In this document: positions 1 through 64,000 of the stretch, one piece after another
Numbering within the stretch: position 1 is the first letter of the stretch
How the letters are laid out: each line of letters starts with the position of its first letter
DNA from: an uncultured bacterium
Lineage (GTDB): Bacteria > Actinomycetota > Actinomycetes > S36-B12 > CAIYMF01
NCBI GenBank assembly: GCA_903826575.1
Contig: CAIKEU010000104.1
Location: forward strand, 1 to 64,000
Length of the DNA stretch: 64,000 nucleotides
Direction of reading: 5' to 3'
Translations under genes and position numbers: made by a program
The notes under the pieces: generated by a model
What the model saw: only the letters and a program-made list of their open reading frames with translations
Told to the model about the DNA's origin: nothing
Database searches by the model: none

Positions 1-1543
1 AGGATTGGTCGCGCAGCATGCGACGAAGAATCTTGCCCGAGGCTGACTTCGGTACAGCGTCGATGAAGTGAACTTCGCGAAGCTGCTTGTACGTCGCAAC
101 CTGTCCAGCCACGAATGAGGCGATGTCCTCTTCGGTTGCGTCGACATTGGGACGCAGCACTACAAAAGCGATTGGAAGCTCGCCGGCTTCTTCGTCGAGT
201 TTGCCAACGACGGCTGCGTCGGCCACTGCAGGATGTGTCAGCAGAAGCGCTTCGAGTTCGGCCGGGGCCACTTGGAACCCCTTGTACTTAATGAGTTCCT
301 TGAGACGATCGACGATCCAGACGTGGCCGTCATCGTCGATATGGGCGATGTCGCCGGTGTGCAGCCAACCGTCGGGATCGATGGTCGACTCGGTTGCCGC
401 ATGGTTGTTGAGGTAGCCAGCCATTACCTGTGGTCCGCGAACGCATAGTTCGCCGTCCTCATTGACATCGAGGTCTTTACCGGTGATCGGATCGACGATG
501 CGCGTTTCGGTGTTGGGCGCCGTGACGCCCACGGAACCGGCCTTGAACATGCCGGGCGGCGTCAAGTGCGAGACGGGTGATAACTCGGTCATCCCATAGC
601 CCTGCACGACCTCACAGTCGATTCGTGCACCTGCCTCGAGTGCGAGCTCTGCTGATAGTGGAGCCGCACCTGAAAACACTTGGCGCAGAGCGGAGAGATC
701 GTAGTTGGCAACCATGGGGTGTTTGGCCAGTGCAACGACGATGGGCGGCGCGACGAAGGATCGCGTGATGCCGTGAGTTTGATGGAGTTGCAGGAACTGT
801 TCGAGGTCGAAGCGAGGCATAGTGATGATCGTTGCCCCAGCGCGCAATCCGGTGTTCATCAACACCTGCATGCCGTAGATATGGAAGAACGGGAGTACGG
901 CGATGAACTTCTCGTCCTCGCGGATATCTCCGGCCGTTCCAACCTGGGCCACATTGGCGATGAGGTTGCCGTGGTTGAGCATGACGCCCTTGCTGATGCC
1001 AGTGGTTCCTGACGAATAAGGCAGGACAACGAGATCGTCTTTCGCAACTGCAACGTGTTCCGCGAGTGGTGCACCCATGAGCGCGGTTAACGAAGGCGCG
1101 TCGTCAGACTCGCCAATCACAAAGATCTCAGTCACGCCGGTGCCTTCCGCGGCGGTGCGTGCGGTTTCAAGGAACAGCGGAATCGTGATCAGCATGGTTG
1201 CACCGGCGTCGACCAACTGGTGGTGCACCTCGTTGGCCGTGTACGTGGGGTTAACGGTCGTGACAATGCCACCGGCCATCGCGACACCGTGGAAGATCAC
1301 GGCGAATTCAGGGATGTTGGGGGACATCAGCGCAACCGTTTCGCCCTTGCCGAAACCACGTGCGACAAGTCCACCCGCAAGTGATCGAGTTGCAGCAGCG
1401 AGGCCGGCGTAGGTGAGGACTCGTCCCGTTGGCCCGTCGATCAAAGCGGGTTTGTCGCCGAGTTCTTCGGCGCGGGCAAGGACGTACGTCGTCATCGGGA
1501 CATCGGGCAGATCAACGTCAGGCAGTGGGCTTGTGAAGATCAT
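1..1543 (-). CDS. acyl-CoA ligase (AMP-binding, 4-coumarate-CoA ligase-like), 3' end cut by window edge
   Basis: An ATP-dependent acid:CoA ligase of the ANL superfamily, which adenylates a carboxylic acid and transfers it to CoA. About 514 codons are visible. The adenylate-forming P-loop SSGTTGISKG lies near residue 177, and the C-terminal A10 motif GKILRR, with the catalytic lysine at codon 504, sits 10 codons from the window edge, so only the last few residues are missing. The ATG at 1543 has a good AAGGAG site upstream. The reading frame stays open to the edge. The exact acid substrate (fatty, aromatic) cannot be read from sequence. A 115-base gap separates it from the SIS gene upstream, so it may be co-transcribed with that operon. 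Confidence 0.9.
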   Translation of the reverse strand, partial: MIFTSPLPDVDLPDVPMTTYVLARAEELGDKPALIDGPTGRVLTYAGLAAATRSLAGGLVARGFGKGETVALMSPNIPEFAVIFHGVAMAGGIVTTVNPTYTANEVHHQLVDAGATMLITIPLFLETARTAAEGTGVTEIFVIGESDDAPSLTALMGAPLAEHVAVAKDDLVVLPYSSGTTGISKGVMLNHGNLIANVAQVGTAGDIREDEKFIAVLPFFHIYGMQVLMNTGLRAGATIITMPRFDLEQFLQLHQTHGITRSFVAPPIVVALAKHPMVANYDLSALRQVFSGAAPLSAELALEAGARIDCEVVQGYGMTELSPVSHLTPPGMFKAGSVGVTAPNTETRIVDPITGKDLDVNEDGELCVRGPQVMAGYLNNHAATESTIDPDGWLHTGDIAHIDDDGHVWIVDRLKELIKYKGFQVAPAELEALLLTHPAVADAAVVGKLDEEAGELPIAFVVLRPNVDATEEDIASFVAGQVATYKQLREVHFIDAVPKSASGKILRRMLRDQS

Positions 1544-1658
1544 CGATGACTCCTTGGGCGGTCTGTTCAGATGCTGATCAGAGTTTGCACCCTGCGGGCT
1601 TGATTGGCCTGCGGAATTGCGAATCTGATGTGGTTCGAGCGGCTTTGCGTGCGGACAG

Positions 1659-2618
1659 TTACGACTGCTGTTTGAGCCACTGGTCGGAGGCAAGTAGTTC
1701 ACCGATCAGTACCTCGGTCAGCAACGCCACGTCGTCGTTCTCATCGCCGGGGTAGCGGATGGTCAGGGTGGCACCAGGTACCTCGCCACCGATGGCGGCG
1801 ACGGTTGAATCTCGCTCGCCAACCCATCTCATGAGTTCGTCTTCCCACTTCGATCCGGCAAAGAGCAGCATTCGATAGTCGGTGGTCTTCGTGAGGTAGA
1901 CGTCAACATGTGACCAGTCGCCGGTCTCGCAGGCAACCGCGACTGAGCGTGGCCCTTCGCGAAGCATGAGTGCGCATTGAGCCGCGGACGAAAACCGGCG
2001 TGCGGGAGCGACGGTGTGGGTACCGTCGGGGCCGACGAGTCGCTCGGTGAGTTGTGGCAGCCAGTCGCACCACGTGCCGAGCAGGTGTTCACATGCGTCC
2101 GCTGAGGCGCGGACGAGCGCTGGTACGTCGCGTGTTGAGACGCCGAGGTGGACTTCTAACGCGAGCAGCATGGCCAACGTGTGCTGGAAGGAGCGGCTAG
2201 CAACCCCGCCCTCCTCCACCTGTGCGTACATGTCGACGACAACATCGACGCTTTCTGCGAGTTCGGATTCGGGCTTGTTCGTCAGCAGCACGACGGGGCA
2301 TGTGCCGAGATAGTGATTGACGGCAGCCTTCGTCTCTCGCGAACCGCCACCAGCAGAAATCGCGAGAACCACCGTGCCTGAGGTAACCGCGGGTAACAGG
2401 TCGGTACTTGCTAACTCTGCCATCGCATTGATGCCGGCTGCCTGCAGTCGCGCAGCCGCGACGGATGCGGCGTACTTGGATGAGCCCATTCCGAGAAGGA
2501 TGTAGCGATCGGCTGGCGGTAGCGCGGCCCACGGATTCGTCGTCTCGAGGATGCCTGCCAATGCCCGCATTGTTTCGGGCTTGCGAGTGAGGTCCTTGGC
2601 GAACAACACAGGATCCAC
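1659..2618 (-). CDS. SIS-domain protein (phosphosugar isomerase-like)
   Basis: A 319-residue protein with two SIS (sugar isomerase) folds like the C-terminal half of GlmS or AgaS-type amino-sugar isomerases. Visible signatures are LLGMGSSKYAA near residue 41, ISAGGGSRET near 88 and VVLLTNKPES near 110, the phosphosugar-binding loops. I chose the GTG at 2618 because it overlaps the kinase TAG by one base and has AAGGAG just upstream; the longer open frame runs into the kinase gene. Likely it isomerises or deaminates the phosphorylated (amino) sugar made by the neighbouring kinase. That role is inferred from coupling, not from specific residues. Confidence 0.8.
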   Translation of the reverse strand: MDPVLFAKDLTRKPETMRALAGILETTNPWAALPPADRYILLGMGSSKYAASVAAARLQAAGINAMAELASTDLLPAVTSGTVVLAISAGGGSRETKAAVNHYLGTCPVVLLTNKPESELAESVDVVVDMYAQVEEGGVASRSFQHTLAMLLALEVHLGVSTRDVPALVRASADACEHLLGTWCDWLPQLTERLVGPDGTHTVAPARRFSSAAQCALMLREGPRSVAVACETGDWSHVDVYLTKTTDYRMLLFAGSKWEDELMRWVGERDSTVAAIGGEVPGATLTIRYPGDENDDVALLTEVLIGELLASDQWLKQQS

Positions 2619-3946
2619 TACTGCTCCTTGGCGCCGGGGATGAGATCTTGCAGCGCGCCGTCGGGAACGTAGCGCCAAAGGGGTAAGTGCTCTAGTGCGT
2701 AGAGATACTCGCGCACTTCCTGCTGAAATCTAAACGGACGGACGAGACGTTCGTCGTAGATCTCTTTGTTGCGCATGCGCGCCAAGGTGTCGAAGTATTC
2801 GAAATCGAAAGCCGGGCCGGTGTTGCCGATCCACATCTTGATGAGTTCTGCGTCGATGCCGGGATTGTGGTGCAGCACGATTCGTCCGACGTGATCGAAT
2901 GCGGCGTGCATTCCAGCTACATCCAGGGCAGCCGGTTGATTCGATGCGCGCTCTCCGGCGGGCACCACTGGATTTCCTTCAAAGTCAGTGACGAGGTAGT
3001 GGTGTGGATCGCCAAATCGCAGAATCTGACCGACGTGAAAGTCACCGTGAATGCCGATGAGCGGGGTACCGATGGCCTCGTCGAAATCTCCATACGCGGA
3101 CATGATCTCCGGCACTCGGGCACGTAGTCGTTCGCCCTCTGGTCCGTCCAATTCTCGAGCCACTCGCTCAAGGTCGTTGGTGGCTCGTACCTTCCAGAGT
3201 GCTACCTGCTCGCTGGTTGCGTACTCGATACCGGCTGTGGCAAGGGCTATATGCATTCGCGCGGTGAGCATCCCGATGTGTTTGGCCGGTGCGAGGGCTG
3301 AATCCATGTCGAGTTCGCCGCGACCGAGCGCGGTCACGTCTGCGACTGCCCATTCCCAACCGTCCTGCGCCCCATCGATGAAGGTCGTGATGTCGGCGAT
3401 CAGCAGTGGTGATGAGTCAGGGGTTGCGCGCCACTGCAGCAGGCCCCAAATCTCTGGGCTTCCGAGAAACCCGGCTTCGGCTAGGGCGGTTAATCGGGGG
3501 ACGGCAGGATGGGTCACGTCATCGGTTATCGGCTGGCTCAACGTCCACTTCACCACGGCCTCATCACCCACGACGATTGATTCGTTCGTCTGGTCAACAC
3601 CGATCGCTCGCTCAGCGGTCGGCGCGCCGATTCGCCACGTGGTGAGCGAAAAGCCGTGGTCTGTAGCGGTGGCGGTTAGTGGTGTACCCAAGTGATGAAC
3701 GAGGGCCTGGGCCACGTCGTCCCCCGCGACGGCACGTCGAAACCCGTCAGCGGTGCGATGGATTGGCACAACCCAGTGAGCCCCCACACAATCGCTCACG
3801 AGCGCGATGATGCTCGATCTATCAAGATCGAGAGCGGTCACTAGGCGAAGTGGAAGCGCAGCCTCGACGGTTGCTCGTCGCTCACTCGTCGGCCCCAAAA
3901 TCGACGTCGACGATGACGCGATGAACTCATCGAGTGAAAGTGTCAC
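2618..3946 (-). CDS. maltokinase-fold sugar kinase (maltokinase or glucosamine kinase type)
   Basis: A 442-residue kinase of the aminoglycoside-phosphotransferase/maltokinase fold. The C-terminal lobe carries the catalytic loop IHGDFHVGQIL, the metal-binding VTDFEGNP motif and the downstream LDVAGM helix typical of actinobacterial maltokinases (Mak/Pep2) and of the maltokinase-like glucosamine kinases described in actinobacteria. No treS, glgE or glgB is adjacent, as would be expected for Mak in the GlgE pathway. Instead the gene is fused end to start with a SIS gene and follows a glycosyltransferase by 12 bases, which favours an amino-sugar substrate (inference). The start is a GTG with little Shine-Dalgarno sequence, consistent with translational coupling. 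Confidence 0.75.
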   Translation of the reverse strand: MTLSLDEFIASSSTSILGPTSERRATVEAALPLRLVTALDLDRSSIIALVSDCVGAHWVVPIHRTADGFRRAVAGDDVAQALVHHLGTPLTATATDHGFSLTTWRIGAPTAERAIGVDQTNESIVVGDEAVVKWTLSQPITDDVTHPAVPRLTALAEAGFLGSPEIWGLLQWRATPDSSPLLIADITTFIDGAQDGWEWAVADVTALGRGELDMDSALAPAKHIGMLTARMHIALATAGIEYATSEQVALWKVRATNDLERVARELDGPEGERLRARVPEIMSAYGDFDEAIGTPLIGIHGDFHVGQILRFGDPHHYLVTDFEGNPVVPAGERASNQPAALDVAGMHAAFDHVGRIVLHHNPGIDAELIKMWIGNTGPAFDFEYFDTLARMRNKEIYDERLVRPFRFQQEVREYLYALEHLPLWRYVPDGALQDLIPGAKEQ

Positions 3947-3958
3947 GTTGACGACGAT

Positions 3959-5284
3959 CTACTCGCCGTCAATAAATGCGACACCAACAGCCTCTATGAC
4001 ATCGGCACCCTTACGAAGACCATCGCGCGCGCGGACCCTCTCGCCAATCGCTGACATCTTCGCCTGCATTGCCACGTCGAGAACTGTCGCGAGGGCTGAG
4101 GTCATTTCTTCATCGGTGAAGTCATACGTGGCTAGACGGACTCCGAAGCCAATCTCATCCATCCGCTGGGCATTGTCGTACTGATCCCAGAACAGGGGCA
4201 GCAGAATCATTGGCTTACCAAAGTGCATGGCCTCAGTGGTGGTGTTGTTTCCACCGTGCGTGATGATCGCGTCGACGTGGGGAATCAGTGTTGTCTGTGG
4301 CAGGAACTCCGCACCAACCATGTTGTCGGCGAGTTCGTACTGATCGTGCTGCGGGCCCTTGCTGACGATGAAGCGATGCGGCGTCTTGCCGAGTACGTCA
4401 ATGAGTCGCTTCATGAGGTCAACATCTGCACTACCCAGCGAGCCCAGTGACAGGTAGATCAACGCCGATCCCTCGGGACGATCGGCGACGGCGGCCGGAA
4501 TCTCATACACTGCATCGGTTTCGCGGACACTGGAATCCATCCGATGCCAGGTTGCGTCGAGTGGACGCACGTTGAGGTAGTCGGCTTCTTCAGCGAAGAC
4601 GTACAGATTGGCGTGCTCTGAGGTGTGAATGAATTCAAGATCATCGAGGGCTGGTGCGCCCTGTGCCATCACCCATTCGTTAAACGCTGTCCACATCTCT
4701 CGATGGGTACGGTCGTACTCAGCTCGGAAGCTGTCCCACTCGCTACTGTCGTTTTGCGGTAAGCCCGAGAACGTGGGGGCCACTGCGTCACCTTTAACTT
4801 CCAACGGATTGCACGACACGATCCGCACGAACGGAACGCCGGCCATAAGTAGCGCTGGGAACGTCAGGACGTTGTCTTCCACGATCACGTCGGGCTTGAC
4901 GCGTTCGATGATCTGCTTGAGCTGTGGCTCGCAGAACATCGCGCCGTCGATGAGTGCCTGCCAGGTTGGCTTGATGAATGTCGTCAGCTGGTCGACGGTT
5001 GGCTTTCGGAATTCCGGAGCCGTCTCACGTATGAATTCCTTCCAGAATGCGCCTGCATCCTGCTCTTCACCGTCGTCGGTCGCTTCGGGGGCCGGTGCGA
5101 GATCGACAAGATCCTCTTCGAAGCCGAGGGCGCTGAGTTTGCCTTTCCATGATGCTTCGGCGGCGAACACGACGCGGTGACCGCGCTTACGTAAGACATC
5201 GCCAACTCCGACGCACTGATTCGTCGGACCGTATGCCGATTCCGGCATGAACAGGATCGTCAGTGGACGTGAGGGCGTCTTCAT
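3959..5284 (-). CDS. family 1 glycosyltransferase (UGT/MGT-like)
   Basis: A 441-residue GT-B glycosyltransferase. The N-terminus PLTILFMPESAYGPTNQ resembles the acceptor domain of macrolide/UDP-glucuronosyl transferases, IYLSLGSLG near residue 275 opens the donor domain, and the C-terminal signature HGGNNTTTEAM followed by PLFWDQYDNA is the nucleotide-sugar binding block of the GT1 family. It probably glycosylates a small molecule or lipid in the cytoplasm; donor and acceptor are unknown. It is the first gene of a three-gene operon with the sugar kinase and SIS protein, and diverges from an aldehyde dehydrogenase across a 180-base gap holding a perfect inverted repeat. Confidence 0.8.
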   Translation of the reverse strand: MKTPSRPLTILFMPESAYGPTNQCVGVGDVLRKRGHRVVFAAEASWKGKLSALGFEEDLVDLAPAPEATDDGEEQDAGAFWKEFIRETAPEFRKPTVDQLTTFIKPTWQALIDGAMFCEPQLKQIIERVKPDVIVEDNVLTFPALLMAGVPFVRIVSCNPLEVKGDAVAPTFSGLPQNDSSEWDSFRAEYDRTHREMWTAFNEWVMAQGAPALDDLEFIHTSEHANLYVFAEEADYLNVRPLDATWHRMDSSVRETDAVYEIPAAVADRPEGSALIYLSLGSLGSADVDLMKRLIDVLGKTPHRFIVSKGPQHDQYELADNMVGAEFLPQTTLIPHVDAIITHGGNNTTTEAMHFGKPMILLPLFWDQYDNAQRMDEIGFGVRLATYDFTDEEMTSALATVLDVAMQAKMSAIGERVRARDGLRKGADVIEAVGVAFIDGE

Positions 5285-5330
5285 TGGCGTTGACCTCGTC
5301 TATGTCGTGATGGGTGTGCAGTGGTCTAAA

Positions 5331-5356
5331 TCAGCGTTCTGTTGCACGAACGCTGA
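5331..5356. promoter_or_regulatory. inverted repeat in divergent promoter region (candidate operator)
   Basis: TCAGCGTTC and GAACGCTGA form a perfect 9+9 base inverted repeat with an 8-base spacer, lying between the divergent glycosyltransferase and aldehyde dehydrogenase starts. It has no T-run, so an operator for a dimeric repressor is more likely than a terminator. No regulator gene is adjacent. Confidence 0.45.
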
Positions 5357-5464
5357 AAGGGGAGAGTAGCAATCGAGATAGTAGTGATGAAACTGCCCGG
5401 AATCTTGGCATCGGGGTGATCTGCGATGACAGACTCACCTCGCATCCTCAACTCAGGAGATCAC

Positions 5465-6925
5465 GTGACCGCAGGTGTTCATATCGATGGTGAGACTCGG
5501 CCCGGTCGAGGAGCCGTTCGGCAGTTAGTTGATCCGGCTGATGCTGAGGTCGCCGCTGAGATCTCGCAGGCCTCTCAGGACGACACCGCGCAGGCGATCG
5601 CGTCGGCGAAAGCGGCGGCACCGGGCTGGGCGGCACTCACCCCGGGCGAGCGGTCACTCGCGCTGTTGCGTCTGGCCGACGCCATGGAATCGCATGCTGA
5701 CGAACTCACCGAGCTCGAGGTGCAGGATTCGGGTAAACCGTGGGCCACGTTTCGCGACGGTGAGCTGCCATTCGCGATCGATAATCTACGGTTCTTCGCT
5801 GGTTCGGCTCGTTCCCTCGACGGCACCGGGGCGGGTGTGCTGAGCACCGGCTACACGTCGATGCTGATTCGACGTCCGATTGGCGTGGTGGGCTCGATCG
5901 CGCCGTGGAATTTCCCGCTTGTCATGGCGATCTGGAAGATTGGCCCGGCACTTGGTGCAGGTAACACGGTTGTTCTCAAGCCCGCACCGTCGACGCCGCG
6001 GTCGTCACTTCGTCTCGCCGAGCTTGCGGTGGAGGCGGGGTTGCCAGCTGGCGTGTTCAATGTCGTGACCGGTGAGGGCGATATTGGTCAGGCGCTCGTG
6101 GAATCGCCGACCGTGGACATGGTGTCCGTCACCGGCTCAACGCGTACCGGTCAGGCGGTGATGGCTGCTGCAGCCAATCAAACGAAGCGGGTTCACCTAG
6201 AACTAGGTGGTAAAGCGCCAGCCATCGTTTTCCCGGATGCGGATCTAGATTCCATGGCACGTGCAGTGGCCCTCGGATCGACCTACAACTCGGGCCAAGA
6301 TTGCACGGCTGCTACGCGCGTGTATGTGGAGCGAAGCCGTTACGCAGACGTCGTAGATGCCTTAGCCGGGATGCTGTCGTCGATCCGCGTTGGTCATCCG
6401 CGCGGTGACGAAACCGACATCGGGCCACTGATTTCTACTGAACATCGCCACCGTGTCCACGGGTTCGTCACCCGCGCGGTCGAGGCAGGCGCCGAAGTCG
6501 TGACCGGAGGCAGTTCGCTTGACTTGCCGGGCGCCTACTATCGACCAACTCTGATCGCGGGGGCTCGTCAGGACAGTGAGATCGTTCAGGGCGAGGTCTT
6601 CGGGCCGGTGCTCGTCGTCGTGCCGTTTGACGATGAAGCCGATGCGATTCGCCTTGCCAACGACAGCCGCTACGGTCTTGCCTCCTCGGTCTGGACAAAC
6701 GATGTTGGACGAGCGTTACGCGTGTGCCATCAGCTCGAGGTCGGGGTCACCTGGGTGAACGACCACCTGCCGATCGCTTCTGAGGCACCGCATGGCGGAG
6801 TTAAAGGCAGCGGCTTTGGCAAAGACATGTCCCATGAAGCCATACTTGAGTACACCGTGACGAGGCATGTCATGATCAAACATGCGGCGCCCGTTGCGCC
6901 GTTGTCGTCGTTCCGTCCGTCGTAA
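5465..6925 (+). CDS. aldehyde dehydrogenase, gamma-aminobutyraldehyde dehydrogenase-like
   Basis: A 486-residue NAD(P)-dependent aldehyde dehydrogenase. Catalytic Glu246 lies in LELGGK and the nucleophile Cys280 in GQDCTAATRVY; the GQDCTAA context resembles 4-aminobutyraldehyde dehydrogenases (PatD/YdcW type), which turn 4-aminobutanal into GABA in putrescine breakdown. The GTG at 5465 is preceded by AGGAG at ideal spacing. An in-frame ATG at 5426 would add 13 residues but has no clear ribosome site. An ornithine aminotransferase follows after 20 bases, so the pair probably handles ornithine- or putrescine-derived aminoaldehydes. Betaine-aldehyde dehydrogenase is the main alternative. Confidence 0.82.
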   Translation: MTAGVHIDGETRPGRGAVRQLVDPADAEVAAEISQASQDDTAQAIASAKAAAPGWAALTPGERSLALLRLADAMESHADELTELEVQDSGKPWATFRDGELPFAIDNLRFFAGSARSLDGTGAGVLSTGYTSMLIRRPIGVVGSIAPWNFPLVMAIWKIGPALGAGNTVVLKPAPSTPRSSLRLAELAVEAGLPAGVFNVVTGEGDIGQALVESPTVDMVSVTGSTRTGQAVMAAAANQTKRVHLELGGKAPAIVFPDADLDSMARAVALGSTYNSGQDCTAATRVYVERSRYADVVDALAGMLSSIRVGHPRGDETDIGPLISTEHRHRVHGFVTRAVEAGAEVVTGGSSLDLPGAYYRPTLIAGARQDSEIVQGEVFGPVLVVVPFDDEADAIRLANDSRYGLASSVWTNDVGRALRVCHQLEVGVTWVNDHLPIASEAPHGGVKGSGFGKDMSHEAILEYTVTRHVMIKHAAPVAPLSSFRPS

Positions 6926-6945
6926 TATCGCCGTAAGAGGTCAGT

Positions 6946-8151
6946 GTGGACACCGAGAAATACATCTCTTTCGAGGAAGAGCACTGCGCCCATAATTACC
7001 ATCCCCTCCCGGTAGTTATCGCCTCAGCCGAGGATGTGTGGGTTACCGACGTTGAAGGACGCCGCTACCTCGACATGTTGTCTGCGTATTCGGCACTGAA
7101 CTTTGGTCACCGTCATCCGGTTTTGCTTGCTGCCCTCACTGAGCAGTTGAGCCGGGTAACGCTCACGAGTCGTGCCTTCCACAATGACCAGCTTGGCCGG
7201 TTCTGCGCGGAGCTTTCAGCCCTGGCTCGACACGAAGCTGTCCTACCGATGAACAGCGGTGCCGAGGGTGTTGAAACTGCGCTCAAAGTGGCTCGTAAAT
7301 GGGGTTACCAGGTCAAGGGTGTGAGCGAGGGTCGCGCTGAAATCATCGTGTGCGCCGGCAACTTTCACGGCCGCACGACGACGATCGTCTCCTTCTCGGA
7401 CGATCCTGAAGCCCGCAACGATTACGGCCCGTTCACGCCCGGATTCGTGACAGTGCCTTACGGTGACGCCGACGCACTTGCCAATGCGATCAGGCCGAAT
7501 ACGGTTGCCATTCTCGTGGAACCAATTCAAGGTGAAGCGGGCGTTGTGATTCCGCCGACGGGTTACTTGCAGGCAGTCCGTGCGCTGTGTTCTGCGAACA
7601 ATGTCCTGATGATTGCCGATGAGATTCAGGCTGGCCTGGGACGTGCGGGCGCGACCTTCGCCTGCGACCTTGTCGACGTGCAGCCCGATATTCGAATCCT
7701 CGGCAAAGCGCTTGGCGGTGGAATCCTGCCGGTGAGTGCCATTACGGCCAACTGGGACGTAATGGGCGTTATCAAGCCGGGTGAACATGGCAGTACCTTC
7801 GGCGGCAATCCGCTCGCCGCCGCTGTCGGCATTGCGGTGATTGGTCTACTCAATTCCGGGGAGCTTCAGGCCCGATCTCTCGCGCTGGGCGAGCACGTAT
7901 TAACCACGCTCCATGGCGCCGGAATGTCTGGGGTTAAAGAGGTTCGCGGTAGTGGCCTCTGGTGGGCGATTGAGCATGACGGCACCGGGCCAACGGGACG
8001 TGAGATCAGCAAGAAGTTGCTCGACCGAGGGATCCTAGCCAAGGACACGCACACGTGGACGATCCGCTTTGCCCCACCGCTGACGATCAGCGAACCCGAT
8101 CTCGATCAGGCGCTTGCGACGATCATCGATGTCGTGCGGAGTTTTTCCTAA
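6946..8151 (+). CDS. rocD: ornithine--oxo-acid transaminase
   Basis: A 401-residue class III PLP aminotransferase. The N-terminus (EEHCAHNYHPLPVV) and whole-length pattern match ornithine delta-aminotransferase, which makes glutamate-5-semialdehyde from ornithine and 2-oxoglutarate. The PLP lysine lies in RILGKALGGG; MNSGAEGVETA and DEIQAGLGR are conserved cofactor and substrate segments, and GSTFGGNPLA is the phosphate-binding loop. The GTG at 6946 follows AGAGG. It is downstream of and probably co-transcribed with the aminobutyraldehyde-type dehydrogenase. It converges on the CPBP protease gene with only 12 bases between stops. Confidence 0.9.
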   Translation: MDTEKYISFEEEHCAHNYHPLPVVIASAEDVWVTDVEGRRYLDMLSAYSALNFGHRHPVLLAALTEQLSRVTLTSRAFHNDQLGRFCAELSALARHEAVLPMNSGAEGVETALKVARKWGYQVKGVSEGRAEIIVCAGNFHGRTTTIVSFSDDPEARNDYGPFTPGFVTVPYGDADALANAIRPNTVAILVEPIQGEAGVVIPPTGYLQAVRALCSANNVLMIADEIQAGLGRAGATFACDLVDVQPDIRILGKALGGGILPVSAITANWDVMGVIKPGEHGSTFGGNPLAAAVGIAVIGLLNSGELQARSLALGEHVLTTLHGAGMSGVKEVRGSGLWWAIEHDGTGPTGREISKKLLDRGILAKDTHTWTIRFAPPLTISEPDLDQALATIIDVVRSFS

Positions 8152-8163
8152 CCGTCGTCCCGT

Positions 8164-9090
8164 TTACGGAAGCCAGCTCACCTTGCCGCCGAGTAGGTCG
8201 TAGCCCACAAAGGCGACTGCATCGATGATGAAGTGCGCGATTAAGAACGGCATAACACGTCCCCACCGTTTAAACAGGGTTCCAAAGATCAACCCCATCG
8301 CGATGTTGCCAATGAACCCGCCGAAGCCCTGATACAAGTGGTAGGCGCCGCGAAGCAGGGCACTTCCGCCCACGGATTGCCATGACTTCCAGCCGAGTTG
8401 TTCGGTGCGGTGAATGAAGTACGCGAGAACGATCACTTCTTCGAGGATCGCGTTGAATGCCGCCGATGCGAGCAGCAAGATGATCGTCCACCACGCATCT
8501 TTCGTCGTGACGGCCGCGATGCGTACGTTCATGCCGAGGTGGAATGCGATCAGGTAGAAAACCAAACCAGTTCCGCCGACGATGGCAGCAAGCGCGGCTC
8601 CGCGAACCAGATCGCGCTTCCAATCGGTGAAGTCCAGCCCAATGGCGGAAAGCCGTTCACCACCTCGACGAAGTAGATGAAGAACGAGCAGAACCGGAAT
8701 CAGTGCAAGGGCGATCCGGGCAGCTTGGAACATGATGTCGAGCCACGGGCGATCAGCGATGTACGTCGTGATCAAGGTGGTGGATTGTGAAGAAAGCTTT
8801 ACCCCGCGCGTCAAAGAGTCAATCAGTGAAAGCAGCGATCGGAGCCCAGATGCTGCAATCGACAACCACAGAACGATCCACATCTCAGCGCGCAGAGTTT
8901 TACGGCCGGGCAACGTGAACGGCGGGTCCTCGTCGGGAGCGCGCAGGGGCCCCGCGATGTCGCTGATCGCAGGCTCGGTCGCATCCATGTGACCATCTTC
9001 GCCTATGTCGAGGGTTTCGCGGTGCCCCAAGACCAATCCAGATTCATCGGGTTCGGCGGGAATGCGAGGGGTGGTCTGAAACGTTGCCAT
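8164..9090 (-). CDS. CPBP-family intramembrane metalloprotease (CAAX/bacteriocin-processing type)
   Basis: A 308-residue membrane protein with a roughly 90-residue soluble, acidic N-terminus followed by about seven hydrophobic segments. The CPBP signatures are visible as the EE pair in AILEEVIVLAYF, the RGAYHLYQG histidine motif and the C-terminal HFIIDAV motif. The usual arginine of the EExxxR motif is not at its expected position, so catalytic activity is not certain. Homologues process prenylated or secreted peptides, or give bacteriocin self-immunity; no such peptide gene is visible nearby. The ATG at 9090 has only weak ribosome-site support. Confidence 0.8.
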   Translation of the reverse strand: MATFQTTPRIPAEPDESGLVLGHRETLDIGEDGHMDATEPAISDIAGPLRAPDEDPPFTLPGRKTLRAEMWIVLWLSIAASGLRSLLSLIDSLTRGVKLSSQSTTLITTYIADRPWLDIMFQAARIALALIPVLLVLHLLRRGGERLSAIGLDFTDWKRDLVRGAALAAIVGGTGLVFYLIAFHLGMNVRIAAVTTKDAWWTIILLLASAAFNAILEEVIVLAYFIHRTEQLGWKSWQSVGGSALLRGAYHLYQGFGGFIGNIAMGLIFGTLFKRWGRVMPFLIAHFIIDAVAFVGYDLLGGKVSWLP

Positions 9091-9114
9091 GATGTACCCG
9101 ACGTGTTAGGTGTG

Positions 9115-9128
9115 CTCGGAGTTCCGAG
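9115..9128. promoter_or_regulatory. 14-base palindrome between divergent CPBP and PAC2 genes
   Basis: CTCGGA-GT-TCCGAG is a perfect palindrome in the 48-base gap between the divergent starts at 9090 and 9139. It sits 10 bases before the PAC2 start, so it could be an operator or a 5' hairpin. Function unknown. Confidence 0.3.
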
Positions 9129-9138
9129 ATAGAGGACA

Positions 9139-10059
9139 ATGGGATTTATGAAGCCCGAAAGCTTGTACGAGGTTCTCACCGACGATCTTGATATGGATTC
9201 GCCGGTGCTCGTCCATGCCCTGTCTGGGTTCCTTGATGCAGGTGGCGCCCGGCAACTCGCGGTGGATCACTTGCTCGAAACATGTGAGCATCGGGTGATC
9301 GCGCAATTCGATATCGACATGCTTTTTGACTACAGGGGCCGACGTCCGCGGATGGTCTTTGATACCGATCACTATGCCGAGCTCGAATACCCTGAGTTGC
9401 TGCTGTACGAACTGCGCGATGAGCGCGGCACGCCGTTCCTGTTGCTGACGGGGCCCGAGCCAGATTTCGCGTGGCGGGCGTTTACAAGTGCTGTGGTGCA
9501 ATTGGTTGAACGCTTCGGTGTTTCGCGGTCGATCGGTATGAACGCGATCCCCTGGCCTGCGCCGCACACACGTCCGGTCGGGGTCACAGCCCACGCTACC
9601 GATCCGTCCTTCGTCGCCGGCCGGCCCACATTCGTTGGAGCGATCGAGGTACCTGGGCATCTTGCTGGCGGGGTGGAGTTAGCGCTCGGCGAGGCGGGTC
9701 ACCTTGCGCTCGGGTTTGCCGCTCACGTGCCGCATTACCTTTCGCAGGTCCTCTTTCCGCAGGCTGCCGTCGCCCTACTGGAAGAGGTTGGCGTGGCTGG
9801 CAGTTTGTCCTTTGATCTAAGCGAACTCGAACTCAAGGCGCAGCAGGCCGCGCGCGAGATTAACGAGCAACTAGCCGGCAACACTGAAAACGAGCAGGCC
9901 GTCCGCGATCTTGAAATGCAGTACGACGAAATCGTTCGTGGAGCTGCGAATGCCCTACCACTGGCGAGCGATGGGCCGCTGCCGTCAGGTGACGATATCG
10001 CCGCGCAGTTCCAGGAGTTCCTGCGTGATCTCGATGACGATAAGGGTCGATCCGAGTAA
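9139..10059 (+). CDS. PAC2 family protein
   Basis: A 306-residue PAC2-domain protein, related to archaeal/eukaryotic proteasome-assembly chaperones and common in actinobacteria. Visible family features include ALSGFLDAGGARQLA near residue 29, FDYRGRRPRM near 62, LLLTGPEPDFAW near 101 and HVPHYL near 198. The C-terminal 70 residues look helical (QQAAREINEQLA and following). Its substrate in bacteria is unsettled; no proteasome genes lie in this window. There are two possible ATG starts (9139, 9148), and AGAGG favours the first only weakly. Confidence 0.85.
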   Translation: MGFMKPESLYEVLTDDLDMDSPVLVHALSGFLDAGGARQLAVDHLLETCEHRVIAQFDIDMLFDYRGRRPRMVFDTDHYAELEYPELLLYELRDERGTPFLLLTGPEPDFAWRAFTSAVVQLVERFGVSRSIGMNAIPWPAPHTRPVGVTAHATDPSFVAGRPTFVGAIEVPGHLAGGVELALGEAGHLALGFAAHVPHYLSQVLFPQAAVALLEEVGVAGSLSFDLSELELKAQQAAREINEQLAGNTENEQAVRDLEMQYDEIVRGAANALPLASDGPLPSGDDIAAQFQEFLRDLDDDKGRSE

Positions 10060-10078
10060 GGCGAAACCCGGGCTGAAC

Positions 10079-10780
10079 CTACGGAGTGATGAGAGTGCTT
10101 CCGCTCGGGTATTCAACTCGTTTGCCGTCACCGAGGTGCCAGACGGACTGATTGCCTTGCACAACCCACTCATGTGGTCCGCCGACGAGCGCAGTTTCCT
10201 CGTCAATGCCGAGCAGCATGACACCGTCGGGCAGCTTAAGCATGGTGTTGCGAAGCATGTCGGGGATCCACGAGCCGAACTTATCGAAGTGGGGGATCAC
10301 GCGAATGTGCGGGACGTAGCCCAGGCCGGAAATATGTTCGCTATTGAAGTCTCGTGGACGGGGTGCCCATTCCGACAGCGTCATCGCCCCGGCGCTGCAT
10401 CCGGCTAGTGCGGATCCAGCCCGGTGTGCGGCCTTGATCGCCTCCCACACCAACGTGTCGCGCAGTGTGTTCGACAGGAAGGCGGGGTTGCCGCCGGACA
10501 GATAGATCAACCCGGCACCCTCAAACAACGCTGCAAGCTCTGGATTGTTTGCGTCCTCGCGATTGCGAACGTCGACAATCACCTGCTCTACGCCAAGCCG
10601 AACGGCCTGCTCCTTGCCGAGTTTGTGCCAGAACGCCAACGACGAATCACCCTCGGGCGCGGCAGCCGTCGCCAATTGAACGTACTTAGGTGGTCGGCCA
10701 GCGATCAGATCGCCTTCAATCTTCGCCATCACGGGAAGGTATTCACCGGATCCAACGAGAGCGATTGGTGCGCTACTCAT
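10079..10780 (-). CDS. S51-family peptidase-like protein (cyanophycinase / type 1 GATase-like)
   Basis: A 233-residue protein with the nucleophile-elbow motif AGCSAGAM and the preceding IYLSGGNPAFL strand of peptidase S51 (dipeptidase E, cyanophycinase) and related glutamine-amidotransferase-like folds. The start is the ATG at 10780, with GGGAGG upstream and an ATGA overlap with the gene before it; an upstream in-frame extension lies inside that gene. It is translationally coupled to a second, longer member of the same fold. Peptidase specificity is unknown. No cyanophycin synthetase is nearby, so true cyanophycinase activity is not implied. Confidence 0.8.
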   Translation of the reverse strand: MSSAPIALVGSGEYLPVMAKIEGDLIAGRPPKYVQLATAAAPEGDSSLAFWHKLGKEQAVRLGVEQVIVDVRNREDANNPELAALFEGAGLIYLSGGNPAFLSNTLRDTLVWEAIKAAHRAGSALAGCSAGAMTLSEWAPRPRDFNSEHISGLGYVPHIRVIPHFDKFGSWIPDMLRNTMLKLPDGVMLLGIDEETALVGGPHEWVVQGNQSVWHLGDGKRVEYPSGSTLITP

Positions 10781-11952
10781 GACGTTACCTCCCACTGCAC
10801 ACCGTCAGGTGTATCACGCACCTCGATCCGAGCTGCGGCCAGCCCATCCCGAATGAGATCAGAATCTGCCCAACGCTTATCGGCGCGAGCGGCCGCCCGC
10901 AATTCCAGTAAGAGCGTTACGAGCGGCGCCACGGTGGCAGTGACGTCTACGGGAGCACTGAGGGAACTGATGGCGCGCGCGATCCACGCTCCGATTTCCC
11001 CACGCTCAGAGGTAGTTTCAGCATGTCGGTTGACGTCCGCGATGAGTGCTAGAGCCGTGGCCGTATCACCGGAATCAAGGGCGGTACGAATCTCATCAGC
11101 GGCTGATCCGCTCTCGCTAGGAGCGGCGAGGGGTTGATCGACCGCTTGAGTTTGCTCCGCGCTCCCGGCAGTAGCGATTTCGTCAAGGCTCGTCGTCTCA
11201 CCAGCGTGACGAATCCACTCGACACCATGTTTGCGAACGACGAAGGTTCCCTTACCGACGATCTCAACGGCACCGGAATCTAGGCCAATGACGATGCCTG
11301 TGTGTTCGTCAATGCCGATGATGAATGCGTCATCGGGAAGTAGAGACTCAAGTGCAACGAGGCGTCGCTCACCCAACCAGCAGAAGCGAGTGTCGTGCGT
11401 GCCGCCCTCGGCGTTGTTCCAGTGCGGCACGATGGCGGCGTTCAGGCCGGTAGCGGTACCGAAGACATTCAGACCCTCGAGCCAATGCGGATCCTGCCCT
11501 ACCTTGTAAATCTCGTATACCGGGATCGTAAATTTGCCAAGGGTGAGGGCGGCAGCAGATGCAAAGGTGACCGCGCCGCCATCGCGCAACCGGCGATTCA
11601 GTGCGCCTGGAACTGCGCTACCAGCCCAGGTGCGAAGTGCGTACGTCGGGCTGCCGGGCCCGGCGAAGATCCACTCGGCTGCGTTCAGGGTAGCCATCTG
11701 GGTAGCGTGATCTGTCAGGTCATGCGGTGGAGCTGATCGAAACGAGACCGCATTAACCTCGCGTCCAACGCTCTCCCTGAAGTATTGCTGGGCCCGCTCG
11801 GTCAATTCGTCGGCGTTCTCTTGGAAGCCGTACGGTGAATCGAGAAGCACCGCGCGAACGTCGCGGCCTATAGAACTGAAGATGCGCTGGTGTGGGGTGA
11901 CCATCGTTGGGCTGGTTTCTCCAGAACCCAAGATGGTGAGAATTCGTGCCAT
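10777..11952 (-). CDS. S51/GATase-like domain fused to a cysteinyl-tRNA synthetase-like C-terminal domain
   Basis: A 391-residue two-part protein. Residues 1 to about 250 are an S51/type 1 GATase-like domain, with GPGSPTYAL in place of the partner's SGGNPAFL and FASAAAL in place of GCSAGAM, so the serine is kept but the glycine is not. After a low-complexity linker (about 250-285), residues 286-391 resemble the tail of cysteinyl-tRNA synthetase: LRAAARADKRWADSD then LIRDGLAAARIEV and DTPDGVQW, closely parallel to the end of the cysS product encoded at 58749-60161. I chose the ATG at 11952 (MARILTILGSGE); an in-frame ATG lies at 11973. Confidence 0.78.
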   Translation of the reverse strand: MARILTILGSGETSPTMVTPHQRIFSSIGRDVRAVLLDSPYGFQENADELTERAQQYFRESVGREVNAVSFRSAPPHDLTDHATQMATLNAAEWIFAGPGSPTYALRTWAGSAVPGALNRRLRDGGAVTFASAAALTLGKFTIPVYEIYKVGQDPHWLEGLNVFGTATGLNAAIVPHWNNAEGGTHDTRFCWLGERRLVALESLLPDDAFIIGIDEHTGIVIGLDSGAVEIVGKGTFVVRKHGVEWIRHAGETTSLDEIATAGSAEQTQAVDQPLAAPSESGSAADEIRTALDSGDTATALALIADVNRHAETTSERGEIGAWIARAISSLSAPVDVTATVAPLVTLLLELRAAARADKRWADSDLIRDGLAAARIEVRDTPDGVQWEVTS

Positions 11953-12013
11953 ACCCCGATCATGTCGGAACATCGTCCTGCCCGCTTAACGGGGGTGTCG
12001 TTGCCACGGGCAG

Positions 12014-12715
12014 TTAGCTAATGCCCAAATCAATTGCACAACGATGCATGGCCGTTTGGAAGTAGGCGTCTGTGTCGGTGAGTACGTTGTGGAACTGCCC
12101 GTTGAGCTCCATGCTGATCACGCCTAGAAGCTGCGACCACGCCATGAGTCCGCGAATGATCAGATCGTCAGGAATCCCCTGCGGGATGTCGTCCCTGACA
12201 GGTGCTATCGACGCGTGTACTGCGCGCGGAACAGGCAGCGGTGTGGGGGTTTGGCCTGTCGTGTAAGCGTCGATAAGAATGCCGATGAGCAGGCTCGTGA
12301 CGCGCGTTGCGGGTACGACAGTCTCCTGCGGAGCCTGGTAGCCAGGTACGGGAGAACCGTAGATCAGCGCCCATTCATGGGGCCGCTCAACTGCCCAGTT
12401 GCGTGCTGCCCGACTCGTGGCAAGCCACCGCCCGTTCAGATCAGTACGTTTGACGGCGGCTTCGGCCTGTTCGGCGGTTTCGCCGAGTGAGTTGTAGGCA
12501 TCGATGATCAGTGTGGTGAGTAGTTCGTCGCGGCTGGGGAAGTATCGGTACACCGCGCTGCTGACCATGCCTAAATCCCGGGCGACCGCTCGCAGCGACA
12601 GACCGGCCGCCCCATCGCTAGTGAGATGGATGCGTGCAGTTTCGACGATCTCACGGGTGAGTTCCTCACGTGCACGAGCACGAGCATTACGCGGCGCGGA
12701 GGTGGGCTGAACCAT
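12014..12715 (-). CDS. TetR/AcrR-family transcriptional regulator
   Basis: A 233-residue TetR-type repressor. The N-terminal helix-turn-helix is visible as SLRAVARDLGMVSSAVYRYF (about residues 40-59), followed by FPSRDELL; the C-terminal ligand domain (WALIYGSPVPGYQAP) is like the WHG-type C-terminal domain common in actinobacteria. It diverges from an epimerase gene across 140 bases that hold two identical 11-base palindromes, the likely autoregulatory operators. The inducer is unknown. Confidence 0.9.
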   Translation of the reverse strand: MVQPTSAPRNARARAREELTREIVETARIHLTSDGAAGLSLRAVARDLGMVSSAVYRYFPSRDELLTTLIIDAYNSLGETAEQAEAAVKRTDLNGRWLATSRAARNWAVERPHEWALIYGSPVPGYQAPQETVVPATRVTSLLIGILIDAYTTGQTPTPLPVPRAVHASIAPVRDDIPQGIPDDLIIRGLMAWSQLLGVISMELNGQFHNVLTDTDAYFQTAMHRCAIDLGIS

Positions 12716-12756
12716 GATTCAAGTATGGCACCTGAGAGAGCGGTGAACAATACCGA

Positions 12757-12810
12757 GAGCAGTGCTCTTGACAGTTGCGTGAGCGATGATACAAACTGTG
12801 AGCAGTGCTC
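12757..12810. promoter_or_regulatory. paired operator palindromes for the TetR regulator
   Basis: GAGCAGTGCTC occurs twice, at 12757-12767 and 12800-12810, with centres 43 bases apart (about four helical turns). The first copy extends to a 13-base palindrome. Both lie between the divergent TetR and epimerase starts. Their shape and place fit TetR binding sites; no other copy was noticed in the window. Confidence 0.65.
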
Positions 12811-12855
12811 TCGTAATAAGGGAGCTGGATGGTCGCTTAAAACAGGGAGATTGAA

Positions 12856-13785
12856 ATGAGCAGCAGTAAGCATGTAGTTGTCGGATCCGGTGCTATCGGG
12901 TCGGCTGTCGTCCGCAAGCTTGCCGCGGCGGGTAAGAAGGTAGTTGTCGTCACTCGCTCCGGCAGCGGTCCCGAGCTCGCTAACGTTCAGCGGGTCGCGG
13001 CCGATGCTGGGAACGCGGCTCGGCTTTGTGAACTGGCTAACGGGGCTGACGTGATCTACAACTGCGTTAACCCGCAGTACCACCGCTGGCCAACAGACTG
13101 GCCGCCCGTTGCACGCGCACTTCTCGCGGCTGCGGAGTCATCAGGCGCGGTGCTTTCTACCTGCTCGAACCTATACGGCTACGGTCCAGTCAACGCTCCG
13201 ATGACGGAGAACACTGCGCTCGCGGCGACGGGAACCAAGGCCAAGGTACGAATCCAGATGTGGCAGGAGGCACTCGAACTTCACAATGCCGGACGTATCC
13301 GCGCGACTGAAGCGCGCGGTTCAGATTACATAGGGCCGGGCGCACAATCGTTGCTGGGTGACATGGTTATCCCGCGGATTCTTGCTGGGAAGAGCGTTCG
13401 AGTCGTAGGAAATCCAGACGTCGAACATACCTTTACCTTCACCGAAGATATGGCCACAACTCTGATCGCCATCGGTTCAGATCCGCGGGCGCTTGGACGG
13501 GCCTGGCACGTGCCCAGTTCGCTGTCGATGACACAGCGGCAAACGGTTAACGCTCTTGCAGCGACCGCAGGGGTGGCTACGCCAAGGGTGAGTTCGGTGC
13601 CGCCGTTCGTACTGAGCGCCATGGGGCTCTTCAATCCACAGATCCGCGAATTCAAGGAAACCGATTATCAGCGCGAGCGCACGTACGTCATGGACTCCAC
13701 CGCAGCTCAAAATGAGTTGGGTTTGACCCCGACACCTGTTGCCAAAGTGTTAGTCGCTGTGATTGATGGATATCGAGCTTCTTAG
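12856..13785 (+). CDS. NAD-dependent epimerase/dehydratase (extended SDR)
   Basis: A 309-residue extended short-chain dehydrogenase. The dinucleotide fold starts at residue 6 (VVVGSGAIGSAVVRKLAAAG); STCSNLYGYGPV sits where the catalytic Tyr region lies, but the usual YxxxK pair is not obvious, so the mechanism may be atypical. AGRIRATEARGSDYIGPG is the SDR substrate-side segment. The ATG follows an AGGGAG site by 7 bases. It is probably repressed by the divergent TetR protein through the twin palindromes upstream. The substrate may be a nucleotide sugar or a small ketone or quinone; undetermined. Confidence 0.82.
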   Translation: MSSSKHVVVGSGAIGSAVVRKLAAAGKKVVVVTRSGSGPELANVQRVAADAGNAARLCELANGADVIYNCVNPQYHRWPTDWPPVARALLAAAESSGAVLSTCSNLYGYGPVNAPMTENTALAATGTKAKVRIQMWQEALELHNAGRIRATEARGSDYIGPGAQSLLGDMVIPRILAGKSVRVVGNPDVEHTFTFTEDMATTLIAIGSDPRALGRAWHVPSSLSMTQRQTVNALAATAGVATPRVSSVPPFVLSAMGLFNPQIREFKETDYQRERTYVMDSTAAQNELGLTPTPVAKVLVAVIDGYRAS

Positions 13786-13797
13786 GAAGTTCGATAT
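13770..13797. terminator. bidirectional hairpin between convergent genes
   Basis: A 12-base stem with a single G.T pair and a TTAG loop spans the epimerase stop codon and ends 3 bases before the helicase stop. It likely terminates both convergent transcripts. Confidence 0.55.
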
Positions 13798-13799
13798 AG

Positions 13800-15014
13800 C
13801 TATACGGCGCGAGCGCCCGTTAGTTCCATCAGCATGTCGTCACCGGGTGACACGTGGTGTTCAGTGGCTTCGACCCCAGCGGCTTGGTGCAGTCGTTTTA
13901 GGCTATTGCGCTGGTTACGAAGCACCAGAGTGACCACGCGACCCGATGCGCCGGCGCGAGCCGTACGTCCGGCGCGGTGCAGGTAAGCCTTAGCGTCCTC
14001 CGGTGGATCAACGTGTACGACCAGGGAGATGTCGTCAACGTGGATTCCACGTGCGGCGACATCTGTTGCGACGAGAACGTCAAGGCGTCCAGCCTTGAAG
14101 TCATTCATAGTGCGGGTACGAGCATGCTGCGACATACCGCCGTGAAGGGCCTTGGCATTGACGCCACGGGCTGCAAGGTTTTCAGCCACACGCTCCGTAC
14201 CGAGCTGTGAGCGGCAGAACATGATCGTGCGGCCGTTGCGACGTGCGATCTGCGTAGCGACGGTCGGCTTATCCTCGCGGTTTACCACGAGCACGTGGTG
14301 CTCCATTGTGTCTACGGGAGACGTGGCTGGCTCGAGTTCGTGACGCATCGGCTCGAACATGTGGTCGCGGATAACGACGTCAACGTCACCGTCGAGGGTT
14401 GCCGAGAACAGCAACTTCTGTGCAGACGGCGGGCTTAGCTTGAGTAGGGCCGTCACCTCGGGTAGGAAGCCCATGTCGGCCATCTGATCTGCCTCGTCGA
14501 GGACAACGACCTCGAGGTCGCTGAAATCGCATGCCTTCTGGCGAACTAAGTCGGCCACCCGGCCTGGCGTCGCAATGACGACGTCGACCCCGCGTCGCAG
14601 CGATTCGATCTGACGTGACATAGACGTGCCACCGACGACTGTCACGACTCGACGACCGATCGCATGTGCCAAGGGTGCTAGCCCCTCTGACACCTGCATC
14701 GCGAGTTCACGCGTCGGCACCAGAATGAGTGCGCGTGGCTTGTTCGGCTCTGAGTGCATCCAACTGATGCGAGCTAGGAGCGGAATGCCGAACGCGAGAG
14801 TTTTACCCGATCCAGTGCTGGCGCGACCAAGAATGTCGTAGCCGCTCAGAGCATCGGGAATCGTTGCGGCTTGAATCGCGAAAGCATGAGTGATGCCTTG
14901 CTTGGCCAATTCCCGCACCATCTCGGGCGGTAACCCAAGGTCGGCGAAGGGGATTGACTGGTCGACGGACTCATCGATTGCAGGCAGGGAAGAACGTTCT
15001 GACATTTCAGGCAC
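13800..15014 (-). CDS. DEAD-box ATP-dependent RNA helicase
   Basis: A 404-residue DEAD-box helicase with the full motif set: Q motif (FADLGLPPEM then GITHAFAIQ), motif I ASTGSGKT, Ia PTRELA, Ib TPGR, II DEAD, III SAT, and in the second domain VLVATDVAARGIHV and HRAGRTARAG. It lacks the long basic C-terminal tail of many RhlE/DeaD proteins. Probable roles are RNA unwinding in ribosome assembly or mRNA decay. The first candidate start is the GTG at 15014, with GAGAGG upstream; an ATG 9 bases downstream is possible. Confidence 0.93.
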   Translation of the reverse strand: MPEMSERSSLPAIDESVDQSIPFADLGLPPEMVRELAKQGITHAFAIQAATIPDALSGYDILGRASTGSGKTLAFGIPLLARISWMHSEPNKPRALILVPTRELAMQVSEGLAPLAHAIGRRVVTVVGGTSMSRQIESLRRGVDVVIATPGRVADLVRQKACDFSDLEVVVLDEADQMADMGFLPEVTALLKLSPPSAQKLLFSATLDGDVDVVIRDHMFEPMRHELEPATSPVDTMEHHVLVVNREDKPTVATQIARRNGRTIMFCRSQLGTERVAENLAARGVNAKALHGGMSQHARTRTMNDFKAGRLDVLVATDVAARGIHVDDISLVVHVDPPEDAKAYLHRAGRTARAGASGRVVTLVLRNQRNSLKRLHQAAGVEATEHHVSPGDDMLMELTGARAV

Positions 15015-15138
15015 CGAGGCCTCTCATTGAGCGTGGCGCGTCAATGAAGGCTTCCAAGGTGACGCGTGAATAACTCCAGAGTACCCCGTAAAACCCATTC
15101 GACCGAATCGCGATAGGGCAGATGGTCTAGTGGCGCAT

Positions 15139-15951
15139 CTAAGAGGCGTAGATAACGACCGGTGTGCCGAGCTTAGTGACCCGAAATAGGAGCTTAGCCA
15201 CAGCCAGATCTCGAATGTTTACGCAGCCGTGCGAAGCGCCGTAGTAACCATCCACCACGAAGTAGTGCGAGAAGTGAACAGCACTCCCCCCGTTGAAAAA
15301 TAGCGCGTAAGGCATGGGCGTTTTGTAGACCGACGAGATGTGATGCAGATCCTTGCGGTAGACGTGAAAGACGCCCTTTGCCGTTGGGTGCTGCGGTGTT
15401 CCGAATCGCGCATCCGTCGTGAGAATCGTCGTGCCCTTTTGGACAAGTCGAAGTACCCGTTGCGTCAGGTCTACACACAGCGATCGGCGTGGGGAGACGC
15501 AACTTGTTGGCAAGCGGCCGTGGGAGTGGGTCAATGCGTCAAGTCGTTTATAGACCGACGCAGTGACCACCGGCTCACCGACAAATCCCCACTTATCGCG
15601 GAACGTGCTCACCGCACTGCCCGTCTTTGCGTCAAATACACCGTTGGTTCTGCTGAGCAGCCCAATCCAGATCAGCCGCTGTTGCACCCTCGTGACGAGT
15701 GGGCCGTGGTCGCCGGTGGTGATGGGAAAGGTCGTCGGGACGTGCGGCGCAGGCGGTGTCGGGGTTGGTGTCGGCGTGGGTGTCGGCGTCGCAGTTGGCG
15801 TAGGCGTGGGGCTCGACGATGCGCTTGCGTTGGTCGAAGGTTCGCGGGTCGTTGCATCAGCCGGGGCCAGACTGGCTACGCCAACGAGTGCGGCCGCGGT
15901 TACAGCGGCGAGGGCAGAGACCACCGACCATGTGCCACGTTTGGAGAACAT
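15139..15951 (-). CDS. L,D-transpeptidase (YkuD) with peptidoglycan-binding domain
   Basis: A 270-residue exported protein. It has an N-terminal signal sequence (residues 1-33), a Thr/Pro-repeat wall-spanning linker (about 48-68), a PG_binding_1 domain (GPLVTRVQQRLIWIGLL, about 85-130) and a C-terminal YkuD domain whose active site HFSHYFVVDGYYGASHGCVN holds catalytic Cys243. It would form 3-3 cross-links in peptidoglycan or cut and join stem peptides outside the membrane. The ATG at 15951 follows AAAGG. The linker is encoded by a simple repeat in DNA. Confidence 0.92.
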   Translation of the reverse strand: MFSKRGTWSVVSALAAVTAAALVGVASLAPADATTREPSTNASASSSPTPTPTATPTPTPTPTPTPPAPHVPTTFPITTGDHGPLVTRVQQRLIWIGLLSRTNGVFDAKTGSAVSTFRDKWGFVGEPVVTASVYKRLDALTHSHGRLPTSCVSPRRSLCVDLTQRVLRLVQKGTTILTTDARFGTPQHPTAKGVFHVYRKDLHHISSVYKTPMPYALFFNGGSAVHFSHYFVVDGYYGASHGCVNIRDLAVAKLLFRVTKLGTPVVIYAS

Positions 15952-16087
15952 GTCAACCTTTCACCCGAAGTCCTACCCCCAGTGTGCACGATCGGGGACC
16001 GATGCTCTCGCAGTAACCGACGCGACCACCAACTGTCTAGGCGCTAATCTTCGTGCATATCAGCGCTGCACACGGCAGGATGGCCGA

Positions 16088-17581
16088 GTGCAGATCATTA
16101 GTGTGAACCCAGCCGATTCCTCCGACATTGTCCTCGCCTTCGACGCGCCAACTGTTGACGACGTCGTCGGTGCAGCCCGTCGAGCCCATAGCGCCCAAAC
16201 TGAATGGGCCAAGGTGCCGGCGCCTGCGCGCGGGCGTGTGATCGCGGCGGTCGGCCGACTAATGGAAGCGAACAAGGAATCACTCGCGGCCCTGGTCACA
16301 CGAGAGATCGGCAAGACGTATGCCGAGGCGCTAGGTGAAGTCCAGGAAGTCATCGACACTTGCGATTTCTTCCTCGGTGAGGGGCGTCGCCTGTACGGGC
16401 AGACGGTTCCCAGCGAGATGCCTGACAAGCAGTTGTTCACTTTCCGTGCGCCGATTGGCACAGCCTTCATCATCACTGCCGGCAACTTTCCGACCGCTGT
16501 TCCGTCGTGGTACATCGTGCCAGCCCTCCTGTGCGGAAACTCCGTTGTGTGGAAGCCCGCGGAGGTATCACCGGCGATTTCCCAGGCGATGACCGCGATC
16601 TTCCATGCGGGTGGAGTGCCAGAGGATGTTTTGATCACGATCGTTGCCGACGCGGCGACGACGGGGGCTGCCCTAGAGCAGGTTCTCGAGCAGCGCCTCG
16701 TGCAGAAGGTTGGGTTCACCGGCTCGACTGCCGTCGGTCGCGCGATCGGTGAACTAACGGGACGCCATCTGCAATCGGCGTGCCTTGAACTCGGTGGTAA
16801 GAACCCGATGGTCGTGATGCCCGACGCCAATATCGATCTCGTCGTGGAAGGCGCGCTGTTCGCGGGGTTCGGTACGTCAGGTCAGCGGTGCACCTCGCTT
16901 GGGACGCTCTGGGTTCACGACGATATCTACGACGAAGTTAAAGCTCGTTACGTGAGCGCAGTGGACAAGGCCGTTGTGGGGGATCCGCGTCAGGACGTTC
17001 TCTACGGACCCATGATCTCGCAGGCTTACCTCGAGGCCCATGAGCGAAACCTTGCCTTGGTTCAGCCGCATCACACCCTGCATGGATCTACTGGGACAGG
17101 TCGGATCACCTCGACGAATCCGCGTGCCGGATTCATTGGCGATCCTGAGGCCGGCTGGTTTGCGCACCCGACGATCGTCGAGGGTATCCGTCCGGGTGAT
17201 GCCCTTTACGACACCGAAACTTTCGGGCCCCTTGTTGGTCTTGGTCGGTTCGGCACTTTGGACGAGGCGATCGAACTTGCAAACGGTCACGGATACGGCC
17301 TGTCGTCGGCGATCTACACGAACAACCCCGAATGGGTCTGGAAGTTCCGCGCGCAGGTTAGCTCAGGAATGGTGTCGGTCAACAACTCAACGTCTGGGGC
17401 CGAAGCGCACCTGCCGTTTGGCGGTAACGGTCGTTCCGGCAACGGTTCGCGTCAGAGCGGCGTATGGGTCCTCGACCAGTTCACTCGCTGGCAGGCCGTC
17501 AACTGGGACTACTCAGGCCGCCTACAGAAAGCCCAGATGGATGTCATGGAGTTGCCTTCTGATCCGGAGTTCCGGCTGTGA
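16088..17581 (+). CDS. aldehyde dehydrogenase (ALDH7 / aminoadipate-semialdehyde dehydrogenase-like)
   Basis: A 497-residue aldehyde dehydrogenase with catalytic Glu234 in LELGGKNP and nucleophile Cys268 in SGQRCTSLGTLWVH. The ITAGNFPTAVPSW and GFTGSTAVGRAIG segments are the cofactor-binding loops. The GTG at 16088 is preceded by AGGATGG. The open frame continues upstream for 175 codons, but that part is antisense to the transpeptidase gene and shows no domain. It is coupled by a GTGA overlap to a FAD amine oxidase, an arrangement like pipecolate oxidase plus piperideine-6-carboxylate dehydrogenase in lysine breakdown (inference). Other semialdehyde substrates are possible. Confidence 0.82.
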   Translation: MQIISVNPADSSDIVLAFDAPTVDDVVGAARRAHSAQTEWAKVPAPARGRVIAAVGRLMEANKESLAALVTREIGKTYAEALGEVQEVIDTCDFFLGEGRRLYGQTVPSEMPDKQLFTFRAPIGTAFIITAGNFPTAVPSWYIVPALLCGNSVVWKPAEVSPAISQAMTAIFHAGGVPEDVLITIVADAATTGAALEQVLEQRLVQKVGFTGSTAVGRAIGELTGRHLQSACLELGGKNPMVVMPDANIDLVVEGALFAGFGTSGQRCTSLGTLWVHDDIYDEVKARYVSAVDKAVVGDPRQDVLYGPMISQAYLEAHERNLALVQPHHTLHGSTGTGRITSTNPRAGFIGDPEAGWFAHPTIVEGIRPGDALYDTETFGPLVGLGRFGTLDEAIELANGHGYGLSSAIYTNNPEWVWKFRAQVSSGMVSVNNSTSGAEAHLPFGGNGRSGNGSRQSGVWVLDQFTRWQAVNWDYSGRLQKAQMDVMELPSDPEFRL

Positions 17582-18756
17582 CATTTTCACCGCCGGAGTC
17601 CGTTGATGTGGTCATCATCGGTGGTGGAGTCGTTGGTTGTAGCACAGCCTTCCATCTTGCAGAAGCGGGTAAAAGCGTTCTGCTCGTTGAGAAGTCAGCG
17701 ATTGCGAGTGGTTCATCATCCAAGGCAGCCGGTGGTGTGCGGGCGTGTTTCTCCGACCCGGTAAATGTGGCCCTTGGCAAGCGTTCACTTGATTTGCTCG
17801 CCGATATTGGTACCCGTCCGGGCGGCGATATTGATCTGCATCGCGTCGGCTATCTGTTTCTGTGCACCACGTCGGAGCAGATGAACGAATTCGGTTCGGC
17901 GGTTGAAGTGCATAACAGTCACGGTGTCCGCTCGTCGATGATCGGCGTAGAACAGGTTCACCAGTTATCGCCACTTGCCAACGTTGACGATGTGGTGGGC
18001 GGATGTTGGTCGCCTGACGACGGCACCTGTACGCCTGAGGCCGTCGTACAGGCGTATGCCGCCGGTGCACGCCGGAATGGGGCGCTGCTGTTGACGAACA
18101 CGGAGTTCATCAGTGCGGACATCCGCGATGGGCACATTCGCTCCGTCGAGATCCGATCGGGCGAGGAATCGGCACACGTATCTGCGTCGTCCGTTGTAAT
18201 CGCTTCAGGAGCGTGGTCCAAGGCCGTGGGGGCGGCATTCGGAATTGACCTTCCTGTCGAACCGGTCCGACGCGAGATCATCGTCACTGGCCCTATTGCG
18301 GGTGTCGACCCAGCGGTTGTTGCTCGGTCGCCGATGACGATCGACGCCGCATCCACCTTCTACTTTCACAGCGAAGGCCGCGGTGTCCTTGCCGGTTTTA
18401 GCGATCCGAGCGTGCAGCCCGGATTCGATCTAACTCGCGATCCTTCGTATCTCGAAAAGTTGGTTGAGCTCGCCTCGTACCGGGCGCCACTGCTGGTGAA
18501 CGCTGAGGTAACTGGTGGTTGGGCTGGTTACTACGAAGTATCACCAGACCACGATGGAATCGTCGGGCGCTCTTCTGACGTAGGTGGCGTCTTCTACGCC
18601 ACGGGGTTCTCGGGCCACGGATTCCTTCAGGGACCGGCTATTGGTGAAATCTTGCGTGATCTGATCCTTGGCCGAGAGCCGTCGATCGATATTGCGCCGC
18701 TCAGTAATGATCGCTTTAGCGCGGGCCGCCGCCGAGATGAACGCCATCTCGTCTGA
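17578..18756 (+). CDS. FAD-dependent amine/amino-acid oxidase (DAO family, sarcosine oxidase beta-like)
   Basis: A 392-residue oxidoreductase of the D-amino-acid-oxidase/sarcosine-oxidase family. The dinucleotide-binding motif VVIIGGGVVGCSTAFHLAEA (residues 10-29) and VEKSAIASGSSSKAAGGVR bind FAD; the C-terminal YYEVSPDHDGIVG and GFSGHGFLQGPAIG segments are family hallmarks. It starts at a GTG whose GTGA overlaps the stop of the aldehyde dehydrogenase gene. It probably oxidises a secondary amine or cyclic imino acid to an imine or semialdehyde that the dehydrogenase then oxidises. The substrate cannot be fixed from sequence. Confidence 0.85.
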   Translation: MTFSPPESVDVVIIGGGVVGCSTAFHLAEAGKSVLLVEKSAIASGSSSKAAGGVRACFSDPVNVALGKRSLDLLADIGTRPGGDIDLHRVGYLFLCTTSEQMNEFGSAVEVHNSHGVRSSMIGVEQVHQLSPLANVDDVVGGCWSPDDGTCTPEAVVQAYAAGARRNGALLLTNTEFISADIRDGHIRSVEIRSGEESAHVSASSVVIASGAWSKAVGAAFGIDLPVEPVRREIIVTGPIAGVDPAVVARSPMTIDAASTFYFHSEGRGVLAGFSDPSVQPGFDLTRDPSYLEKLVELASYRAPLLVNAEVTGGWAGYYEVSPDHDGIVGRSSDVGGVFYATGFSGHGFLQGPAIGEILRDLILGREPSIDIAPLSNDRFSAGRRRDERHLV

Positions 18757-18782
18757 GAATGGTTCACGGTGCGGCCCTGCTG

Positions 18783-18808
18783 GCACCTTCTTCAGTTCCT
18801 CAAGGTGC
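18783..18808 (+). terminator. weak hairpin after the oxidase gene
   Basis: GCACCTT and AAGGTGC form a 7-base stem with a 12-base loop, 27 bases past the oxidase stop. There is no T-run, so only a weak terminator is suggested. Confidence 0.3.
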
Positions 18809-18875
18809 GGGCTTCGGACAACGGTATTCACTACGGTTGTCAGGACATGAGTTTTCGATTTCAGGAGGAAGTGAC

Positions 18876-19370
18876 ATGGCGGGTCTGGAAGATCTTCTCG
18901 GAGGATTGATGGGCGGTGGCCAGGGTGGCCAGGGTGGTCAGGGTGGAACGCCAGATCTCGGCGCGATGCTTGGTCAGCTCACCGGCCAGGGCGGCGCTGG
19001 TGGTTTGGACATGGGCAAGTTGGCGGCACTGGCTGGCCCGCTCCTGGCCACGATTCAGCAGAGCGGCGGCCTCGACAAAATCCTGGGCCAGTTGCAGAGC
19101 GGTGGCCTCGGCGATGCAGTGAGTTCGTGGGTTGGCACGGGTGCCAATCAGGCTGTTGACCCGGCTGCACTTAGCAACGCTTTCGGCACCGACCAGGTTG
19201 CGAATATCGCTAACCAGGCTGGCGTCTCTGTGGATGAAGCGCAGCAGGGTCTGTCCAACCTACTTCCCGGCCTGGTTGATCAGGCCAGCCCGTCGGGGCA
19301 GCTACCCGATTCGGGTTCGATGAACGACATGCTCAGCCAGCTCGGATCGCTCTTCGGTGGCTCCAAGTAG
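18876..19370 (+). CDS. YidB/DUF937-like protein
   Basis: A 164-residue glycine/glutamine-rich protein similar to YidB (DUF937). It opens with MAGLEDLLGGLMGGGQ, has three QGG repeats (about 17-24), then alternating hydrophobic helices ending MLSQLGSLFGGSK. AGGAGG sits 8 bases before the ATG at 18876, which fixes the start; the longer open frame upstream is spurious. Function is unknown in bacteria generally. It stands alone between an oxidase operon and a strong terminator. Confidence 0.85.
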   Translation: MAGLEDLLGGLMGGGQGGQGGQGGTPDLGAMLGQLTGQGGAGGLDMGKLAALAGPLLATIQQSGGLDKILGQLQSGGLGDAVSSWVGTGANQAVDPAALSNAFGTDQVANIANQAGVSVDEAQQGLSNLLPGLVDQASPSGQLPDSGSMNDMLSQLGSLFGGSK

Positions 19371-19388
19371 CGCTGCCGCTCGGATCGT

Positions 19389-19434
19389 GACAGCGGGCGG
19401 TGACCCTTGAAAGAGGTTGTCACCGCCCGCTGTC
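19389..19434. terminator. strong bidirectional terminator
   Basis: A perfect 16-base inverted repeat (GACAGCGGGCGGTGAC and its complement) with a 14-base loop lies between the convergent YidB-like gene and the uncharacterised gene ending at 19456. Confidence 0.8.
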
Positions 19435-19455
19435 TTGTCGTGATCGGACTGCGGA

Positions 19456-20994
19456 TCAGCCGCGAACGAGCATTCCCATTGCGGCGGCGATTCCTAGGAC
19501 GGACCGCGGCGCATAGGCAGATGTCCATAGCCCTGCATGAGCAGCTTGGATGGCCCATGGCTCGTCCGGATGTTGAATCGTCGCGTCTGGGCGGGCCAAT
19601 GACGTGGGTGAACGCAGGTCGTGCACCAACAGTGCAGCCATGATGGTGTTCGACGTCGACGGGTCGAATACTTCGACCCCAAAGCGGTGGGCGCCAGCAT
19701 AGGCGGCGGCAAGTGCGCGATTCTTCACGACTGATCGAGTCCGGGTCGCTGGCGCTACGTTTAACGAGGCCCAGATCCCGTCGCGTCGCGATACCGTTGC
19801 TCGCCAGCGCTGAAGTCGTTTGGCAAGAGCATAATTTGGACCTTGGATCGACACGAGACAGTCGGCTATTCCAATCTCACCGCGATCAGTGCTGATCGTC
19901 TCTGGGTAGTTCGGGGCAAATTTGCCCGTCGCTCGTAGTGGCAGTTGCGCGACCTTGCCCAAGCCGCGCGCGTCCCATCGACGACGTGATTCCTCGACGG
20001 TTGACGGTGAGACGGCGTAAACGTCCGTCGGTGTTGCGAGAAAGGCAAGACCTATGTCGGTGCGCGTATCTAGCACCGCTGCTGCCAACACGTCGGTTGC
20101 AAGGCCGAGACGTAGGTGGGTGGCGCCATCGGCGTAGGTGTAATTGCCCAGGATGTACGGCACATCGATAGTGCAAAGCCAGGAGTAGAGCTCAGGTAAT
20201 TGTTTGATGATGTCGATTCCGGCTGCACGTGCGAGTTCGTCGTCTTGATCAGGTGCAACGATCGCCTTGAGTTTGTTGTCGATCGGCACCGGAACCGATA
20301 GTCGGCCCGACGAGTTTCGAGCGACGGCGATAACGCGATGCCAAATCTCGGGGCGTGGCAAATCCACCGCAATGACGTGTGCGCCCCAGCGAAGCAGCGA
20401 TCGCAACGGGCCCATTTCGGCGCCGGCCCCGAGTACGACCACCGTCACATCGGACAGATCGAGCAAACCGGAATTGTCGAGCACGCCATGAAGTGCACTG
20501 GCGAAACCCCGCTCAACGATTCCGTTCGCAACCCAGTCATCGAGTTGTTTACGCACCTCGGGCGCAAACAATCGTGCACCGTGCATGGGGATCGTGAGCC
20601 CTGGATCGCGAGCCACTTCGCCTTGCACAGTGACCGTGCGGAACACCGGGTCGCCAGAGCGCACAAGCGCCTCACGGGCAGGCACCTGCTCACCATCGCG
20701 CACGATGACCGCGTGGCGATGTAATTCCTCTAAACCTGCGGCCGCAATGGCATATGCGGTGTGCGAGGTGGTTGTTCCAGTGCTTACGAGATCGCGGAAC
20801 GGGCCCATATAGTCGTTACGCCAGTTCTTAACCGCTGTGATGTGATTGCCGGCGGCTGGATCGGCGGCGTTCATGGCGGTCGTGACAACGTCTCGTCCTA
20901 CTCGCGTAGTGCTGACTCGTCCGTCTAGGCCAACGGCGATGTCGAGCCCACGGTTGGGGTCGAGAGTTACGTCGTCGTCAGCCATAGTCGTCAT
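19456..20994 (-). CDS. uncharacterised protein with a Rossmann-like nucleotide-binding segment
   Basis: A 512-residue protein I do not recognise. Midway, VTVVVLGAGAEMGPLRSLLRWGAHVIAVDLPRPEIW (about residues 183-218) looks like a beta-alpha-beta dinucleotide or SAM fold with an acidic end to strand 2 (AVD). Conserved-looking blocks flank it: KNWRNDYMGPFRDLVSTG near 57 and DVPYILGNYTYADGATH near 279. There is no signal peptide or clear membrane segment. It lies 25 bases downstream of an EamA transporter and glgA on the same strand, so it may share their operon. Possible roles are a dehydrogenase or methyltransferase; not determined. Confidence 0.6.
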   Translation of the reverse strand: MTTMADDDVTLDPNRGLDIAVGLDGRVSTTRVGRDVVTTAMNAADPAAGNHITAVKNWRNDYMGPFRDLVSTGTTTSHTAYAIAAAGLEELHRHAVIVRDGEQVPAREALVRSGDPVFRTVTVQGEVARDPGLTIPMHGARLFAPEVRKQLDDWVANGIVERGFASALHGVLDNSGLLDLSDVTVVVLGAGAEMGPLRSLLRWGAHVIAVDLPRPEIWHRVIAVARNSSGRLSVPVPIDNKLKAIVAPDQDDELARAAGIDIIKQLPELYSWLCTIDVPYILGNYTYADGATHLRLGLATDVLAAAVLDTRTDIGLAFLATPTDVYAVSPSTVEESRRRWDARGLGKVAQLPLRATGKFAPNYPETISTDRGEIGIADCLVSIQGPNYALAKRLQRWRATVSRRDGIWASLNVAPATRTRSVVKNRALAAAYAGAHRFGVEVFDPSTSNTIMAALLVHDLRSPTSLARPDATIQHPDEPWAIQAAHAGLWTSAYAPRSVLGIAAAMGMLVRG

Positions 20995-21019
20995 TTCACC
21001 ACGTCTGGAATTCGCACCG

Positions 21020-21958
21020 CTACCGGGACGTTTCTGCGACGATCACGGCGCCGAGAACGATCGCACCGCCGAGAATTTGAATCGGCGTCATGACCTCTCC
21101 GAGTAATGCAAATGCGATCAGTGATGCGATTACCGGTTCCGTCATTCCCACGATGGACGCCTGCGTGGCACGAAGATGGCGCAAGCTTTGCAGTACGAGA
21201 GCGAAAGGCAACACAGTTCCAAAGACCACCATGTAGACCATTAGGTACCACGCGGGGACTGTCGGGCCAGATCCGTCCATCAGCGTGATCGATGACGTGA
21301 CCTTCTCCCATGGAAAGAGCCACCACGGTTGAACAATGGCCCAGAAGAGAGCAGCTGCCCCGAATCCCCACATAGTGAGCGAAACCGGATCGCGATGCGC
21401 TACTAGTTTCTCGCCTTCGATGAAGTACAAGGCTAGGGCGACTGCAGCACCCAGAGCGGCGGCGAGCCCAATCGCGTCGAGAGTGAATCCCTCCCACACC
21501 TGAGCGACCATCGCAAGGCCGACCATGGCGAGTGCGAGTGCGGCAAATACTCGATTGCGGACAGGTTCGTGCATCGCGTACTTGAACCACAGTGCAACCA
21601 TGATCGGCGCGGTGAATTCAAAGAGCAGGCTGACACCGATGGGCATTCTTTCGATCGACAAGAAGTACAGGGATTGCGTTGTCGCGATGCCCAAGATGCC
21701 GTAAATAAGAAGGCCCTTTACTTCGCCTTTGGGCAATCGGAAGGCAGAGCGATTCGTGATTGCGACCACGACGACGAGAATCACGAAGGCGAGCGTGACT
21801 CGTAACTGAGATAGCCGTGCCCAGAAAATCCCATCGAGCAGTAAGTATTTACTAACCGTCCCGTTGAGCGAGAAAAGTGTCGACGCAAGTAAGTAGGTGG
21901 CGTAACCGAGTGCGGGATGCCGGTGGAATTCACGCTGAGTGGTTGCCTTTGACGTCAC
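21020..21958 (-). CDS. EamA/DMT-family transporter
   Basis: A 312-residue membrane protein with about ten hydrophobic helices in two EamA repeats; the second begins near ALGAAVALALYFIEGEK. Family marks include RLSQLRVTLAFV near residue 48 and the C-terminal SIVGMTEPVIASLIAFALLGE of the RhtA-like subgroup, which exports amino acids and related metabolites. It starts at a GTG whose GTGA overlaps the glgA stop, so it is translationally coupled to glgA. The substrate is unknown. Confidence 0.88.
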   Translation of the reverse strand: MTSKATTQREFHRHPALGYATYLLASTLFSLNGTVSKYLLLDGIFWARLSQLRVTLAFVILVVVVAITNRSAFRLPKGEVKGLLIYGILGIATTQSLYFLSIERMPIGVSLLFEFTAPIMVALWFKYAMHEPVRNRVFAALALAMVGLAMVAQVWEGFTLDAIGLAAALGAAVALALYFIEGEKLVAHRDPVSLTMWGFGAAALFWAIVQPWWLFPWEKVTSSITLMDGSGPTVPAWYLMVYMVVFGTVLPFALVLQSLRHLRATQASIVGMTEPVIASLIAFALLGEVMTPIQILGGAIVLGAVIVAETSR

Positions 21959-23130
21959 GGGATCGGTGCACCCGGAACCGCGCCGGCAGCGGAGTACACC
22001 TCAACGGTGCGCGCGGCAACCACATCCCAACCGAAGTCGGAAATCGCACGATCCCGGCCGGCGACACCCATGCTTCGAGCGCGTTCAGGATTGGCCACAC
22101 ATTCGTTTATGGCTGCGGCGAATTCACGCTCAAAGGTGCCTGGATCCTGCTCGTTGTAGTGGATGAGTAGGCCGGTGTTGCCGTCGACGACAACCTCGGG
22201 AATACCACCCACATCGGAGGCGATGACCGCTGTCGAACAGGCCATCGCTTCTAGATTCACGATGCCCAGCGGCTCGTAAATCGATGGGCATAGGAATGCG
22301 GTCGCGTGGGTCAAGATCTGCTGTATGACTGGCCGTGGCGCGTGCTCTTGAATCCAAACGACGTCGTGGGTGCTGCGCAGATCCTCGATGGCGCTGGCAG
22401 TTTCACGACCGATCTCGGGGGTGTCAGGGGCGGAAGCGCAGAAGACGAATTGAATCTGCGGATCCATCTGCTTGATCGCTGCAAGCAGGTGAGGGATCCC
22501 CTTCTGGCGAGTAATGCGCCCGACGAACACGACGTACGGCCGATCTGTTGCAACACCGTACTTAGTCAGTAGTTCCTTGTCCGAGTCCGGCTGCCACGCG
22601 ACCGTGTCGATGCCGTTGCGCACCACATGTACGCGGTCGGGGTCAAGGAAGGGATACACCTCGAGCACGTCACGCCTCATGCCATCGGATACTGCGATGA
22701 TGGCGGCGGCTTCGCGGTACGTACTCGATTCGATCCATGACGAGGTGCGGTATCCGCCAGCGAGTTGTTCTGCCTTCCACGGTCGTCGAGGCTCAAGTGA
22801 ATGTGCGGTAATCACGTGGGGAACGCCCAGGATTTCGCCTGCAACATGGCCCGCAAAGTTGGTGTACCAGGTATGTGAGTGCACGACATCGACGTGATCG
22901 ATTGTTCGGACCATATCGAGGTCTACTGCCAGGGTCTGGAGTGCTCCATTTGAGTCGGAGAAATCCGGCGGCACGCTGTGACCGTTGGCGCCCGTCCTAG
23001 AAGGGCCGAACGCGTGAACCCGCACGTCAGCGAGCGGACGAAGCTCGCGAACGAGCTCCTCGACATGCACTCCCGCACCGCCGTAGACATCAGGCGGCCA
23101 CTCCTTGGTCAATATTCCCACTCGTAGCAC
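21955..23130 (-). CDS. glgA: glycogen synthase (GT4, actinobacterial GlgA/GlgM type)
   Basis: A 391-residue GT-B glycosyltransferase. It opens [26 protein letters not shown], the donor-domain segment [16 protein letters not shown] lies near residue 210, and the C-terminal ExE-like motif [18 protein letters not shown] is present. It is orthologous in size and context to M. tuberculosis Rv1212c, divergent from glgC, which makes maltose-1-phosphate or extends alpha-glucan from ADP-glucose. The GTG at 23130 has TAGTCT ending 7 bases upstream and no ribosome site, suggesting leaderless translation. The 173 extra codons open upstream are antisense to glgC and are discarded. Confidence 0.9.
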
Positions 23131-23137
23131 AGACGTA

Positions 23138-23160
23138 AGACTAGACGGAACGGCTACCCT
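23138..23160. promoter_or_regulatory. divergent overlapping promoters for leaderless glgA and glgC
   Basis: On the minus strand, TAGTCT (23143-23138) ends 7 bases before the glgA GTG. On the plus strand, TACCCT (23155-23160) ends 6 bases before the glgC GTG at 23167. Both match TANNNT placed so that transcription would begin at the start codon. The two -10 elements are only 11 bases apart, so polymerases would interfere. Confidence 0.5.
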
Positions 23161-23166
23161 GTGACT

Positions 23167-24390
23167 GTGGCAAACCGCGACGTCCTCGGAATTGTGCTCG
23201 CTGGCGGCGAGGGTAAGCGCCTCATGCCCCTGACCGCAGACCGAGCCAAGCCCGCCGTTCCCTTTGGTGGTGCGTACCGACTCGTTGATTTCGTCTTGTC
23301 GAATCTGGTGAATGCTGGCTACCTGCGGATCTGCGTTCTGACGCAATACAAGTCGCACTCCCTCGACCGACACATCACCACGACGTGGCGGATGTCGACT
23401 CTGCTCGGCAACTACATCACCCCCGTTCCGGCCCAGCAGCGGCTCGGACCACGTTGGTATACGGGTTCGGCCGACGCTATTTTCCAGAGTTTGAACCTCG
23501 TCTATGACGAGAGCCCGACCTACGTTGTGGTGTTCGGCGCAGATCACGTGTACCGGATGGATCCCGAGCAGATGGTGCGTCAGCACATCGAATCTGGTGC
23601 GGGTGTTACGGTCGCTGGCATCCGCGTACCGATCGATCAGGGCCCGCAATTCGGAGTCATCGAAACCGCTTCAGATGGGCGCACCATCGAACGGTTTGTT
23701 GAGAAGCCTTTGGATCCTCCGGCGATCCCAGGTGATCCTGATCACTGCTACGCATCGATGGGCAACTACGTCTTTAGTACGGACGTTCTGGTCGAAGCGT
23801 TACGTATCGACGCAGCTGATGAGTCGTCACTTCACGACATGGGCACGAACATCATTCCGATGCTGACCGAGCAGGGACTGGCCGAGGTGTACGACTTCGA
23901 TCAGAACGTCGTCCCTGGTTCGACGGAGCGCGATAAGGGGTATTGGCGCGACGTCGGAACCCTAGATGCGTATCACGATGCACACATGGATCTTGTGTCT
24001 GTGCACCCGGTCTTCAACCTCTACAACCGACAATGGCCGATCCTTTCGCACCTTCCGCCGCTTCCTCCGGCGAAGTTCGTCGAGGGTGGCAATTCACATG
24101 AGTCGATGGTGGGTGCGGGCTCGATTGTTTCAGGTGCGCATGTGCGCAACTCAGTGCTGTCGTACGACGTGAACATCCGCGAAGGTGCCTACGTCGAAGG
24201 ATCAGTGTTGATGCCCGGAGTTCGTATTGGCCGTGGCGCCGTTGTTCGTAGGGCAATTCTCGACAAGAACGTCATCGTTCCAGATGGTGCCCAAATCGGT
24301 GTTAATCCAGAGATGGACCGCGAGCACTACACGATGAGCCCCGGCGGCATCATCGTGGTGGGTAAGGGACAGAAAGTCGAACTGGGCTGA
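23167..24390 (+). CDS. glgC: glucose-1-phosphate adenylyltransferase
   Basis: A 407-residue ADP-glucose pyrophosphorylase making the glucosyl donor for glycogen. [16 protein letters not shown] and [13 protein letters not shown] form the nucleotidyltransferase core, [11 protein letters not shown] and [11 protein letters not shown] carry the active-site aspartate, FVEKP binds sugar phosphate, and the C-terminal left-handed beta-helix runs from about residue 300. Two in-frame GTGs (23161, 23167) are possible; I prefer 23167 because TACCCT then lies exactly 6 bases upstream as a leaderless -10 element. Regulation by allosteric metabolites is known for the family. Confidence 0.93.
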
Positions 24391-24410
24391 TCGAAGGATC
24401 GGGGCTGCTC

Positions 24411-24626
24411 TTACGCAGTTGCTGCGTGGCGCTCTTCGACTAACTCGATGGCAGACGGATCGGTCAGATTGATGACGGCCAACTGCGCATGTTCTTCAAG
24501 GTGCGCATCGGCAAGTTCCCTAATCGAGGATCGCATTCTGCGGGCGTCTGACTGCCAACCACATGAGCAAACGGCCCGGCAAAATCGGCCGTCTACGATC
24601 TCGACTACATGCTCCCCGTTCGTCAC
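24411..24626 (-). CDS. small conserved protein with CSCGW motif
   Basis: A 71-residue protein if started at the GTG at 24626. It contains a Cys-x-Cys motif (RAVCSCGWQSDAR, about residues 18-30) followed by an acidic/histidine-rich helix (DAHLEEHAQ). The CSCGW pattern suggests a small metal-binding actinobacterial protein, but I do not recognise a function. The frame remains open upstream into pstB, so the true start is uncertain; no strong ribosome site is seen. It lies 49 bases after pstB and may be the last gene of the pst operon. Confidence 0.5.
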   Translation of the reverse strand: MTNGEHVVEIVDGRFCRAVCSCGWQSDARRMRSSIRELADAHLEEHAQLAVINLTDPSAIELVEERHAATA

Positions 24627-24675
24627 AAGTAGGACGCTACTCCAAACAAAGACCGATGTCAGATCGATTGGGAGG

Positions 24676-25455
24676 TTAGCCGAACCGGCCGGAGATGTAG
24701 TCCTCAGTCGCCTCTTGAGTCGGGTTCGAGAAGATCCGTTCGGTGGGCGCGATCTCCACCAAACGACCGGGTTGACCAACGCCCGGAAGGTTGAAAAATG
24801 CCGTCGTTTCAGAAACGCGCGCGGCCTGTTGCATGTTGTGCGTCACGATGACGATCGTGTAATCGGCTTTGAGTTGCTCGATGAGATCTTCGATCGCGAG
24901 GGTCGAGATGGGGTCAAGGGCCGAGCAGGGCTCATCCATCAAGAGGATTTGTGGCTGAACGGCGATGGCCCGCGCGATACAAAGACGCTGCTGCTGCCCA
25001 CCGGATAGTCCGCCACCTGGCCGATCGAGGCGTTCTTTGACTTCCTCCCACAGATTGGCCTGACGAAGTGAGCGCTCAACGATGGAATCCAGCTCGGCCT
25101 TCGACCGCTTCTTACCATCGAGAGTCAGACCTGCAACGACGTTTTCGGAGATGCTCATCGTCGGGAACGGGTTGGGCCGCTGGAACACCATGCCGATGGT
25201 TCGACGAACGTTCACCGGATCAATATCGGGACCGTAGATATCCTCACCATCAAGCAAGACTTGACCGGTGACGTATGCACGCGGAATTACCTCGTGCATA
25301 CGGTTGATCGTGCGTAGCACCGTGGACTTACCGCAACCAGACGGACCGATGAATGCCGTGACGGACTTGGGCTCGATTGACAGCGAAACATCACCAACAG
25401 CCTTGAACGTGCCGTAATAGGCATCAAGGTTGGCGATGTCGATTCGCTTGGCCAT
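24676..25455 (-). CDS. pstB: phosphate ABC transporter ATP-binding protein
   Basis: A 259-residue ATPase of the high-affinity phosphate importer. Walker [10 protein letters not shown] is at residues 37-45, a Q-loop follows ([13 protein letters not shown]), the signature is [14 protein letters not shown], Walker B is ILLMDEP, and the switch histidine is in IVIVTHN. PstB-specific NPFP and the C-terminal EDYISGRFG are present. It is the last core gene of pstS-pstC-pstA-pstB, 24 bases after pstA. Expression is expected under RegX3 control through the box before pstS. Confidence 0.96.
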
Positions 25456-25479
25456 GTTTCGATTCCCCAGATCCGTCGG

Positions 25480-26565
25480 TTAGAACTTCTTGACGCCGGT
25501 AAACCGGGCGATGAGTCGAGCACCAGCGTAGAAGAGCATCACGATAGTAATCAGCACCAGGGCTCCACCCCAGGCCCGGTCCTGTGAAGCCTGGGTGCCA
25601 CTGGTGAATTGATCCCAGATGAAGGTTGGTAAGGCAGCCTGTGGACCCTTGAAGGCGTTGTAGTTGAACGATTGCGAGAGGAACGTCGTGAGGAGCAACG
25701 GTGCGGTTTCGCCGGCGATTCGAGCGATGGCCAGCATGACACCGGTGATGATTCCCGCCAGGGCTGTTGGCAGCACGATCTTGGTGATGGTGCGCCAGCG
25801 GGGGATCCCAAGTGCCAGCGATGCCTCTCGTAGCTCGCGGGGCACGATGCGGAGCATTTCCTCAGTTGATCGGACAACGACCGGAAGCATGAGGATGGCC
25901 AAGGCAATCGCTGCTGCGAAACCCGATCGAGGTAGGCCAAGGGTCAGAATGAAAGCCGAGTAAACGAACAAACCAACGATCACCGATGGAACACCGGTCA
26001 TGACATCGACCACGAAACCGATCGCACGAGCGAGCCGGGACGACTTGGCATCAGCGGTGTATTCGACAAGATAAATCGCAGCGAGGATTCCCAGTGGCAC
26101 CCCCATCAGTGCGGCCAGGCCCACTTGCTGGAAGGTGCCGACGATGGCGTGCTGTAGCCCACCACCGGGACCTTGGGTATCGACATTGCGCATGGAGTGC
26201 GTCAAGAAGGTCATGCTAATGACCTTGATTCCCTTGACGAATACCGTTGCTAGCACTGCGATCAGAGGTGTGGCAGCGATGACGAATGTGGCGTAGACGG
26301 CCGTCGTGGCTAATCGGTCCACCGCGTGACGTCGGCCTTCGACCCGAAGGCTCCAGCCTGTCTGGAAAATTACGAAGAGAATGGCAGCCACGACAGCAGT
26401 TCCAGCAACACCGTCCACTGCGCTGATCAGGTTGAGAAGCAGCGAGATGACGATGCCAGCCGCGGCAGCCGCGAGTGGAGCCCAGCGTGGCAGTTGTCGT
26501 CCGGCTAAGAGGTCGTGAAGGGCCGGCTCCGTCGCGGGCGCCGGCGTCATCTGGGTAGTGCTCAT
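25480..26565 (-). CDS. pstA: phosphate ABC transporter permease PstA
   Basis: A 361-residue inner-membrane permease with a long N-terminus: two helices (about 33-75), then the six-helix BPD_transp_1 domain. The EAA loop is visible as ELREASLALGIPRWRTITKIVLPTALAGIITG. The N-terminal helices and the 'AARAIG...VVDVMTGVPSVIVG' region match PstA. The ATG at 26565 shares a TGATG overlap with the pstC stop, so the two permease subunits are translated in a coupled way. Confidence 0.95.
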   Translation of the reverse strand: MSTTQMTPAPATEPALHDLLAGRQLPRWAPLAAAAAGIVISLLLNLISAVDGVAGTAVVAAILFVIFQTGWSLRVEGRRHAVDRLATTAVYATFVIAATPLIAVLATVFVKGIKVISMTFLTHSMRNVDTQGPGGGLQHAIVGTFQQVGLAALMGVPLGILAAIYLVEYTADAKSSRLARAIGFVVDVMTGVPSVIVGLFVYSAFILTLGLPRSGFAAAIALAILMLPVVVRSTEEMLRIVPRELREASLALGIPRWRTITKIVLPTALAGIITGVMLAIARIAGETAPLLLTTFLSQSFNYNAFKGPQAALPTFIWDQFTSGTQASQDRAWGGALVLITIVMLFYAGARLIARFTGVKKF

Positions 26566-27554
26566 CAGCTGCTCTCCCGGAATTCCGCGTGGCGAGCGAT
26601 GATGCCTCGAGCGATGGTGTTTACCACCAAGGTGATGGCGAAGAGCACCAGACCGCTAGCGATGAGGGCGGATAAGCCGATAGGCCCGGCTTCATTCCAT
26701 TTGAGGGCGATGTTCGCCGCGAAGGTGTTGCCACCAGGTTCGGTGATGTGCCAGTTAATGACGTTGGAGGCAGAAAGGATGAGCGCGACGGCGATCGTTT
26801 CACCGAGGGCCCGGCCGAGCCCGAGCATGGCTGCCGAAATCATTCCCGGCCGAGCAAAGGGGAACATCGCTTGGCGCACCATCTCCCAACGCGTGGCACC
26901 GAGGGCGAGTGAGGCTTCGATTGTTGATCGGGGTACTTGCGTGAGGACTTCCCGGCTTAGTGCAGAGATTGTCGGCAAGACCATGATGGCCAGTACGACG
27001 CCGGCGATCAGGATCGACTTCGAATATTGGTTCAAGTCGTTACGGAAAATCGGAATGAAGCCCAAGTAGTCGTTGAGCCACTGGCCCAGGCCCTCCATAT
27101 GCGGAGTCAGGAATGACAATCCCCACATGCCGAAGATGATCGACGGCACAGCTGCCAGCAAGTCCGTCACGAAGCCGAGAGTGGATGCCAATCGTCGGTC
27201 CGCGTACTGGGCGATGAACAGAGCAATCCCGATTCCGACGGGAACGCCTAAGACCATGGCGATGGCGGCGGTGAACAACGTGCCGAACGTGAGGGCGGCG
27301 ATGCCAAAGACGGGATTTGGCGTTTGGTCGGGGAACCAAGCGGAGGTTGTGAAGAAGTTGGCGGTGTTGGCCTGCAGTGACGGAATCGCACGCCAGATCA
27401 GGAAGATTCCAATTGCGCCGATAATCACCAAGATGGTTATGCCCGCGAATAGGGATACCCCGCGGAAAATGCGATCGCCACGACGCACGGCTTGCCCATG
27501 AATGCTTATGGGCTCAGCCGTACCCGCTGTCGCGGGCTCGACCGTGGTGCTCAT
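26565..27554 (-). CDS. pstC: phosphate ABC transporter permease PstC
   Basis: A 329-residue permease of the phosphate importer. One N-terminal helix (about 32-55) is followed by a periplasmic loop (FFTTSAWFPDQTPNPVFG, typical for PstC) and the core permease helices with EAA loop STIEASLALGATRWEMVRQAMFPFARPGMISA. It follows pstS across an 86-base gap holding a strong hairpin terminator, so the permease genes are probably transcribed less than pstS. Confidence 0.95.
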   Translation of the reverse strand: MSTTVEPATAGTAEPISIHGQAVRRGDRIFRGVSLFAGITILVIIGAIGIFLIWRAIPSLQANTANFFTTSAWFPDQTPNPVFGIAALTFGTLFTAAIAMVLGVPVGIGIALFIAQYADRRLASTLGFVTDLLAAVPSIIFGMWGLSFLTPHMEGLGQWLNDYLGFIPIFRNDLNQYSKSILIAGVVLAIMVLPTISALSREVLTQVPRSTIEASLALGATRWEMVRQAMFPFARPGMISAAMLGLGRALGETIAVALILSASNVINWHITEPGGNTFAANIALKWNEAGPIGLSALIASGLVLFAITLVVNTIARGIIARHAEFRESS

Positions 27555-27596
27555 CTGAAATGACCGCCTGATGTCGTGCTGTGGGTGGACAAAACT

Positions 27597-27630
27597 CTGG
27601 GGGTGGCGAGGTCAACCTCGCCACCCCCAG
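27597..27630 (-). terminator. intra-operon terminator/attenuator between pstS and pstC
   Basis: A perfect 15-base stem (CTGGGGGTGGCGAGG with its complement) and TCAA loop, followed on the minus strand by GAGTTTTG. It lies 10 bases after the pstS stop and before pstC on the same strand. A leaky terminator here would make the binding protein more abundant than the permease and ATPase. Confidence 0.75.
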
Positions 27631-27640
27631 AAAACCTACC

Positions 27641-28729
27641 TCAGGACGAGATCGCCGACACAGAGGTCCGGACCTTTGTCAGCAAGTCGCCGGTGATCGG
27701 CACGTAGCCGATGGCCGCCAGCTTGCCCTGACCCTCGTCACTCGAGGTGTACGTGAGCAGCGCCTTGGTCAATGGGACGTTGGCCGCGTCACCACCCTTT
27801 TCGCAGGTGATCTCGTAGGTGACTAGGACGATCGGGTAGCCAGTGGTAGTCGTGTAGTCGATCGACAGGGACAGATCGTTGCCGGTGCCCTTTACGGTCG
27901 CCGCGGCAATCGTGGACGCTGCGGTGTCGGACGAGGGGACGATTGCGCCGCCACCGTTGTCGACAGAGGCAACTGCCAACTTCGCGTTCTGTGCGAATGA
28001 CAGTTCCATGTATGCAATCGAGTTGGCAGTTGAGGTCACGGCGTTGGCCATGCCGTCTGAGCCCTTAGCACCCTGGCCACCGGGGGCCGCCCACTCCTTG
28101 CCGGAGTCGTAGGTCCACGCTGATGCTGCGGCGTTCTTGAGGTACTTGGTGAAGTTGTCCGTGGTGCCGGACGAGTCACTGCGGTGGAATGCGGCGATGG
28201 TGGCTGCCGGAAGGGTGACGCCTGGGTTTGCTGCAGCGATGGCCGGGTCATTCCACGTGGTGATCGTGTTGGCGAAGATGCCAGCGATGACGTTGGCTGG
28301 CAGCACCAGTGTGTCTACACCAGAAACGTTGTACGCCAAAACGATGGCGCCACCGACCATGGGGATGTCAATTGCCGGCCCTGCCGCACACATTGCGTCC
28401 GCCTTGGCGCGGTCAGCATCCTTGAGAGGTGAATCCGAACCAGCGAAAGCGGTCTGCTTGTTGATGAAGTCCTGGATACCGGCACCGGAGCCTGTTGCCT
28501 GGTAATCGATCGTGGCACCGGCACATCCGGTCTGGTAGGCGTTCACCCAGGCTGCCATGGCGTTCTTCTGCGCACTTGAGCCGGACGCCTTGATTGAGCC
28601 CGTCTGGCAGGGCTGGCCGGCAATTGTGCCGCCCGTAGAGCCGCTGCCACTGTCGGATCCGCACGCGGCTAGGGCAAGACCACCCAGCATGGCGATCGCG
28701 ACCACTCGCACCGTTCGTGAGATTGACAC
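27641..28729 (-). CDS. pstS: phosphate-binding lipoprotein PstS
   Basis: A 362-residue lipoprotein that captures phosphate outside the membrane. Signal peptide with lipobox LAAC (lipidated Cys23), then a Gly/Ser linker. SSAQKNAM near residue 49, AGSDSPLKD near 94 and HRSDSSGTTDNFTKYL near 181 are phosphate-binding loops of PstS. The GTG start follows GGAGGAAAC. It is preceded by a three-unit PHO-like box and followed by a terminator before pstC. Confidence 0.96.
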   Translation of the reverse strand: MSISRTVRVVAIAMLGGLALAACGSDSGSGSTGGTIAGQPCQTGSIKASGSSAQKNAMAAWVNAYQTGCAGATIDYQATGSGAGIQDFINKQTAFAGSDSPLKDADRAKADAMCAAGPAIDIPMVGGAIVLAYNVSGVDTLVLPANVIAGIFANTITTWNDPAIAAANPGVTLPAATIAAFHRSDSSGTTDNFTKYLKNAAASAWTYDSGKEWAAPGGQGAKGSDGMANAVTSTANSIAYMELSFAQNAKLAVASVDNGGGAIVPSSDTAASTIAAATVKGTGNDLSLSIDYTTTTGYPIVLVTYEITCEKGGDAANVPLTKALLTYTSSDEGQGKLAAIGYVPITGDLLTKVRTSVSAISS

Positions 28730-28799
28730 TTGTTTCCTCCAGCAAAGTCGTGTGTAAGACGACTTAAACCTACGAAGGGGATGGTACGGATGGGGTGCT

Positions 28800-28832
28800 T
28801 GAAAGTGAACAAAAGGTTAACAGATGCGGAAC
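28800..28832 (-). promoter_or_regulatory. PHO-type box (three 11-base direct repeats) upstream of pstS
   Basis: Reading toward pstS on the minus strand: GTTCCGCATCT, GTTAACCTTTT, GTTCACTTTCA. These three contiguous 11-base units resemble the GTTCACC direct repeats bound by PhoP/RegX3-type regulators in actinobacteria. A possible -10, TAGGTT, lies at 28772-28767. RegX3 itself is encoded at 55025-55705. The box lies 3 bases past the mutT1 stop. Confidence 0.65.
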
Positions 28833-28834
28833 GA

Positions 28835-29779
28835 TCAGATTTCTTCAGCTGCAGGCACAGGTCCACGTGTGTCTACCTGCACCAGCCGCTGCCGTTGATC
28901 GATATGGAGGACCAGGGCTGCGGAGGGCTTGAGCCGGGGGTCCGTCTCGACCGATCTTGCTTGCTTGTGGATCTTGAGTTCTTGGCTAAGTGCTCGGGTC
29001 ACGGCAGGGAGTACGGGTCGATGGGTGCACCAGACCGCGGCCCCTTCGTAGCGCAGTAGTTCCTGGACACAGCGATAGGTTGCGTCCGGATCGTCTCGGA
29101 AGCCCTCTTCGCTGAGCTCATGCTGGTGCTGTACGGAGAGGCCTGACACGGCAGCGAATGGTGCGACGGTTGCCTTACAGCGATCCGCATCTGATGAAAC
29201 GATTGCAGCCAGTCCGTAACACGAGAGTACGGATGCCAATTCGGCCGCTTGGTGGTCGCCGGCGGCGTTGAGTGGGCGCGCACTGTCGTCATCTGCTCGG
29301 TGGTCTCCGGAGTCCTGCCAGACTGCGCGTTTCACCGCTTCGGCGTGACGCAACACGATCAACGGGCGGGTTTCCGGATAGGACAAGGCTAACTCGACTA
29401 GTTCCCGATCGTCCGGATAAGTGAGGCGGTCCTGCGCCTGATCGACATCGATCCACTGAACATCATCGACTTCGTCGTCAGCCTCATGTACGTCATGTTC
29501 GAGAACGGTGGCACGCCAGTACAAAACTCGCTTGGGATGCCCCTCGACCTCATACTCGCGGGTCCCCAAGAAGGGACCGAGGGCACACCGGACGCCGGTT
29601 TCCTCCAGTACTTCGCGAACGGCTGCTACATCGTGGGCTTCGCCTGACTCGAGTTTTCCCTTGGGTAGGGACCAGTCACTTCGGTGCGGTCGATGCACCA
29701 CTAAGACGTGCTCTCGCTCATTGATTATTGAGATAACAACTGCGCCCGCCGCATGAATTAGGTCAGGGCTCGATGTCAT
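28835..29779 (-). CDS. mutT1: NUDIX hydrolase fused to histidine phosphatase (MutT1-like)
   Basis: A 314-residue two-domain protein. The N-terminal NUDIX domain has the box beginning GKLESGEAHDVAAVREVLEETG (about 40-61). The C-terminal histidine-phosphatase domain starts at LIVLRHAEA (about 145). This is the mycobacterial MutT1 layout, which removes oxidised guanine nucleotides or diadenosine polyphosphates, and it neighbours ppk1 in M. tuberculosis too (Rv2984-Rv2985). The ATG at 29779 fits the domain edge and has AAGGG upstream; the longer frame overlaps ppk. Confidence 0.88.
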   Translation of the reverse strand: MTSSPDLIHAAGAVVISIINEREHVLVVHRPHRSDWSLPKGKLESGEAHDVAAVREVLEETGVRCALGPFLGTREYEVEGHPKRVLYWRATVLEHDVHEADDEVDDVQWIDVDQAQDRLTYPDDRELVELALSYPETRPLIVLRHAEAVKRAVWQDSGDHRADDDSARPLNAAGDHQAAELASVLSCYGLAAIVSSDADRCKATVAPFAAVSGLSVQHQHELSEEGFRDDPDATYRCVQELLRYEGAAVWCTHRPVLPAVTRALSQELKIHKQARSVETDPRLKPSAALVLHIDQRQRLVQVDTRGPVPAAEEI

Positions 29780-29810
29780 TTCGATGAACCCTTCGCGATC
29801 AGCAGAGTTG

Positions 29811-31916
29811 TCATGAAACGGTGCCAAGTCGACGCACTTGCCGGGCAATGAGTACTGCTTGGATATCCCGCAACGGCTGACCATCGTGGCTTAGGTGGAC
29901 CCGAACCCATTCACCATCGGAGCCAAGATGCCAGCTTGCTGTGCCGGGATCGAAGGCTAGGTCGATGAGCTCTGACAATTTGCGAACGTGACGGGAGTTG
30001 CCAAGGCGAGCGAGCACTTCGATGCGTCGATCCAAATTACGATGCATCAGATCTGCCGACCCGATCCAAACTTCACGGGTTCCACCGTTGGAGAATTCGT
30101 AGACCCGTGAATGCTCTAGGAATCGGCCGAGTGTGCTTCGAACACGGATGTTCTCGCTCAGTCCAGGAACTCCGGGTCGTATGGCGCAGATGCCGCGGAC
30201 CCAAATGTCGATGGACACACCGGCTTGCGACGCTCTGTACAGGGCATCAAGCGTGACCTCGTCAACGATTGAGTTGCACTTGATGCGCACACCTGCGGGT
30301 CGTCCGTTTTGGTGGTGATCGATCTCGCGTTCAATACGTTCAATGAGTCCGGATCGGACTGAGTTTGGGGCAACCAAAAGCCGCTGGAATTCCGATTCCA
30401 TCGAGTAACCGGACAGCACGTTAAACAGGCGTGCGACATCTGCACAGACTTCGTCGTCTGTGGTGAGAAGGCCAACATCTTCGTAAAGGCGTGCGGTCTT
30501 CGGATGGTAGTTGCCCGTTCCAAGGTGAACGTATCGCCGCAACTGATCTCCATCGTCACGAACCACCATGGAGAGCTTGCAGTGGGTTTTCAGGCCGACG
30601 AGTCCGTAAACAACGTGGCAACCCGCCTGTTCGAGTTTGCGAGCCCAGTCGATGTTGGCTTGCTCGTCGAAGCGGGCCTTAATTTCGACGATGGCGAGCA
30701 CCTGCTTGCCCGCTTCGGCCGCAGCGACAAGCGCATCGATGATGGGTGAGTCACCACTCGTCCGATACAGGGTTTGCTTGATAGCCAACACCTTTGGATC
30801 GGTCGCGGCTTGTTCGAGGAATCGTTGGACGCTCGTGCTGAAGGAGTCGTAAGGGTGGTGAAGAAGAATCTCGTGATCGCGCATTGCCTCTAGAACATCC
30901 GGTGGCGATGACGATTCGATGTCGGAGATTTCGCGGCTGGTGCGCGGTAGAAACGCATCGAACTTCAAATCATCGCGTGGAAGTCCGGCCAATGCCCACA
31001 GCGCGGTCAGGTCAAGAATCCCTGGAATATGCATGACCTCGTTCGAGCCGATGCCTAACTCGCGTTCGAGCAGGTCCATCACATAGGGATCGATCGTTTG
31101 CTCAACTTCGAGGCGAACCGGTGGCCCGAATCGGCGTCGCATAAGTTCGCGCTCAAGGGCGAGAAGCAGGTTCTCAGCGTCATCCTCTTCGACCTCGAGG
31201 TCTTCGTTGCGGGTCACCCGGAAAATGTGGTGCTGAAGGATCTCCATACCTGGAAAAAGCTCGCTGAGGTGCGCGGCAATGATGTCCTCGAGTGCCACGA
31301 AACGAGATGACCCGACCGGAACGAGTCGCTGAAGAATCGGCGGGACTTTCACCCTGGCAAAAAGTTCCATTCCCGTTGTCGGATTACGTACCACCACCGC
31401 CAGGTTTAACGACAGTCCGCTGATGTACGGAAATGGGTGGGCCGGATCCACTGCAAGAGGAGTAAGTACCGGGAACACTTTGTCGAGGAAGAACTGTCCG
31501 AGCGCAACCCGTTCAGCGTCAGTGGTGTCATCCCAGCGGAGAATGTGGATCCCCTGCTCGGCTAATAGTGGCTGCAGGTCGTTCTGCAGGACCGATGCCT
31601 GCCGATCCATGAGTTCGGCAGTGCGGGCGTAGATTCCGTCGAGAAGATCCCGAGGTAGGAAACCACTGGGCGACTTAACCGCGATCCCCGTTGCGATTCG
31701 GCGTTTGAGGCCGGCAACGCGGACCATGAAGAATTCGTCGAGATTGCTGGCAAAGATCGCCAGGAACTTGGTTCGCTCGAGCAGAGGTAATTCCGTGTCT
31801 TCAGCAAGTTCAAGGACGCGTTCGTTGAAGGCTAGCCACGACAACTCGCGGTCAAGGTAGCGATCGTCCGGTAATGGGACGTCGCTGTGTTCGGGCCTTA
31901 AAACCTGCGAGGACAT
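29811..31916 (-). CDS. ppk1: polyphosphate kinase 1
   Basis: A 701-residue PPK1 that reversibly polymerises ATP gamma-phosphate into polyphosphate. Domains in order: N-terminal helical domain ([16 protein letters not shown]), head domain, and two PLD-like catalytic domains. [22 protein letters not shown] holds the autophosphorylated histidine; [14 protein letters not shown] and [13 protein letters not shown] are conserved. It stands 31 bases before mutT1 and near the pst operon, in line with phosphate storage. No clear ribosome site precedes the ATG. Confidence 0.96.
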
Positions 31917-31991
31917 AGGTACAGAGTGCCAGATGTTGGTGAACGATCGAGGGGTTGCTCCATCAACTGGGTGCGGAGTTGACTCTTTCGG

Positions 31992-33023
31992 CTATTTCGT
32001 CGGCGCTGGAGAACCCGAGGTGAATTCCACGTCGACGTCCCAGACGCTGAAGCCCAGGCTCTCGTACAGTCCGACGGCGGACACATTCTGGGCGTCCACA
32101 TAGAGCATGACGTCGGGTAGCCCAAGCCGGCGCAGGTGGCCAAGACCTACCAAAGTCAGGGCCCGGCCAAGTCCCTGGCCGTGGTGGTCGGGATCGATCC
32201 CCACGACGTAGACCTCACCTATGGGGTCGTGCGCGTGGACCACCTCACCAACCTTATCGTGGTGTTCGTGCTCGGGCTCGTCATCGTGGTCATGGTGGTG
32301 ATCTGCAGCCCCGTGGACCTTAGTCCAGTGGAATCCGACGATGTGTTCATCACCCTCGGCGTTGTTTTCAATTGCTAGGAAGAAACCGGCCGGATCAAAC
32401 CAAGGTTCGCGCATCCGCACATCAAGATCTGCTTGTGTCCAACCTGCCTGATCGGGTAAATCGGCGAATGCCCGAGCATTGAGATCGAGCCACTCCTGAT
32501 CGTCGAGGCCGGGCAGGAAGGTGCGTACGTGCGTGCGCTCGGGCCACGAAGGCTCGGGGATGTCCTGCGATAGTGCTCGCCGCATCCGCAGCAGAGTGCG
32601 GGTGCGTTCAAAGCCAAGTGACGCAGCCAACGCCGCGGCATTGCTCTGGCCACCGTGGGCCCACAGTCGTAGCCGGTCGTCCGGGGCCTCAGCGCGAAGA
32701 TGCTCAACAAGCCCTTGGCCTATTCCTCGACGGCGCGCCTGCGGTGCGACGGCAAGTTCAGCACTTGAACCGGCCAGCTGATCGGTGACGTCTAAATGAC
32801 CGTAGCCAACGAGTTGTTCGTCGATTCGTGCCAATATGTGGCGCACATCGCTGTCGCCCCCGTATTGAAGGTGCAGCAAGACATGTTCGGAAAGTGGGCC
32901 GATCCCATCTGCGGTGGTGACTGCTTCAACGAGTTGCTGAACCTCAGTCATCTCGGTGGCGCTGAGTCGTCGACGGGCCACCCATGAAATGGCGGACTGG
33001 TCGAACTCAGTGGGGATATGCAC
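31992..33023 (-). CDS. mshD: mycothiol synthase (MshD), with a histidine-rich insertion
   Basis: A 343-residue double-GNAT acetyltransferase catalysing the last step of mycothiol synthesis, acetylation of Cys-GlcN-Ins. Acetyl-CoA loops are VAPQARRRGIGQGLVEHL in the first domain (about 91-108) and DPDHHGQGLGRALT in the second (about 277-290). Residues 237-266 (bases 32226-32315) form an extra Asp/Glu/His-rich stretch with 11 histidines inside the second domain. The GTG start has TATCGT ending 6 bases upstream, a leaderless layout. It lies just downstream of glnR, as in M. tuberculosis (Rv0818-Rv0819). Confidence 0.9.
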   Translation of the reverse strand: MHIPTEFDQSAISWVARRRLSATEMTEVQQLVEAVTTADGIGPLSEHVLLHLQYGGDSDVRHILARIDEQLVGYGHLDVTDQLAGSSAELAVAPQARRRGIGQGLVEHLRAEAPDDRLRLWAHGGQSNAAALAASLGFERTRTLLRMRRALSQDIPEPSWPERTHVRTFLPGLDDQEWLDLNARAFADLPDQAGWTQADLDVRMREPWFDPAGFFLAIENNAEGDEHIVGFHWTKVHGAADHHHDHDDEPEHEHHDKVGEVVHAHDPIGEVYVVGIDPDHHGQGLGRALTLVGLGHLRRLGLPDVMLYVDAQNVSAVGLYESLGFSVWDVDVEFTSGSPAPTK

Positions 33024-33029
33024 GTCTCT

Positions 33030-33035
33030 ACGATA
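33030..33035 (-). promoter_or_regulatory. leaderless -10 element of mshD
   Basis: TATCGT on the minus strand ends exactly 6 bases before the mshD GTG (33023). There is no Shine-Dalgarno sequence in between, so the transcript probably begins at the start codon. Confidence 0.45.
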
Positions 33036-33068
33036 GGACGCCTAATTAGCCACAGCGGCGGTGGGCGG

Positions 33069-33779
33069 CTAGACCGATACTTCCGCGTCTATATCTTCCG
33101 AGCGCGGCGGATGTGCAACGAAGCGGTACCCGACGTTCCGGACGGTGCCGATCATGGCCTCATGTTCTGGTCCTAACTTGGCGCGCAGGCGACGGACGTG
33201 CACATCCACGGTGCGCGTACCTCCGAAGTAGTCGTATCCCCAGACCTCTTGCAGAAGTTGAGCTCGACTGAAGACTCGGCCGGGATGCTGCACCAGGAAC
33301 TTTAGAAGTTCGAACTCTTTGAACGTCAGATCGAGGATGCGACCGTTCACCTTTGCCATGTAGGTGGCCTCGTCGATGCTTACATCGCCGCTTCGGATTT
33401 CATCGGGGCCGTCATTTTCAACATCTCGCGAAAGCCTTCCGATCGCAAGTCGAAGCCGAGCATCAAGTTCCGCGGGTCCAGCGGTGTCCAAGATGACCTC
33501 GTCGATACCCCACTCGACGTTGATTGCCACCAATGCGCCTTCAGTGGTAATCAGAATTACCGGCTCATTAACTCCGGTCGTGCGTAGGAGTCGGGTGAAG
33601 GACTTGACTGCGGGAAGTTCACGTCGCCCATCAACCAAAATCGCGTCGCATGCCGGTGCGTCAATCAGGGCGATTGCCTCAGCGGGCATCACGCGAACAG
33701 AGTGGTTGAGCAATCCTAATGCGGGCAAGATTTCTGCTGAGGGCACCAAGGCATTTGTAAGTAGCAGGAGAGAAAACAT
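33069..33779 (-). CDS. glnR: GlnR-type orphan response regulator
   Basis: A 236-residue OmpR-fold regulator. The N-terminal receiver is atypical ([30 protein letters not shown] in place of the usual DxxMP), and the C-terminal winged helix is complete ([44 protein letters not shown]). This matches GlnR, the global nitrogen regulator of actinobacteria. The ATG at 33779 follows AAGGGGG by 5 bases. The neighbouring mshD supports the assignment by synteny with mycobacteria. Confidence 0.9.
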
Positions 33780-33887
33780 TGGCCCCCTTTCCACGCTGCT
33801 CGGTCTTCGGCTGGCCGTCGTCTCATTAAGCACGAAAGGACCCGGTGGCCTCATTGCCGCGGATCCTTAAGGGGTAACAATAGCCTC

Positions 33888-34769
33888 ATGGACCTCCGGC
33901 CGTCACGTCGACCCTCTGATGAGGCAACTTCCCTCGAGCCATGGCTGCGCAAGACTCTCCTTACCGCCGATGGTGAGCGGATTTCGGCCGTGTGCGACCC
34001 CTGGATCCGTACGGGCGACGTACCTAACGATCGGCCTGTGTTTGTCGTCTCACACGGGTTTACCGGGAGTTGGTCCATTGGTGACAACCGTCGTATCGCG
34101 GCTGCTCTCGCTGCGCACGGTGCTGTTGTTTCTCTGGATCACCGAGGACATGCTGAGTCAACCGGCGAGTGCACCCTCGGCAGTACTGAACCGCAAGACA
34201 TCGATGCTGCGATTGATTGGGCACATTGGCTGGGCGCGCCCACAGTGATCACTGTGGGGTTTTCGATGGGCGGTTCGATTGTGCTGCGACATGCTGCATG
34301 TGCCGATGTGGGGCGCAAGCCGGTGGCAGTGGTGTCGGTGTCGTCGGCAGGATTTTGGTTTTATCAAGGTACACAACCGATGCGACTTCTACACCGTGCA
34401 GTTTTTTCCCCTGTTGGACGGACTCTGCTTCGTAACGGTTTTGGAACTCGGGTAAATCCCAATGAGTGGCAGGAGCCGTACCCGCTGGATCCGAGTGGGG
34501 CCGCCGCGTTGATCGCGCCGACACCCTTACTGATTGTGCACGGGCGTCAAGACACGTACTTTCCAGTCGAGCATGCTGAGTCGATCAAAGCCGCAGCCTC
34601 GCGTGGCGCGGTCGAACGAGGCGCGATCGATAACACCGAGTTGTGGATTCTCGACGAGTTCGCACACGCGGAATCTGCGACGTCGGCTGAGCTTGCTGAT
34701 CGGATTGGCGCCTGGGCGATGGCTGCCGCCCTCACGTCGGGGGAACAGATCAGCGGGACCGAGGGTTAG
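33888..34769 (+). CDS. alpha/beta hydrolase
   Basis: A 293-residue alpha/beta-hydrolase. The oxyanion-hole strand is VVSHGFTGSWS (about 53-63), the nucleophile elbow is VGFSMGGSI (about 124-132, Ser126), and VHGRQDTYFPVEHA holds the acid and FAHAES the catalytic histidine. There is no signal peptide. It probably acts as a carboxylesterase or lipase-like enzyme in the cytoplasm. It diverges from glnR and is followed after 7 bases by a thioredoxin gene. Confidence 0.82.
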   Translation: MDLRPSRRPSDEATSLEPWLRKTLLTADGERISAVCDPWIRTGDVPNDRPVFVVSHGFTGSWSIGDNRRIAAALAAHGAVVSLDHRGHAESTGECTLGSTEPQDIDAAIDWAHWLGAPTVITVGFSMGGSIVLRHAACADVGRKPVAVVSVSSAGFWFYQGTQPMRLLHRAVFSPVGRTLLRNGFGTRVNPNEWQEPYPLDPSGAAALIAPTPLLIVHGRQDTYFPVEHAESIKAAASRGAVERGAIDNTELWILDEFAHAESATSAELADRIGAWAMAAALTSGEQISGTEG

Positions 34770-34776
34770 TCACCAC

Positions 34777-35277
34777 ATGACAGGTTTACTTGTGTTGCTT
34801 GCGGTCCTCTTGGGGGCGAGCGCGTTCGGGGTGTATCGACGGCGAGTGGATGGGCAGTTGCGGCAGGTATCCCGTGAACGGCCCGACGAGCCAACTGAGA
34901 TCCCTGCCTTGGTTGAAGGCTCCGTGGCCGTAGTCGGGGCTCCGGATGGGCCACAGGTGCCACATCATCGTGAGCACCTGACGTCTGCCGATATTGGTGC
35001 AGAATTGGGTTCGTCTGCCACGGTCGTCCAATTTAGTTCTGCGTTCTGTGCCCCATGTCGAACCACTCGCGTTGTGCTTGATGAAGTGAGCGGAATGATT
35101 CCCGGCGTTGCCCACGTTGAAATAGATGCCGAAGCTCACCTCGACCTTGTTCGCCGTCTTGATATTCGACGCACGCCGACCGTCTTGATTCTCGACGCAG
35201 CTGGTGACGTTCGCGTGCGTGCGGCCGGGGCGCCGCGCAAGGCCGACGTCATTGCGGCCCTTGGTACGTTGATGTGA
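34777..35277 (+). CDS. membrane-anchored thioredoxin-like protein
   Basis: A 166-residue protein with one N-terminal membrane segment (residues 3-20) and a thioredoxin domain with active site FCAPCRTT (Cys91, Cys94) and the cis-proline region RRTPTVLIL. It is likely tail-in and faces whichever side its short basic RRR stop-transfer dictates (cytoplasm by the positive-inside rule). In M. tuberculosis a thioredoxin (ThiX, Rv0816c) also sits beside the cysA2-sseC2 pair, so a role in sulfur transfer is likely. The ATG at 34777 was chosen; the frame upstream overlaps the hydrolase. Confidence 0.85.
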   Translation: MTGLLVLLAVLLGASAFGVYRRRVDGQLRQVSRERPDEPTEIPALVEGSVAVVGAPDGPQVPHHREHLTSADIGAELGSSATVVQFSSAFCAPCRTTRVVLDEVSGMIPGVAHVEIDAEAHLDLVRRLDIRRTPTVLILDAAGDVRVRAAGAPRKADVIAALGTLM

Positions 35278-35380
35278 CCCGACGGTGCCGCGTCTTTCAC
35301 TCGCAAAGTTGATGCTGGAAAACCGCTATTGCGAAGCGCTCGCAGTTAGGAAATTATCGTCTCACTATGTGGACGTGTGG

Positions 35381-35401
35381 CTGTAATCCCAATGATTACA
35401 G
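35381..35401. promoter_or_regulatory. candidate operator for the sulfur operon
   Basis: CTGTAATC-CCAAT-GATTACAG is a perfect 8+8 inverted repeat ending 2 bases before the TATTCT -10 element of the polycysteine leader. A protein bound here would cover the -35 to -10 spacer. The regulator is not in evidence. Confidence 0.5.
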
Positions 35402-35402
35402 T

Positions 35403-35408
35403 TATTCT
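35403..35408 (+). promoter_or_regulatory. leaderless -10 element of the polycysteine leader
   Basis: TATTCT ends 6 bases before the ATG at 35415, so transcription should start at or next to the A of the start codon. Confidence 0.55.
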
Positions 35409-35414
35409 CGTTTC

Positions 35415-35492
35415 ATGCAGTCAGTGGATCTCATCAAGCGTCGGGCAGTTGATTTCTGCCGCGTTTCGTCCTGCTGCTGTCGACTCTCCTGA
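35415..35492 (+). CDS. 25-residue polycysteine leader peptide (cysteine attenuator sORF)
   Basis: A 26-codon ORF, too short for usual gene finders, encoding MQSVDLIKRRAVDFCRVSSC then CCRLS, with Cys at 15, 20, 21 and 22. The basic VKRR-type core followed by consecutive cysteines is the pattern of leaderless polycysteine leaders reported as cysteine-responsive attenuators upstream of sulfur genes in mycobacteria. The promoter layout is leaderless. Its last codons contain TCTCCT (35485-35490), complementary to AGGAGA (35557-35562), the ribosome site of the next gene. A ribosome slowed at the Cys codons (35472-35480) would mask this anti-SD and free downstream translation. Confidence 0.8.
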   Translation: MQSVDLIKRRAVDFCRVSSCCCRLS

Positions 35493-35493
35493 C

Positions 35494-35562
35494 TAGACCC
35501 GTGCGCTTAGGTGCGTAGTGAGGTCTGGACTCCGCACCCGTTCAGTGCACAGACCTAGGAGA
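35494..35562 (+). promoter_or_regulatory. attenuator leader RNA with alternative pairings
   Basis: After the leader stop, TAGACC (35494-35499) can pair with GGTCTG (35522-35527), while AGGTCTG (35521-35527) can instead pair with CAGACCT (35550-35556), which abuts the AGGAG ribosome site. GGTGCG (35510-35515) with CGCACC (35533-35538) is a further exclusive hairpin. Such competing stems fit translational attenuation. No T-run follows, so transcription termination is less likely. Confidence 0.55.
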
Positions 35563-35566
35563 CGTC

Positions 35567-36046
35567 ATGACAACCCTTGATTCACGATCGCAGGCAGTTC
35601 TGTCGATTCAACTCATCGATGCGCGTGGTCCGCGCTTCGGCGCCATTCTCACGACGCTGATGTTGGCCGCAACATTGCTCACGATTCCTTCGACGATCTC
35701 GATCATTTTGTTGAGCATCCAGACGCTGGTGTTTGGACTCGGGTCACTTGTCGGTCTGGCGGCTCAGCCCTATGGAGTCATTTACCGCCGCTTTGTGCAA
35801 CCGAAACTTGGCAAACCAACCGATCTCGAAGATCCTCGCCCGCCGCGTTTTGCCCAGTCTGTCGGGTTGATGTTCGCCGTGCTCGGACTTGTTGCTCTGC
35901 TCACCGGGGCAACGACAGTCGCTTTCGTCGCGGTTGGTGCGGCACTCGCCGCCGCCTTCCTGAACGCAGCGTTCAATTTTTGCTTGGGTTGTGAGATGTA
36001 CCTGATTGGCCGCCGCATCTTGGGGCGTTCAAGCGTATCCGTGTAA
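35567..36046 (+). CDS. DUF4395 membrane protein
   Basis: A 159-residue protein of the DUF4395 family with about four membrane helices (two hairpins at about 25-65 and 96-135). The C-terminal FCLGCEMYL motif places two cysteines (CxxC) at the end of the last helix. The family is tied to sulfur metabolism by context: here it is the first gene after a polycysteine attenuator and precedes a sulfurtransferase. AGGAG lies 5 bases before the ATG. It may carry or channel a sulfur compound, or be a redox partner; not established. Confidence 0.87.
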   Translation: MTTLDSRSQAVLSIQLIDARGPRFGAILTTLMLAATLLTIPSTISIILLSIQTLVFGLGSLVGLAAQPYGVIYRRFVQPKLGKPTDLEDPRPPRFAQSVGLMFAVLGLVALLTGATTVAFVAVGAALAAAFLNAAFNFCLGCEMYLIGRRILGRSSVSV

Positions 36047-36093
36047 GTCCCACTGCCCCGACTTTTTATAACCAACTATTCAAGGAGACATAC

Positions 36094-36957
36094 ATGAGCC
36101 GCAGCGACGTCCTCGTCGACGCCGACTGGGTACTAGCCCACATCGACGATCCGAAGGTTGTTCTCGTTGAGGTGGACGAAGATACCGCCGCATACGACAC
36201 CAACCACATCAAGAACGCGATCCGCATCGACTGGCGCCAGGATCTGCAGGATCCCGTTCGTCGTGACTTTGTCAATCAAGGTCAGTTCGAGGCGCTCCTG
36301 TCCGCCAAGGGCATCGCCAACGACGATACGGTCGTGCTCTACGGGGGAAACAACAACTGGTTTGCGTCCTACGCCTACTGGTACTTCAAGTTGTACGGCC
36401 ACAACGACGTCCGTCTTCTCGACGGTGGCCGTAAGAAGTGGGAACTTGATTCGCGCGAACTCGTCGCTGACGTGACGACTCGTCCGGCCACGAGGTACAC
36501 CGCGAAGGCACAAGACACCAGCATTCGCGCGTTCCGTGACGACGTCATCAACGGCATCGGATCGGTCAACCTCGTGGATGTACGTTCGCCAGATGAGTAC
36601 GCAGGTCGCCTGCTTGCTCCGGCGCACCTTCCGCAGGAGCAGTCGCAGCGTGCCGGTCACATCCCCACGGCCGCCAGTGTTCCGTGGAGCAAGGCTGCGA
36701 ATGACGATGGCACGTTCAAGTCAGACGACGAACTTACCGCGCTCTACACGGGTGCTGGTGTTGACCTAAGCAAGGACACGATCGCCTACTGCCGCATCGG
36801 CGAACGTTCGGCGCACAGCTGGTTCGTTCTCCACGAGCTTCTTGGTCAGTCGAGCGTTCGCAATTACGACGGTTCGTGGACTGAGTACGGCTCACTTGTT
36901 GGCGTTCCAGTTCAACTCGGCGACGCACCAGGATCAGCTGAAGGTGGCGCTGCGTAA
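36094..36957 (+). CDS. thiosulfate sulfurtransferase (two rhodanese domains)
   Basis: A 287-residue tandem rhodanese. The N-terminal inactive domain covers about 1-130; the C-terminal domain has the active-site loop AYCRIGERSAHSW with persulfide Cys233, the same loop as in M. tuberculosis CysA2/SseA proteins. It would transfer sulfane sulfur from thiosulfate to cyanide or thiol acceptors. The ATG follows AAGGAGA. It lies between DUF4395 and DUF1416 genes in a cysteine-controlled operon. Confidence 0.93.
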   Translation: MSRSDVLVDADWVLAHIDDPKVVLVEVDEDTAAYDTNHIKNAIRIDWRQDLQDPVRRDFVNQGQFEALLSAKGIANDDTVVLYGGNNNWFASYAYWYFKLYGHNDVRLLDGGRKKWELDSRELVADVTTRPATRYTAKAQDTSIRAFRDDVINGIGSVNLVDVRSPDEYAGRLLAPAHLPQEQSQRAGHIPTAASVPWSKAANDDGTFKSDDELTALYTGAGVDLSKDTIAYCRIGERSAHSWFVLHELLGQSSVRNYDGSWTEYGSLVGVPVQLGDAPGSAEGGAA

Positions 36958-37250
36958 TGTGTGCAGCAACCGTAGGCGGCTTATCACTCGAAGGAGTAGA
37001 CGTGGCGAAGGAAACAATCATTCAGGGAACAGTCACTCGTGCAGGTGAGCCCGTCGGTGGTGCATACGTACGCCTTCTCGATGGATCGGGTGAATTCACC
37101 GCCGAGGTGCCAACAAGTGCCACGGGCAATTACCGTTTCTTCGCAGCCCCTGGGACATGGACGCTGCGTGCACTTGCTCCAGGTGGTACCGCGGATCGCA
37201 CAGTTGTTGCGTCACTCGGCAACATCGCTGAAGTCGACATTGTCGTCTAG
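36957..37250 (+). CDS. sseC: DUF1416 protein (SseC-like)
   Basis: A 97-residue DUF1416 protein resembling SseC. It starts MCAATVGG with an early cysteine, as in the mycobacterial family, and has a carboxypeptidase-regulatory-like beta-sandwich (IIQGTVTRAGEPVGGAYVRLLD; ATGNYRFFAAPGTWTLRAL). The ATG overlaps the sulfurtransferase stop as TAATG, so it is translated with it. It probably assists the sulfurtransferase; its chemistry is unknown. A strong terminator follows. Confidence 0.92.
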   Translation: MCAATVGGLSLEGVDVAKETIIQGTVTRAGEPVGGAYVRLLDGSGEFTAEVPTSATGNYRFFAAPGTWTLRALAPGGTADRTVVASLGNIAEVDIVV

Positions 37251-37266
37251 TGCGTAGGCCTTAAAG

Positions 37267-37308
37267 CGAAAGCGCTTCACTTCCACGTCGGGAAGTGAAG
37301 CGCTTTCG
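37267..37308. terminator. strong bidirectional terminator
   Basis: A perfect 18-base stem (arms 37267-37284 and 37291-37308) with a 6-base loop, between the convergent sulfur operon and the H1-like gene. Confidence 0.85.
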
Positions 37309-37322
37309 TAATTCGGGAGCTG

Positions 37323-37805
37323 CTAGCCCTTTGCTGCCGCGATAGCTGCGGCGAGTGCTTTACGAGCCTCAGCAACACGCTTTTCTGCTGCCTGCTTCTG
37401 CGCCGGGGTCATCGGCTTGCGGGCGGCGGACTTCTTCGCGATGGCCTTGCGAACATCGGCCGTCTTCTTCGCAGCCGCACGCTTCTGGGCTGGTGTTGCG
37501 GTCTTCTTGGCTACTGCCGTCCTTGCTGCAGCAATCTTTGCGGCAGCGGCCTTCTTCTGGGCTGGCGTCAACGCAGCGGTCTTCTTTGCTGCTGACTTGC
37601 GCGCTGCCGCGATCTTGGATGCAGCTGCCTTCTTCTGCGCCGGAGTGCCACGCTTCTCGATCGTCTTCTTCGCCGCGGCGGTGCCTAGGGCTGCGCCGAG
37701 AGCAGCCGCGCTGGCGGCAGCCTTGCGAGCAGTGGTCTTTTGGGCGGACGTCTTCTTAGCAGGGGCCTTGCGAGCTGACGCCGTCGTTGCAGTCCTTGCA
37801 GCCAT
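37323..37805 (-). CDS. histone H1-like Lys/Ala-rich protein
   Basis: A 160-residue, extremely Lys/Ala-rich basic protein without acidic clusters. Four degenerate repeats of about 25 residues begin with TPAQKKAAA-type segments (TPAQKKAAASKIAAARK, TPAQKKAAAAKIAAART, TPAQKRAAAKKTADVRK, TPAQKQAAEKRVAEARK), after a Lys/Thr/Ala-rich N-terminus. It resembles the tails of actinobacterial HupB and bacterial H1-like proteins but has no HU domain, so it likely binds DNA or RNA as a chromatin or ribosome-associated protein. The ATG at 37805 has GGAG upstream; a GTG at 37835 is possible. Confidence 0.8.
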   Translation of the reverse strand: MAARTATTASARKAPAKKTSAQKTTARKAAASAAALGAALGTAAAKKTIEKRGTPAQKKAAASKIAAARKSAAKKTAALTPAQKKAAAAKIAAARTAVAKKTATPAQKRAAAKKTADVRKAIAKKSAARKPMTPAQKQAAEKRVAEARKALAAAIAAAKG

Positions 37806-37934
37806 GCGCTTCTCCAGATCTGAGTTATCCGTCACTAAACTATGTGTCAGCGATCGGGTTTAGCTGAATGCACAGAGAATAGAACATTGATGATCACCTT
37901 GCCTCGCGTTTGAGACCCCGTGTCGTAGTCCCAC

Positions 37935-38297
37935 TTAATAAACAATGACCTGAACGTTGTCTCGCGTTATCTCTTCCACGAACGATGCAGCACCGGCGAT
38001 GCGAACCTCGTCGGCTACATCGGCGTCGGTAATGCCTCGCCGCTTCACGCACTGCGTGCATAAAGTGACGCGCGCACCGTCGAGAAGTGATTCGACCAGA
38101 TCTGTCAGCGGGGTAGCGAACTCGAGCTCGAGGTCAGGAACGCGACCACGTACTCCCAGCCACACTGCATCTCCCGTTAGCCACAGTGAGACGTCGATAC
38201 CAGAGGCAACCGCGGTCGAAGCAACTGTGATGCCTTGTGAAAGCCGCTCGGGTGCTTCGACGCCACACGTAACTTTCACTACTAACTGTTGGGTCAT
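37935..38297 (-). CDS. DsrE-family sulfur-relay-like protein
   Basis: A 120-residue DsrE/F-like protein. The characteristic cysteine motif is VTLCTQCVKRRGI (Cys80, Cys83), followed by IAGAASFVEEI. DsrE-type proteins carry sulfur as persulfide or sense it. The ATG has TAACCT ending 6 bases upstream, a leaderless arrangement, and the gene diverges from a small membrane protein only 36 bases away. Confidence 0.87.
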   Translation of the reverse strand: MTQQLVVKVTCGVEAPERLSQGITVASTAVASGIDVSLWLTGDAVWLGVRGRVPDLELEFATPLTDLVESLLDGARVTLCTQCVKRRGITDADVADEVRIAGAASFVEEITRDNVQVIVY

Positions 38298-38303
38298 ACA
38301 TGC

Positions 38304-38327
38304 AGGTTAGCGATTCGCCACTACGAT
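38304..38327. promoter_or_regulatory. divergent leaderless promoters (DsrE gene / small membrane protein)
   Basis: TAACCT on the minus strand (38309-38304) lies 6 bases before the DsrE ATG at 38297. TACGAT on the plus strand (38322-38327) lies 6 bases before the ATG at 38334. Both fit TANNNT with a start at the codon itself. Confidence 0.5.
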
Positions 38328-38333
38328 CAGTGC

Positions 38334-38453
38334 ATGCTGGAAATCTTTGCGACAACTGTTTTGGTCGTGGTGGCCGTCGCTGTCGTTGCAGTTTCCGGGT
38401 ACATGGTGGTGCGGCTTTACCGCGGCGATACAACCGGAGATGGCGAGTCATGA
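38334..38453 (+). CDS. 39-residue single-pass membrane protein
   Basis: A small ORF encoding one long hydrophobic helix (MLEIFATTVLVVVAVAVVAV, residues 1-20, continuing to about 26) and a short polar tail with RLYRGD. It ends in a TGA that overlaps the nitrobindin ATG (ATGA), which argues strongly that it is translated. The promoter looks leaderless. Function is unknown; it may anchor or partner the nitrobindin-like protein or simply couple its translation. Confidence 0.7.
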   Translation: MLEIFATTVLVVVAVAVVAVSGYMVVRLYRGDTTGDGES

Positions 38454-38974
38454 GTGAACCTGTAGAAGTGCCAATTCATCACGATCTGGCACCGGTGAAG
38501 TGGCTCATTGGTCGCTGGACCGGGGTAGGAGTGGGCGGCTATCCCACTGTGCCTGAGTTCCGCTTCGGCCAGGAAGTGTCCTTTGCGACCGATGGACGGC
38601 CGTTCCTTCAGTACGCGAGCCGCGCCTTCCTGCTCGACGAGAACGGCGAGAAGGTTCGCCCGCTCGGAGTTGAAACCGGCTTCCTTCGTCCGCAGCCGAA
38701 CAACGAGATTGAACTACTTCTCGCACATCCAACGGGTTACGCCGAGGTCTGGTATGGCAAGGTCGAAGTCACCGGCATCGAGAATGCGGTTATCACGGGT
38801 GCACGAATTGAGATGCACACCGACATCATTGCCCGGACTCGCACTGCCAAGGAGTACACCTCGGGACACCGGCTCTATGGACTAGTTGAAGGCGACTTGC
38901 TGTGGGCATTTGATATGGCCGCAGTTGAACACCCGTTGCAGTCGCACTTATCTGCACGTCTCAAGCGGTGGTGA
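38450..38974 (+). CDS. nitrobindin-like heme-binding beta-barrel protein
   Basis: A 174-residue protein of the nitrobindin (DUF1794/THAP4-like) family. The N-terminus LAPVKWLIGRWTGVGVG is the family hallmark GxWxGxG, and the C-terminal AAVEHPLQSHLSARLKR includes candidate heme-ligand histidine(s). It has a fatty-acid-binding-protein-like ten-stranded barrel, and known members bind ferric heme and react with nitric oxide or peroxynitrite. M. tuberculosis Rv0813c, the homologue, also lies beside the sulfurtransferase genes. The ATG overlaps the preceding small gene. Confidence 0.9.
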   Translation: MSEPVEVPIHHDLAPVKWLIGRWTGVGVGGYPTVPEFRFGQEVSFATDGRPFLQYASRAFLLDENGEKVRPLGVETGFLRPQPNNEIELLLAHPTGYAEVWYGKVEVTGIENAVITGARIEMHTDIIARTRTAKEYTSGHRLYGLVEGDLLWAFDMAAVEHPLQSHLSARLKRW

Positions 38975-39414
38975 CCTCAGTGCCGTCAGCATCCTGGGAC
39001 CAGAAACTCCGTCGAGGTGGCTATCGCATCACGCCGCAGCGTCAACTTGTGCTCCAAGCAGTCGAAGATCTTCGACATGGCACCCCTGAGGAAATCTTGG
39101 CTCATGTTCAGAGAACAGCGAGCGGAGTAAACCTCTCGACGATCTACCGCAATCTTGAGGTGCTTGAAGAGGTTGGGCTCGTCACACACGCACATATTGG
39201 CCACGGTGCGCCGACGTACCACGCTGTTGACGATCATGTGCACATTCACTTGGTGTGCGATAAGTGCGGGGACGTGCAAAGTGTGGATGCGCAGGTTGCC
39301 CAAGAGTTTTTGCGGGAACTCCGCGCACAGACAGGTTTCGTCACGGACATCACCCATGTCGCTTTACAAGGTCATTGCGTGAAATGTGCACCGGCCGCTC
39401 GCGCCAAACGCTGA
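38971..39414 (+). CDS. Fur-family metal-responsive regulator
   Basis: A 147-residue Fur/Zur/PerR-type repressor. Winged helix: RRGGYRITPQRQLVLQAVE and LSTIYRNLEVLEEVGLV. Metal sites: HIHLVCDKCGD (CxxC) and the C-terminal CVKC form the structural zinc site, with the HVHIH cluster for regulatory metal. It overlaps the nitrobindin stop as GTGA. The motif set does not tell iron from zinc specificity. Confidence 0.9.
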   Translation: MTSVPSASWDQKLRRGGYRITPQRQLVLQAVEDLRHGTPEEILAHVQRTASGVNLSTIYRNLEVLEEVGLVTHAHIGHGAPTYHAVDDHVHIHLVCDKCGDVQSVDAQVAQEFLRELRAQTGFVTDITHVALQGHCVKCAPAARAKR

Positions 39415-39453
39415 GCTGGGAAGTAATCCAACACCGATTCAGTTAGGCACAGT

Positions 39454-40500
39454 GTGACCAACTATCGAAGTCCGTTGCTTGATCTACCGGGTGCATGTCC
39501 GGCCCCTTCGGGATCGCCCGATGTTGGGGTCGCGTGGCATTACGGTGATCCATTAGGTGAACAGCGAATGCTGGCCGCCGGGCAGGGATGGACTGATCTT
39601 TCACACCGATCAATCATTACAGTTTCGGGGCCAGATCGGCTGAGTTGGTTGCACTCGATCACCACGAACGCCGTCGACAAACTCTCGCCGGGTGAAAGTG
39701 CGTTGAACCTTGTGCTGAGTCCGAATGGGCACGTGGAACATGAATTGCACATGGTCGATGACGGACAGACAACCTGGATTCTGACCGAACGTTCGCGTAG
39801 CGCGGATCTGATCGACTATCTGAACAAAATGAAGTTCATGTTGCGCGTTGAGGTTGCAGACGTGAGCGCGTCGATGGCCGTTATAGGTGAGCCGATCGGT
39901 ATTGCGCATGAATCGCTACCCAGCTTCGTGTGGCCTGCTGATTTCAGTCGCGATGCCGAGCCCGGCTCAGCAACAGCCAAGTACGTGCCACATCGTTCGG
40001 CCGCGTTTACTGCGCGGGAACTGGTGGTGCCACGGGATCAACTCGATCACGTCGTTGCTGGCCGCGCTGGTGCTGGAACTTGGGCTTGGGAATCTCAACG
40101 TATTGCAGCCGGCGTGCCCCGAATCGGTTTTGAAACCGATCACCGCACTATCGCGCATGAGGTTGGCTGGGTTACGTCTGCCGTACACCTCAACAAAGGG
40201 TGTTATCGCGGGCAGGAAACGGTCGCGCGCGTCCACAACCTCGGGCGACCGCCTCGGCGCTTGGTGCTACTGCATCTTGATGGCAGTGCGGATCGGACGC
40301 CGGCGATTGGTGAATCGGTCACTCTCAACGGTAGGGAGATTGGTCGGCTGACCTCCGTCTCACAGCATCATGAACTTGGGCCGATTGCACTCGCCGTTGT
40401 GAAGCGTGCGCTTGATCCTGAGCAGACTCTGCTCGTCGGTTCAACCGAGTTGGGCTTCGTGTCGGCCACCCAGGATGTCATCGTTACACCGGGCGATTAG
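39454..40500 (+). CDS. ygfZ: folate-binding protein YgfZ/GcvT-like
   Basis: A 348-residue tetrahydrofolate-dependent protein of the YgfZ/CAF17 family, which helps maintain Fe-S enzymes. The signature KGCYRGQETVARVHN lies near residue 248, and the N-terminal barrel has DLSHRSIITVSGPDRLSWLHSITTN. The GTG start follows 39 bases after the Fur stop. A member of this family also lies in the corresponding mycobacterial neighbourhood. Confidence 0.92.
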   Translation: MTNYRSPLLDLPGACPAPSGSPDVGVAWHYGDPLGEQRMLAAGQGWTDLSHRSIITVSGPDRLSWLHSITTNAVDKLSPGESALNLVLSPNGHVEHELHMVDDGQTTWILTERSRSADLIDYLNKMKFMLRVEVADVSASMAVIGEPIGIAHESLPSFVWPADFSRDAEPGSATAKYVPHRSAAFTARELVVPRDQLDHVVAGRAGAGTWAWESQRIAAGVPRIGFETDHRTIAHEVGWVTSAVHLNKGCYRGQETVARVHNLGRPPRRLVLLHLDGSADRTPAIGESVTLNGREIGRLTSVSQHHELGPIALAVVKRALDPEQTLLVGSTELGFVSATQDVIVTPGD

Positions 40501-40588
40501 GCTGCACCGCTTGGTCTAGGCGGCTGGGCGTCGCGGCACGCGTCCGTGGTTCACTTGTGTTTCGACGACATCGTGATTGGGGACTTGG

Positions 40589-41485
40589 GTGACCAGTAAT
40601 ACCGTGACGAAGGCAGTGATTCCTGCAGCCGGTCTGGGTACTCGATTCCTACCGGCCACCAAGGCCACCCCAAAGGAAATGCTTCCCGTCGTCGATACCC
40701 CTGCGATCCAACTCGTTGTCGAAGAAGCCGCCTCGGCCGGGCTCACTGACGTTCTGATGGTTACTGGACGAAACAAGCGTCCCCTTGAGGACCATTTCGA
40801 TCGCGCTGCCGAGTTAGAAGTTCTGCTCGAGGCCAAAGGTGACGTCGCTCGGTTAGATCTCGTGCGACGCAGCACCGACCTGGCTTCGGTTCACTACGTG
40901 CGCCAAGGCGAGCCGCGAGGTCTTGGGCATGCTGTTCTTTGCGCCGCGGCTCACGTTGGCGACCAACCCTTTGCGGTGCTCCTCGGTGACGATCTGATTG
41001 ATGAACGAGATCCGCTGCTCAAGCAGATGATCGATATTCGTCATTCACGCGGTGGGAGCGTGATCGCGCTGATGGAGGTTCCCGCCGATCAGATTCATCT
41101 GTACGGGTGTGCTGCTGTCGCGCCGATTGCTGGTGAACATTCCGACATCGTCCAGGTATTGGACCTAGTGGAGAAACCGCCGGCAGCTGAAGCGCCGAGT
41201 AACTTGGCGATCATCGGCCGTTACGTGCTTGATCCGGCAGTCTTCGGTGTTCTTGAACGAACCGAGCCTGGGCGAGGTGGAGAGATCCAGCTAACCGATG
41301 CCCTTCAGGTACTGGCCTCATCGCCTGATGCTGGAGGTGTAACCGGCGTTATCTTCCGCGGTCGCCGCTACGACACAGGCGATCGACTCTCGTACCTTCA
41401 AGCTGTCGTTCAACTTGCTGCTCAGCGTGAAGACTTAGGTCCTGATTTCACCAAGTGGCTCAAGAGTTTCGTCGCCACCCTCTAG
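40589..41485 (+). CDS. galU: UTP--glucose-1-phosphate uridylyltransferase
   Basis: A 298-residue nucleotidyltransferase making UDP-glucose. KAVIPAAGLGTRFLPATKATPKEMLPVVD is the GalU N-terminal motif, with FAVLLGDDLI holding the catalytic aspartate and LVEKP and RYVLDP further on. The GTG at 40589 has GGGGA upstream; a TTG at 40577 extends the frame but is unlikely. Its TAG stop lies inside a CTAG shared with the convergent dtd stop. Confidence 0.93.
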   Translation: MTSNTVTKAVIPAAGLGTRFLPATKATPKEMLPVVDTPAIQLVVEEAASAGLTDVLMVTGRNKRPLEDHFDRAAELEVLLEAKGDVARLDLVRRSTDLASVHYVRQGEPRGLGHAVLCAAAHVGDQPFAVLLGDDLIDERDPLLKQMIDIRHSRGGSVIALMEVPADQIHLYGCAAVAPIAGEHSDIVQVLDLVEKPPAAEAPSNLAIIGRYVLDPAVFGVLERTEPGRGGEIQLTDALQVLASSPDAGGVTGVIFRGRRYDTGDRLSYLQAVVQLAAQREDLGPDFTKWLKSFVATL

Positions 41486-41970
41486 GTGGGCAAAGGGCTT
41501 TCTGGTGCGTTCTGCTCGAGGATGAGCGTCATCGGACCGTCATTGACGAAGCTCACCTGCATGTCAGCGCCGAAGCGTCCCGTACTCACCTCGGCTCCCA
41601 GTTCGCGTAAAGCTGTGACGACCTCGTCGACGAGTGGTTCAGCGATGGGTCCGGGTGCGGCCGCCGTCCACGTTGGTCGCCTACCCTTGCGCGTATCTCC
41701 GTACAACGTGAACTGACTGATCACGAGAACCGGTAACCCAAGTTCCGACGCACTGAGTTCTCGGCGATCATCGTCGATCGGCATGGGCGAGTGGTGCGGT
41801 TCGAAAATGCGTAGATCGTAAATCTTCTTGGCGAGCTTGCGTGCTTCATCAACGGTATCGGTGTGGGTAACACCGATCAGTACGACGAGTCCTGGGCCGG
41901 TGAATACCCCGACTATCTCGTTAGCTACGCGGACCGATCCATCACATGCACGTTGTACGACGGCTCTCAT
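41482..41970 (-). CDS. dtd: D-aminoacyl-tRNA deacylase
   Basis: A 162-residue Dtd that cleaves D-amino acids from mischarged tRNA. MRAVVQRACDGSV opens it, SQFTLYGDTRKGRRP is the first active-site motif, and VSFVNDGPMTLIL carries the Gly-Pro cross-subunit motif (NxGPxT). Full length for the family. It converges with galU, the two stop codons sharing one CTAG. Confidence 0.94.
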   Translation of the reverse strand: MRAVVQRACDGSVRVANEIVGVFTGPGLVVLIGVTHTDTVDEARKLAKKIYDLRIFEPHHSPMPIDDDRRELSASELGLPVLVISQFTLYGDTRKGRRPTWTAAAPGPIAEPLVDEVVTALRELGAEVSTGRFGADMQVSFVNDGPMTLILEQNAPESPLPT

Positions 41971-41994
41971 AGTTAGATCCTGCCATCTGACGGA

Positions 41995-43653
41995 TTACTT
42001 GCTGAAGAAGCTCTTCTTCTTCCGTGGTGGGGCTGCCGCCGGCGCGATGGGGCGGCTGATGACCTGAGACACAGGTTCGTCGTCGCCGAATGAGTTCAGG
42101 CTTGACAGCTCGCGCATGAGCGCCGCCATGTCAGCACCTTCGACTCGCTGCACTTCGCCGGGCTGGCTAACCGCGGTATCGGGGGTGAAGTTGCCGAGGT
42201 AATCGACGGATGGATCCCCGTGCATATTCGCTTCAGCGGTTGTTTGGCCACCGACATGGGCTGCTGCGAATTCGAGGTGGTCGATATCGTCGGCCTGGGC
42301 ATAGGCGGCGTGATCGGGGATGCTGCGCAACTCTTCGAAAGCTTCTGCGCTTGTTGGCATGTGATCGAGGTAGACGGACTCGGGTGTGAGCTCATCATCA
42401 AACCGGGGAACCGGGGCGAGCATCGCTTGGGCGATCAGTGTGGCTTGCTCGCGCTCCCAAGCGTCATGTGCGATCCGCGCCTCCTCGGCGGCGATCCTGG
42501 CCTCCTGCTCTGCGATATTGGCCTCTTCGGCTACGCGAGCTTCTTCGGCTAGGCGGGCTTCTTCGGTCGCGCGGGCGTGTTCTTCGGCTGCGCGGGCTTC
42601 TTCGGCTGCGCGGGCGTGTTCTTCGGCTGCGCGGGCTTCTTCGGCTGCGCGGGCCTGTTCTTCGGCTGCGCGAGCTTCTTCGGCTAGGCGGGCCTGTTCC
42701 TCGGCCGCGCGCGCTTGTTCTTCGGCGAGCCGGGCTTCCTGCTCGACGCGAGCAGCCTCGGCGTTGGCCTGCTCCTCGCGGAGATCTTCGGCTGCGCGCT
42801 CACGTTCGGCCCGCTCGTCGTCGAGGCTGACGATGTCCGCAAGATCCTCGACTACATCAACGGCCACCACGTCATCGAAACGTTGCGGATGGACCTCCTC
42901 GGGAAGTGGCGCGCCGGAGGCCAGTCCCAGTCCGAAGACGGGTGAATCCATACCGACGATCTGAACGAGGCCCGCGTCGATGAGACCAAGGACGACCAGC
43001 CCTGCTTCCACGACGGTGAAGCCGCACTCATCTGCCAGCTCTGAAATCTGGCGCTCGCCGTCGACCTTGCACAGTAGCGCCCAGTCGTACGGATCAAGTG
43101 AAATGTCCTCGGGGGCAGTTGCCGCCGATGCCAAGATCGGGACGAAATCGGCGCCGCCGATGAACGGGACGATCTGCTCCCACTGGCTGTCGCGTGCCTG
43201 TGCCCATTCCAGTAACTCGGTGACGGTGTGCGATGGGGCGACATCTGGTCGCACCCGATCCCCGTTACGGAATTTCTTCTGGGCTACCGGCCAGTGCATG
43301 AGATCGGCGATTCGGTCGCGGATCTGCTCGGTTGCGAAAGCTTCGACGATCACTCGATCGACGAAATTCAGGTGGACTAGGACGTCACCCAAACGCCAAT
43401 CCGGGAATTGAGATTGTTGTAGTGCAAGCGCCTCAGCGAGTGATTCCGGGGTGAGTGCGCCTGCCGAAAGCAGCCGAGCGCCCAAAAGTGGGCTGCGGCC
43501 AGGAACTGACACCGAGTAGATCAACCCGTCTCGAAACCACACCGCAGCCGTCTCATCGGCCGGGTCAGAGATGGTCAGACAGCCAGTGGCCTCCTGCGAT
43601 GCCAGCTCTAAGAGCAGGCCGCGCACAGGGGTGGGCACGGGCGCGGACAACAT
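41995..43653 (-). CDS. DUF4388-domain protein with long Ala/Glu/Arg coiled coil
   Basis: A 552-residue protein. The N-terminal DUF4388 (PATAN-like) domain (about 1-100: [29 protein letters not shown]) is of the type found in bacterial signalling proteins. A second helical domain (about 165-240) follows, then a highly repetitive charged coiled coil (about 275-408, repeats of [13 protein letters not shown]) and an acidic tail ending in a basic RKKKSFFSK. The ATG at 43653 has AAGGAG 7 bases upstream. It is probably a scaffold or signalling adaptor in the cytoplasm; function unknown. Confidence 0.75.
42541..42725 (-). repeat. tandem repeat encoding the coiled coil
   Basis: Alternating 18- and 21-base units (a 39-base super-repeat containing ttcttcggctgcgcgggc) encode [13 protein letters not shown] heptad-like units. 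The near-identity of units suggests recent slippage expansion. Confidence 0.7.
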
Positions 43654-43770
43654 TCTGATCTCCTTCGGTGGCCGATCGGACACATCTATTCAGTATCAAC
43701 ATCGGCCAATCGGGACTCGATGTTGAGCCGCGGGGCGCACGAGATCACCGAAACGTGCCACCATGTGCGG

Positions 43771-44616
43771 GTGGGATCTTCAACTCTGATCACGGTTGCT
43801 CCAACTGGGGCGGAATCGGCGAAGGCTGATGCGCCAGCTCTGCCAGTCACCCTCGACGAACTGGTAGGTGCAGCGAAGGCATGTGAAGCGGCCGGCGCAG
43901 GGCTGATTCACATCCATATTCGCGATGAGAACACCGCTCCAACACTCGACCTAAGCAGGCTCAAGGAGACGGTTGCGGCTGTCCGCGAGGGCACTGACTT
44001 GATCGTTCAGTTGTCTACCGGCGGCGCGGTGACAGACCCGTTTGATGCTCGCATTCGGGTGCTGGAGGCAGATCCAGACTCGTGCTCGCTTACCTGCGGG
44101 ACGGTGAACTTCGGTTCTGATGTCTTCATGAACCCATGGGATTTCATGGTCGAGCTCTATCGACGCACTCAGGAGCTCGAAATCGTTCCTGAATTCGAGT
44201 TGTTTGATCTTGGTCATGTCACGGCTTTGAACCGCCTTCTGGACAAGGAGGGGCTGCCCTACGGGGGCAAGATCCATTGCGATCTCGTCCTCGGCGTGCC
44301 CGGTGGAGCGCCGGGAACGGCTGCTGCGGTCGTCTCGATGGTTCAGGGGCTCCCGGCGGGGGCTTCATGGTCAGCCACCGGAGTCGGCCGCTCGACCATG
44401 CCCGTAGCTTTGGCTGCCCTGTCGGCCGGAGGCCATTTGCGGGTCGGTATGGAAGACACGCTTACCTTCTCCCCGGGCCGCCCGGTGCGTGATAACGCAG
44501 AATTAGTCGAACGTGCAGCAAATCTTGCGCATCTCGCCTTGCGTCCACCCATGTCGACCAGCGAGGCTCGTACTCTGTTGAATGTGAAGGATCGACGGAA
44601 CGGGGAGCAAAGATGA
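43771..44616 (+). CDS. BKACE-family enzyme (3-keto-5-aminohexanoate cleavage-like, DUF849)
   Basis: A protein of about 281 residues in the beta-keto acid cleavage enzyme family, a TIM barrel using zinc to condense a beta-keto acid with acetyl-CoA. TLITVAPTGAE opens the barrel, and LIHIHIRDENTAPT carries the metal-binding HxH. SLTCGTVNFGSDVFMNPWDFM and WSATGVGRSTMP line the active site. Start is uncertain: in-frame GTGs at 43765 and 43771 and an ATG at 43720 are all possible, none with a ribosome site. It is coupled by ATGA to the RsiG-like gene. Substrate unknown. Confidence 0.8.
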   Translation: MGSSTLITVAPTGAESAKADAPALPVTLDELVGAAKACEAAGAGLIHIHIRDENTAPTLDLSRLKETVAAVREGTDLIVQLSTGGAVTDPFDARIRVLEADPDSCSLTCGTVNFGSDVFMNPWDFMVELYRRTQELEIVPEFELFDLGHVTALNRLLDKEGLPYGGKIHCDLVLGVPGGAPGTAAAVVSMVQGLPAGASWSATGVGRSTMPVALAALSAGGHLRVGMEDTLTFSPGRPVRDNAELVERAANLAHLALRPPMSTSEARTLLNVKDRRNGEQR

Positions 44617-45176
44617 CACGACCAATGGTTGGTGGACGTCGTCGGGTAGATCGCGTACTCGACCCGACGTTCATCGAGGGGCTCTCAGATATCTCCATGA
44701 TCGACCTGCGCGCTCGTCGCAAGGAAGCCGAGCAGGAGGAAGTAGACCTGTCCTACTTGCGTCGGATGTTGCACGGTCGCATGGATATCGTCCAGGCCGA
44801 ACTCGCGCGTCGTGAGTCATCCGAGGACATCTCGATCGTTGATTCGCTGGTCTCCATTCTTTCCGACGGCCCTCGCTCAACCTTCGGATCTGGACGTCAC
44901 GCCACGGCCGAGCCGTCGCGGGTGAGTGAACGTCGTCGTGGTGTTGAAATCGCGATTAGCGATGCGGAAGCATCAGATATCGAGGCTCGGAGCATTGGCG
45001 AGCTGGTCCTCGTTCTGGAGATGCTGCGTGGTCACGAAAGCGTCGTGTCACAGACTCGACGTGAGGTGCAGGCCGTGATGGACACACTGTCCGCGGAATT
45101 GGCCGGGCGTTACCGTGATGGTCTGGCGTCGATCGACGAGTTACTGAACGCGTCGTCGCAACCACATGACGCTTAG
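44613..45176 (+). CDS. rsiG: RsiG-like c-di-GMP-binding anti-sigma factor
   Basis: A 187-residue helical protein with two copies of the RsiG c-di-GMP motif E-x3-S-x2-R-x3-Q-x3-D. The second, Glu142-Ser146-Arg149-Gln153-Asp157, is perfect. The first, Glu43-Ser47-Arg50-His54-Asp58, has His in place of Gln. In Streptomyces, RsiG with c-di-GMP holds the sigma factor WhiG inactive through an antiparallel coiled coil bearing one motif per helix. The family was formerly labelled aerial mycelium formation protein. It starts in an ATGA overlap with the BKACE gene and overlaps the asparaginase start by 11 bases. WhiG itself is not in this window. Confidence 0.85.
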   Translation: MTRPMVGGRRRVDRVLDPTFIEGLSDISMIDLRARRKEAEQEEVDLSYLRRMLHGRMDIVQAELARRESSEDISIVDSLVSILSDGPRSTFGSGRHATAEPSRVSERRRGVEIAISDAEASDIEARSIGELVLVLEMLRGHESVVSQTRREVQAVMDTLSAELAGRYRDGLASIDELLNASSQPHDA

Positions 45177-46119
45177 TGTGGCTTCCCCGGTTGTCGTAGC
45201 AGACGTCATTCGCAGCGGTTTCGTCGAAGGGCATCATCACGGCTCTTACGTCGTTGTGAATCCGGACGGATCAATCGCTGCGTCGGCTGGTTATCTCGGC
45301 CCCATCTTTCCCCGGTCGTCCAACAAGCTCATGCAGGCGACTGCAATGGTGGCGAACGGGTTTGATGGACCAGTTGCGCACCTTGCACTGGCGGCAGCCT
45401 CACACGATGGCGAGCCAGTTCATGTGGCAACGGCACGCGAGATTCTCGCGGCGGCGGGGCTTGATGATTCGTATCTTCAAACTCCGCCCGACTGGCCCTA
45501 CAACGATGCGGCGAAGCTCGACGTAGCGCGAGCAGGTGGTGGGCCAGAGCCGATCACCATGAACTGCTCTGGCAAACACTCGGCAATGTTGTCGACCTGT
45601 GTTACTCGTGGCTGGTCAACGCAGAACTACCGCGATGTCGATCATCCGCTTCAGCAAAGTATCGCGGACACGATGGAGCGCATGTGCGGAGAAACCGTTG
45701 CGGCTGTTGGGATTGACGGCTGTGGCGCGCCCGTGATGGCGGTGTCACTAGCCGGTCTTGCGCGCGCCTTTTCAGCGGCCGTTCTTGCTGCGCCAGGTTC
45801 GCCAGAACGACGCGTCGCCGATGCGATGCGGGCTCATCCCGAACTCGTTGGCGGTACCGGACGTGAAGTCACCGCGCTGATGGCTGAGCTTCCTGGGGTT
45901 CTCGCTAAGGATGGTGCTGAGGCAGTGATGGCGTTGTCCCTTCCGGACGGACGTGCGTTTGCGCTGAAGATCGACGACGGTAGCGAGCGTGCGGCAAATG
46001 CTCTAACGCTGGCCCTCTTGGAATCCCTTGGGGTGAATATCGAACCAGTCCGTTCGATCAGTAAGCCGATTCGCGGCTGGGGCCAGCCGGTTGGCGAGGT
46101 TCGGGCCGTTCTGGCATAG
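45166..46119 (+). CDS. L-asparaginase II-type protein
   Basis: A 317-residue member of the asparaginase_II family (Rhizobium etli type, unrelated in fold to E. coli AnsB). Blocks include VIRSGFVEGHHHGS, PIFPRSSNKLMQA, the active-site MNCSGKHSAMLSTC near residue 132 with GIDGCGAP, and GGTGREVT near 227. It hydrolyses asparagine to aspartate and ammonia in the family. It overlaps the end of rsiG and is followed 60 bases later by a permease. Confidence 0.88.
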   Translation: MTLSVASPVVVADVIRSGFVEGHHHGSYVVVNPDGSIAASAGYLGPIFPRSSNKLMQATAMVANGFDGPVAHLALAAASHDGEPVHVATAREILAAAGLDDSYLQTPPDWPYNDAAKLDVARAGGGPEPITMNCSGKHSAMLSTCVTRGWSTQNYRDVDHPLQQSIADTMERMCGETVAAVGIDGCGAPVMAVSLAGLARAFSAAVLAAPGSPERRVADAMRAHPELVGGTGREVTALMAELPGVLAKDGAEAVMALSLPDGRAFALKIDDGSERAANALTLALLESLGVNIEPVRSISKPIRGWGQPVGEVRAVLA

Positions 46120-46179
46120 CCCGCGTGGTGGCGCACCCCAATGTGCGCGGCGACTGGATTCACCTGCCACGCTGTTGTC

Positions 46180-47367
46180 ATGACCTCTCCGTTCGCCGCA
46201 CGCCCAGAGCTGAGTAGGCGGTTGGGCATGGGTGGTGCCGTCGCGATAGGGCTTGCGTCGATGCTGGGCACCGGCGTGTTCGCGGCGTGGACTCCGGCGA
46301 TGAATCTTGCTGGGTCGTACCTGCTGTTGGCGTTGGTGCTGGCAGGAGCCATCGCATCATTGAACGCCTGGTCAACGGCGGCACTGGCCAGAGTGCATCC
46401 TTTCGCCGGGGGCGCATACATCTACGGGCGCATCAGACTTGGGCGAACGGCGGGCAATGTTGCTGGAGTCGCCTTCGTTCTAGGCAAGATCGCCTCGGCG
46501 GGTGCAGCGGCGCTGACGATCGGTACCTACATCGACGCGCCACATGCCACCTGGATCGCTATCGCAGCGATCACGGCCATGATTGCCCTTGATCTGCGCG
46601 GTGTCACTCGAACCGCGCTGGTGTCGGCCGTTTCGGCTGCGATTGTGATTTCGGTGCTACTCGTCGTGGTGGCACTTTGCTTTGTGAACCAGCCGGCAAC
46701 GACGAGTTCTCAGGTCGCACCCCTTCAACCCGGTGCTCTCGGAGTGTTAGCCGCAGCTGGCATCTTGTTCGTAGCTTTTGCCGGATACGCACGCGTGGCC
46801 ACGCTGGGCGAAGAGGTACGTGATCCTGCGCGGGTACTTCCGCGCGCTATAGCGATCTCGATCGTGATCGTGTTCGCGCTGTATGTGATTGTTGGAGTTG
46901 TCGTCCTGCACTTTGTCGGACCGCTTGAGGTGCGTGAGTCTGCGCCGCTGCGTCAACTTGCTCTGATCGTCTCGGGCCCGGGTCTAGCGACCGTCGTGCG
47001 AGTTGCGGCCGTGGTGGCTGCCGGCGGTGCGTTGTTGTCACTGCTGGCGGGAGTTGGACGGACGCTCTTTGCGATGTCACGTGAAGGTGATGCCCCGCGA
47101 GCACTCGCGGAGGTGTCGGCAACCGGAGTTCCGCAGCGTGCACAGATTGTTGCAGCCGTTGGTGCAAGTGTTGTCGTGCTCATTGGGGGGATCGGGCCTG
47201 CGCTGGCCGTTTCGGGTGCGAGCATTCTGACGTACTACGCAATCGCACATCTGGCCGCGTTACGTATGGGAGCTGACGAGCCCCGACCGCCGAGAATTGT
47301 TCCGCTGCTTGGACTTGCAGGTTGTGTGCTCATTTCTGTTGCTATCGTTCTGGCCGGCCGCTTCTGA
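46180..47367 (+). CDS. APC-family amino-acid permease
   Basis: A 395-residue membrane protein with about 11-12 helices. The first unwound helix, MGGAVAIGLASMLGTGVFAAW, matches the APC superfamily consensus GxG[I/V]F, and FAGYARVATLGEEVRDPARVLPRAI is the conserved helix 6 to loop segment. The ATG at 46180 aligns with the family's short N-terminus; an in-frame ATG at 46141 is less likely. Being just downstream of an asparaginase suggests amino-acid uptake, but the substrate is unknown. Confidence 0.85.
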   Translation: MTSPFAARPELSRRLGMGGAVAIGLASMLGTGVFAAWTPAMNLAGSYLLLALVLAGAIASLNAWSTAALARVHPFAGGAYIYGRIRLGRTAGNVAGVAFVLGKIASAGAAALTIGTYIDAPHATWIAIAAITAMIALDLRGVTRTALVSAVSAAIVISVLLVVVALCFVNQPATTSSQVAPLQPGALGVLAAAGILFVAFAGYARVATLGEEVRDPARVLPRAIAISIVIVFALYVIVGVVVLHFVGPLEVRESAPLRQLALIVSGPGLATVVRVAAVVAAGGALLSLLAGVGRTLFAMSREGDAPRALAEVSATGVPQRAQIVAAVGASVVVLIGGIGPALAVSGASILTYYAIAHLAALRMGADEPRPPRIVPLLGLAGCVLISVAIVLAGRF

Positions 47368-47400
47368 TTCGTACGCTGCCAGAGCGCGAGTATGCCGCCG

Positions 47401-48189
47401 TCAGTTGAAGATGAAGCTCCGCTTACTAAGGCCCATCCAGTAGCCATCGATCGTTGCGTCGACGTGGGCTCCCGGATCGTCAGCCGCGCCAAGTGCGACG
47501 AACAGTGGGGTCAGGTGCTCGACGGTCGGGTGCGCGTAGGGCATTCCGGGTGCGCGGTAGAAGTCGGAAAGTCGATCGACGTCTCCGTCCGCGAGTGCTT
47601 CTGCTGCCCACAGATCAAAGTCGACCGACCAACCGGGAGGGGCGGCTTCGATGCGGAATTCGCGCAGGTACGGCAACCCGTGAGTGAGGAATCCGGAGCC
47701 GACGATGAGTACGCCTTCGTCCCGCAACACCTTGAGTCGCTCACCGATTCGCAGAAGGGTGTCGGGATCGTTCGTTGGCAACGACAGTTGGAGAACAGGG
47801 ATGTCCGCATTCGGGTACATGATCGATATTGGAACCCATGCCCCGTGATCGAGCCCTCGGCTCGGGTGTTGGTGCACCTGGGTGACGTCTGAGACTGTTG
47901 ATGCGACAGTCGTGGCGAGAGCTGATGCGTCCGGGGTCTTGTATTCCCAGCGGTAGTAACGCTCATCAAAGCCACCGAAGTCGTACACGAGTGGCGTTGC
48001 TGCACCGGTGGCCGACAGAGCCAGTGGAGCTGATTCCCAGTGCGCCGAAACGACCAAAATCGCCTTAGGCCGTGGCAGGTCCGCGGCCAGAGTTATGAGT
48101 TCACTCGACCACACGGGATCGTCGAGTAGTGGCGGTGCCCCATGGCCGATGTACAGCGTCGGCATCCGCTGGTGTGATAGGTCCGTCAT
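47401..48189 (-). CDS. class III extradiol dioxygenase (DODA type)
   Basis: A 262-residue member of the LigB/4,5-DOPA-dioxygenase family. Metal-binding and catalytic histidines are seen in LYIGHGAPP, VVSAHWES and LDHGAWVP, with HPTVEHLTPL near the C-terminus. Plant and bacterial members open catechol rings; many bacterial copies have unclear substrates. The ATG at 48189 has GGAGG 8 bases upstream. It diverges from the DUF2516 gene across 85 bases that include an AT-rich stretch (about 48211-48242). Confidence 0.87.
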   Translation of the reverse strand: MTDLSHQRMPTLYIGHGAPPLLDDPVWSSELITLAADLPRPKAILVVSAHWESAPLALSATGAATPLVYDFGGFDERYYRWEYKTPDASALATTVASTVSDVTQVHQHPSRGLDHGAWVPISIMYPNADIPVLQLSLPTNDPDTLLRIGERLKVLRDEGVLIVGSGFLTHGLPYLREFRIEAAPPGWSVDFDLWAAEALADGDVDRLSDFYRAPGMPYAHPTVEHLTPLFVALGAADDPGAHVDATIDGYWMGLSKRSFIFN

Positions 48190-48262
48190 CTCATTCACCC
48201 TCCACGCCCAGTATGACATATTAAAGTTGAATACTAAACTATCTGCTAGCGACATCAGGCCC

Positions 48263-48268
48263 TACACT
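48263..48268 (+). promoter_or_regulatory. leaderless -10 element of the DUF2516 gene
   Basis: TACACT ends 6 bases before the GTG at 48275. The AAGGA in the spacer is too close to serve as a ribosome site. Confidence 0.5.
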
Positions 48269-48274
48269 CAAGGA

Positions 48275-48574
48275 GTGCTTCCAGTCACCGGTGTTCTCTA
48301 CCTCGTCATCTATTGGGCGTGCCTAGGCGCGAATGTGTTCGCGCTGATTGACGCTGTACGACGCAAGCCTGAGGCATTCATCGCTGTAGATCGGCAAACT
48401 AAGCAGATATGGCTGATGATCCTTGGCGGCTCATTACTCGCGCAGTGGTTGTTCAACGCTCTGTCTGCGGGCGTCCTATCCATTCTGGGGTTGGCAGCCA
48501 TCGTCGCCACAATCGTCTATCTGGTTGATGTTCGACGAAAGCTCATCGACATTTCTAACGGCCCACGCTGGTAA
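48275..48574 (+). CDS. DUF2516 membrane protein
   Basis: A 99-residue actinobacterial membrane protein with a first helix (LPVTGVLYLVIYWACLGANVFALIDAV), a basic loop with KQIW, two more helices and a DVRRKLIDIS tail, the DUF2516 pattern. The frame stays open upstream, but only from the GTG at 48275 does family similarity begin. Function unknown; it often neighbours housekeeping genes. Confidence 0.85.
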   Translation: MLPVTGVLYLVIYWACLGANVFALIDAVRRKPEAFIAVDRQTKQIWLMILGGSLLAQWLFNALSAGVLSILGLAAIVATIVYLVDVRRKLIDISNGPRW

Positions 48575-48591
48575 AGCCTGGGACGGACGCT

Positions 48592-49392
48592 ATGGCGACG
48601 CGGACCTCGAAACCTCTGGGCGTCATCACCCGAGGTACTACTCATCCCAATCGGTTACGCCGAGTCGACCGATGGATCAACTACGTCACAGCACCTGATC
48701 TTCGCGCGACCTCGGATCCCCTAGCGGTAGATCTCGGCTACGGTGCCTCGCCGTGGACGGCGCGCGATCTGCGCGATTCATTACGCAAAGTGCGTCCAGA
48801 TGTTCGGCTCGTTGGCGTCGAGATAGATCCAGAGCGGGTGGCATCGGCTCAGTGTGCGTCAGACGAATCGCTGAGCTTCATCCGCGGTGGCTTCGAAGTT
48901 CCGACCCCCACCTCGCCTTTGATCCTTCGGGCGTTCAACGTGCTTCGGCAATACGACGAGAGTGAGGTTGCTGCGGCCTGGTCGGTCATGACCTCGCGCC
49001 TGGCACCGGATGGGTGGTTGATAGAAGGCACCTGCGACGAACTTGGTCGGCACGCTTGGTGGGTGGCGCTACGCGCTGGTGACTGTGAGCCACGCACCTT
49101 GACCTTCTCGACCCGATTAGCGGGGTTCGACCGTCCGTCTGAACTTGCCGAACGACTGCCCAAAGCATTGATTCATCGCAATGTCCCTGGTGAACCCATT
49201 CATGAGTTCTTGACCCGCTTAGATGCCGCCTGGGCCGCGGCAGCGCCCTACTCGGCTTTCGGGGCGCGTCAACGATGGATCGCAACGGTCGAATCACTAC
49301 GAGCGGACGGGGTTCCCGTTCAGCACGGATCGAGCCGTTGGAAGCTTGGCGAACTTACCCTGCCGTGGAATGTGGTCGCGTCGCGCAACTGA
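48592..49392 (+). CDS. SAM-dependent methyltransferase-like protein
   Basis: A 266-residue class I methyltransferase-like protein. Motif I is AVDLGYGASPWTA (about 45-57), motif II is LVGVEIDPERVA, and a post-I acidic residue is present; AFNVLRQYDESEV is motif IV-like. The substrate is not evident. It lies 17 bases after DUF2516 and probably shares its transcript. Confidence 0.78.
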   Translation: MATRTSKPLGVITRGTTHPNRLRRVDRWINYVTAPDLRATSDPLAVDLGYGASPWTARDLRDSLRKVRPDVRLVGVEIDPERVASAQCASDESLSFIRGGFEVPTPTSPLILRAFNVLRQYDESEVAAAWSVMTSRLAPDGWLIEGTCDELGRHAWWVALRAGDCEPRTLTFSTRLAGFDRPSELAERLPKALIHRNVPGEPIHEFLTRLDAAWAAAAPYSAFGARQRWIATVESLRADGVPVQHGSSRWKLGELTLPWNVVASRN

Positions 49393-49414
49393 TGCGCCAC
49401 GAACGGTGGTTCGG

Positions 49415-50146
49415 TCAGGGCTCCAACGCGATTCGGACCCGTCGAAATCCCTTGCCCTTGTTCTCAACCTTCACCACACGAATCGCGCCGATCTGCTGGG
49501 TTGAAGCGACATGCGTTCCACCATCGGCCTGAACGTCAAGCCCCTTGATGTCGACGATGCGCACGATCTCGATCGTCGGCGGCAAAAGATTTGTTGCGGT
49601 GCGAATGATGTCTGGGATGGCGAATGCTTCATCGCGCGACAGTTCGTAAGCCTCGATTGCTCGGTTGGCTACGACCTCGACATTGCACGCCGCTTCGATC
49701 GAATCCTTGAAGCCCTCAGGTACGGATTCAAGATTGAAGTCGAGACGCGCTTCGAGAGGCTCCATGTTTCCGCCCGTCACCAGCGCTCCGAAGTCTCGAA
49801 AGACCACTCCCGACAGGAGATGCAGGCCCGAATGTGTTCGCATGAGTGCAGTCCGACGCTCGTCCTCGATCGTGCAGGCCACCACTGTGCCTGCTGGTGG
49901 AAGCGGATCGTCATCGTGAGGGACTAACGCAAAATCGTCGCCCTTACGCACGTCAACAATGCGCGTTTGCACTCCACCCCACAGCAAGACGCCGTGATCC
50001 GGCGGCTGGCCGCCACCACCGGGATAAAAGGCACTTCGATCCAACACGACTCCAAGATCTGGGTCGCTGGCAAGCACAACGGCTTCCCAGGCACGCAGGT
50101 GCGAATCGTTTAGTTCCAATCGGCTGGTGCGTTCGACCTCGCTCAT
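49415..50146 (-). CDS. alaX: alanyl-tRNA editing protein AlaX
   Basis: A 243-residue free-standing editing domain related to AlaRS, which deacylates Ser-tRNA(Ala). LDRSAFYPGGGGQPPDHG is the N-terminal beta-barrel, MRTHSGLHLLSG gives the HxxxH zinc pair, and DVQADGGTHVASTQQIG the remaining ligands and editing loop. The ATG at 50146 follows gpm's stop by 4 bases, with AAGGG upstream. It is longer than AlaX-S forms, matching AlaX-M. Confidence 0.88.
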   Translation of the reverse strand: MSEVERTSRLELNDSHLRAWEAVVLASDPDLGVVLDRSAFYPGGGGQPPDHGVLLWGGVQTRIVDVRKGDDFALVPHDDDPLPPAGTVVACTIEDERRTALMRTHSGLHLLSGVVFRDFGALVTGGNMEPLEARLDFNLESVPEGFKDSIEAACNVEVVANRAIEAYELSRDEAFAIPDIIRTATNLLPPTIEIVRIVDIKGLDVQADGGTHVASTQQIGAIRVVKVENKGKGFRRVRIALEP

Positions 50147-50150
50147 GTGT

Positions 50151-50909
50151 TTAGCCCTTACCCTGATTCGCAACTGCAGCGGCGGCCGTAACGGCAGCCT
50201 CTGGGTCGAGGTATTCGCCACCGCGAACGGTTGGCTTGAGGTTTCCATCGAGGCGGTAAACCAGTGGAATCCCGGTCGGAATGTTGAGCCCAGCGATCTC
50301 TTCATCAGAGATGCCGTCGAGATGCTTTACGAGTGCGCGCAGCGAATTTCCGTGTGCCGCAACGAGAACTGTCTTGTTCGCGCGAAGGTCGGCGACGATC
50401 ACGTCTTCCCAGTAGGGGATCAAACGCACAACAACATCTTTCAAGCATTCGGTTGCCGGCCGACTCTCTGGGGGCAGAACTGCGTATCGGGCGTCGTACG
50501 TCTGCGCGAATTCGTCATCTGGATCGATGGCGGGGGGCGGCACGTCAAAGGATCGTCGCCAGAGCTTGAACTGCTCCTCGCCGTACGCCTCGAGTGTGGC
50601 CTTCTTGTCCTTGCCCTGCAGGGCCCCGTAGTGACGCTCGTTGAGCCGCCAGTTTCGGACGACCGGAATCCAGTGGCGATCGCACGTATCGAGGGCAAGC
50701 TGCGAGGTGCGGATAGCTCGGCGCAGTAGGGAGGTGTGCACGACATCGGGCAGGACTCCGGCTGACGCCATGAGCTCACCACCTCGGCGGGCTTCACTCT
50801 CACCCTTTTCGGTGAGGTCGACGTCTACCCAGCCGGTGAAGAGGTTCTTCGAATTCCAACTGCTCTCACCGTGGCGCAGAAGAATGAGGGTGTATGCCGA
50901 TTCGCTCAT
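50151..50909 (-). CDS. gpmA: 2,3-bisphosphoglycerate-dependent phosphoglycerate mutase
   Basis: A 252-residue glycolytic mutase interconverting 3- and 2-phosphoglycerate. [25 protein letters not shown] holds the phosphorylated His13, [14 protein letters not shown] the specificity loop and [14 protein letters not shown] the second histidine. In M. tuberculosis gpm1 (Rv0489) likewise stands between YbjN/mshA and senX3-regX3. Confidence 0.95.
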
Positions 50910-50938
50910 GACCCAAGTCTGCCGGATAGTCCGGGGAT

Positions 50939-51445
50939 CTAGTCACCCGGTTCGGCGAGATGTCGGAATGCTTCGAGGTTGGCTGTTGATTCACCCCGGC
51001 TAATCCGCCATTCCCACTCGCGCTTTATGGCAGAAGCGAAGCCAAGTTCCAGGATCGTGTTGAACGAGCCGTCGGCGTATTCGAGTACGGAACCAAGAAT
51101 GCGATCCAACTCTTCCTCGTCTAGCGACGACAGCGGAAGGCGGCCGGCGAGGTAGATATCTCCTAACTGGTCAATGGCGAACGAGACGCCGTACATGCGC
51201 AGATTACGTTCGAGTAGCCAGCGGTAGACCGTTTCTTGGTTCTCGTCCACGTGACGGGCAACGAATGCCTGAACAGTCAGGGCGTGTTCCCCAACCACGA
51301 GTGAACATGTCGTCTTCTGCTTCCGGGTACCAGGAAGGGTGACGACGAAGTGTCCAGCCTCGGGCTCTTCTACCTCGAGTTCGTGGGCGGCTAGTGTATC
51401 TCGAACCACGCAGGCGGCATCGATGCGTTGGGACTGCGTTGACAT
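50939..51445 (-). CDS. YbjN-domain protein
   Basis: A 168-residue protein of the YbjN family (type III secretion chaperone-like fold): [25 protein letters not shown], then [19 protein letters not shown], then [19 protein letters not shown]. It starts at the ATG at 51445 in a TGATG overlap with the mshA stop, the same order as Rv0486-Rv0487 in M. tuberculosis. Function is not known; in other bacteria YbjN affects motility and stress. Confidence 0.88.
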
Positions 51446-52743
51446 CAACTCACACCCGTCGACGCAGCGTTCATCGCGGCCTGACGATCGCGCAATGCGT
51501 GCTCATAGACCGCGACGGTTGCATCTGCGGTGGCATCCCATCCGAATCCCGACGCATGGGTCAATGCTCCGTTTGAGTACGCAGCACGGCGGCCGGAATC
51601 AAGCAGCAGGTCACATAGGACATGGGCCCAGTCGCGTGGTTCGTGGCCGTCAACGAGAACACCACTTACCCCATCAGCAACGGCCGTCGGTAGCCCGCCC
51701 ACGCGGGCTGCGACTACCGGGGTTCCGCAAGCCTGAGCTTCGACAGCAACTAGTCCGAAGGATTCATTATGTGATGGCACGACACAGATATCTGCCGCGC
51801 GATACCAGTCGACAAGCTGGTCGCGATCAGTTGGTGGAATGAAGTGAACGAGATCGCGCACACCCAGCTCAGTGGCGAGATCCTCCAACGCTTGTGGCCG
51901 CGTGATTCCCGTGCCGGAGGGCCCACCGCAGATCACGACCTGAAGTTTTGACCGCATCTCGGGATGCAACTTCGCCATCTCGGCGGCTACGCGAACTAGA
52001 ACATCAGGTGCCTTTAGCGGTTGGATACGGCCGATAAACAGCAAGACGCAAGCATCCTGATCGAGCCCTACCCTGGCGCGGGCTGTGGTCTTATCGCCGG
52101 GCGTAAATGCGTCGAGGTCGACGCCGGGATGCACGATGTCTACCCGCGCTGGATCGGCGTCGTACAGGTCAATGAGTTGTTGAGCTTCGATGGCGGTATT
52201 GGCCACGAGTCGGTCTGCGGCGTCGACGACCTGTTGCTCACCAATGATGCGGCCCTCAGGTTCGGGCTTGTCGCCACCGGCAAGGTTGAGGTTCTTTACC
52301 TTGGCCATCGTGTGCATCGAATGAATGAGGGGAACATTCCATCGCTCAGATGCCAGCCAACCAACCTGACCCGATAACCAGTAGTGCGAGTGCACGAGGT
52401 CGTACCAACCCTCGGGACGTGCTGCTTCGGCTCGAAGAACACCTGATGTCACTGCGCACAGTTGCCCGGGCAGGTCCTCTTTGACAAGTCCTTGGAATGG
52501 GCCAGCGGTGACATGGCGAACTGTCACGCCGTCAGTGAGCGGCACATGTGGTGCAAGGTCCCCCGAGGTAGCGCGGGTAAAGATATCGACGTCAATGCCG
52601 CGACGGGCAAGGCGCTTGGCGACCTCGTTGATGTAGACGTTCATCCCGCCGGCGTCACCGGTACCTGGCTGATCGAGTGGAGAGGTGTGAATAGACAGCA
52701 GCGCTACCCGCATTTGCGGACGACCTGAATCTCCAGGCGTCAT
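51445..52743 (-). CDS. mshA: D-inositol-3-phosphate glycosyltransferase (MshA)
   Basis: A 432-residue GT4 enzyme joining UDP-GlcNAc and inositol-3-phosphate in the first step of mycothiol synthesis. [28 protein letters not shown] is the diagnostic acceptor-side motif, [15 protein letters not shown]-like sequence is seen near residue 140, [16 protein letters not shown] opens the donor domain, and [19 protein letters not shown] is the ExE region. The ATG at 52743 has GGAG 6 bases upstream. Confidence 0.94.
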
Positions 52744-52908
52744 CACATACTCCAAAGCTGCTGGTACTGAGGTGGCTACTGCAAACCCACCGTCAGGCAG
52801 GTCCAATTAAGTTTCCCCTATTACGAGGGACCACGCGACAGCAGAGGCCGCGAGCGCGAATCGAGCACGTGAAATGGGCCGTGTTACTGGATGGGGGCGG
52901 TTGCCGAC

Positions 52909-53598
52909 TTAGGCGTCGCGAACGACGCGCAGACCGAGCTCGCTGGGTTCGATGCTGTTGTACGGCTCGCCAGTTGCTACGTACGCGACGCGCTTGGCGA
53001 TCGTGACTGTGTGGTCAGCAAACCGCTCGTAGAAGCGCGAGAGCAGCGTTACATCGACAGCGGCCTCCACACCATGCGACCAGTTGGGGGAGAGCACCGT
53101 GTTGAACAGTTCGCGGTGGAGTCGATCCATCTCTTCATCTGTGCGGGCGACGTCTCCGGCGAGGGTGACATCCTTAGTCGCGATCACGGCCCCGGTCTTG
53201 GCCACGACATTTTGCGCAACCGCACCCATGGCTTGGAAGGTTGGGCGCAGTTCGACGGGAACTGCTGAGGCCGGGTAACGAAGGCGAGCAGACTTTGCGA
53301 TGTGCGCGGCGAGATCACCCATGCGCTCGAGCGAGGCAGAGATACGCAACGCAGCCACGACAATGCGTAGGTCGGTGGCGACTGGCTGCTGGCGCGCAGA
53401 AACCTGGAAGCAGTCTTCCTCGACCTGTGCGGCGAGGTCATCAATCAAGCTGTCGCCGGCAATGACGCTTTCGGCCAGATGAAGGTCCGCATCGAGCAGG
53501 GATTGCGTGGCGCGATTCATCGCTGAACCAACAAGGTTGGTCATCTCGACCAAGTCGTTACTGACGCGGTCGAGTTTTTCGTGGAAGACCTCGCGCAT
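52909..53598 (-). CDS. phoU: phosphate-signalling protein PhoU
   Basis: A 229-residue, two-repeat helical PhoU that links the Pst transporter to the sensor kinase. Metal-binding repeats are seen as SLERMGDLAAHIA (about 90-102) and RFYERFADHTVTIA (about 190-203), the E/DxxxD motifs. It diverges from senX3-regX3 rather than lying in the pst operon, typical for actinobacteria. Confidence 0.94.
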   Translation of the reverse strand: MREVFHEKLDRVSNDLVEMTNLVGSAMNRATQSLLDADLHLAESVIAGDSLIDDLAAQVEEDCFQVSARQQPVATDLRIVVAALRISASLERMGDLAAHIAKSARLRYPASAVPVELRPTFQAMGAVAQNVVAKTGAVIATKDVTLAGDVARTDEEMDRLHRELFNTVLSPNWSHGVEAAVDVTLLSRFYERFADHTVTIAKRVAYVATGEPYNSIEPSELGLRVVRDA

Positions 53599-53827
53599 GA
53601 TGGCACCTCGGAAGATTGGGCTGTTGGTGAAAGTCTAGGCCAGCGATGCAATTCCTGCGTTCTGGCGCAACGTGAGACACGCCGCAATGTGTAGTGATTG
53701 GCGTGAAACGCGAAACAGAGTGAACGCTTGTCGACGTGCACGTGAATTCTTTGGATTACGGCCTCTTCCGAGCGCGAATTTCCTTGGTTGATATGGGATC
53801 TCGGCATGGTCATGTCCACTGACCCAG

Positions 53828-53833
53828 TAGTGT
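53828..53833 (+). promoter_or_regulatory. leaderless -10 element of senX3
   Basis: TAGTGT ends 7 bases before the GTG at 53841. An alternative GTG at 53832 overlaps this element, so it is the less likely start. Confidence 0.45.
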
Positions 53834-53840
53834 GTCAACC

Positions 53841-55025
53841 GTGGATGCGGCACTTGCAGCGTTAGCCGGAGCTTCCGGTGGAGTTGTCGTGGGCGTATTC
53901 CTTGATCGCTTGTTAAGCCGTCGTTCACCAGTTCATGAGCCGGTGCAGATTCCTGCAAGCAATGTGGAGCCTGAAGGCGTTCCGTCGCCGAACGTGCCTG
54001 AGGGAATGCGACGGCTTCTAGCGGTGCTGCCGGGAGCTGCGCTGGTTGTTGGTTCTGATAACACCGTTCTTCGAGCTTCCCCGGAAGCGGCCAATCTCGG
54101 GATGAGTCAAGATGCCCGGGTCGATATCCCGGAGATCGTCGCACTGGTCGCCCAGGTTCGTCGCGACGGAGTTATTCGTGAAGAAGATCTAGAACTTCGC
54201 CGACCGCCATTTGGTCGGGTTGCGATGCAGGCGCGAGTTCGGGTCGCGCCACTGTCGGCTACTGCCGCACTCGTGATGATTGAGGACCTTTCTGAGGCCC
54301 ACCGTGTTGATGCAGTCCGTCGCGATTTCGTCGCTAACGTCTCCCATGAGTTGAAGACACCGGTAGGGGCTCTTTCACTTCTGGCCGAAGCTGTCCAATC
54401 CGCACCTGACGATCCGGAAGCTGTCGAACGATTCTCTGCGCGGATGCTGGTCGAGTCACAGCGCTTGACCAACGTCGTGAACGATCTCATTGACTTGTCA
54501 CGTCTTCAAAGTGGCGATCCGCTTAAGGATTCGGAACTTGTCGAGGTTGACCGTGTTATCGCCGAGGCTGTCGATTCGACCAAGCTCATTGCTAACTCCC
54601 GCGAAATCGATGTAGTTGTAGGTGCGCCGGTCCGTTCCTATGTGCAGGGAGACGAGGGCCAGTTAGTCATGGCACTGCGAAACCTCCTGAGCAATGCGGT
54701 GGCTTATAGCCCCCCTGGTACACGAGTTGCAGTCGCAGGGAGAACTCGATCTGGGGTCGTAGAGATTGATGTGACCGATCAGGGAATCGGCATTCCGGAC
54801 GAAGAACAATCACGCATTTTTGAACGCTTCTACCGAGTCGACCCGGCACGGTCGCGTCAGACCGGTGGAACTGGTTTGGGTTTGGCAATTGTGAAGCATG
54901 TATGCGTGAATCACGGTGGTGAATGCACTGTGTGGTCAGTTCAAGGCGAAGGCTCGACGTTCACTCTGCGACTTCCCGTCGCGGCTGCTGTTGGCTCATT
55001 ACTTGATGTAGAGGAAGACGTTTCG
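53841..55025 (+). CDS. senX3: phosphate-sensing histidine kinase SenX3
   Basis: A kinase of about 395 residues whose frame runs through its TGA at 55026-55028. One N-terminal membrane segment (LAALAGASGGVVVGVFL), a PAS-like domain (about 55-140), then HisKA with the phosphorylated His169 in NVSHELKTP and HATPase_c with N box NLLSNAVAYS, G1 DQGIGIP and G2 GGTGLGLAIV. It phosphorylates RegX3 in low phosphate. The GTG at 53841 is preferred because of the leaderless -10; GTG 53832 would add three residues. Confidence 0.93.
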
Positions 55026-55705
55026 TGACTCGAGTACTAGTCGTAGAAGACGAAGAATCGTTCTCGGACGCGCTGTCATTCATGCTGCGCCGCGAGGGGT
55101 TTGAAGTTGCAATCGCCTCGACTGGGACGGATGCCGTTACCCAGTTCGAACAACACGGTGCAGACCTCATCCTGCTTGACCTCATGCTTCCAGGAATGTC
55201 CGGAACTGAGGTATGTCGCACACTTCGCGCCAAGTCCAATGTGCCGATCATCATGGTCACCGCCAAGGATGGCGAGGTCGACAAGGTTGTCGGACTCGAA
55301 CTCGGCGCCGATGACTATGTGACCAAGCCGTTCTCGTCGCGTGAACTCGTGGCTCGAGTCCGCGCGGTCCTGCGGCGAGCAAACGAACAAGAAGAACTTC
55401 TCCCGGCCACCCTTGAGGCAGGGCCTGTTCGTATGGATGTGGAACGCCACATCGTGTCCGTTGACGGCGATCATATTTCCCTGCCGTTGAAGGAGTTTGA
55501 GCTCCTCGAAATCCTGTTGCGTAACTCAGGACGCGTGTTGACGCGCGGAATGCTGATCGACCGCGTTTGGGGTTCGGATTACGTTGGCGATGGCAAAACT
55601 CTGGATGTACACGTCAAGAGACTTCGCGCCAAGATTGAAAAGGATCCAGCAAACCCTGAGCACCTGGTGACGGTGCGCGGCTTGGGCTACAAATTCGAGG
55701 TCTAG
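55025..55705 (+). CDS. regX3: phosphate response regulator RegX3
   Basis: A 226-residue OmpR-family regulator. Receiver acid pocket Glu9/Asp10, phospho-acceptor Asp52 in LLDLMLPGMSG and Lys81 in VTAKDGEVD; C-terminal winged helix SLPLKEFELLEILLRNSGRVLTR and DVHVKRLRAKIEKD. GTGA overlap with the senX3 stop. It would bind the PHO-type box upstream of pstS. Confidence 0.95.
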   Translation: MTRVLVVEDEESFSDALSFMLRREGFEVAIASTGTDAVTQFEQHGADLILLDLMLPGMSGTEVCRTLRAKSNVPIIMVTAKDGEVDKVVGLELGADDYVTKPFSSRELVARVRAVLRRANEQEELLPATLEAGPVRMDVERHIVSVDGDHISLPLKEFELLEILLRNSGRVLTRGMLIDRVWGSDYVGDGKTLDVHVKRLRAKIEKDPANPEHLVTVRGLGYKFEV

Positions 55706-55715
55706 TTCGTAGGAA

Positions 55716-56240
55716 CTAGCGAGGCATTGGCAACGGCACGATGCCGATGAAGCTGCCGACGGCAGGTACGACCATGACATGCACCGGGATTACACCCGCG
55801 TTGGCAAAACGCATTTCCATATCCACGTAGCTCGTTGCGGGCACCGAGATGTTGTGGAAGTCGATGTGATCCTCAGCATTGAACCCAACGCGGGTCGATG
55901 TCTCGCTACCAACGGGAATGGTTCCGTTAACGGTGTTCGTGCCCCCGATGTAAGAGGTGGTTCCGGGCGGGTTCAGGACCGTGGCCGATTGCAGTACATC
56001 GTCAGGGCCAGTGTTGACGATCGTTCCGATCAACACTGCACTTGAGGTGCCGTCAGGCCCCGCGATAAGCAGGATCTGACGAAGATCAATGCCGTTGTAG
56101 CTGACGTTCGTGCCGCTGCCTGACGCCTGCTGCGTGCTCGTTCCCGCATCCCGACCTGATCCGCAGCCAGTGAGGCCAGCGACAAGAGCGGTAGCAAGGG
56201 ATACAGCAGCAACCCGGCGGAGGGTGGAGTTGCGAGACAC
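55716..56240 (-). CDS. lpqE: LpqE-like lipoprotein
   Basis: A 174-residue lipoprotein: signal peptide with lipobox GLTGC (lipidated Cys26), a Ser/Thr/Gly linker, then an all-beta domain (AVLIGTIVNTGPDDVL, VDMEMRFANAGVIPVHVMVVP) of the DUF461/PCu(A)C-like type. It is divergent from carD, as lpqE (Rv3584) is from carD (Rv3583c) in M. tuberculosis. The GTG at 56240 follows AGGAG. It may bind copper or act in envelope assembly; not shown. Confidence 0.82.
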   Translation of the reverse strand: MSRNSTLRRVAAVSLATALVAGLTGCGSGRDAGTSTQQASGSGTNVSYNGIDLRQILLIAGPDGTSSAVLIGTIVNTGPDDVLQSATVLNPPGTTSYIGGTNTVNGTIPVGSETSTRVGFNAEDHIDFHNISVPATSYVDMEMRFANAGVIPVHVMVVPAVGSFIGIVPLPMPR

Positions 56241-56467
56241 GAAGGCTCCTACAGGACGATCCGGATCGATATCACCACCACATCTGGCGGCGTGGAAAGC
56301 GTATTGCATGGCCCCATGCGTGCGCTCGACCGCCTACCGGAAATGTGCCGAGTAAGCCAGAGTCGTGATCATTTCGAGAGCAGGTATAGACGAAATGGGG
56401 GGTTACGTGGTAACTCTCCGTGGCCTCTGACCTGCAGATATGACATTTTGGGGGACTAAAATTCGTG

Positions 56468-56482
56468 GTAAACTGGGTTTAC
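56468..56482. promoter_or_regulatory. palindrome overlapping the carD -10 region
   Basis: GTAAAC-TGG-GTTTAC lies 21 bases before carD and includes TAAACT, a probable -10 element. A second palindrome, GTTAC-GTG-GTAAC, lies at 56402-56414. These may be operators controlling carD. Confidence 0.4.
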
Positions 56483-56503
56483 ACAAGAGGGAGCTCTGGA
56501 CAA

Positions 56504-56986
56504 ATGACGTTCACTGTCGGCGACACAGTTGTATACCCGCACCACGGTGCAGCCATGATCGAAGCGATCGAAAAGCGGACGATCAAGGGTGTCGAAAGGG
56601 ACTACCTCGTACTTCGTGTGGCTCAGGGCGACCTGACCGTGCGCGTACCAGCAGAGAACGTTGATCTGGTTGGTGTGCGCGATGTCGTCAATCAGGAAGG
56701 CCTAGACCGCGTCTTCGACGTGTTGCGTCAGCCTTACACCGAAGAGCCCACGAACTGGTCACGTCGTTACAAGGCTAATCTCGAGAAGCTGGCCAGTGGT
56801 GATGTGATCAAGGTTGCTGAGGTCGTTCGTGACCTGTGGCGTCGTGAGCGTGAGCGCGGACTGTCCGCTGGTGAGAAGCGTATGCTCGCCAAGGCTCGTC
56901 AGATCCTAGTCTCCGAGCTCGCACTTGCTGAGAACACCAATGAGGACAAGGCTGAGGCCATTCTCGACGAGGTTCTTGCTTCCTAA
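56504..56986 (+). CDS. carD: RNA-polymerase-binding regulator CarD
   Basis: A 160-residue CarD that binds the RNA polymerase beta subunit and stabilises open complexes, notably at rRNA promoters. [18 protein letters not shown] is the Tudor-like RNA-polymerase interaction domain; the C-terminal helical DNA-binding domain includes [13 protein letters not shown] with the conserved Trp-Ser-Arg-Arg stretch. The ATG at 56504 fits family length; the frame upstream is noncoding. Confidence 0.95.
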
Positions 56987-57051
56987 TTTTCGATCAGCGC
57001 GCCTAGTCGTGAGAGTGCGTGTGAACCGGTGAATCACTTGGCGAACCTGCG

Positions 57052-57777
57052 GTGAGTAGTACCGCGGTGATTGTTCCTGCCGCTGGCCGTGGCGAACGCC
57101 TTGGACCAGGGCTTCCCAAGGCTTTACGTCCCATCAATGGTGTGCCGATGCTGGTGCACGCAGTGCGAGCACTTTCGGCTGCAACCTCAGTAAGCCTTGT
57201 CGTGATCGCCGCACCCGAAGATGGCGTTGATGAGGTGCAGCGAGCGCTGGCTGAGCATGGCCTTCTCGATGGAGACGGTGAACGTGCTGGCCTGCTGGTC
57301 GTAGCGGGTGGGGACACTAGGCAGGATTCCGTTGCTCGCGCAATGCTCGCCCTTCCTGACGATGTTGACGTTGTTCTCGTTCATGACGCCGCACGTCCGC
57401 TAGTTCCGTCATCGCTCGTCGACGCGGTCTCCGCCGCCGTTAGGTCAGGGGCCGATGCTGTTGTTCCCGGAATCCCTGTTGCGGACACGATCAAGACAGT
57501 CGATGAAGGTGGCCGTGTTACGGGCACACCAGACCGTTCGATGCTTCGTGCAATTCAAACTCCGCAGGGCTTCCGTCGCGAAGTATTGGCAGCTGCCCAC
57601 GCCGCAGCCGATCCGACGGCACCGGCCACAGATGACGCCGGCCTGGTCGAAGCACTCGGCGGAACGGTCCACGTCGTGGCTGGCGACGAAGAGGCTTTTA
57701 AGATCACTCGACTACTCGATCTAGTTCTGGCCGAAGCAGTTTTGGCGCGTCGAAGGGCTTCCGGTGTCCTCTCCTAA
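57052..57777 (+). CDS. ispD: 2-C-methyl-D-erythritol 4-phosphate cytidylyltransferase
   Basis: A 241-residue MEP-pathway enzyme. [23 protein letters not shown] is the CTP-binding loop, [11 protein letters not shown] the catalytic segment and [13 protein letters not shown] the C-terminal motif. It starts at a GTG, 65 bases after carD, and overlaps ispF by 14 bases, a common ispD-ispF coupling. Confidence 0.94.
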
Positions 57778-58267
57778 TGATGTGAACCGCAGTGGATCAG
57801 TACCCCGCGTAGGGCTTGGCGTCGATGTACATCCATTCGAAGTTGGTCGGGAACTGTGGCTTGCATGCCTTCCCTGGCCGGGTGAGACAGGGGTATCGGG
57901 GCACTCCGACGGGGACGTTGCTGCCCATGCCGTCTGTGATGCGCTGCTCTCGGCTGCGGGCTTGGGTGATCTCGGTGCAATCTTCGGAACGGATAGGCCG
58001 CAATGGTCCGGTGCTTCCGGAGCTGCTCTGTTGGCTGAAGTCGTTCAACTCGTGACAGCTGCCGGATATGCGATTGGCAATGTCAGCGTTCAGATCATTG
58101 GTAATCATCCGAAAATTGGACCCCGTCGCGCTGAAGCCCAGGACGCCATGTCGAAAGTCGTGGGTGCTCCCGTTTCGGTGAGTGCGACGACGACCGATGG
58201 CCTCGGGCTGACCGGCCGAGGTGAGGGACTCGCGGCGATTGCTAATGCCTTGGTCTATCTGCCCTAA
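57764..58267 (+). CDS. ispF: 2-C-methyl-D-erythritol 2,4-cyclodiphosphate synthase
   Basis: A 167-residue MEP-pathway enzyme acting as a trimer. GLGVDVHPF gives zinc ligands Asp21 and His23, [18 protein letters not shown] the third ligand and catalytic region, and [20 protein letters not shown] the CMP-binding end. The GTG at 57764 lies within the end of ispD; a GTG at 57782 is a possible shorter start. Confidence 0.95.
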
Positions 58268-58303
58268 TTGGCATTCATCGACGGGACGTGACACGTTATC
58301 TCT

Positions 58304-58702
58304 ATGACTGCTGAATTGCCCGAGAATGTACAAGCCTGGTTCGACGCTGCCGAGTACGCGACGATCGCAACGATCGAGCCTGATGGCCGTCCTCAGTTGT
58401 CCGTCGTGTGGGTTGCCCGCGATGGAAACGACATCCTTGTGTCCACGACCGAGGGCCGGCGCAAGCACACGAACATGGTCCGTGATCCTCGTGCCACAGT
58501 GCTCCTCTGGCCGAAGGAAAGCCCCTACACCTACGTCGAAGTTCGCGGCACCGTCACGATGACGCCGGAGGGTGGGCGCGAACTGATCGATGCTCTTGCG
58601 AACAAATACATGGGTGCGGATCGTTACACGATGGACGATGGAACCGACAATGTCCGCGTCGTTGTGCGGATTACGCCGGACCGCGTTGTTGCGCCACGGT
58701 AG
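58304..58702 (+). CDS. PPOX-class flavin/F420-dependent enzyme
   Basis: A 132-residue split-barrel protein of the pyridoxamine-phosphate-oxidase-like superfamily: ATIATIEPDGRPQLSVVWVARDG, then STTEGRRKHTNMVRDPRATVLLW and YVEVRGTV, the actinobacterial F420/flavin-binding type. Likely a deazaflavin- or flavin-dependent reductase of unknown substrate. It stands between ispF and cysS. Confidence 0.85.
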   Translation: MTAELPENVQAWFDAAEYATIATIEPDGRPQLSVVWVARDGNDILVSTTEGRRKHTNMVRDPRATVLLWPKESPYTYVEVRGTVTMTPEGGRELIDALANKYMGADRYTMDDGTDNVRVVVRITPDRVVAPR

Positions 58703-58735
58703 TCGACGCAATTCGGAGTAAGCCCGTTGCGCCGA

Positions 58736-58741
58736 TAGGCT
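58736..58741 (+). promoter_or_regulatory. leaderless -10 element of cysS
   Basis: TAGGCT ends 7 bases before the cysS ATG at 58749, with no Shine-Dalgarno sequence between. Confidence 0.4.
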
Positions 58742-58748
58742 GAGCCCT

Positions 58749-60161
58749 ATGAGTTTGCGCCTTTATGACACCGCGACCCGCGGAGTACGCGAGTTCGTCC
58801 CTCTTGAGCCAGGGCGAGCATCGCTGTACCTGTGTGGGGCGACTGTTCAGGCGGCACCACATATTGGCCACATCCGATCGGGTGTGAACTTTGATGTGCT
58901 CACCCGCTGGCTTACTGCGTCGGGTTATGCGGTTACCTTTTGCCGCAATGTGACAGATATCGACGACAAGATCATCGCCAAAGGTGAGGCTGAAGGTCGG
59001 CCATGGTGGGCGGTGGCTGCGGAGTTTGAGCGTGCGTTCACCTGGGCCTACAACGTTCTCGGGTGCACTCCACCAACCGTTGAGCCGCGCGCGACTGGGC
59101 ATGTGACAGAGATGATCGAGCTCATGCAGGAGCTCATCGACGCCGGGCATGCCTACGATGTTGATGGCGATGTCTATTTCGACGTGCGTTCGTTCTCTGA
59201 GTACGGTGCACTTTCCGGTCAGCGTCCCGATGACATGCAGGCCGCCGGGGATTCTGCCGGCGATTCACGTAAGCGTGATCCGCGCGACTTCGCATTATGG
59301 AAATCGACCAAGCCTGGTGAGCCATCGTGGCCAACTCCGTGGGGCGCGGGTCGTCCGGGCTGGCACCTGGAGTGTTCGGCAATGGCAGGTAAATACCTCG
59401 GGCCATCGTTCGATATCCATGGTGGTGGATTGGATCTGATCTTCCCGCACCACGAAAATGAAATCGCACAATCGAAGGCAGCTGGTCGCGGGTTCGCCAA
59501 CTTCTGGCTGCATAACGCGTGGGTCACTACCAGTGGCGAGAAGATGAGTAAGTCGCTTGGCAACTCACTTCTTGTTCGCGAGGTTGTGCGTCGAGTGCGT
59601 CCTGTCGAACTGCGTTACTACTTGGTTTCTGCGCACTATCGATCAATGGTTGAGTTCTCGTTCGATGCTCTTGAGGAAAACGCGGTGTCGTTCCGTCGTA
59701 TCGAGGGCTTCCTGCAACGAGCACGAACTGAGGCGAACATTGCCGAGCCTGATGTAAAGCCAGCAGCTCGTCCGGCCGCTTTCGACGCCGCGATGAATGA
59801 CGATCTGGGAGTGCCACAGGCACTCGCCGTCGTTCACGACACCGTCCGCGAAGGTAATGCGGCGCTTGCACGCAACGATGTCGCTGCGGCTGCTCATGCG
59901 CATGACGCGGTCGTTGCGATGCTTGATGTTCTTGGTGTGAATCCGTACGCGGATCCATGGGTGTCTGCCGGTTCTGATGATGCTGCACTGCACGATGCAG
60001 TTGATTCACTTATCGGTGGATTGCTTCAGGCTCGGGCAGATGCCCGCGCTGCCAAGGATTGGGCGACGGCTGATCGCATTCGCGATCAACTCTCTGAGGC
60101 TGGAATTGTTGTTGATGACACTGCAGGCGGCGTTCGCTGGTCGCTAGGAAACGAGTCCTGA
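58749..60161 (+). CDS. cysS: cysteine--tRNA ligase
   Basis: A 470-residue class I synthetase. [15 protein letters not shown] carries zinc-binding Cys29 and the HIGH motif at 38-41; [18 protein letters not shown] is the cysteine site, and KMSKS is at 265-269. A DALR-like helical domain and the CysS tail ([19 protein letters not shown]) follow. The full 470-residue length and tail separate it from the related mycothiol ligase MshC (about 410 residues). A TGATG-type overlap leads into rlmB. Its tail is echoed in the S51-fusion protein at 10777-11952. Confidence 0.93.
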
Positions 60162-61168
60162 TGGCTGGCAATTCCCAACGCAAAGGTGCGATGCGCAAGA
60201 CCGGTACCAAGAAGGGCCAGACCGTTGGCTCGGGTGGGCAACGGCGCCAAGGTCTAGAGCCCAAGGGCCCCACACCGAAGGCGACGGAGCGCACGAAGCA
60301 TCCGGCAGCTAAGCGCGCCCGTGCGACGGCGAAGAAGGCTGAAGCCGCTACCAAGGCGGCCCCGGCAAGCGGCTCGGCCGCACGTAAGCCTACGACGGTT
60401 CGTCCTCGCAAGGACGGCGTCGAAATGATTATTGGGCGTAACGCTGTGCTCGAGGCCTTGCGTGAGCGCGTTCCGGGTACCTCGCTCCACATCCAAACGT
60501 TCCTTGAGTCTGATGATCGTGTGCGTGAAATCCTTACTCTCGCAGCGCAACGCGGCCTTCCCATGAAAGAGGCGTCGCGCGTTCAACTCGATAAGTTGAC
60601 TGAAGGGGCGATCCACCAAGGTGTCGCGCTGACGGTTCCCCCGTACAACTATGCGGATGCAGAGGATCTACTCGAATTCGCGTCCGACGCAGCTGAGCCC
60701 GCGCTTATCGTTGCCCTCGATGGTGTCACTGACCCGCGCAACCTCGGAGCAATCGTTCGTAGCGCTGCGGCCTTCGGCGCCCATGGAGTTCTCATTCAAG
60801 AGCGTCGTGCGGCAGGTATGACGGCGGCTGCGTGGAAGACGTCAGCGGGTGCGGCGGCTCGTGTTCCGGTTGCGCAGGTCACGAATCTCAATCGCTCATT
60901 GCAGGCTTTGGCCAAGGAGGGCTGCATGGTGATCGGCCTTGCTGCCGGCGGTGATTCACTCGACGTGCTGGATGCCGAATTGGCGCGGGGGCCCGTTGTG
61001 CTGGTGATTGGTAGTGAGGGTGCCGGGCTGTCGCGCTTGGTTGCTCAGACCTGCGATGTGACGGTCGGAATTCCCATGATGTCAACGACGGAATCCCTCA
61101 ATGCTGGTGTGGCAGCGGGTGTAGCGCTCTATGCGATTAGCGCGGCACGCCGTCAGACTCGGCTGTAG
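60161..61168 (+). CDS. rlmB: 23S rRNA 2'-O-methyltransferase (RlmB/TrmH family)
   Basis: A 335-residue SpoU-type methyltransferase. A basic, low-complexity N-terminus (1-85, rich in Lys/Ala/Arg) is followed by the substrate domain (EMIIGRNAVLEALRE) and the knotted catalytic domain with motifs DPRNLGAIVRSAAAFGAHGV, VIGSEGAGLSRLV and MMSTTESLNAGVAAGVALY. It methylates G2251-type ribose in the family. Its 3' end overlaps the convergent antiporter gene by 32 bases. Confidence 0.92.
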   Translation: MAGNSQRKGAMRKTGTKKGQTVGSGGQRRQGLEPKGPTPKATERTKHPAAKRARATAKKAEAATKAAPASGSAARKPTTVRPRKDGVEMIIGRNAVLEALRERVPGTSLHIQTFLESDDRVREILTLAAQRGLPMKEASRVQLDKLTEGAIHQGVALTVPPYNYADAEDLLEFASDAAEPALIVALDGVTDPRNLGAIVRSAAAFGAHGVLIQERRAAGMTAAAWKTSAGAAARVPVAQVTNLNRSLQALAKEGCMVIGLAAGGDSLDVLDAELARGPVVLVIGSEGAGLSRLVAQTCDVTVGIPMMSTTESLNAGVAAGVALYAISAARRQTRL

Positions 61169-62357
61169 CCGACATCGTCGAATGCGTCTGCTTAGCTGCA
61201 AGACGATCGCCGAGTAGCGGAAACACGAGGACCGAAAGAGCGCCTGCGCCCACGAGAGCTGCGGCAGTTGACGGCAGCATAATGCCGTCGCGGAGTTCCA
61301 GACTGGTGATCGCCACCAAGATCGGCAACGCCGTGGCGACGTACAGTGAGAATCGAGCTCGCTCGGCGGGTACCGGCAGAGCACTACGGTAGAGCACGTA
61401 CTGCGGCAGCCCTCGAATCACGAAGAGAAGTACGAAGAAGAGTAAAAGTCTCATGGGATTTGCGATGATCGACTGCACGTCGAGATTCGCACCGCTTACA
61501 ACGAAGAAAAGCGGAATAAAGAAGCCGAATCCGATGGCTTCAATCTTTGGAATGAGTTTGTTCTCAAGGTGTTCTGGTGCGTAGCGACGAGTAATAAGGC
61601 CGGCGACGAAAGCTCCGAGTACGGCATCGAATCCCAGGATGGTCGAGATGAACAGAAGACCTAAGACCAGCAGCATGGTCCAACGGACTGCGGTTTGCGA
61701 GCTCGTGCGGTGGCCCCGTTCAACGATTGCGACCACCCGTTCGGTGGCCAAGAAACCGGGAGCGAAGTAGAGCAGGATCGCGACCAGTGCGAACAGCAAC
61801 AGCAGCCCAACCTCAATGATGGTTGATTGGGAACCTAGGAGCAGTGCGATCGCCAAGATGGGGCCAAACTCTCCTGCCGCGCCAGCCCCGAGGAACAGTC
61901 GTCCGAATGGGGTGTGCAGCTGCCCGCGATCACGAATGATCGGCAGCAGCGTGCCGAGTGCTGTGCTGCAGAAGGCGATCGTGACGCCGAGGAGATCGTG
62001 AATGTATCCCGTGTGCCAAAGAAACCATGTGATTCCAAACGAAATCGCGATTGAGGTCAGCCATCCGGTGATCGCGAGCTTTCCGGAATCTCCGCGTATG
62101 GCAGCAGGGTCGAGTTCGTAGCCTGCGAGGAAGAAGAGCAAGCCGAGCCCGAGTTCGTTGAACAACTCAATGGTTTGGGTGATGTGAATGAGGCCAAGAA
62201 CGTGCGGGCCGACCAGGATTCCGAACCCGAGAAGGAAGACGACTTCCGCGATCCGCAGGTTAAGTAATCCAGTAAAGATGGGAACGAGGGCAGCGACAGC
62301 GATCACGATGACGAGCGATCGTAGGTCTGCGGTCTGCATAGCGTCCTGCGCGCTCAT
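61137..62357 (-). CDS. CPA2-family cation/proton antiporter (Kef-like)
   Basis: A 406-residue integral membrane protein with about 12 helices. LGFGILVGPHVLGLI, FFLAGYELDPAAI and the crossover-helix segment GAGAAGEFGPILAIALLL are Na+/H+ exchanger (CPA2) marks. No TrkA-N nucleotide domain follows, unlike KefB/C. ATGs at 62357 and 62339 and a GTG at 62366 are all possible starts. It probably exports K+ or Na+ in exchange for protons. Confidence 0.88.
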   Translation of the reverse strand: MSAQDAMQTADLRSLVIVIAVAALVPIFTGLLNLRIAEVVFLLGFGILVGPHVLGLIHITQTIELFNELGLGLLFFLAGYELDPAAIRGDSGKLAITGWLTSIAISFGITWFLWHTGYIHDLLGVTIAFCSTALGTLLPIIRDRGQLHTPFGRLFLGAGAAGEFGPILAIALLLGSQSTIIEVGLLLLFALVAILLYFAPGFLATERVVAIVERGHRTSSQTAVRWTMLLVLGLLFISTILGFDAVLGAFVAGLITRRYAPEHLENKLIPKIEAIGFGFFIPLFFVVSGANLDVQSIIANPMRLLLFFVLLFVIRGLPQYVLYRSALPVPAERARFSLYVATALPILVAITSLELRDGIMLPSTAAALVGAGALSVLVFPLLGDRLAAKQTHSTMSATAESDGVPR

Positions 62358-62387
62358 GACTAACACGTTATGCGTCCTCTCGTGCTC

Positions 62388-63662
62388 TCACAGATCGTCG
62401 TCCTCATCCACTGCATCGAACCGTAGTCCATAGGTGGTGCTTGGCGTACCGAGCCGCTGGCCGAGCACCGCCTGTTCGTCTGGCTTCTCAACCAGGACAG
62501 TGGAGACGTAATCCTCGGCTGCCGCCGCAATCGGAATATCGTGTTTGAGCCTTTCACCCATGAACCAGCGATGTTCGAGCACCTCATGGAACATCTGTGC
62601 GGGCTCAAGTTTCCCGCGCAGGGATCGCGGCACTAGCCCAGTAACGGGCTCGAATACGTCGTTAACCCACCGATGCGCGGCTAACTCCTCATCGTCAACG
62701 CTGAGGCCTGATGCAGCTCGGAATGCGTCAAGGTCGTTGAGGAGGCGACGTGCCTGATTTTCCTCGGCATCTAAGCCGGTTAGTCGTAAGAGTCGTCGAG
62801 AGTGATGTCCGACATCAACGACCTTGGGGGTGACATTAATCCGCGAGCCATCCGCCTCACTCACGATGGATAACTCCGCCACATCGAAGCCCAAGTCGTT
62901 GAGTCGACGCATGCGCGCGTCTAACTCGTGCCGCTCGCCGTAATCGATCGAGACGGGGGTTGTGATCTCTTCCCAAAGCCGTCCGTAGCGTGCAGCGACG
63001 TTTGCAGAGATTTTCAACGGATCGATGCTTGGGTGCAGGCGGCCCGCGGCTTCGACGTCAAGCAGTTCACCTCCGACATTCGTCTCAGCGATGATGAGAT
63101 CATGTGCGCGCTGTCCGTTTGAAAGCCTGTCGTGTAATTCGCCGGTCTCAGCGTCCACGAGGTAGGCAGCGAACGATCCTGCGTCCCGTCGAAAGAGGGT
63201 GTTTGATAGCGAGCAGTCACCCCAGTAGAACCCGGCGAGATGGAGTCGGACGAGGAGAACTGCAAGTGCGTCAACGAGTCTGTTCGCCGTGTCTGGACGA
63301 AGAGTGGTCGAAAAGAGTGCTCGCTAGGGGAGTGAGAATTGAAGATGGCGCGTGATAATCGCCGCGGGTAATTCGTCACCCGAGGGCGTGGTTCGGCCTG
63401 TCGCGATGCCAACCGGACTGACACATGGAATGTCTCGCTTACCAAGATCGCCAAGTAGGTCGTACTCGCGTTGAGCGATGGGAGCGATAGTTTCCTTAAC
63501 GGCGTAGACATCCCTGCCTGAACGGACGAAGCGGACGATGTGTCGAGAAATACCGCGCGGTAGAGCCACCAGGGTGTCGGCAGGCCACTGTTCGAGTGGA
63601 ATCTCCCATGGTAAGAACAGCAGATCCGGTTCCGTGGCCGCAGCGGTGAGATGCAAGCTCAT
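62388..63662 (-). pseudogene. DUF4032 protein gene interrupted by an in-frame TAG
   Basis: The whole 425-codon frame encodes a DUF4032 protein (kinase-like N-terminal region plus C-terminal DUF4032) but is broken by a single TAG at codon 113 (63326-63324). Upstream of it reads ELPAAIITRHLQFSLP and downstream, in the same frame, RALFSTTLRPDTANRLVDAL, then LHLAGFYWGDCSLSNTLFRRD, a Kdo/RIO-like catalytic segment. Similarity is continuous across the stop, so it is a nonsense change (probably TAC or TAT for Tyr to TAG), not a frameshift. It may be a recent pseudogene, a sequencing error, or a case of readthrough. The start is the ATG at 63662. Confidence 0.8.
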
Positions 63663-63700
63663 GCTGTCATGATCTCGCACCCACATTTCGGCGCGGTAAA

Positions 63701-63743
63701 CAACTGATGGCCGCCACCACGATGGTGGGGCGGCCATCAGTTG
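63701..63743 (-). terminator. terminator after the sugar ABC ATPase gene
   Basis: A perfect 15-base stem (CAACTGATGGCCGCC and its complement) with a partly paired 13-base loop, followed on the minus strand by TTTACC, 7 bases past the ATPase stop. Confidence 0.7.
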
Positions 63744-63750
63744 ATCAGAC

Positions 63751-64000
63751 TTACTTAGCGGTGATGCTGTCTCCGGTTGACACGTTAAACACGTGCTGGT
63801 GGCCGGGGATGATGTCGACGTGAATGACGTCACCCTTGAGCGGCGGCGTGCGTCCATCGGTACGAACGATCACATCACGTGAGGTGCCGTCAGTGAGATC
63901 GACGTGCCCGTAGACGTACGCGTCGGCACCCAGACTTTCCACGACATCGACCTGCACTGCCCAACCGGCATCCTCGTTGGTCATGCGTAGATCTTCGGGT
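63751..64000 (-). CDS. ABC transporter ATPase, UgpC/MsmK (MalK) type, C-terminal fragment
   Basis: Only the last 83 codons are in the window; the frame is open to the edge. PEDLRMTNEDAGWAVQVDVVESLGADAYVYG and FNVSTGDSI are the regulatory TOBE/MalK-C domain of sugar-uptake ATPases, which energise several carbohydrate ABC importers in actinobacteria. The ATP-binding domain lies beyond the window. Confidence 0.85.
   Translation of the reverse strand, partial: PEDLRMTNEDAGWAVQVDVVESLGADAYVYGHVDLTDGTSRDVIVRTDGRTPPLKGDVIHVDIIPGHQHVFNVSTGDSITAK

Follow-up and report, generated by a model that had tools for sequence, protein, structure and literature searches.

The region upstream of three sulfur genes in the window (the whole 64,000-nucleotide stretch of DNA analyzed here, from an uncultured actinobacterium) probably acts as a cysteine-responsive translational attenuator, a reading to which we assign a probability of roughly 0.8. 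Computational analysis of the locus and its relatives revealed a leader open reading frame (ORF), a conserved promoter spacing, a co-varying helix that involves the downstream ribosome site, the point in the leader at which this helix opens, and conservation of both the leader peptide and a UGU codon. The leader ORF is short, carries in-frame Cys codons close to its end, stands ahead of a cysteine/sulfur operon, and is flanked by a thioredoxin-like gene ending at 35277 on one side and by three same-strand genes on the other (Table 1). Pfam matches agreed with the preliminary description of the DNA in assigning these genes to a DUF4395 protein, a sulfurtransferase, and a DUF1416 protein, the last sharing one base with the stop codon of the sulfurtransferase gene. 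This gene order resembles that of the mycobacterial thiX-cysA2-sseC2 locus. The nearest named relatives are metagenome-assembled actinobacterial genomes, several of them labelled Nanopelagicales and mostly freshwater, going by sample names; the DUF4395 protein of the closest relative is 89% identical to that of the window. An Rfam search of the leader region gave no match.

Table 1. Features of the leader region and of the genes downstream, in window coordinates
Feature	Start	End	Strand	Basis
-10-like box TATTCT	35403	35408	+	Spacing conserved in relatives
Leader ORF, 25 codons, MQSVDLIKRRAVDFCRVSSCCCRLS, stop TGA	35415	35492	+	ORF and homologues
Conserved peptide core RRAVDFCR, Arg index 1 to Arg index 8 (K = 0)	35439	35462	+	
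Index-14 Cys codon UGU (codon 22), proposed stall codon	35478	35480	+	UGU conservation; SD opening in folding
Anti-SD arm (5' arm of outer helix P1), with TCTCCT	35482	35491	+	Fold; swap test
Post-stop hairpin P2 (base 35493-35499 with 35522-35528)	35493	35528	+	Compensatory changes
Small hairpin P3, GCAC/GTGC	35534	35548	+	Fold; alignment
3' arm of P1, with Shine-Dalgarno (SD) sequence AGGAGA of DUF4395	35556	35566	+	Fold; swap test
DUF4395 protein, proposed first regulated gene	35567	36046	+	Pfam PF14340, E 1.9e-40
Two-domain rhodanese, sulfurtransferase (cysA2/sseA type)	36094	36957	+	Pfam PF00581, E 4.7e-32
DUF1416 protein (sseC type)	36957	37250	+	Pfam PF07210, E 1e-40

The coordinates of the 25-codon leader and its Cys-Cys-Cys run at codons 20 to 22 were as first described; its Cys codons are 15 (TGC), 20 (TGC), 21 (TGC), and 22 (TGT). 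The -10-like box was likewise found at the claimed distance, exactly 6 nt ahead of the ATG. In all 38 of 38 divergent DUF4395 leaders, a TANNNT box preceded an in-frame ATG or GTG by 6 to 7 nt, compared with 4.7 expected, a spacing that fits a leaderless transcript and is conserved across lineages. In the window, a leaderless transcript is predicted to start at or near 35415. Directly upstream of the -10 box, at 35381 to 35401, lies a perfect inverted repeat, CTGTAATC-CCAAT-GATTACAG, which could be the operator of some regulator. The repeat is almost intact in the sister locus L002 and was not seen in other members of the genus; no further copies were found in the genome at up to two mismatches.

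The leader peptide matched two NCBIfam models, NF042933 (the Ms5788A family; E 2.5e-10, 39.8 bits, below the curated cut-off of 45) and NF042934 (cis_reg_atten, 'putative leader peptide'; 25.6 to 26.1 bits, below the cut-off of 27). On sequence grounds it is thus homologous to the Ms5788A family, yet by the curated cut-offs it is not filed as a member. When 97 loci around DUF4395 were searched with a motif, most had such a peptide immediately ahead of the gene. Searching the window's own genome for other leaders of this kind gave one clear match only, the weaker ones being without a leader-like ORF.

TCTCCT in the last codons of the leader is, as had been noted, an exact complement of the AGGAGA ribosome site of DUF4395 (35485-35490 versus 35557-35562). 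In the lowest-energy fold, a 10-pair helix between 35482-35491 and 35556-35562 plus 35564-35566 buries AGGAGA around P2 and P3. The whole 176-nt RNA was not in excess of shuffled sequences in stability (z -0.70, not significant); fold stability therefore proves nothing alone, was dropped as evidence for a switch, and co-variation was tested instead. Duplexes between leader tails and ribosome sites were computed with their own and with swapped partners for 15 leaders from the window's family and its neighbours, a set built on 11 genus relatives. The own-pair sum was -241.5, compared with a swapped mean of -201.5 (sd 8.8), and none of 20,000 permutations was as good; these permutation P values are approximate, as the sequences are related. 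With fewer, more distant representatives, P values ranged from 0.0005 to 0.006. When the same comparison was made over a 9 by 10 grid of segments (90 segment pairs), z reached about -4 only at the leader tail and ribosome site. The co-variation of TCTCCT with the ribosome site, which the preliminary description had named as a check on its proposal, is thus present within the window's family.

It is conceivable that the window's anti-SD matches a purine-rich SD by chance, given that a six-base match within the 15-nt tail has, taken alone, a P value of about 0.04. The swap test and the segment grid argue against this, as does a synonymous-recoding test, in which, for most members, the actual tails paired more strongly than sequences recoded synonymously for an unchanged peptide (P = 0.034 for the window), and we regard a chance match as very improbable. 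RNAalifold analysis of the 11 genus members recovered the anti-SD helix, P2, and P3, with both-sided changes in 4 of 13 pairs, and the pairing was lost when the partners were slid. P2, in which compensatory changes affect three of the five counted pairs, corresponds to the previously proposed pairing of 35494-35499 with 35521-35527. The alternative pairing of 35550-35556 with 35521-35527 is possible in the window and, almost completely, in sister locus L002, and was not seen in other genus members; a second mutually exclusive pairing was accordingly rejected as a general part of the element. Separately, the RR-A and C-R codons at 35438-35464 (columns 24 to 50 of alignment A2) fold into a strong hairpin inside the leader in this genus; the codons of this segment differ in other lineages.

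The effect of a ribosome on this helix was modelled by placing it at successive codons and removing the RNA to 12 nt past the A-site codon, a footprint assumed from Escherichia coli. In the window, the probability that the SD is unpaired was 0.00 in the free RNA, stayed low through codon 20 (0.02), and rose to 0.40 at codon 21 and 0.49 at codon 22. The genus means at codons 20, 21, and 22 were 0.15, 0.32, and 0.36, and predicted opening was weak in some members, with L015 and L095 remaining at 0.20. Folding with the leader end masked, another of the checks first suggested, thus partly opens the SD when the A-site is at codons 21 to 22. In this prediction, in line with the co-variation, the ribosome site is hidden unless the end of the leader is covered, and the original proposal, in which the final codons of a cysteine-codon leader pair with the ribosome site of the next gene, is supported in the window's family.

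From these features, the following sequence of events can be proposed. RNA polymerase would start at or near the leader ATG, and ribosomes would therefore load directly on the 5' end. When Cys-tRNA is plentiful, the leader would be completed and the ribosomes would leave; the vacated anti-SD arm would then pair with the 3' arm of P1 around P2 and P3, and the sulfur genes would be little translated. We infer that shortage of Cys-tRNA is the signal and that it stalls the ribosome with its A-site at codons 21 to 22, chiefly at the UGU of codon 22. The stalled ribosome would cover the anti-SD arm, which would open the DUF4395 ribosome site and allow DUF4395 to be translated. The RxxVDxxR segment of the nascent peptide would at that moment lie approximately 6 to 13 residues from the peptidyl-transferase centre and may aid the stall. 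Arrest peptides act in just this stretch of the tunnel, which makes a contribution of the nascent chain plausible.

In Mycobacterium, Propionibacterium, and Bifidobacterium, leaders of a similar kind with runs of Cys codons were already predicted in 2005 (Seliverstov et al., PMC1262725). Like the window leader, these ORFs are short and carry Cys codons close to their ends; they are located before actinobacterial cys operons. No conserved hairpin was seen among them, whereas the window's family has a co-varying SD-sequestering helix. Because no terminators were conserved, that study suggested that the mycobacterial Cys leaders act through Rho: fast translation of the leader would let Rho load on the untranslated stretch and terminate transcription, and a stalled ribosome would block Rho (PMC1262725). 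On such a reading of the window, the pairing between leader tail and SD would be secondary. Consistent with such transcriptional attenuation, the window contains no intrinsic terminator (hairpin plus T-run) between 35492 and 35567. However, the lineage-specific complementarity between tail and ribosome site is not required by a Rho mechanism, and translational control is reported for the Mycobacterium smegmatis counterparts in two papers (PMC9031893, PMC13236596). We therefore consider Rho-dependent attenuation unlikely.

In the mycobacterial literature, a leaderless Cys ORF lies before cysA2 (Shell 2015, PMC4633059), and in M. smegmatis ribosomes stall on leaderless polycysteine ORFs before cysteine/sulfur operons, according to PMC9031893 and PMC13236596. 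Cysteine-responsive attenuation in M. smegmatis was reportedly shown by Canestrari in 2020, the study to which the stalling result goes back. The attenuation mechanism is thus not new in kind, and the window would be a further case of a leaderless Cys-codon attenuator. The window leader, predicted to be leaderless, shares with M. smegmatis Ms5788A a short ORF with a Cys-codon end before a sulfurtransferase operon, the same peptide core, and, in the proposed mechanism, a sequestered downstream ribosome site. It differs from that type in coming from a freshwater actinobacterium and in having three adjacent Cys rather than the longer mycobacterial-type runs, and its family differs in having the anti-SD within the last codons. 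NF042934 has the RRxVDxCRVxSxxC core at the same positions, but is a named model with no stated mechanism in its table, and many of its matches have one or two Cys only. The present findings would take cysteine-codon attenuation outside the mycobacteria, an SD-hiding helix being supported by co-variation. They also bear on what keeps residues other than cysteine conserved in the leaders and on the near-constant use of UGU as last sensor codon.

The anti-SD in the last codons holds for the window's family, where it co-varies, and does not extend to the whole leader class. Outside the family, the mean tail complement was 3.35 nt, not above the 3.13 nt of shuffled sequences, and the Amycolatopsis group gave no own-pair signal; the tail anti-SD was ruled out as a universal feature of these leaders, and the output mechanism may therefore differ elsewhere. 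Two other freshwater groups had own-pair signals at other places, namely, stop-adjacent bases with the SD region and a stop-containing hairpin. In the nanoB group (L025, L031, L033, L037, and L047), the segment with the leader stop codon gave an own-pair signal with bases immediately preceding the SD (z -4.9), which was read as a hairpin, for example TAGTTG..CAACTA, that leaves the SD uncovered and would be a different output switch. It seems that the sensor is shared and that the RNA output has been rebuilt lineage by lineage.

To define the shared part, residues were numbered from the K of KRR as 0. A Cys was present at index 14 in all of 52 divergent DUF4395 leaders, many of which have one or two Cys in total. 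A phylum search with NF042934 yielded over 100 additional places, spread across 29 of 296 genomes, and 90 of these were fetched (L163 to L252); the counts are lower bounds, as no more than 29 candidates were scored in any large genome. The genes that follow the leaders include those for sulfite reductase, a cysteine synthase type (PALP), cysteine dioxygenase, a luciferase-like monooxygenase, FMN and flavin reductases, sulfatase, sulfonate genes, NMT1-type binding proteins, an SDF-family symporter, TauE, and rhodanese. Across 84 leader clusters (<85% identity), on which the codon statistics are based, the common denominator was RxxVDxxR plus one Cys nine residues past the Asp, and not polycysteine. 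The Cys run to which the preliminary description had given prominence is thus not the constant feature; a single UGU at a fixed place behind RxxVDxxR is.

R1 and D5 were constant in the 84 clusters, a constancy partly built in, because the search motif partly required them; the motif required neither the Cys position (in the DUF4395 set) nor any codon choice. The codons of these two residues followed the local background (R CGC, 31 versus 30.7 expected; D GAC, 49 versus 48.5 expected). In contrast, the Cys at index 14 was encoded by UGU in 78 of 82 cases and by UGC in 4, compared with 22.6 UGU expected (binomial P = 1e-38, which is approximate, since the leaders are related). Elsewhere in these leaders Cys is encoded mostly by UGC, although index 12 in poly-Cys leaders also leans to UGU (12 of 20). 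The genome has one tRNA-Cys among 43 tRNA matches, with anticodon GCA, and UGU is therefore read by G-U wobble. With UGU at index 14 and mostly UGC elsewhere, a single Cys codon, read by wobble and preceded by a conserved nascent peptide, seems to serve as the sensor. A fixed RNA pairing is an unlikely cause of the UGU, because neither the spacers nor the genes that follow are the same; in the window's genus, UGUC can pair close to the start codon, an explanation that can hardly apply phylum-wide. Of the 78 UGU codons at index 14, 51 were followed by C, 15 by T, 11 by A, and only 1 by G, a further constraint at the proposed stall codon. In L219 and L227, GGG replaces the Cys at index 14 and a Cys occurs earlier; these are possibly shifted sensors or decayed copies.

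A simpler variant of the attenuator is plain stalling at a hungry codon, for which a Cys codon anywhere close to the ORF's end would be enough, RxxVDxxR and UGU being by-products of common ancestry or RNA structure. Cys codons alone are reportedly needed in Canestrari's model, and the local RR-A/C-R hairpin in the window's genus could conserve part of the sequence. Against this stand three observations: R1 and D5 are kept as residues while their codons match the background, Cys 14 is nearly always UGU while the other Cys codons are mostly not, and the peptide core persists before unrelated sulfur genes. We regard this variant as possible, though doubtful. The strong conservation of the peptide and its Cys residues could also point to a trans-acting micropeptide that binds a metal or thiol, operon regulation being incidental. 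Such a role appears highly unlikely to us, as the leaders mostly lie directly before sulfur genes, in many members the only Cys is the last residue or close to it, and the tail is complementary to the ribosome site of the gene that follows.

The attenuator reading with a contribution of the nascent chain invites comparison with arrest peptides such as TnaC and SecM, which have conserved residues at a fixed distance upstream of the stall codon. The leaders resemble these in that RxxVDxxR, at a fixed distance upstream of the proposed stall codon, is kept at the residue level and not at the codon level. Unlike TnaC and SecM, the proposed trigger is Cys-tRNA shortage, rather than a small-molecule ligand or arrest with all tRNAs charged. 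A literature search found nothing on the UGU or the peptide core of these leaders, which is weak evidence, as many journals lay outside the search; the nearly invariant UGU behind a conserved peptide could be the surprise of this system. Tentatively, and at somewhat below even odds, we suggest that the phylum-wide sensor is a wobble-read UGU nine residues after the Asp, with RxxVDxxR priming the ribosome and each lineage having its own RNA switch. If so, one slow Cys codon would suffice once the nascent chain primes the ribosome, and if nascent-chain priming is true, an arrest-like peptide that senses charged tRNA would coordinate sulfur genes across a large phylum.

One genus of large genomes, taken to be Streptomyces-like, had up to at least 13 leader matches per genome, and its Cys 14 was UGU in 26 of 27 clusters (background, 0.25). 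Were the phylum-wide sensor real, up to a dozen sulfur genes would be preceded by such sensors in these genomes. Their Cys-leader matches, at least 4 to 13 in each genome, have mostly one or two Cys and stand before many different sulfur genes, and these leaders may constitute a sulfur regulon read by ribosomes.
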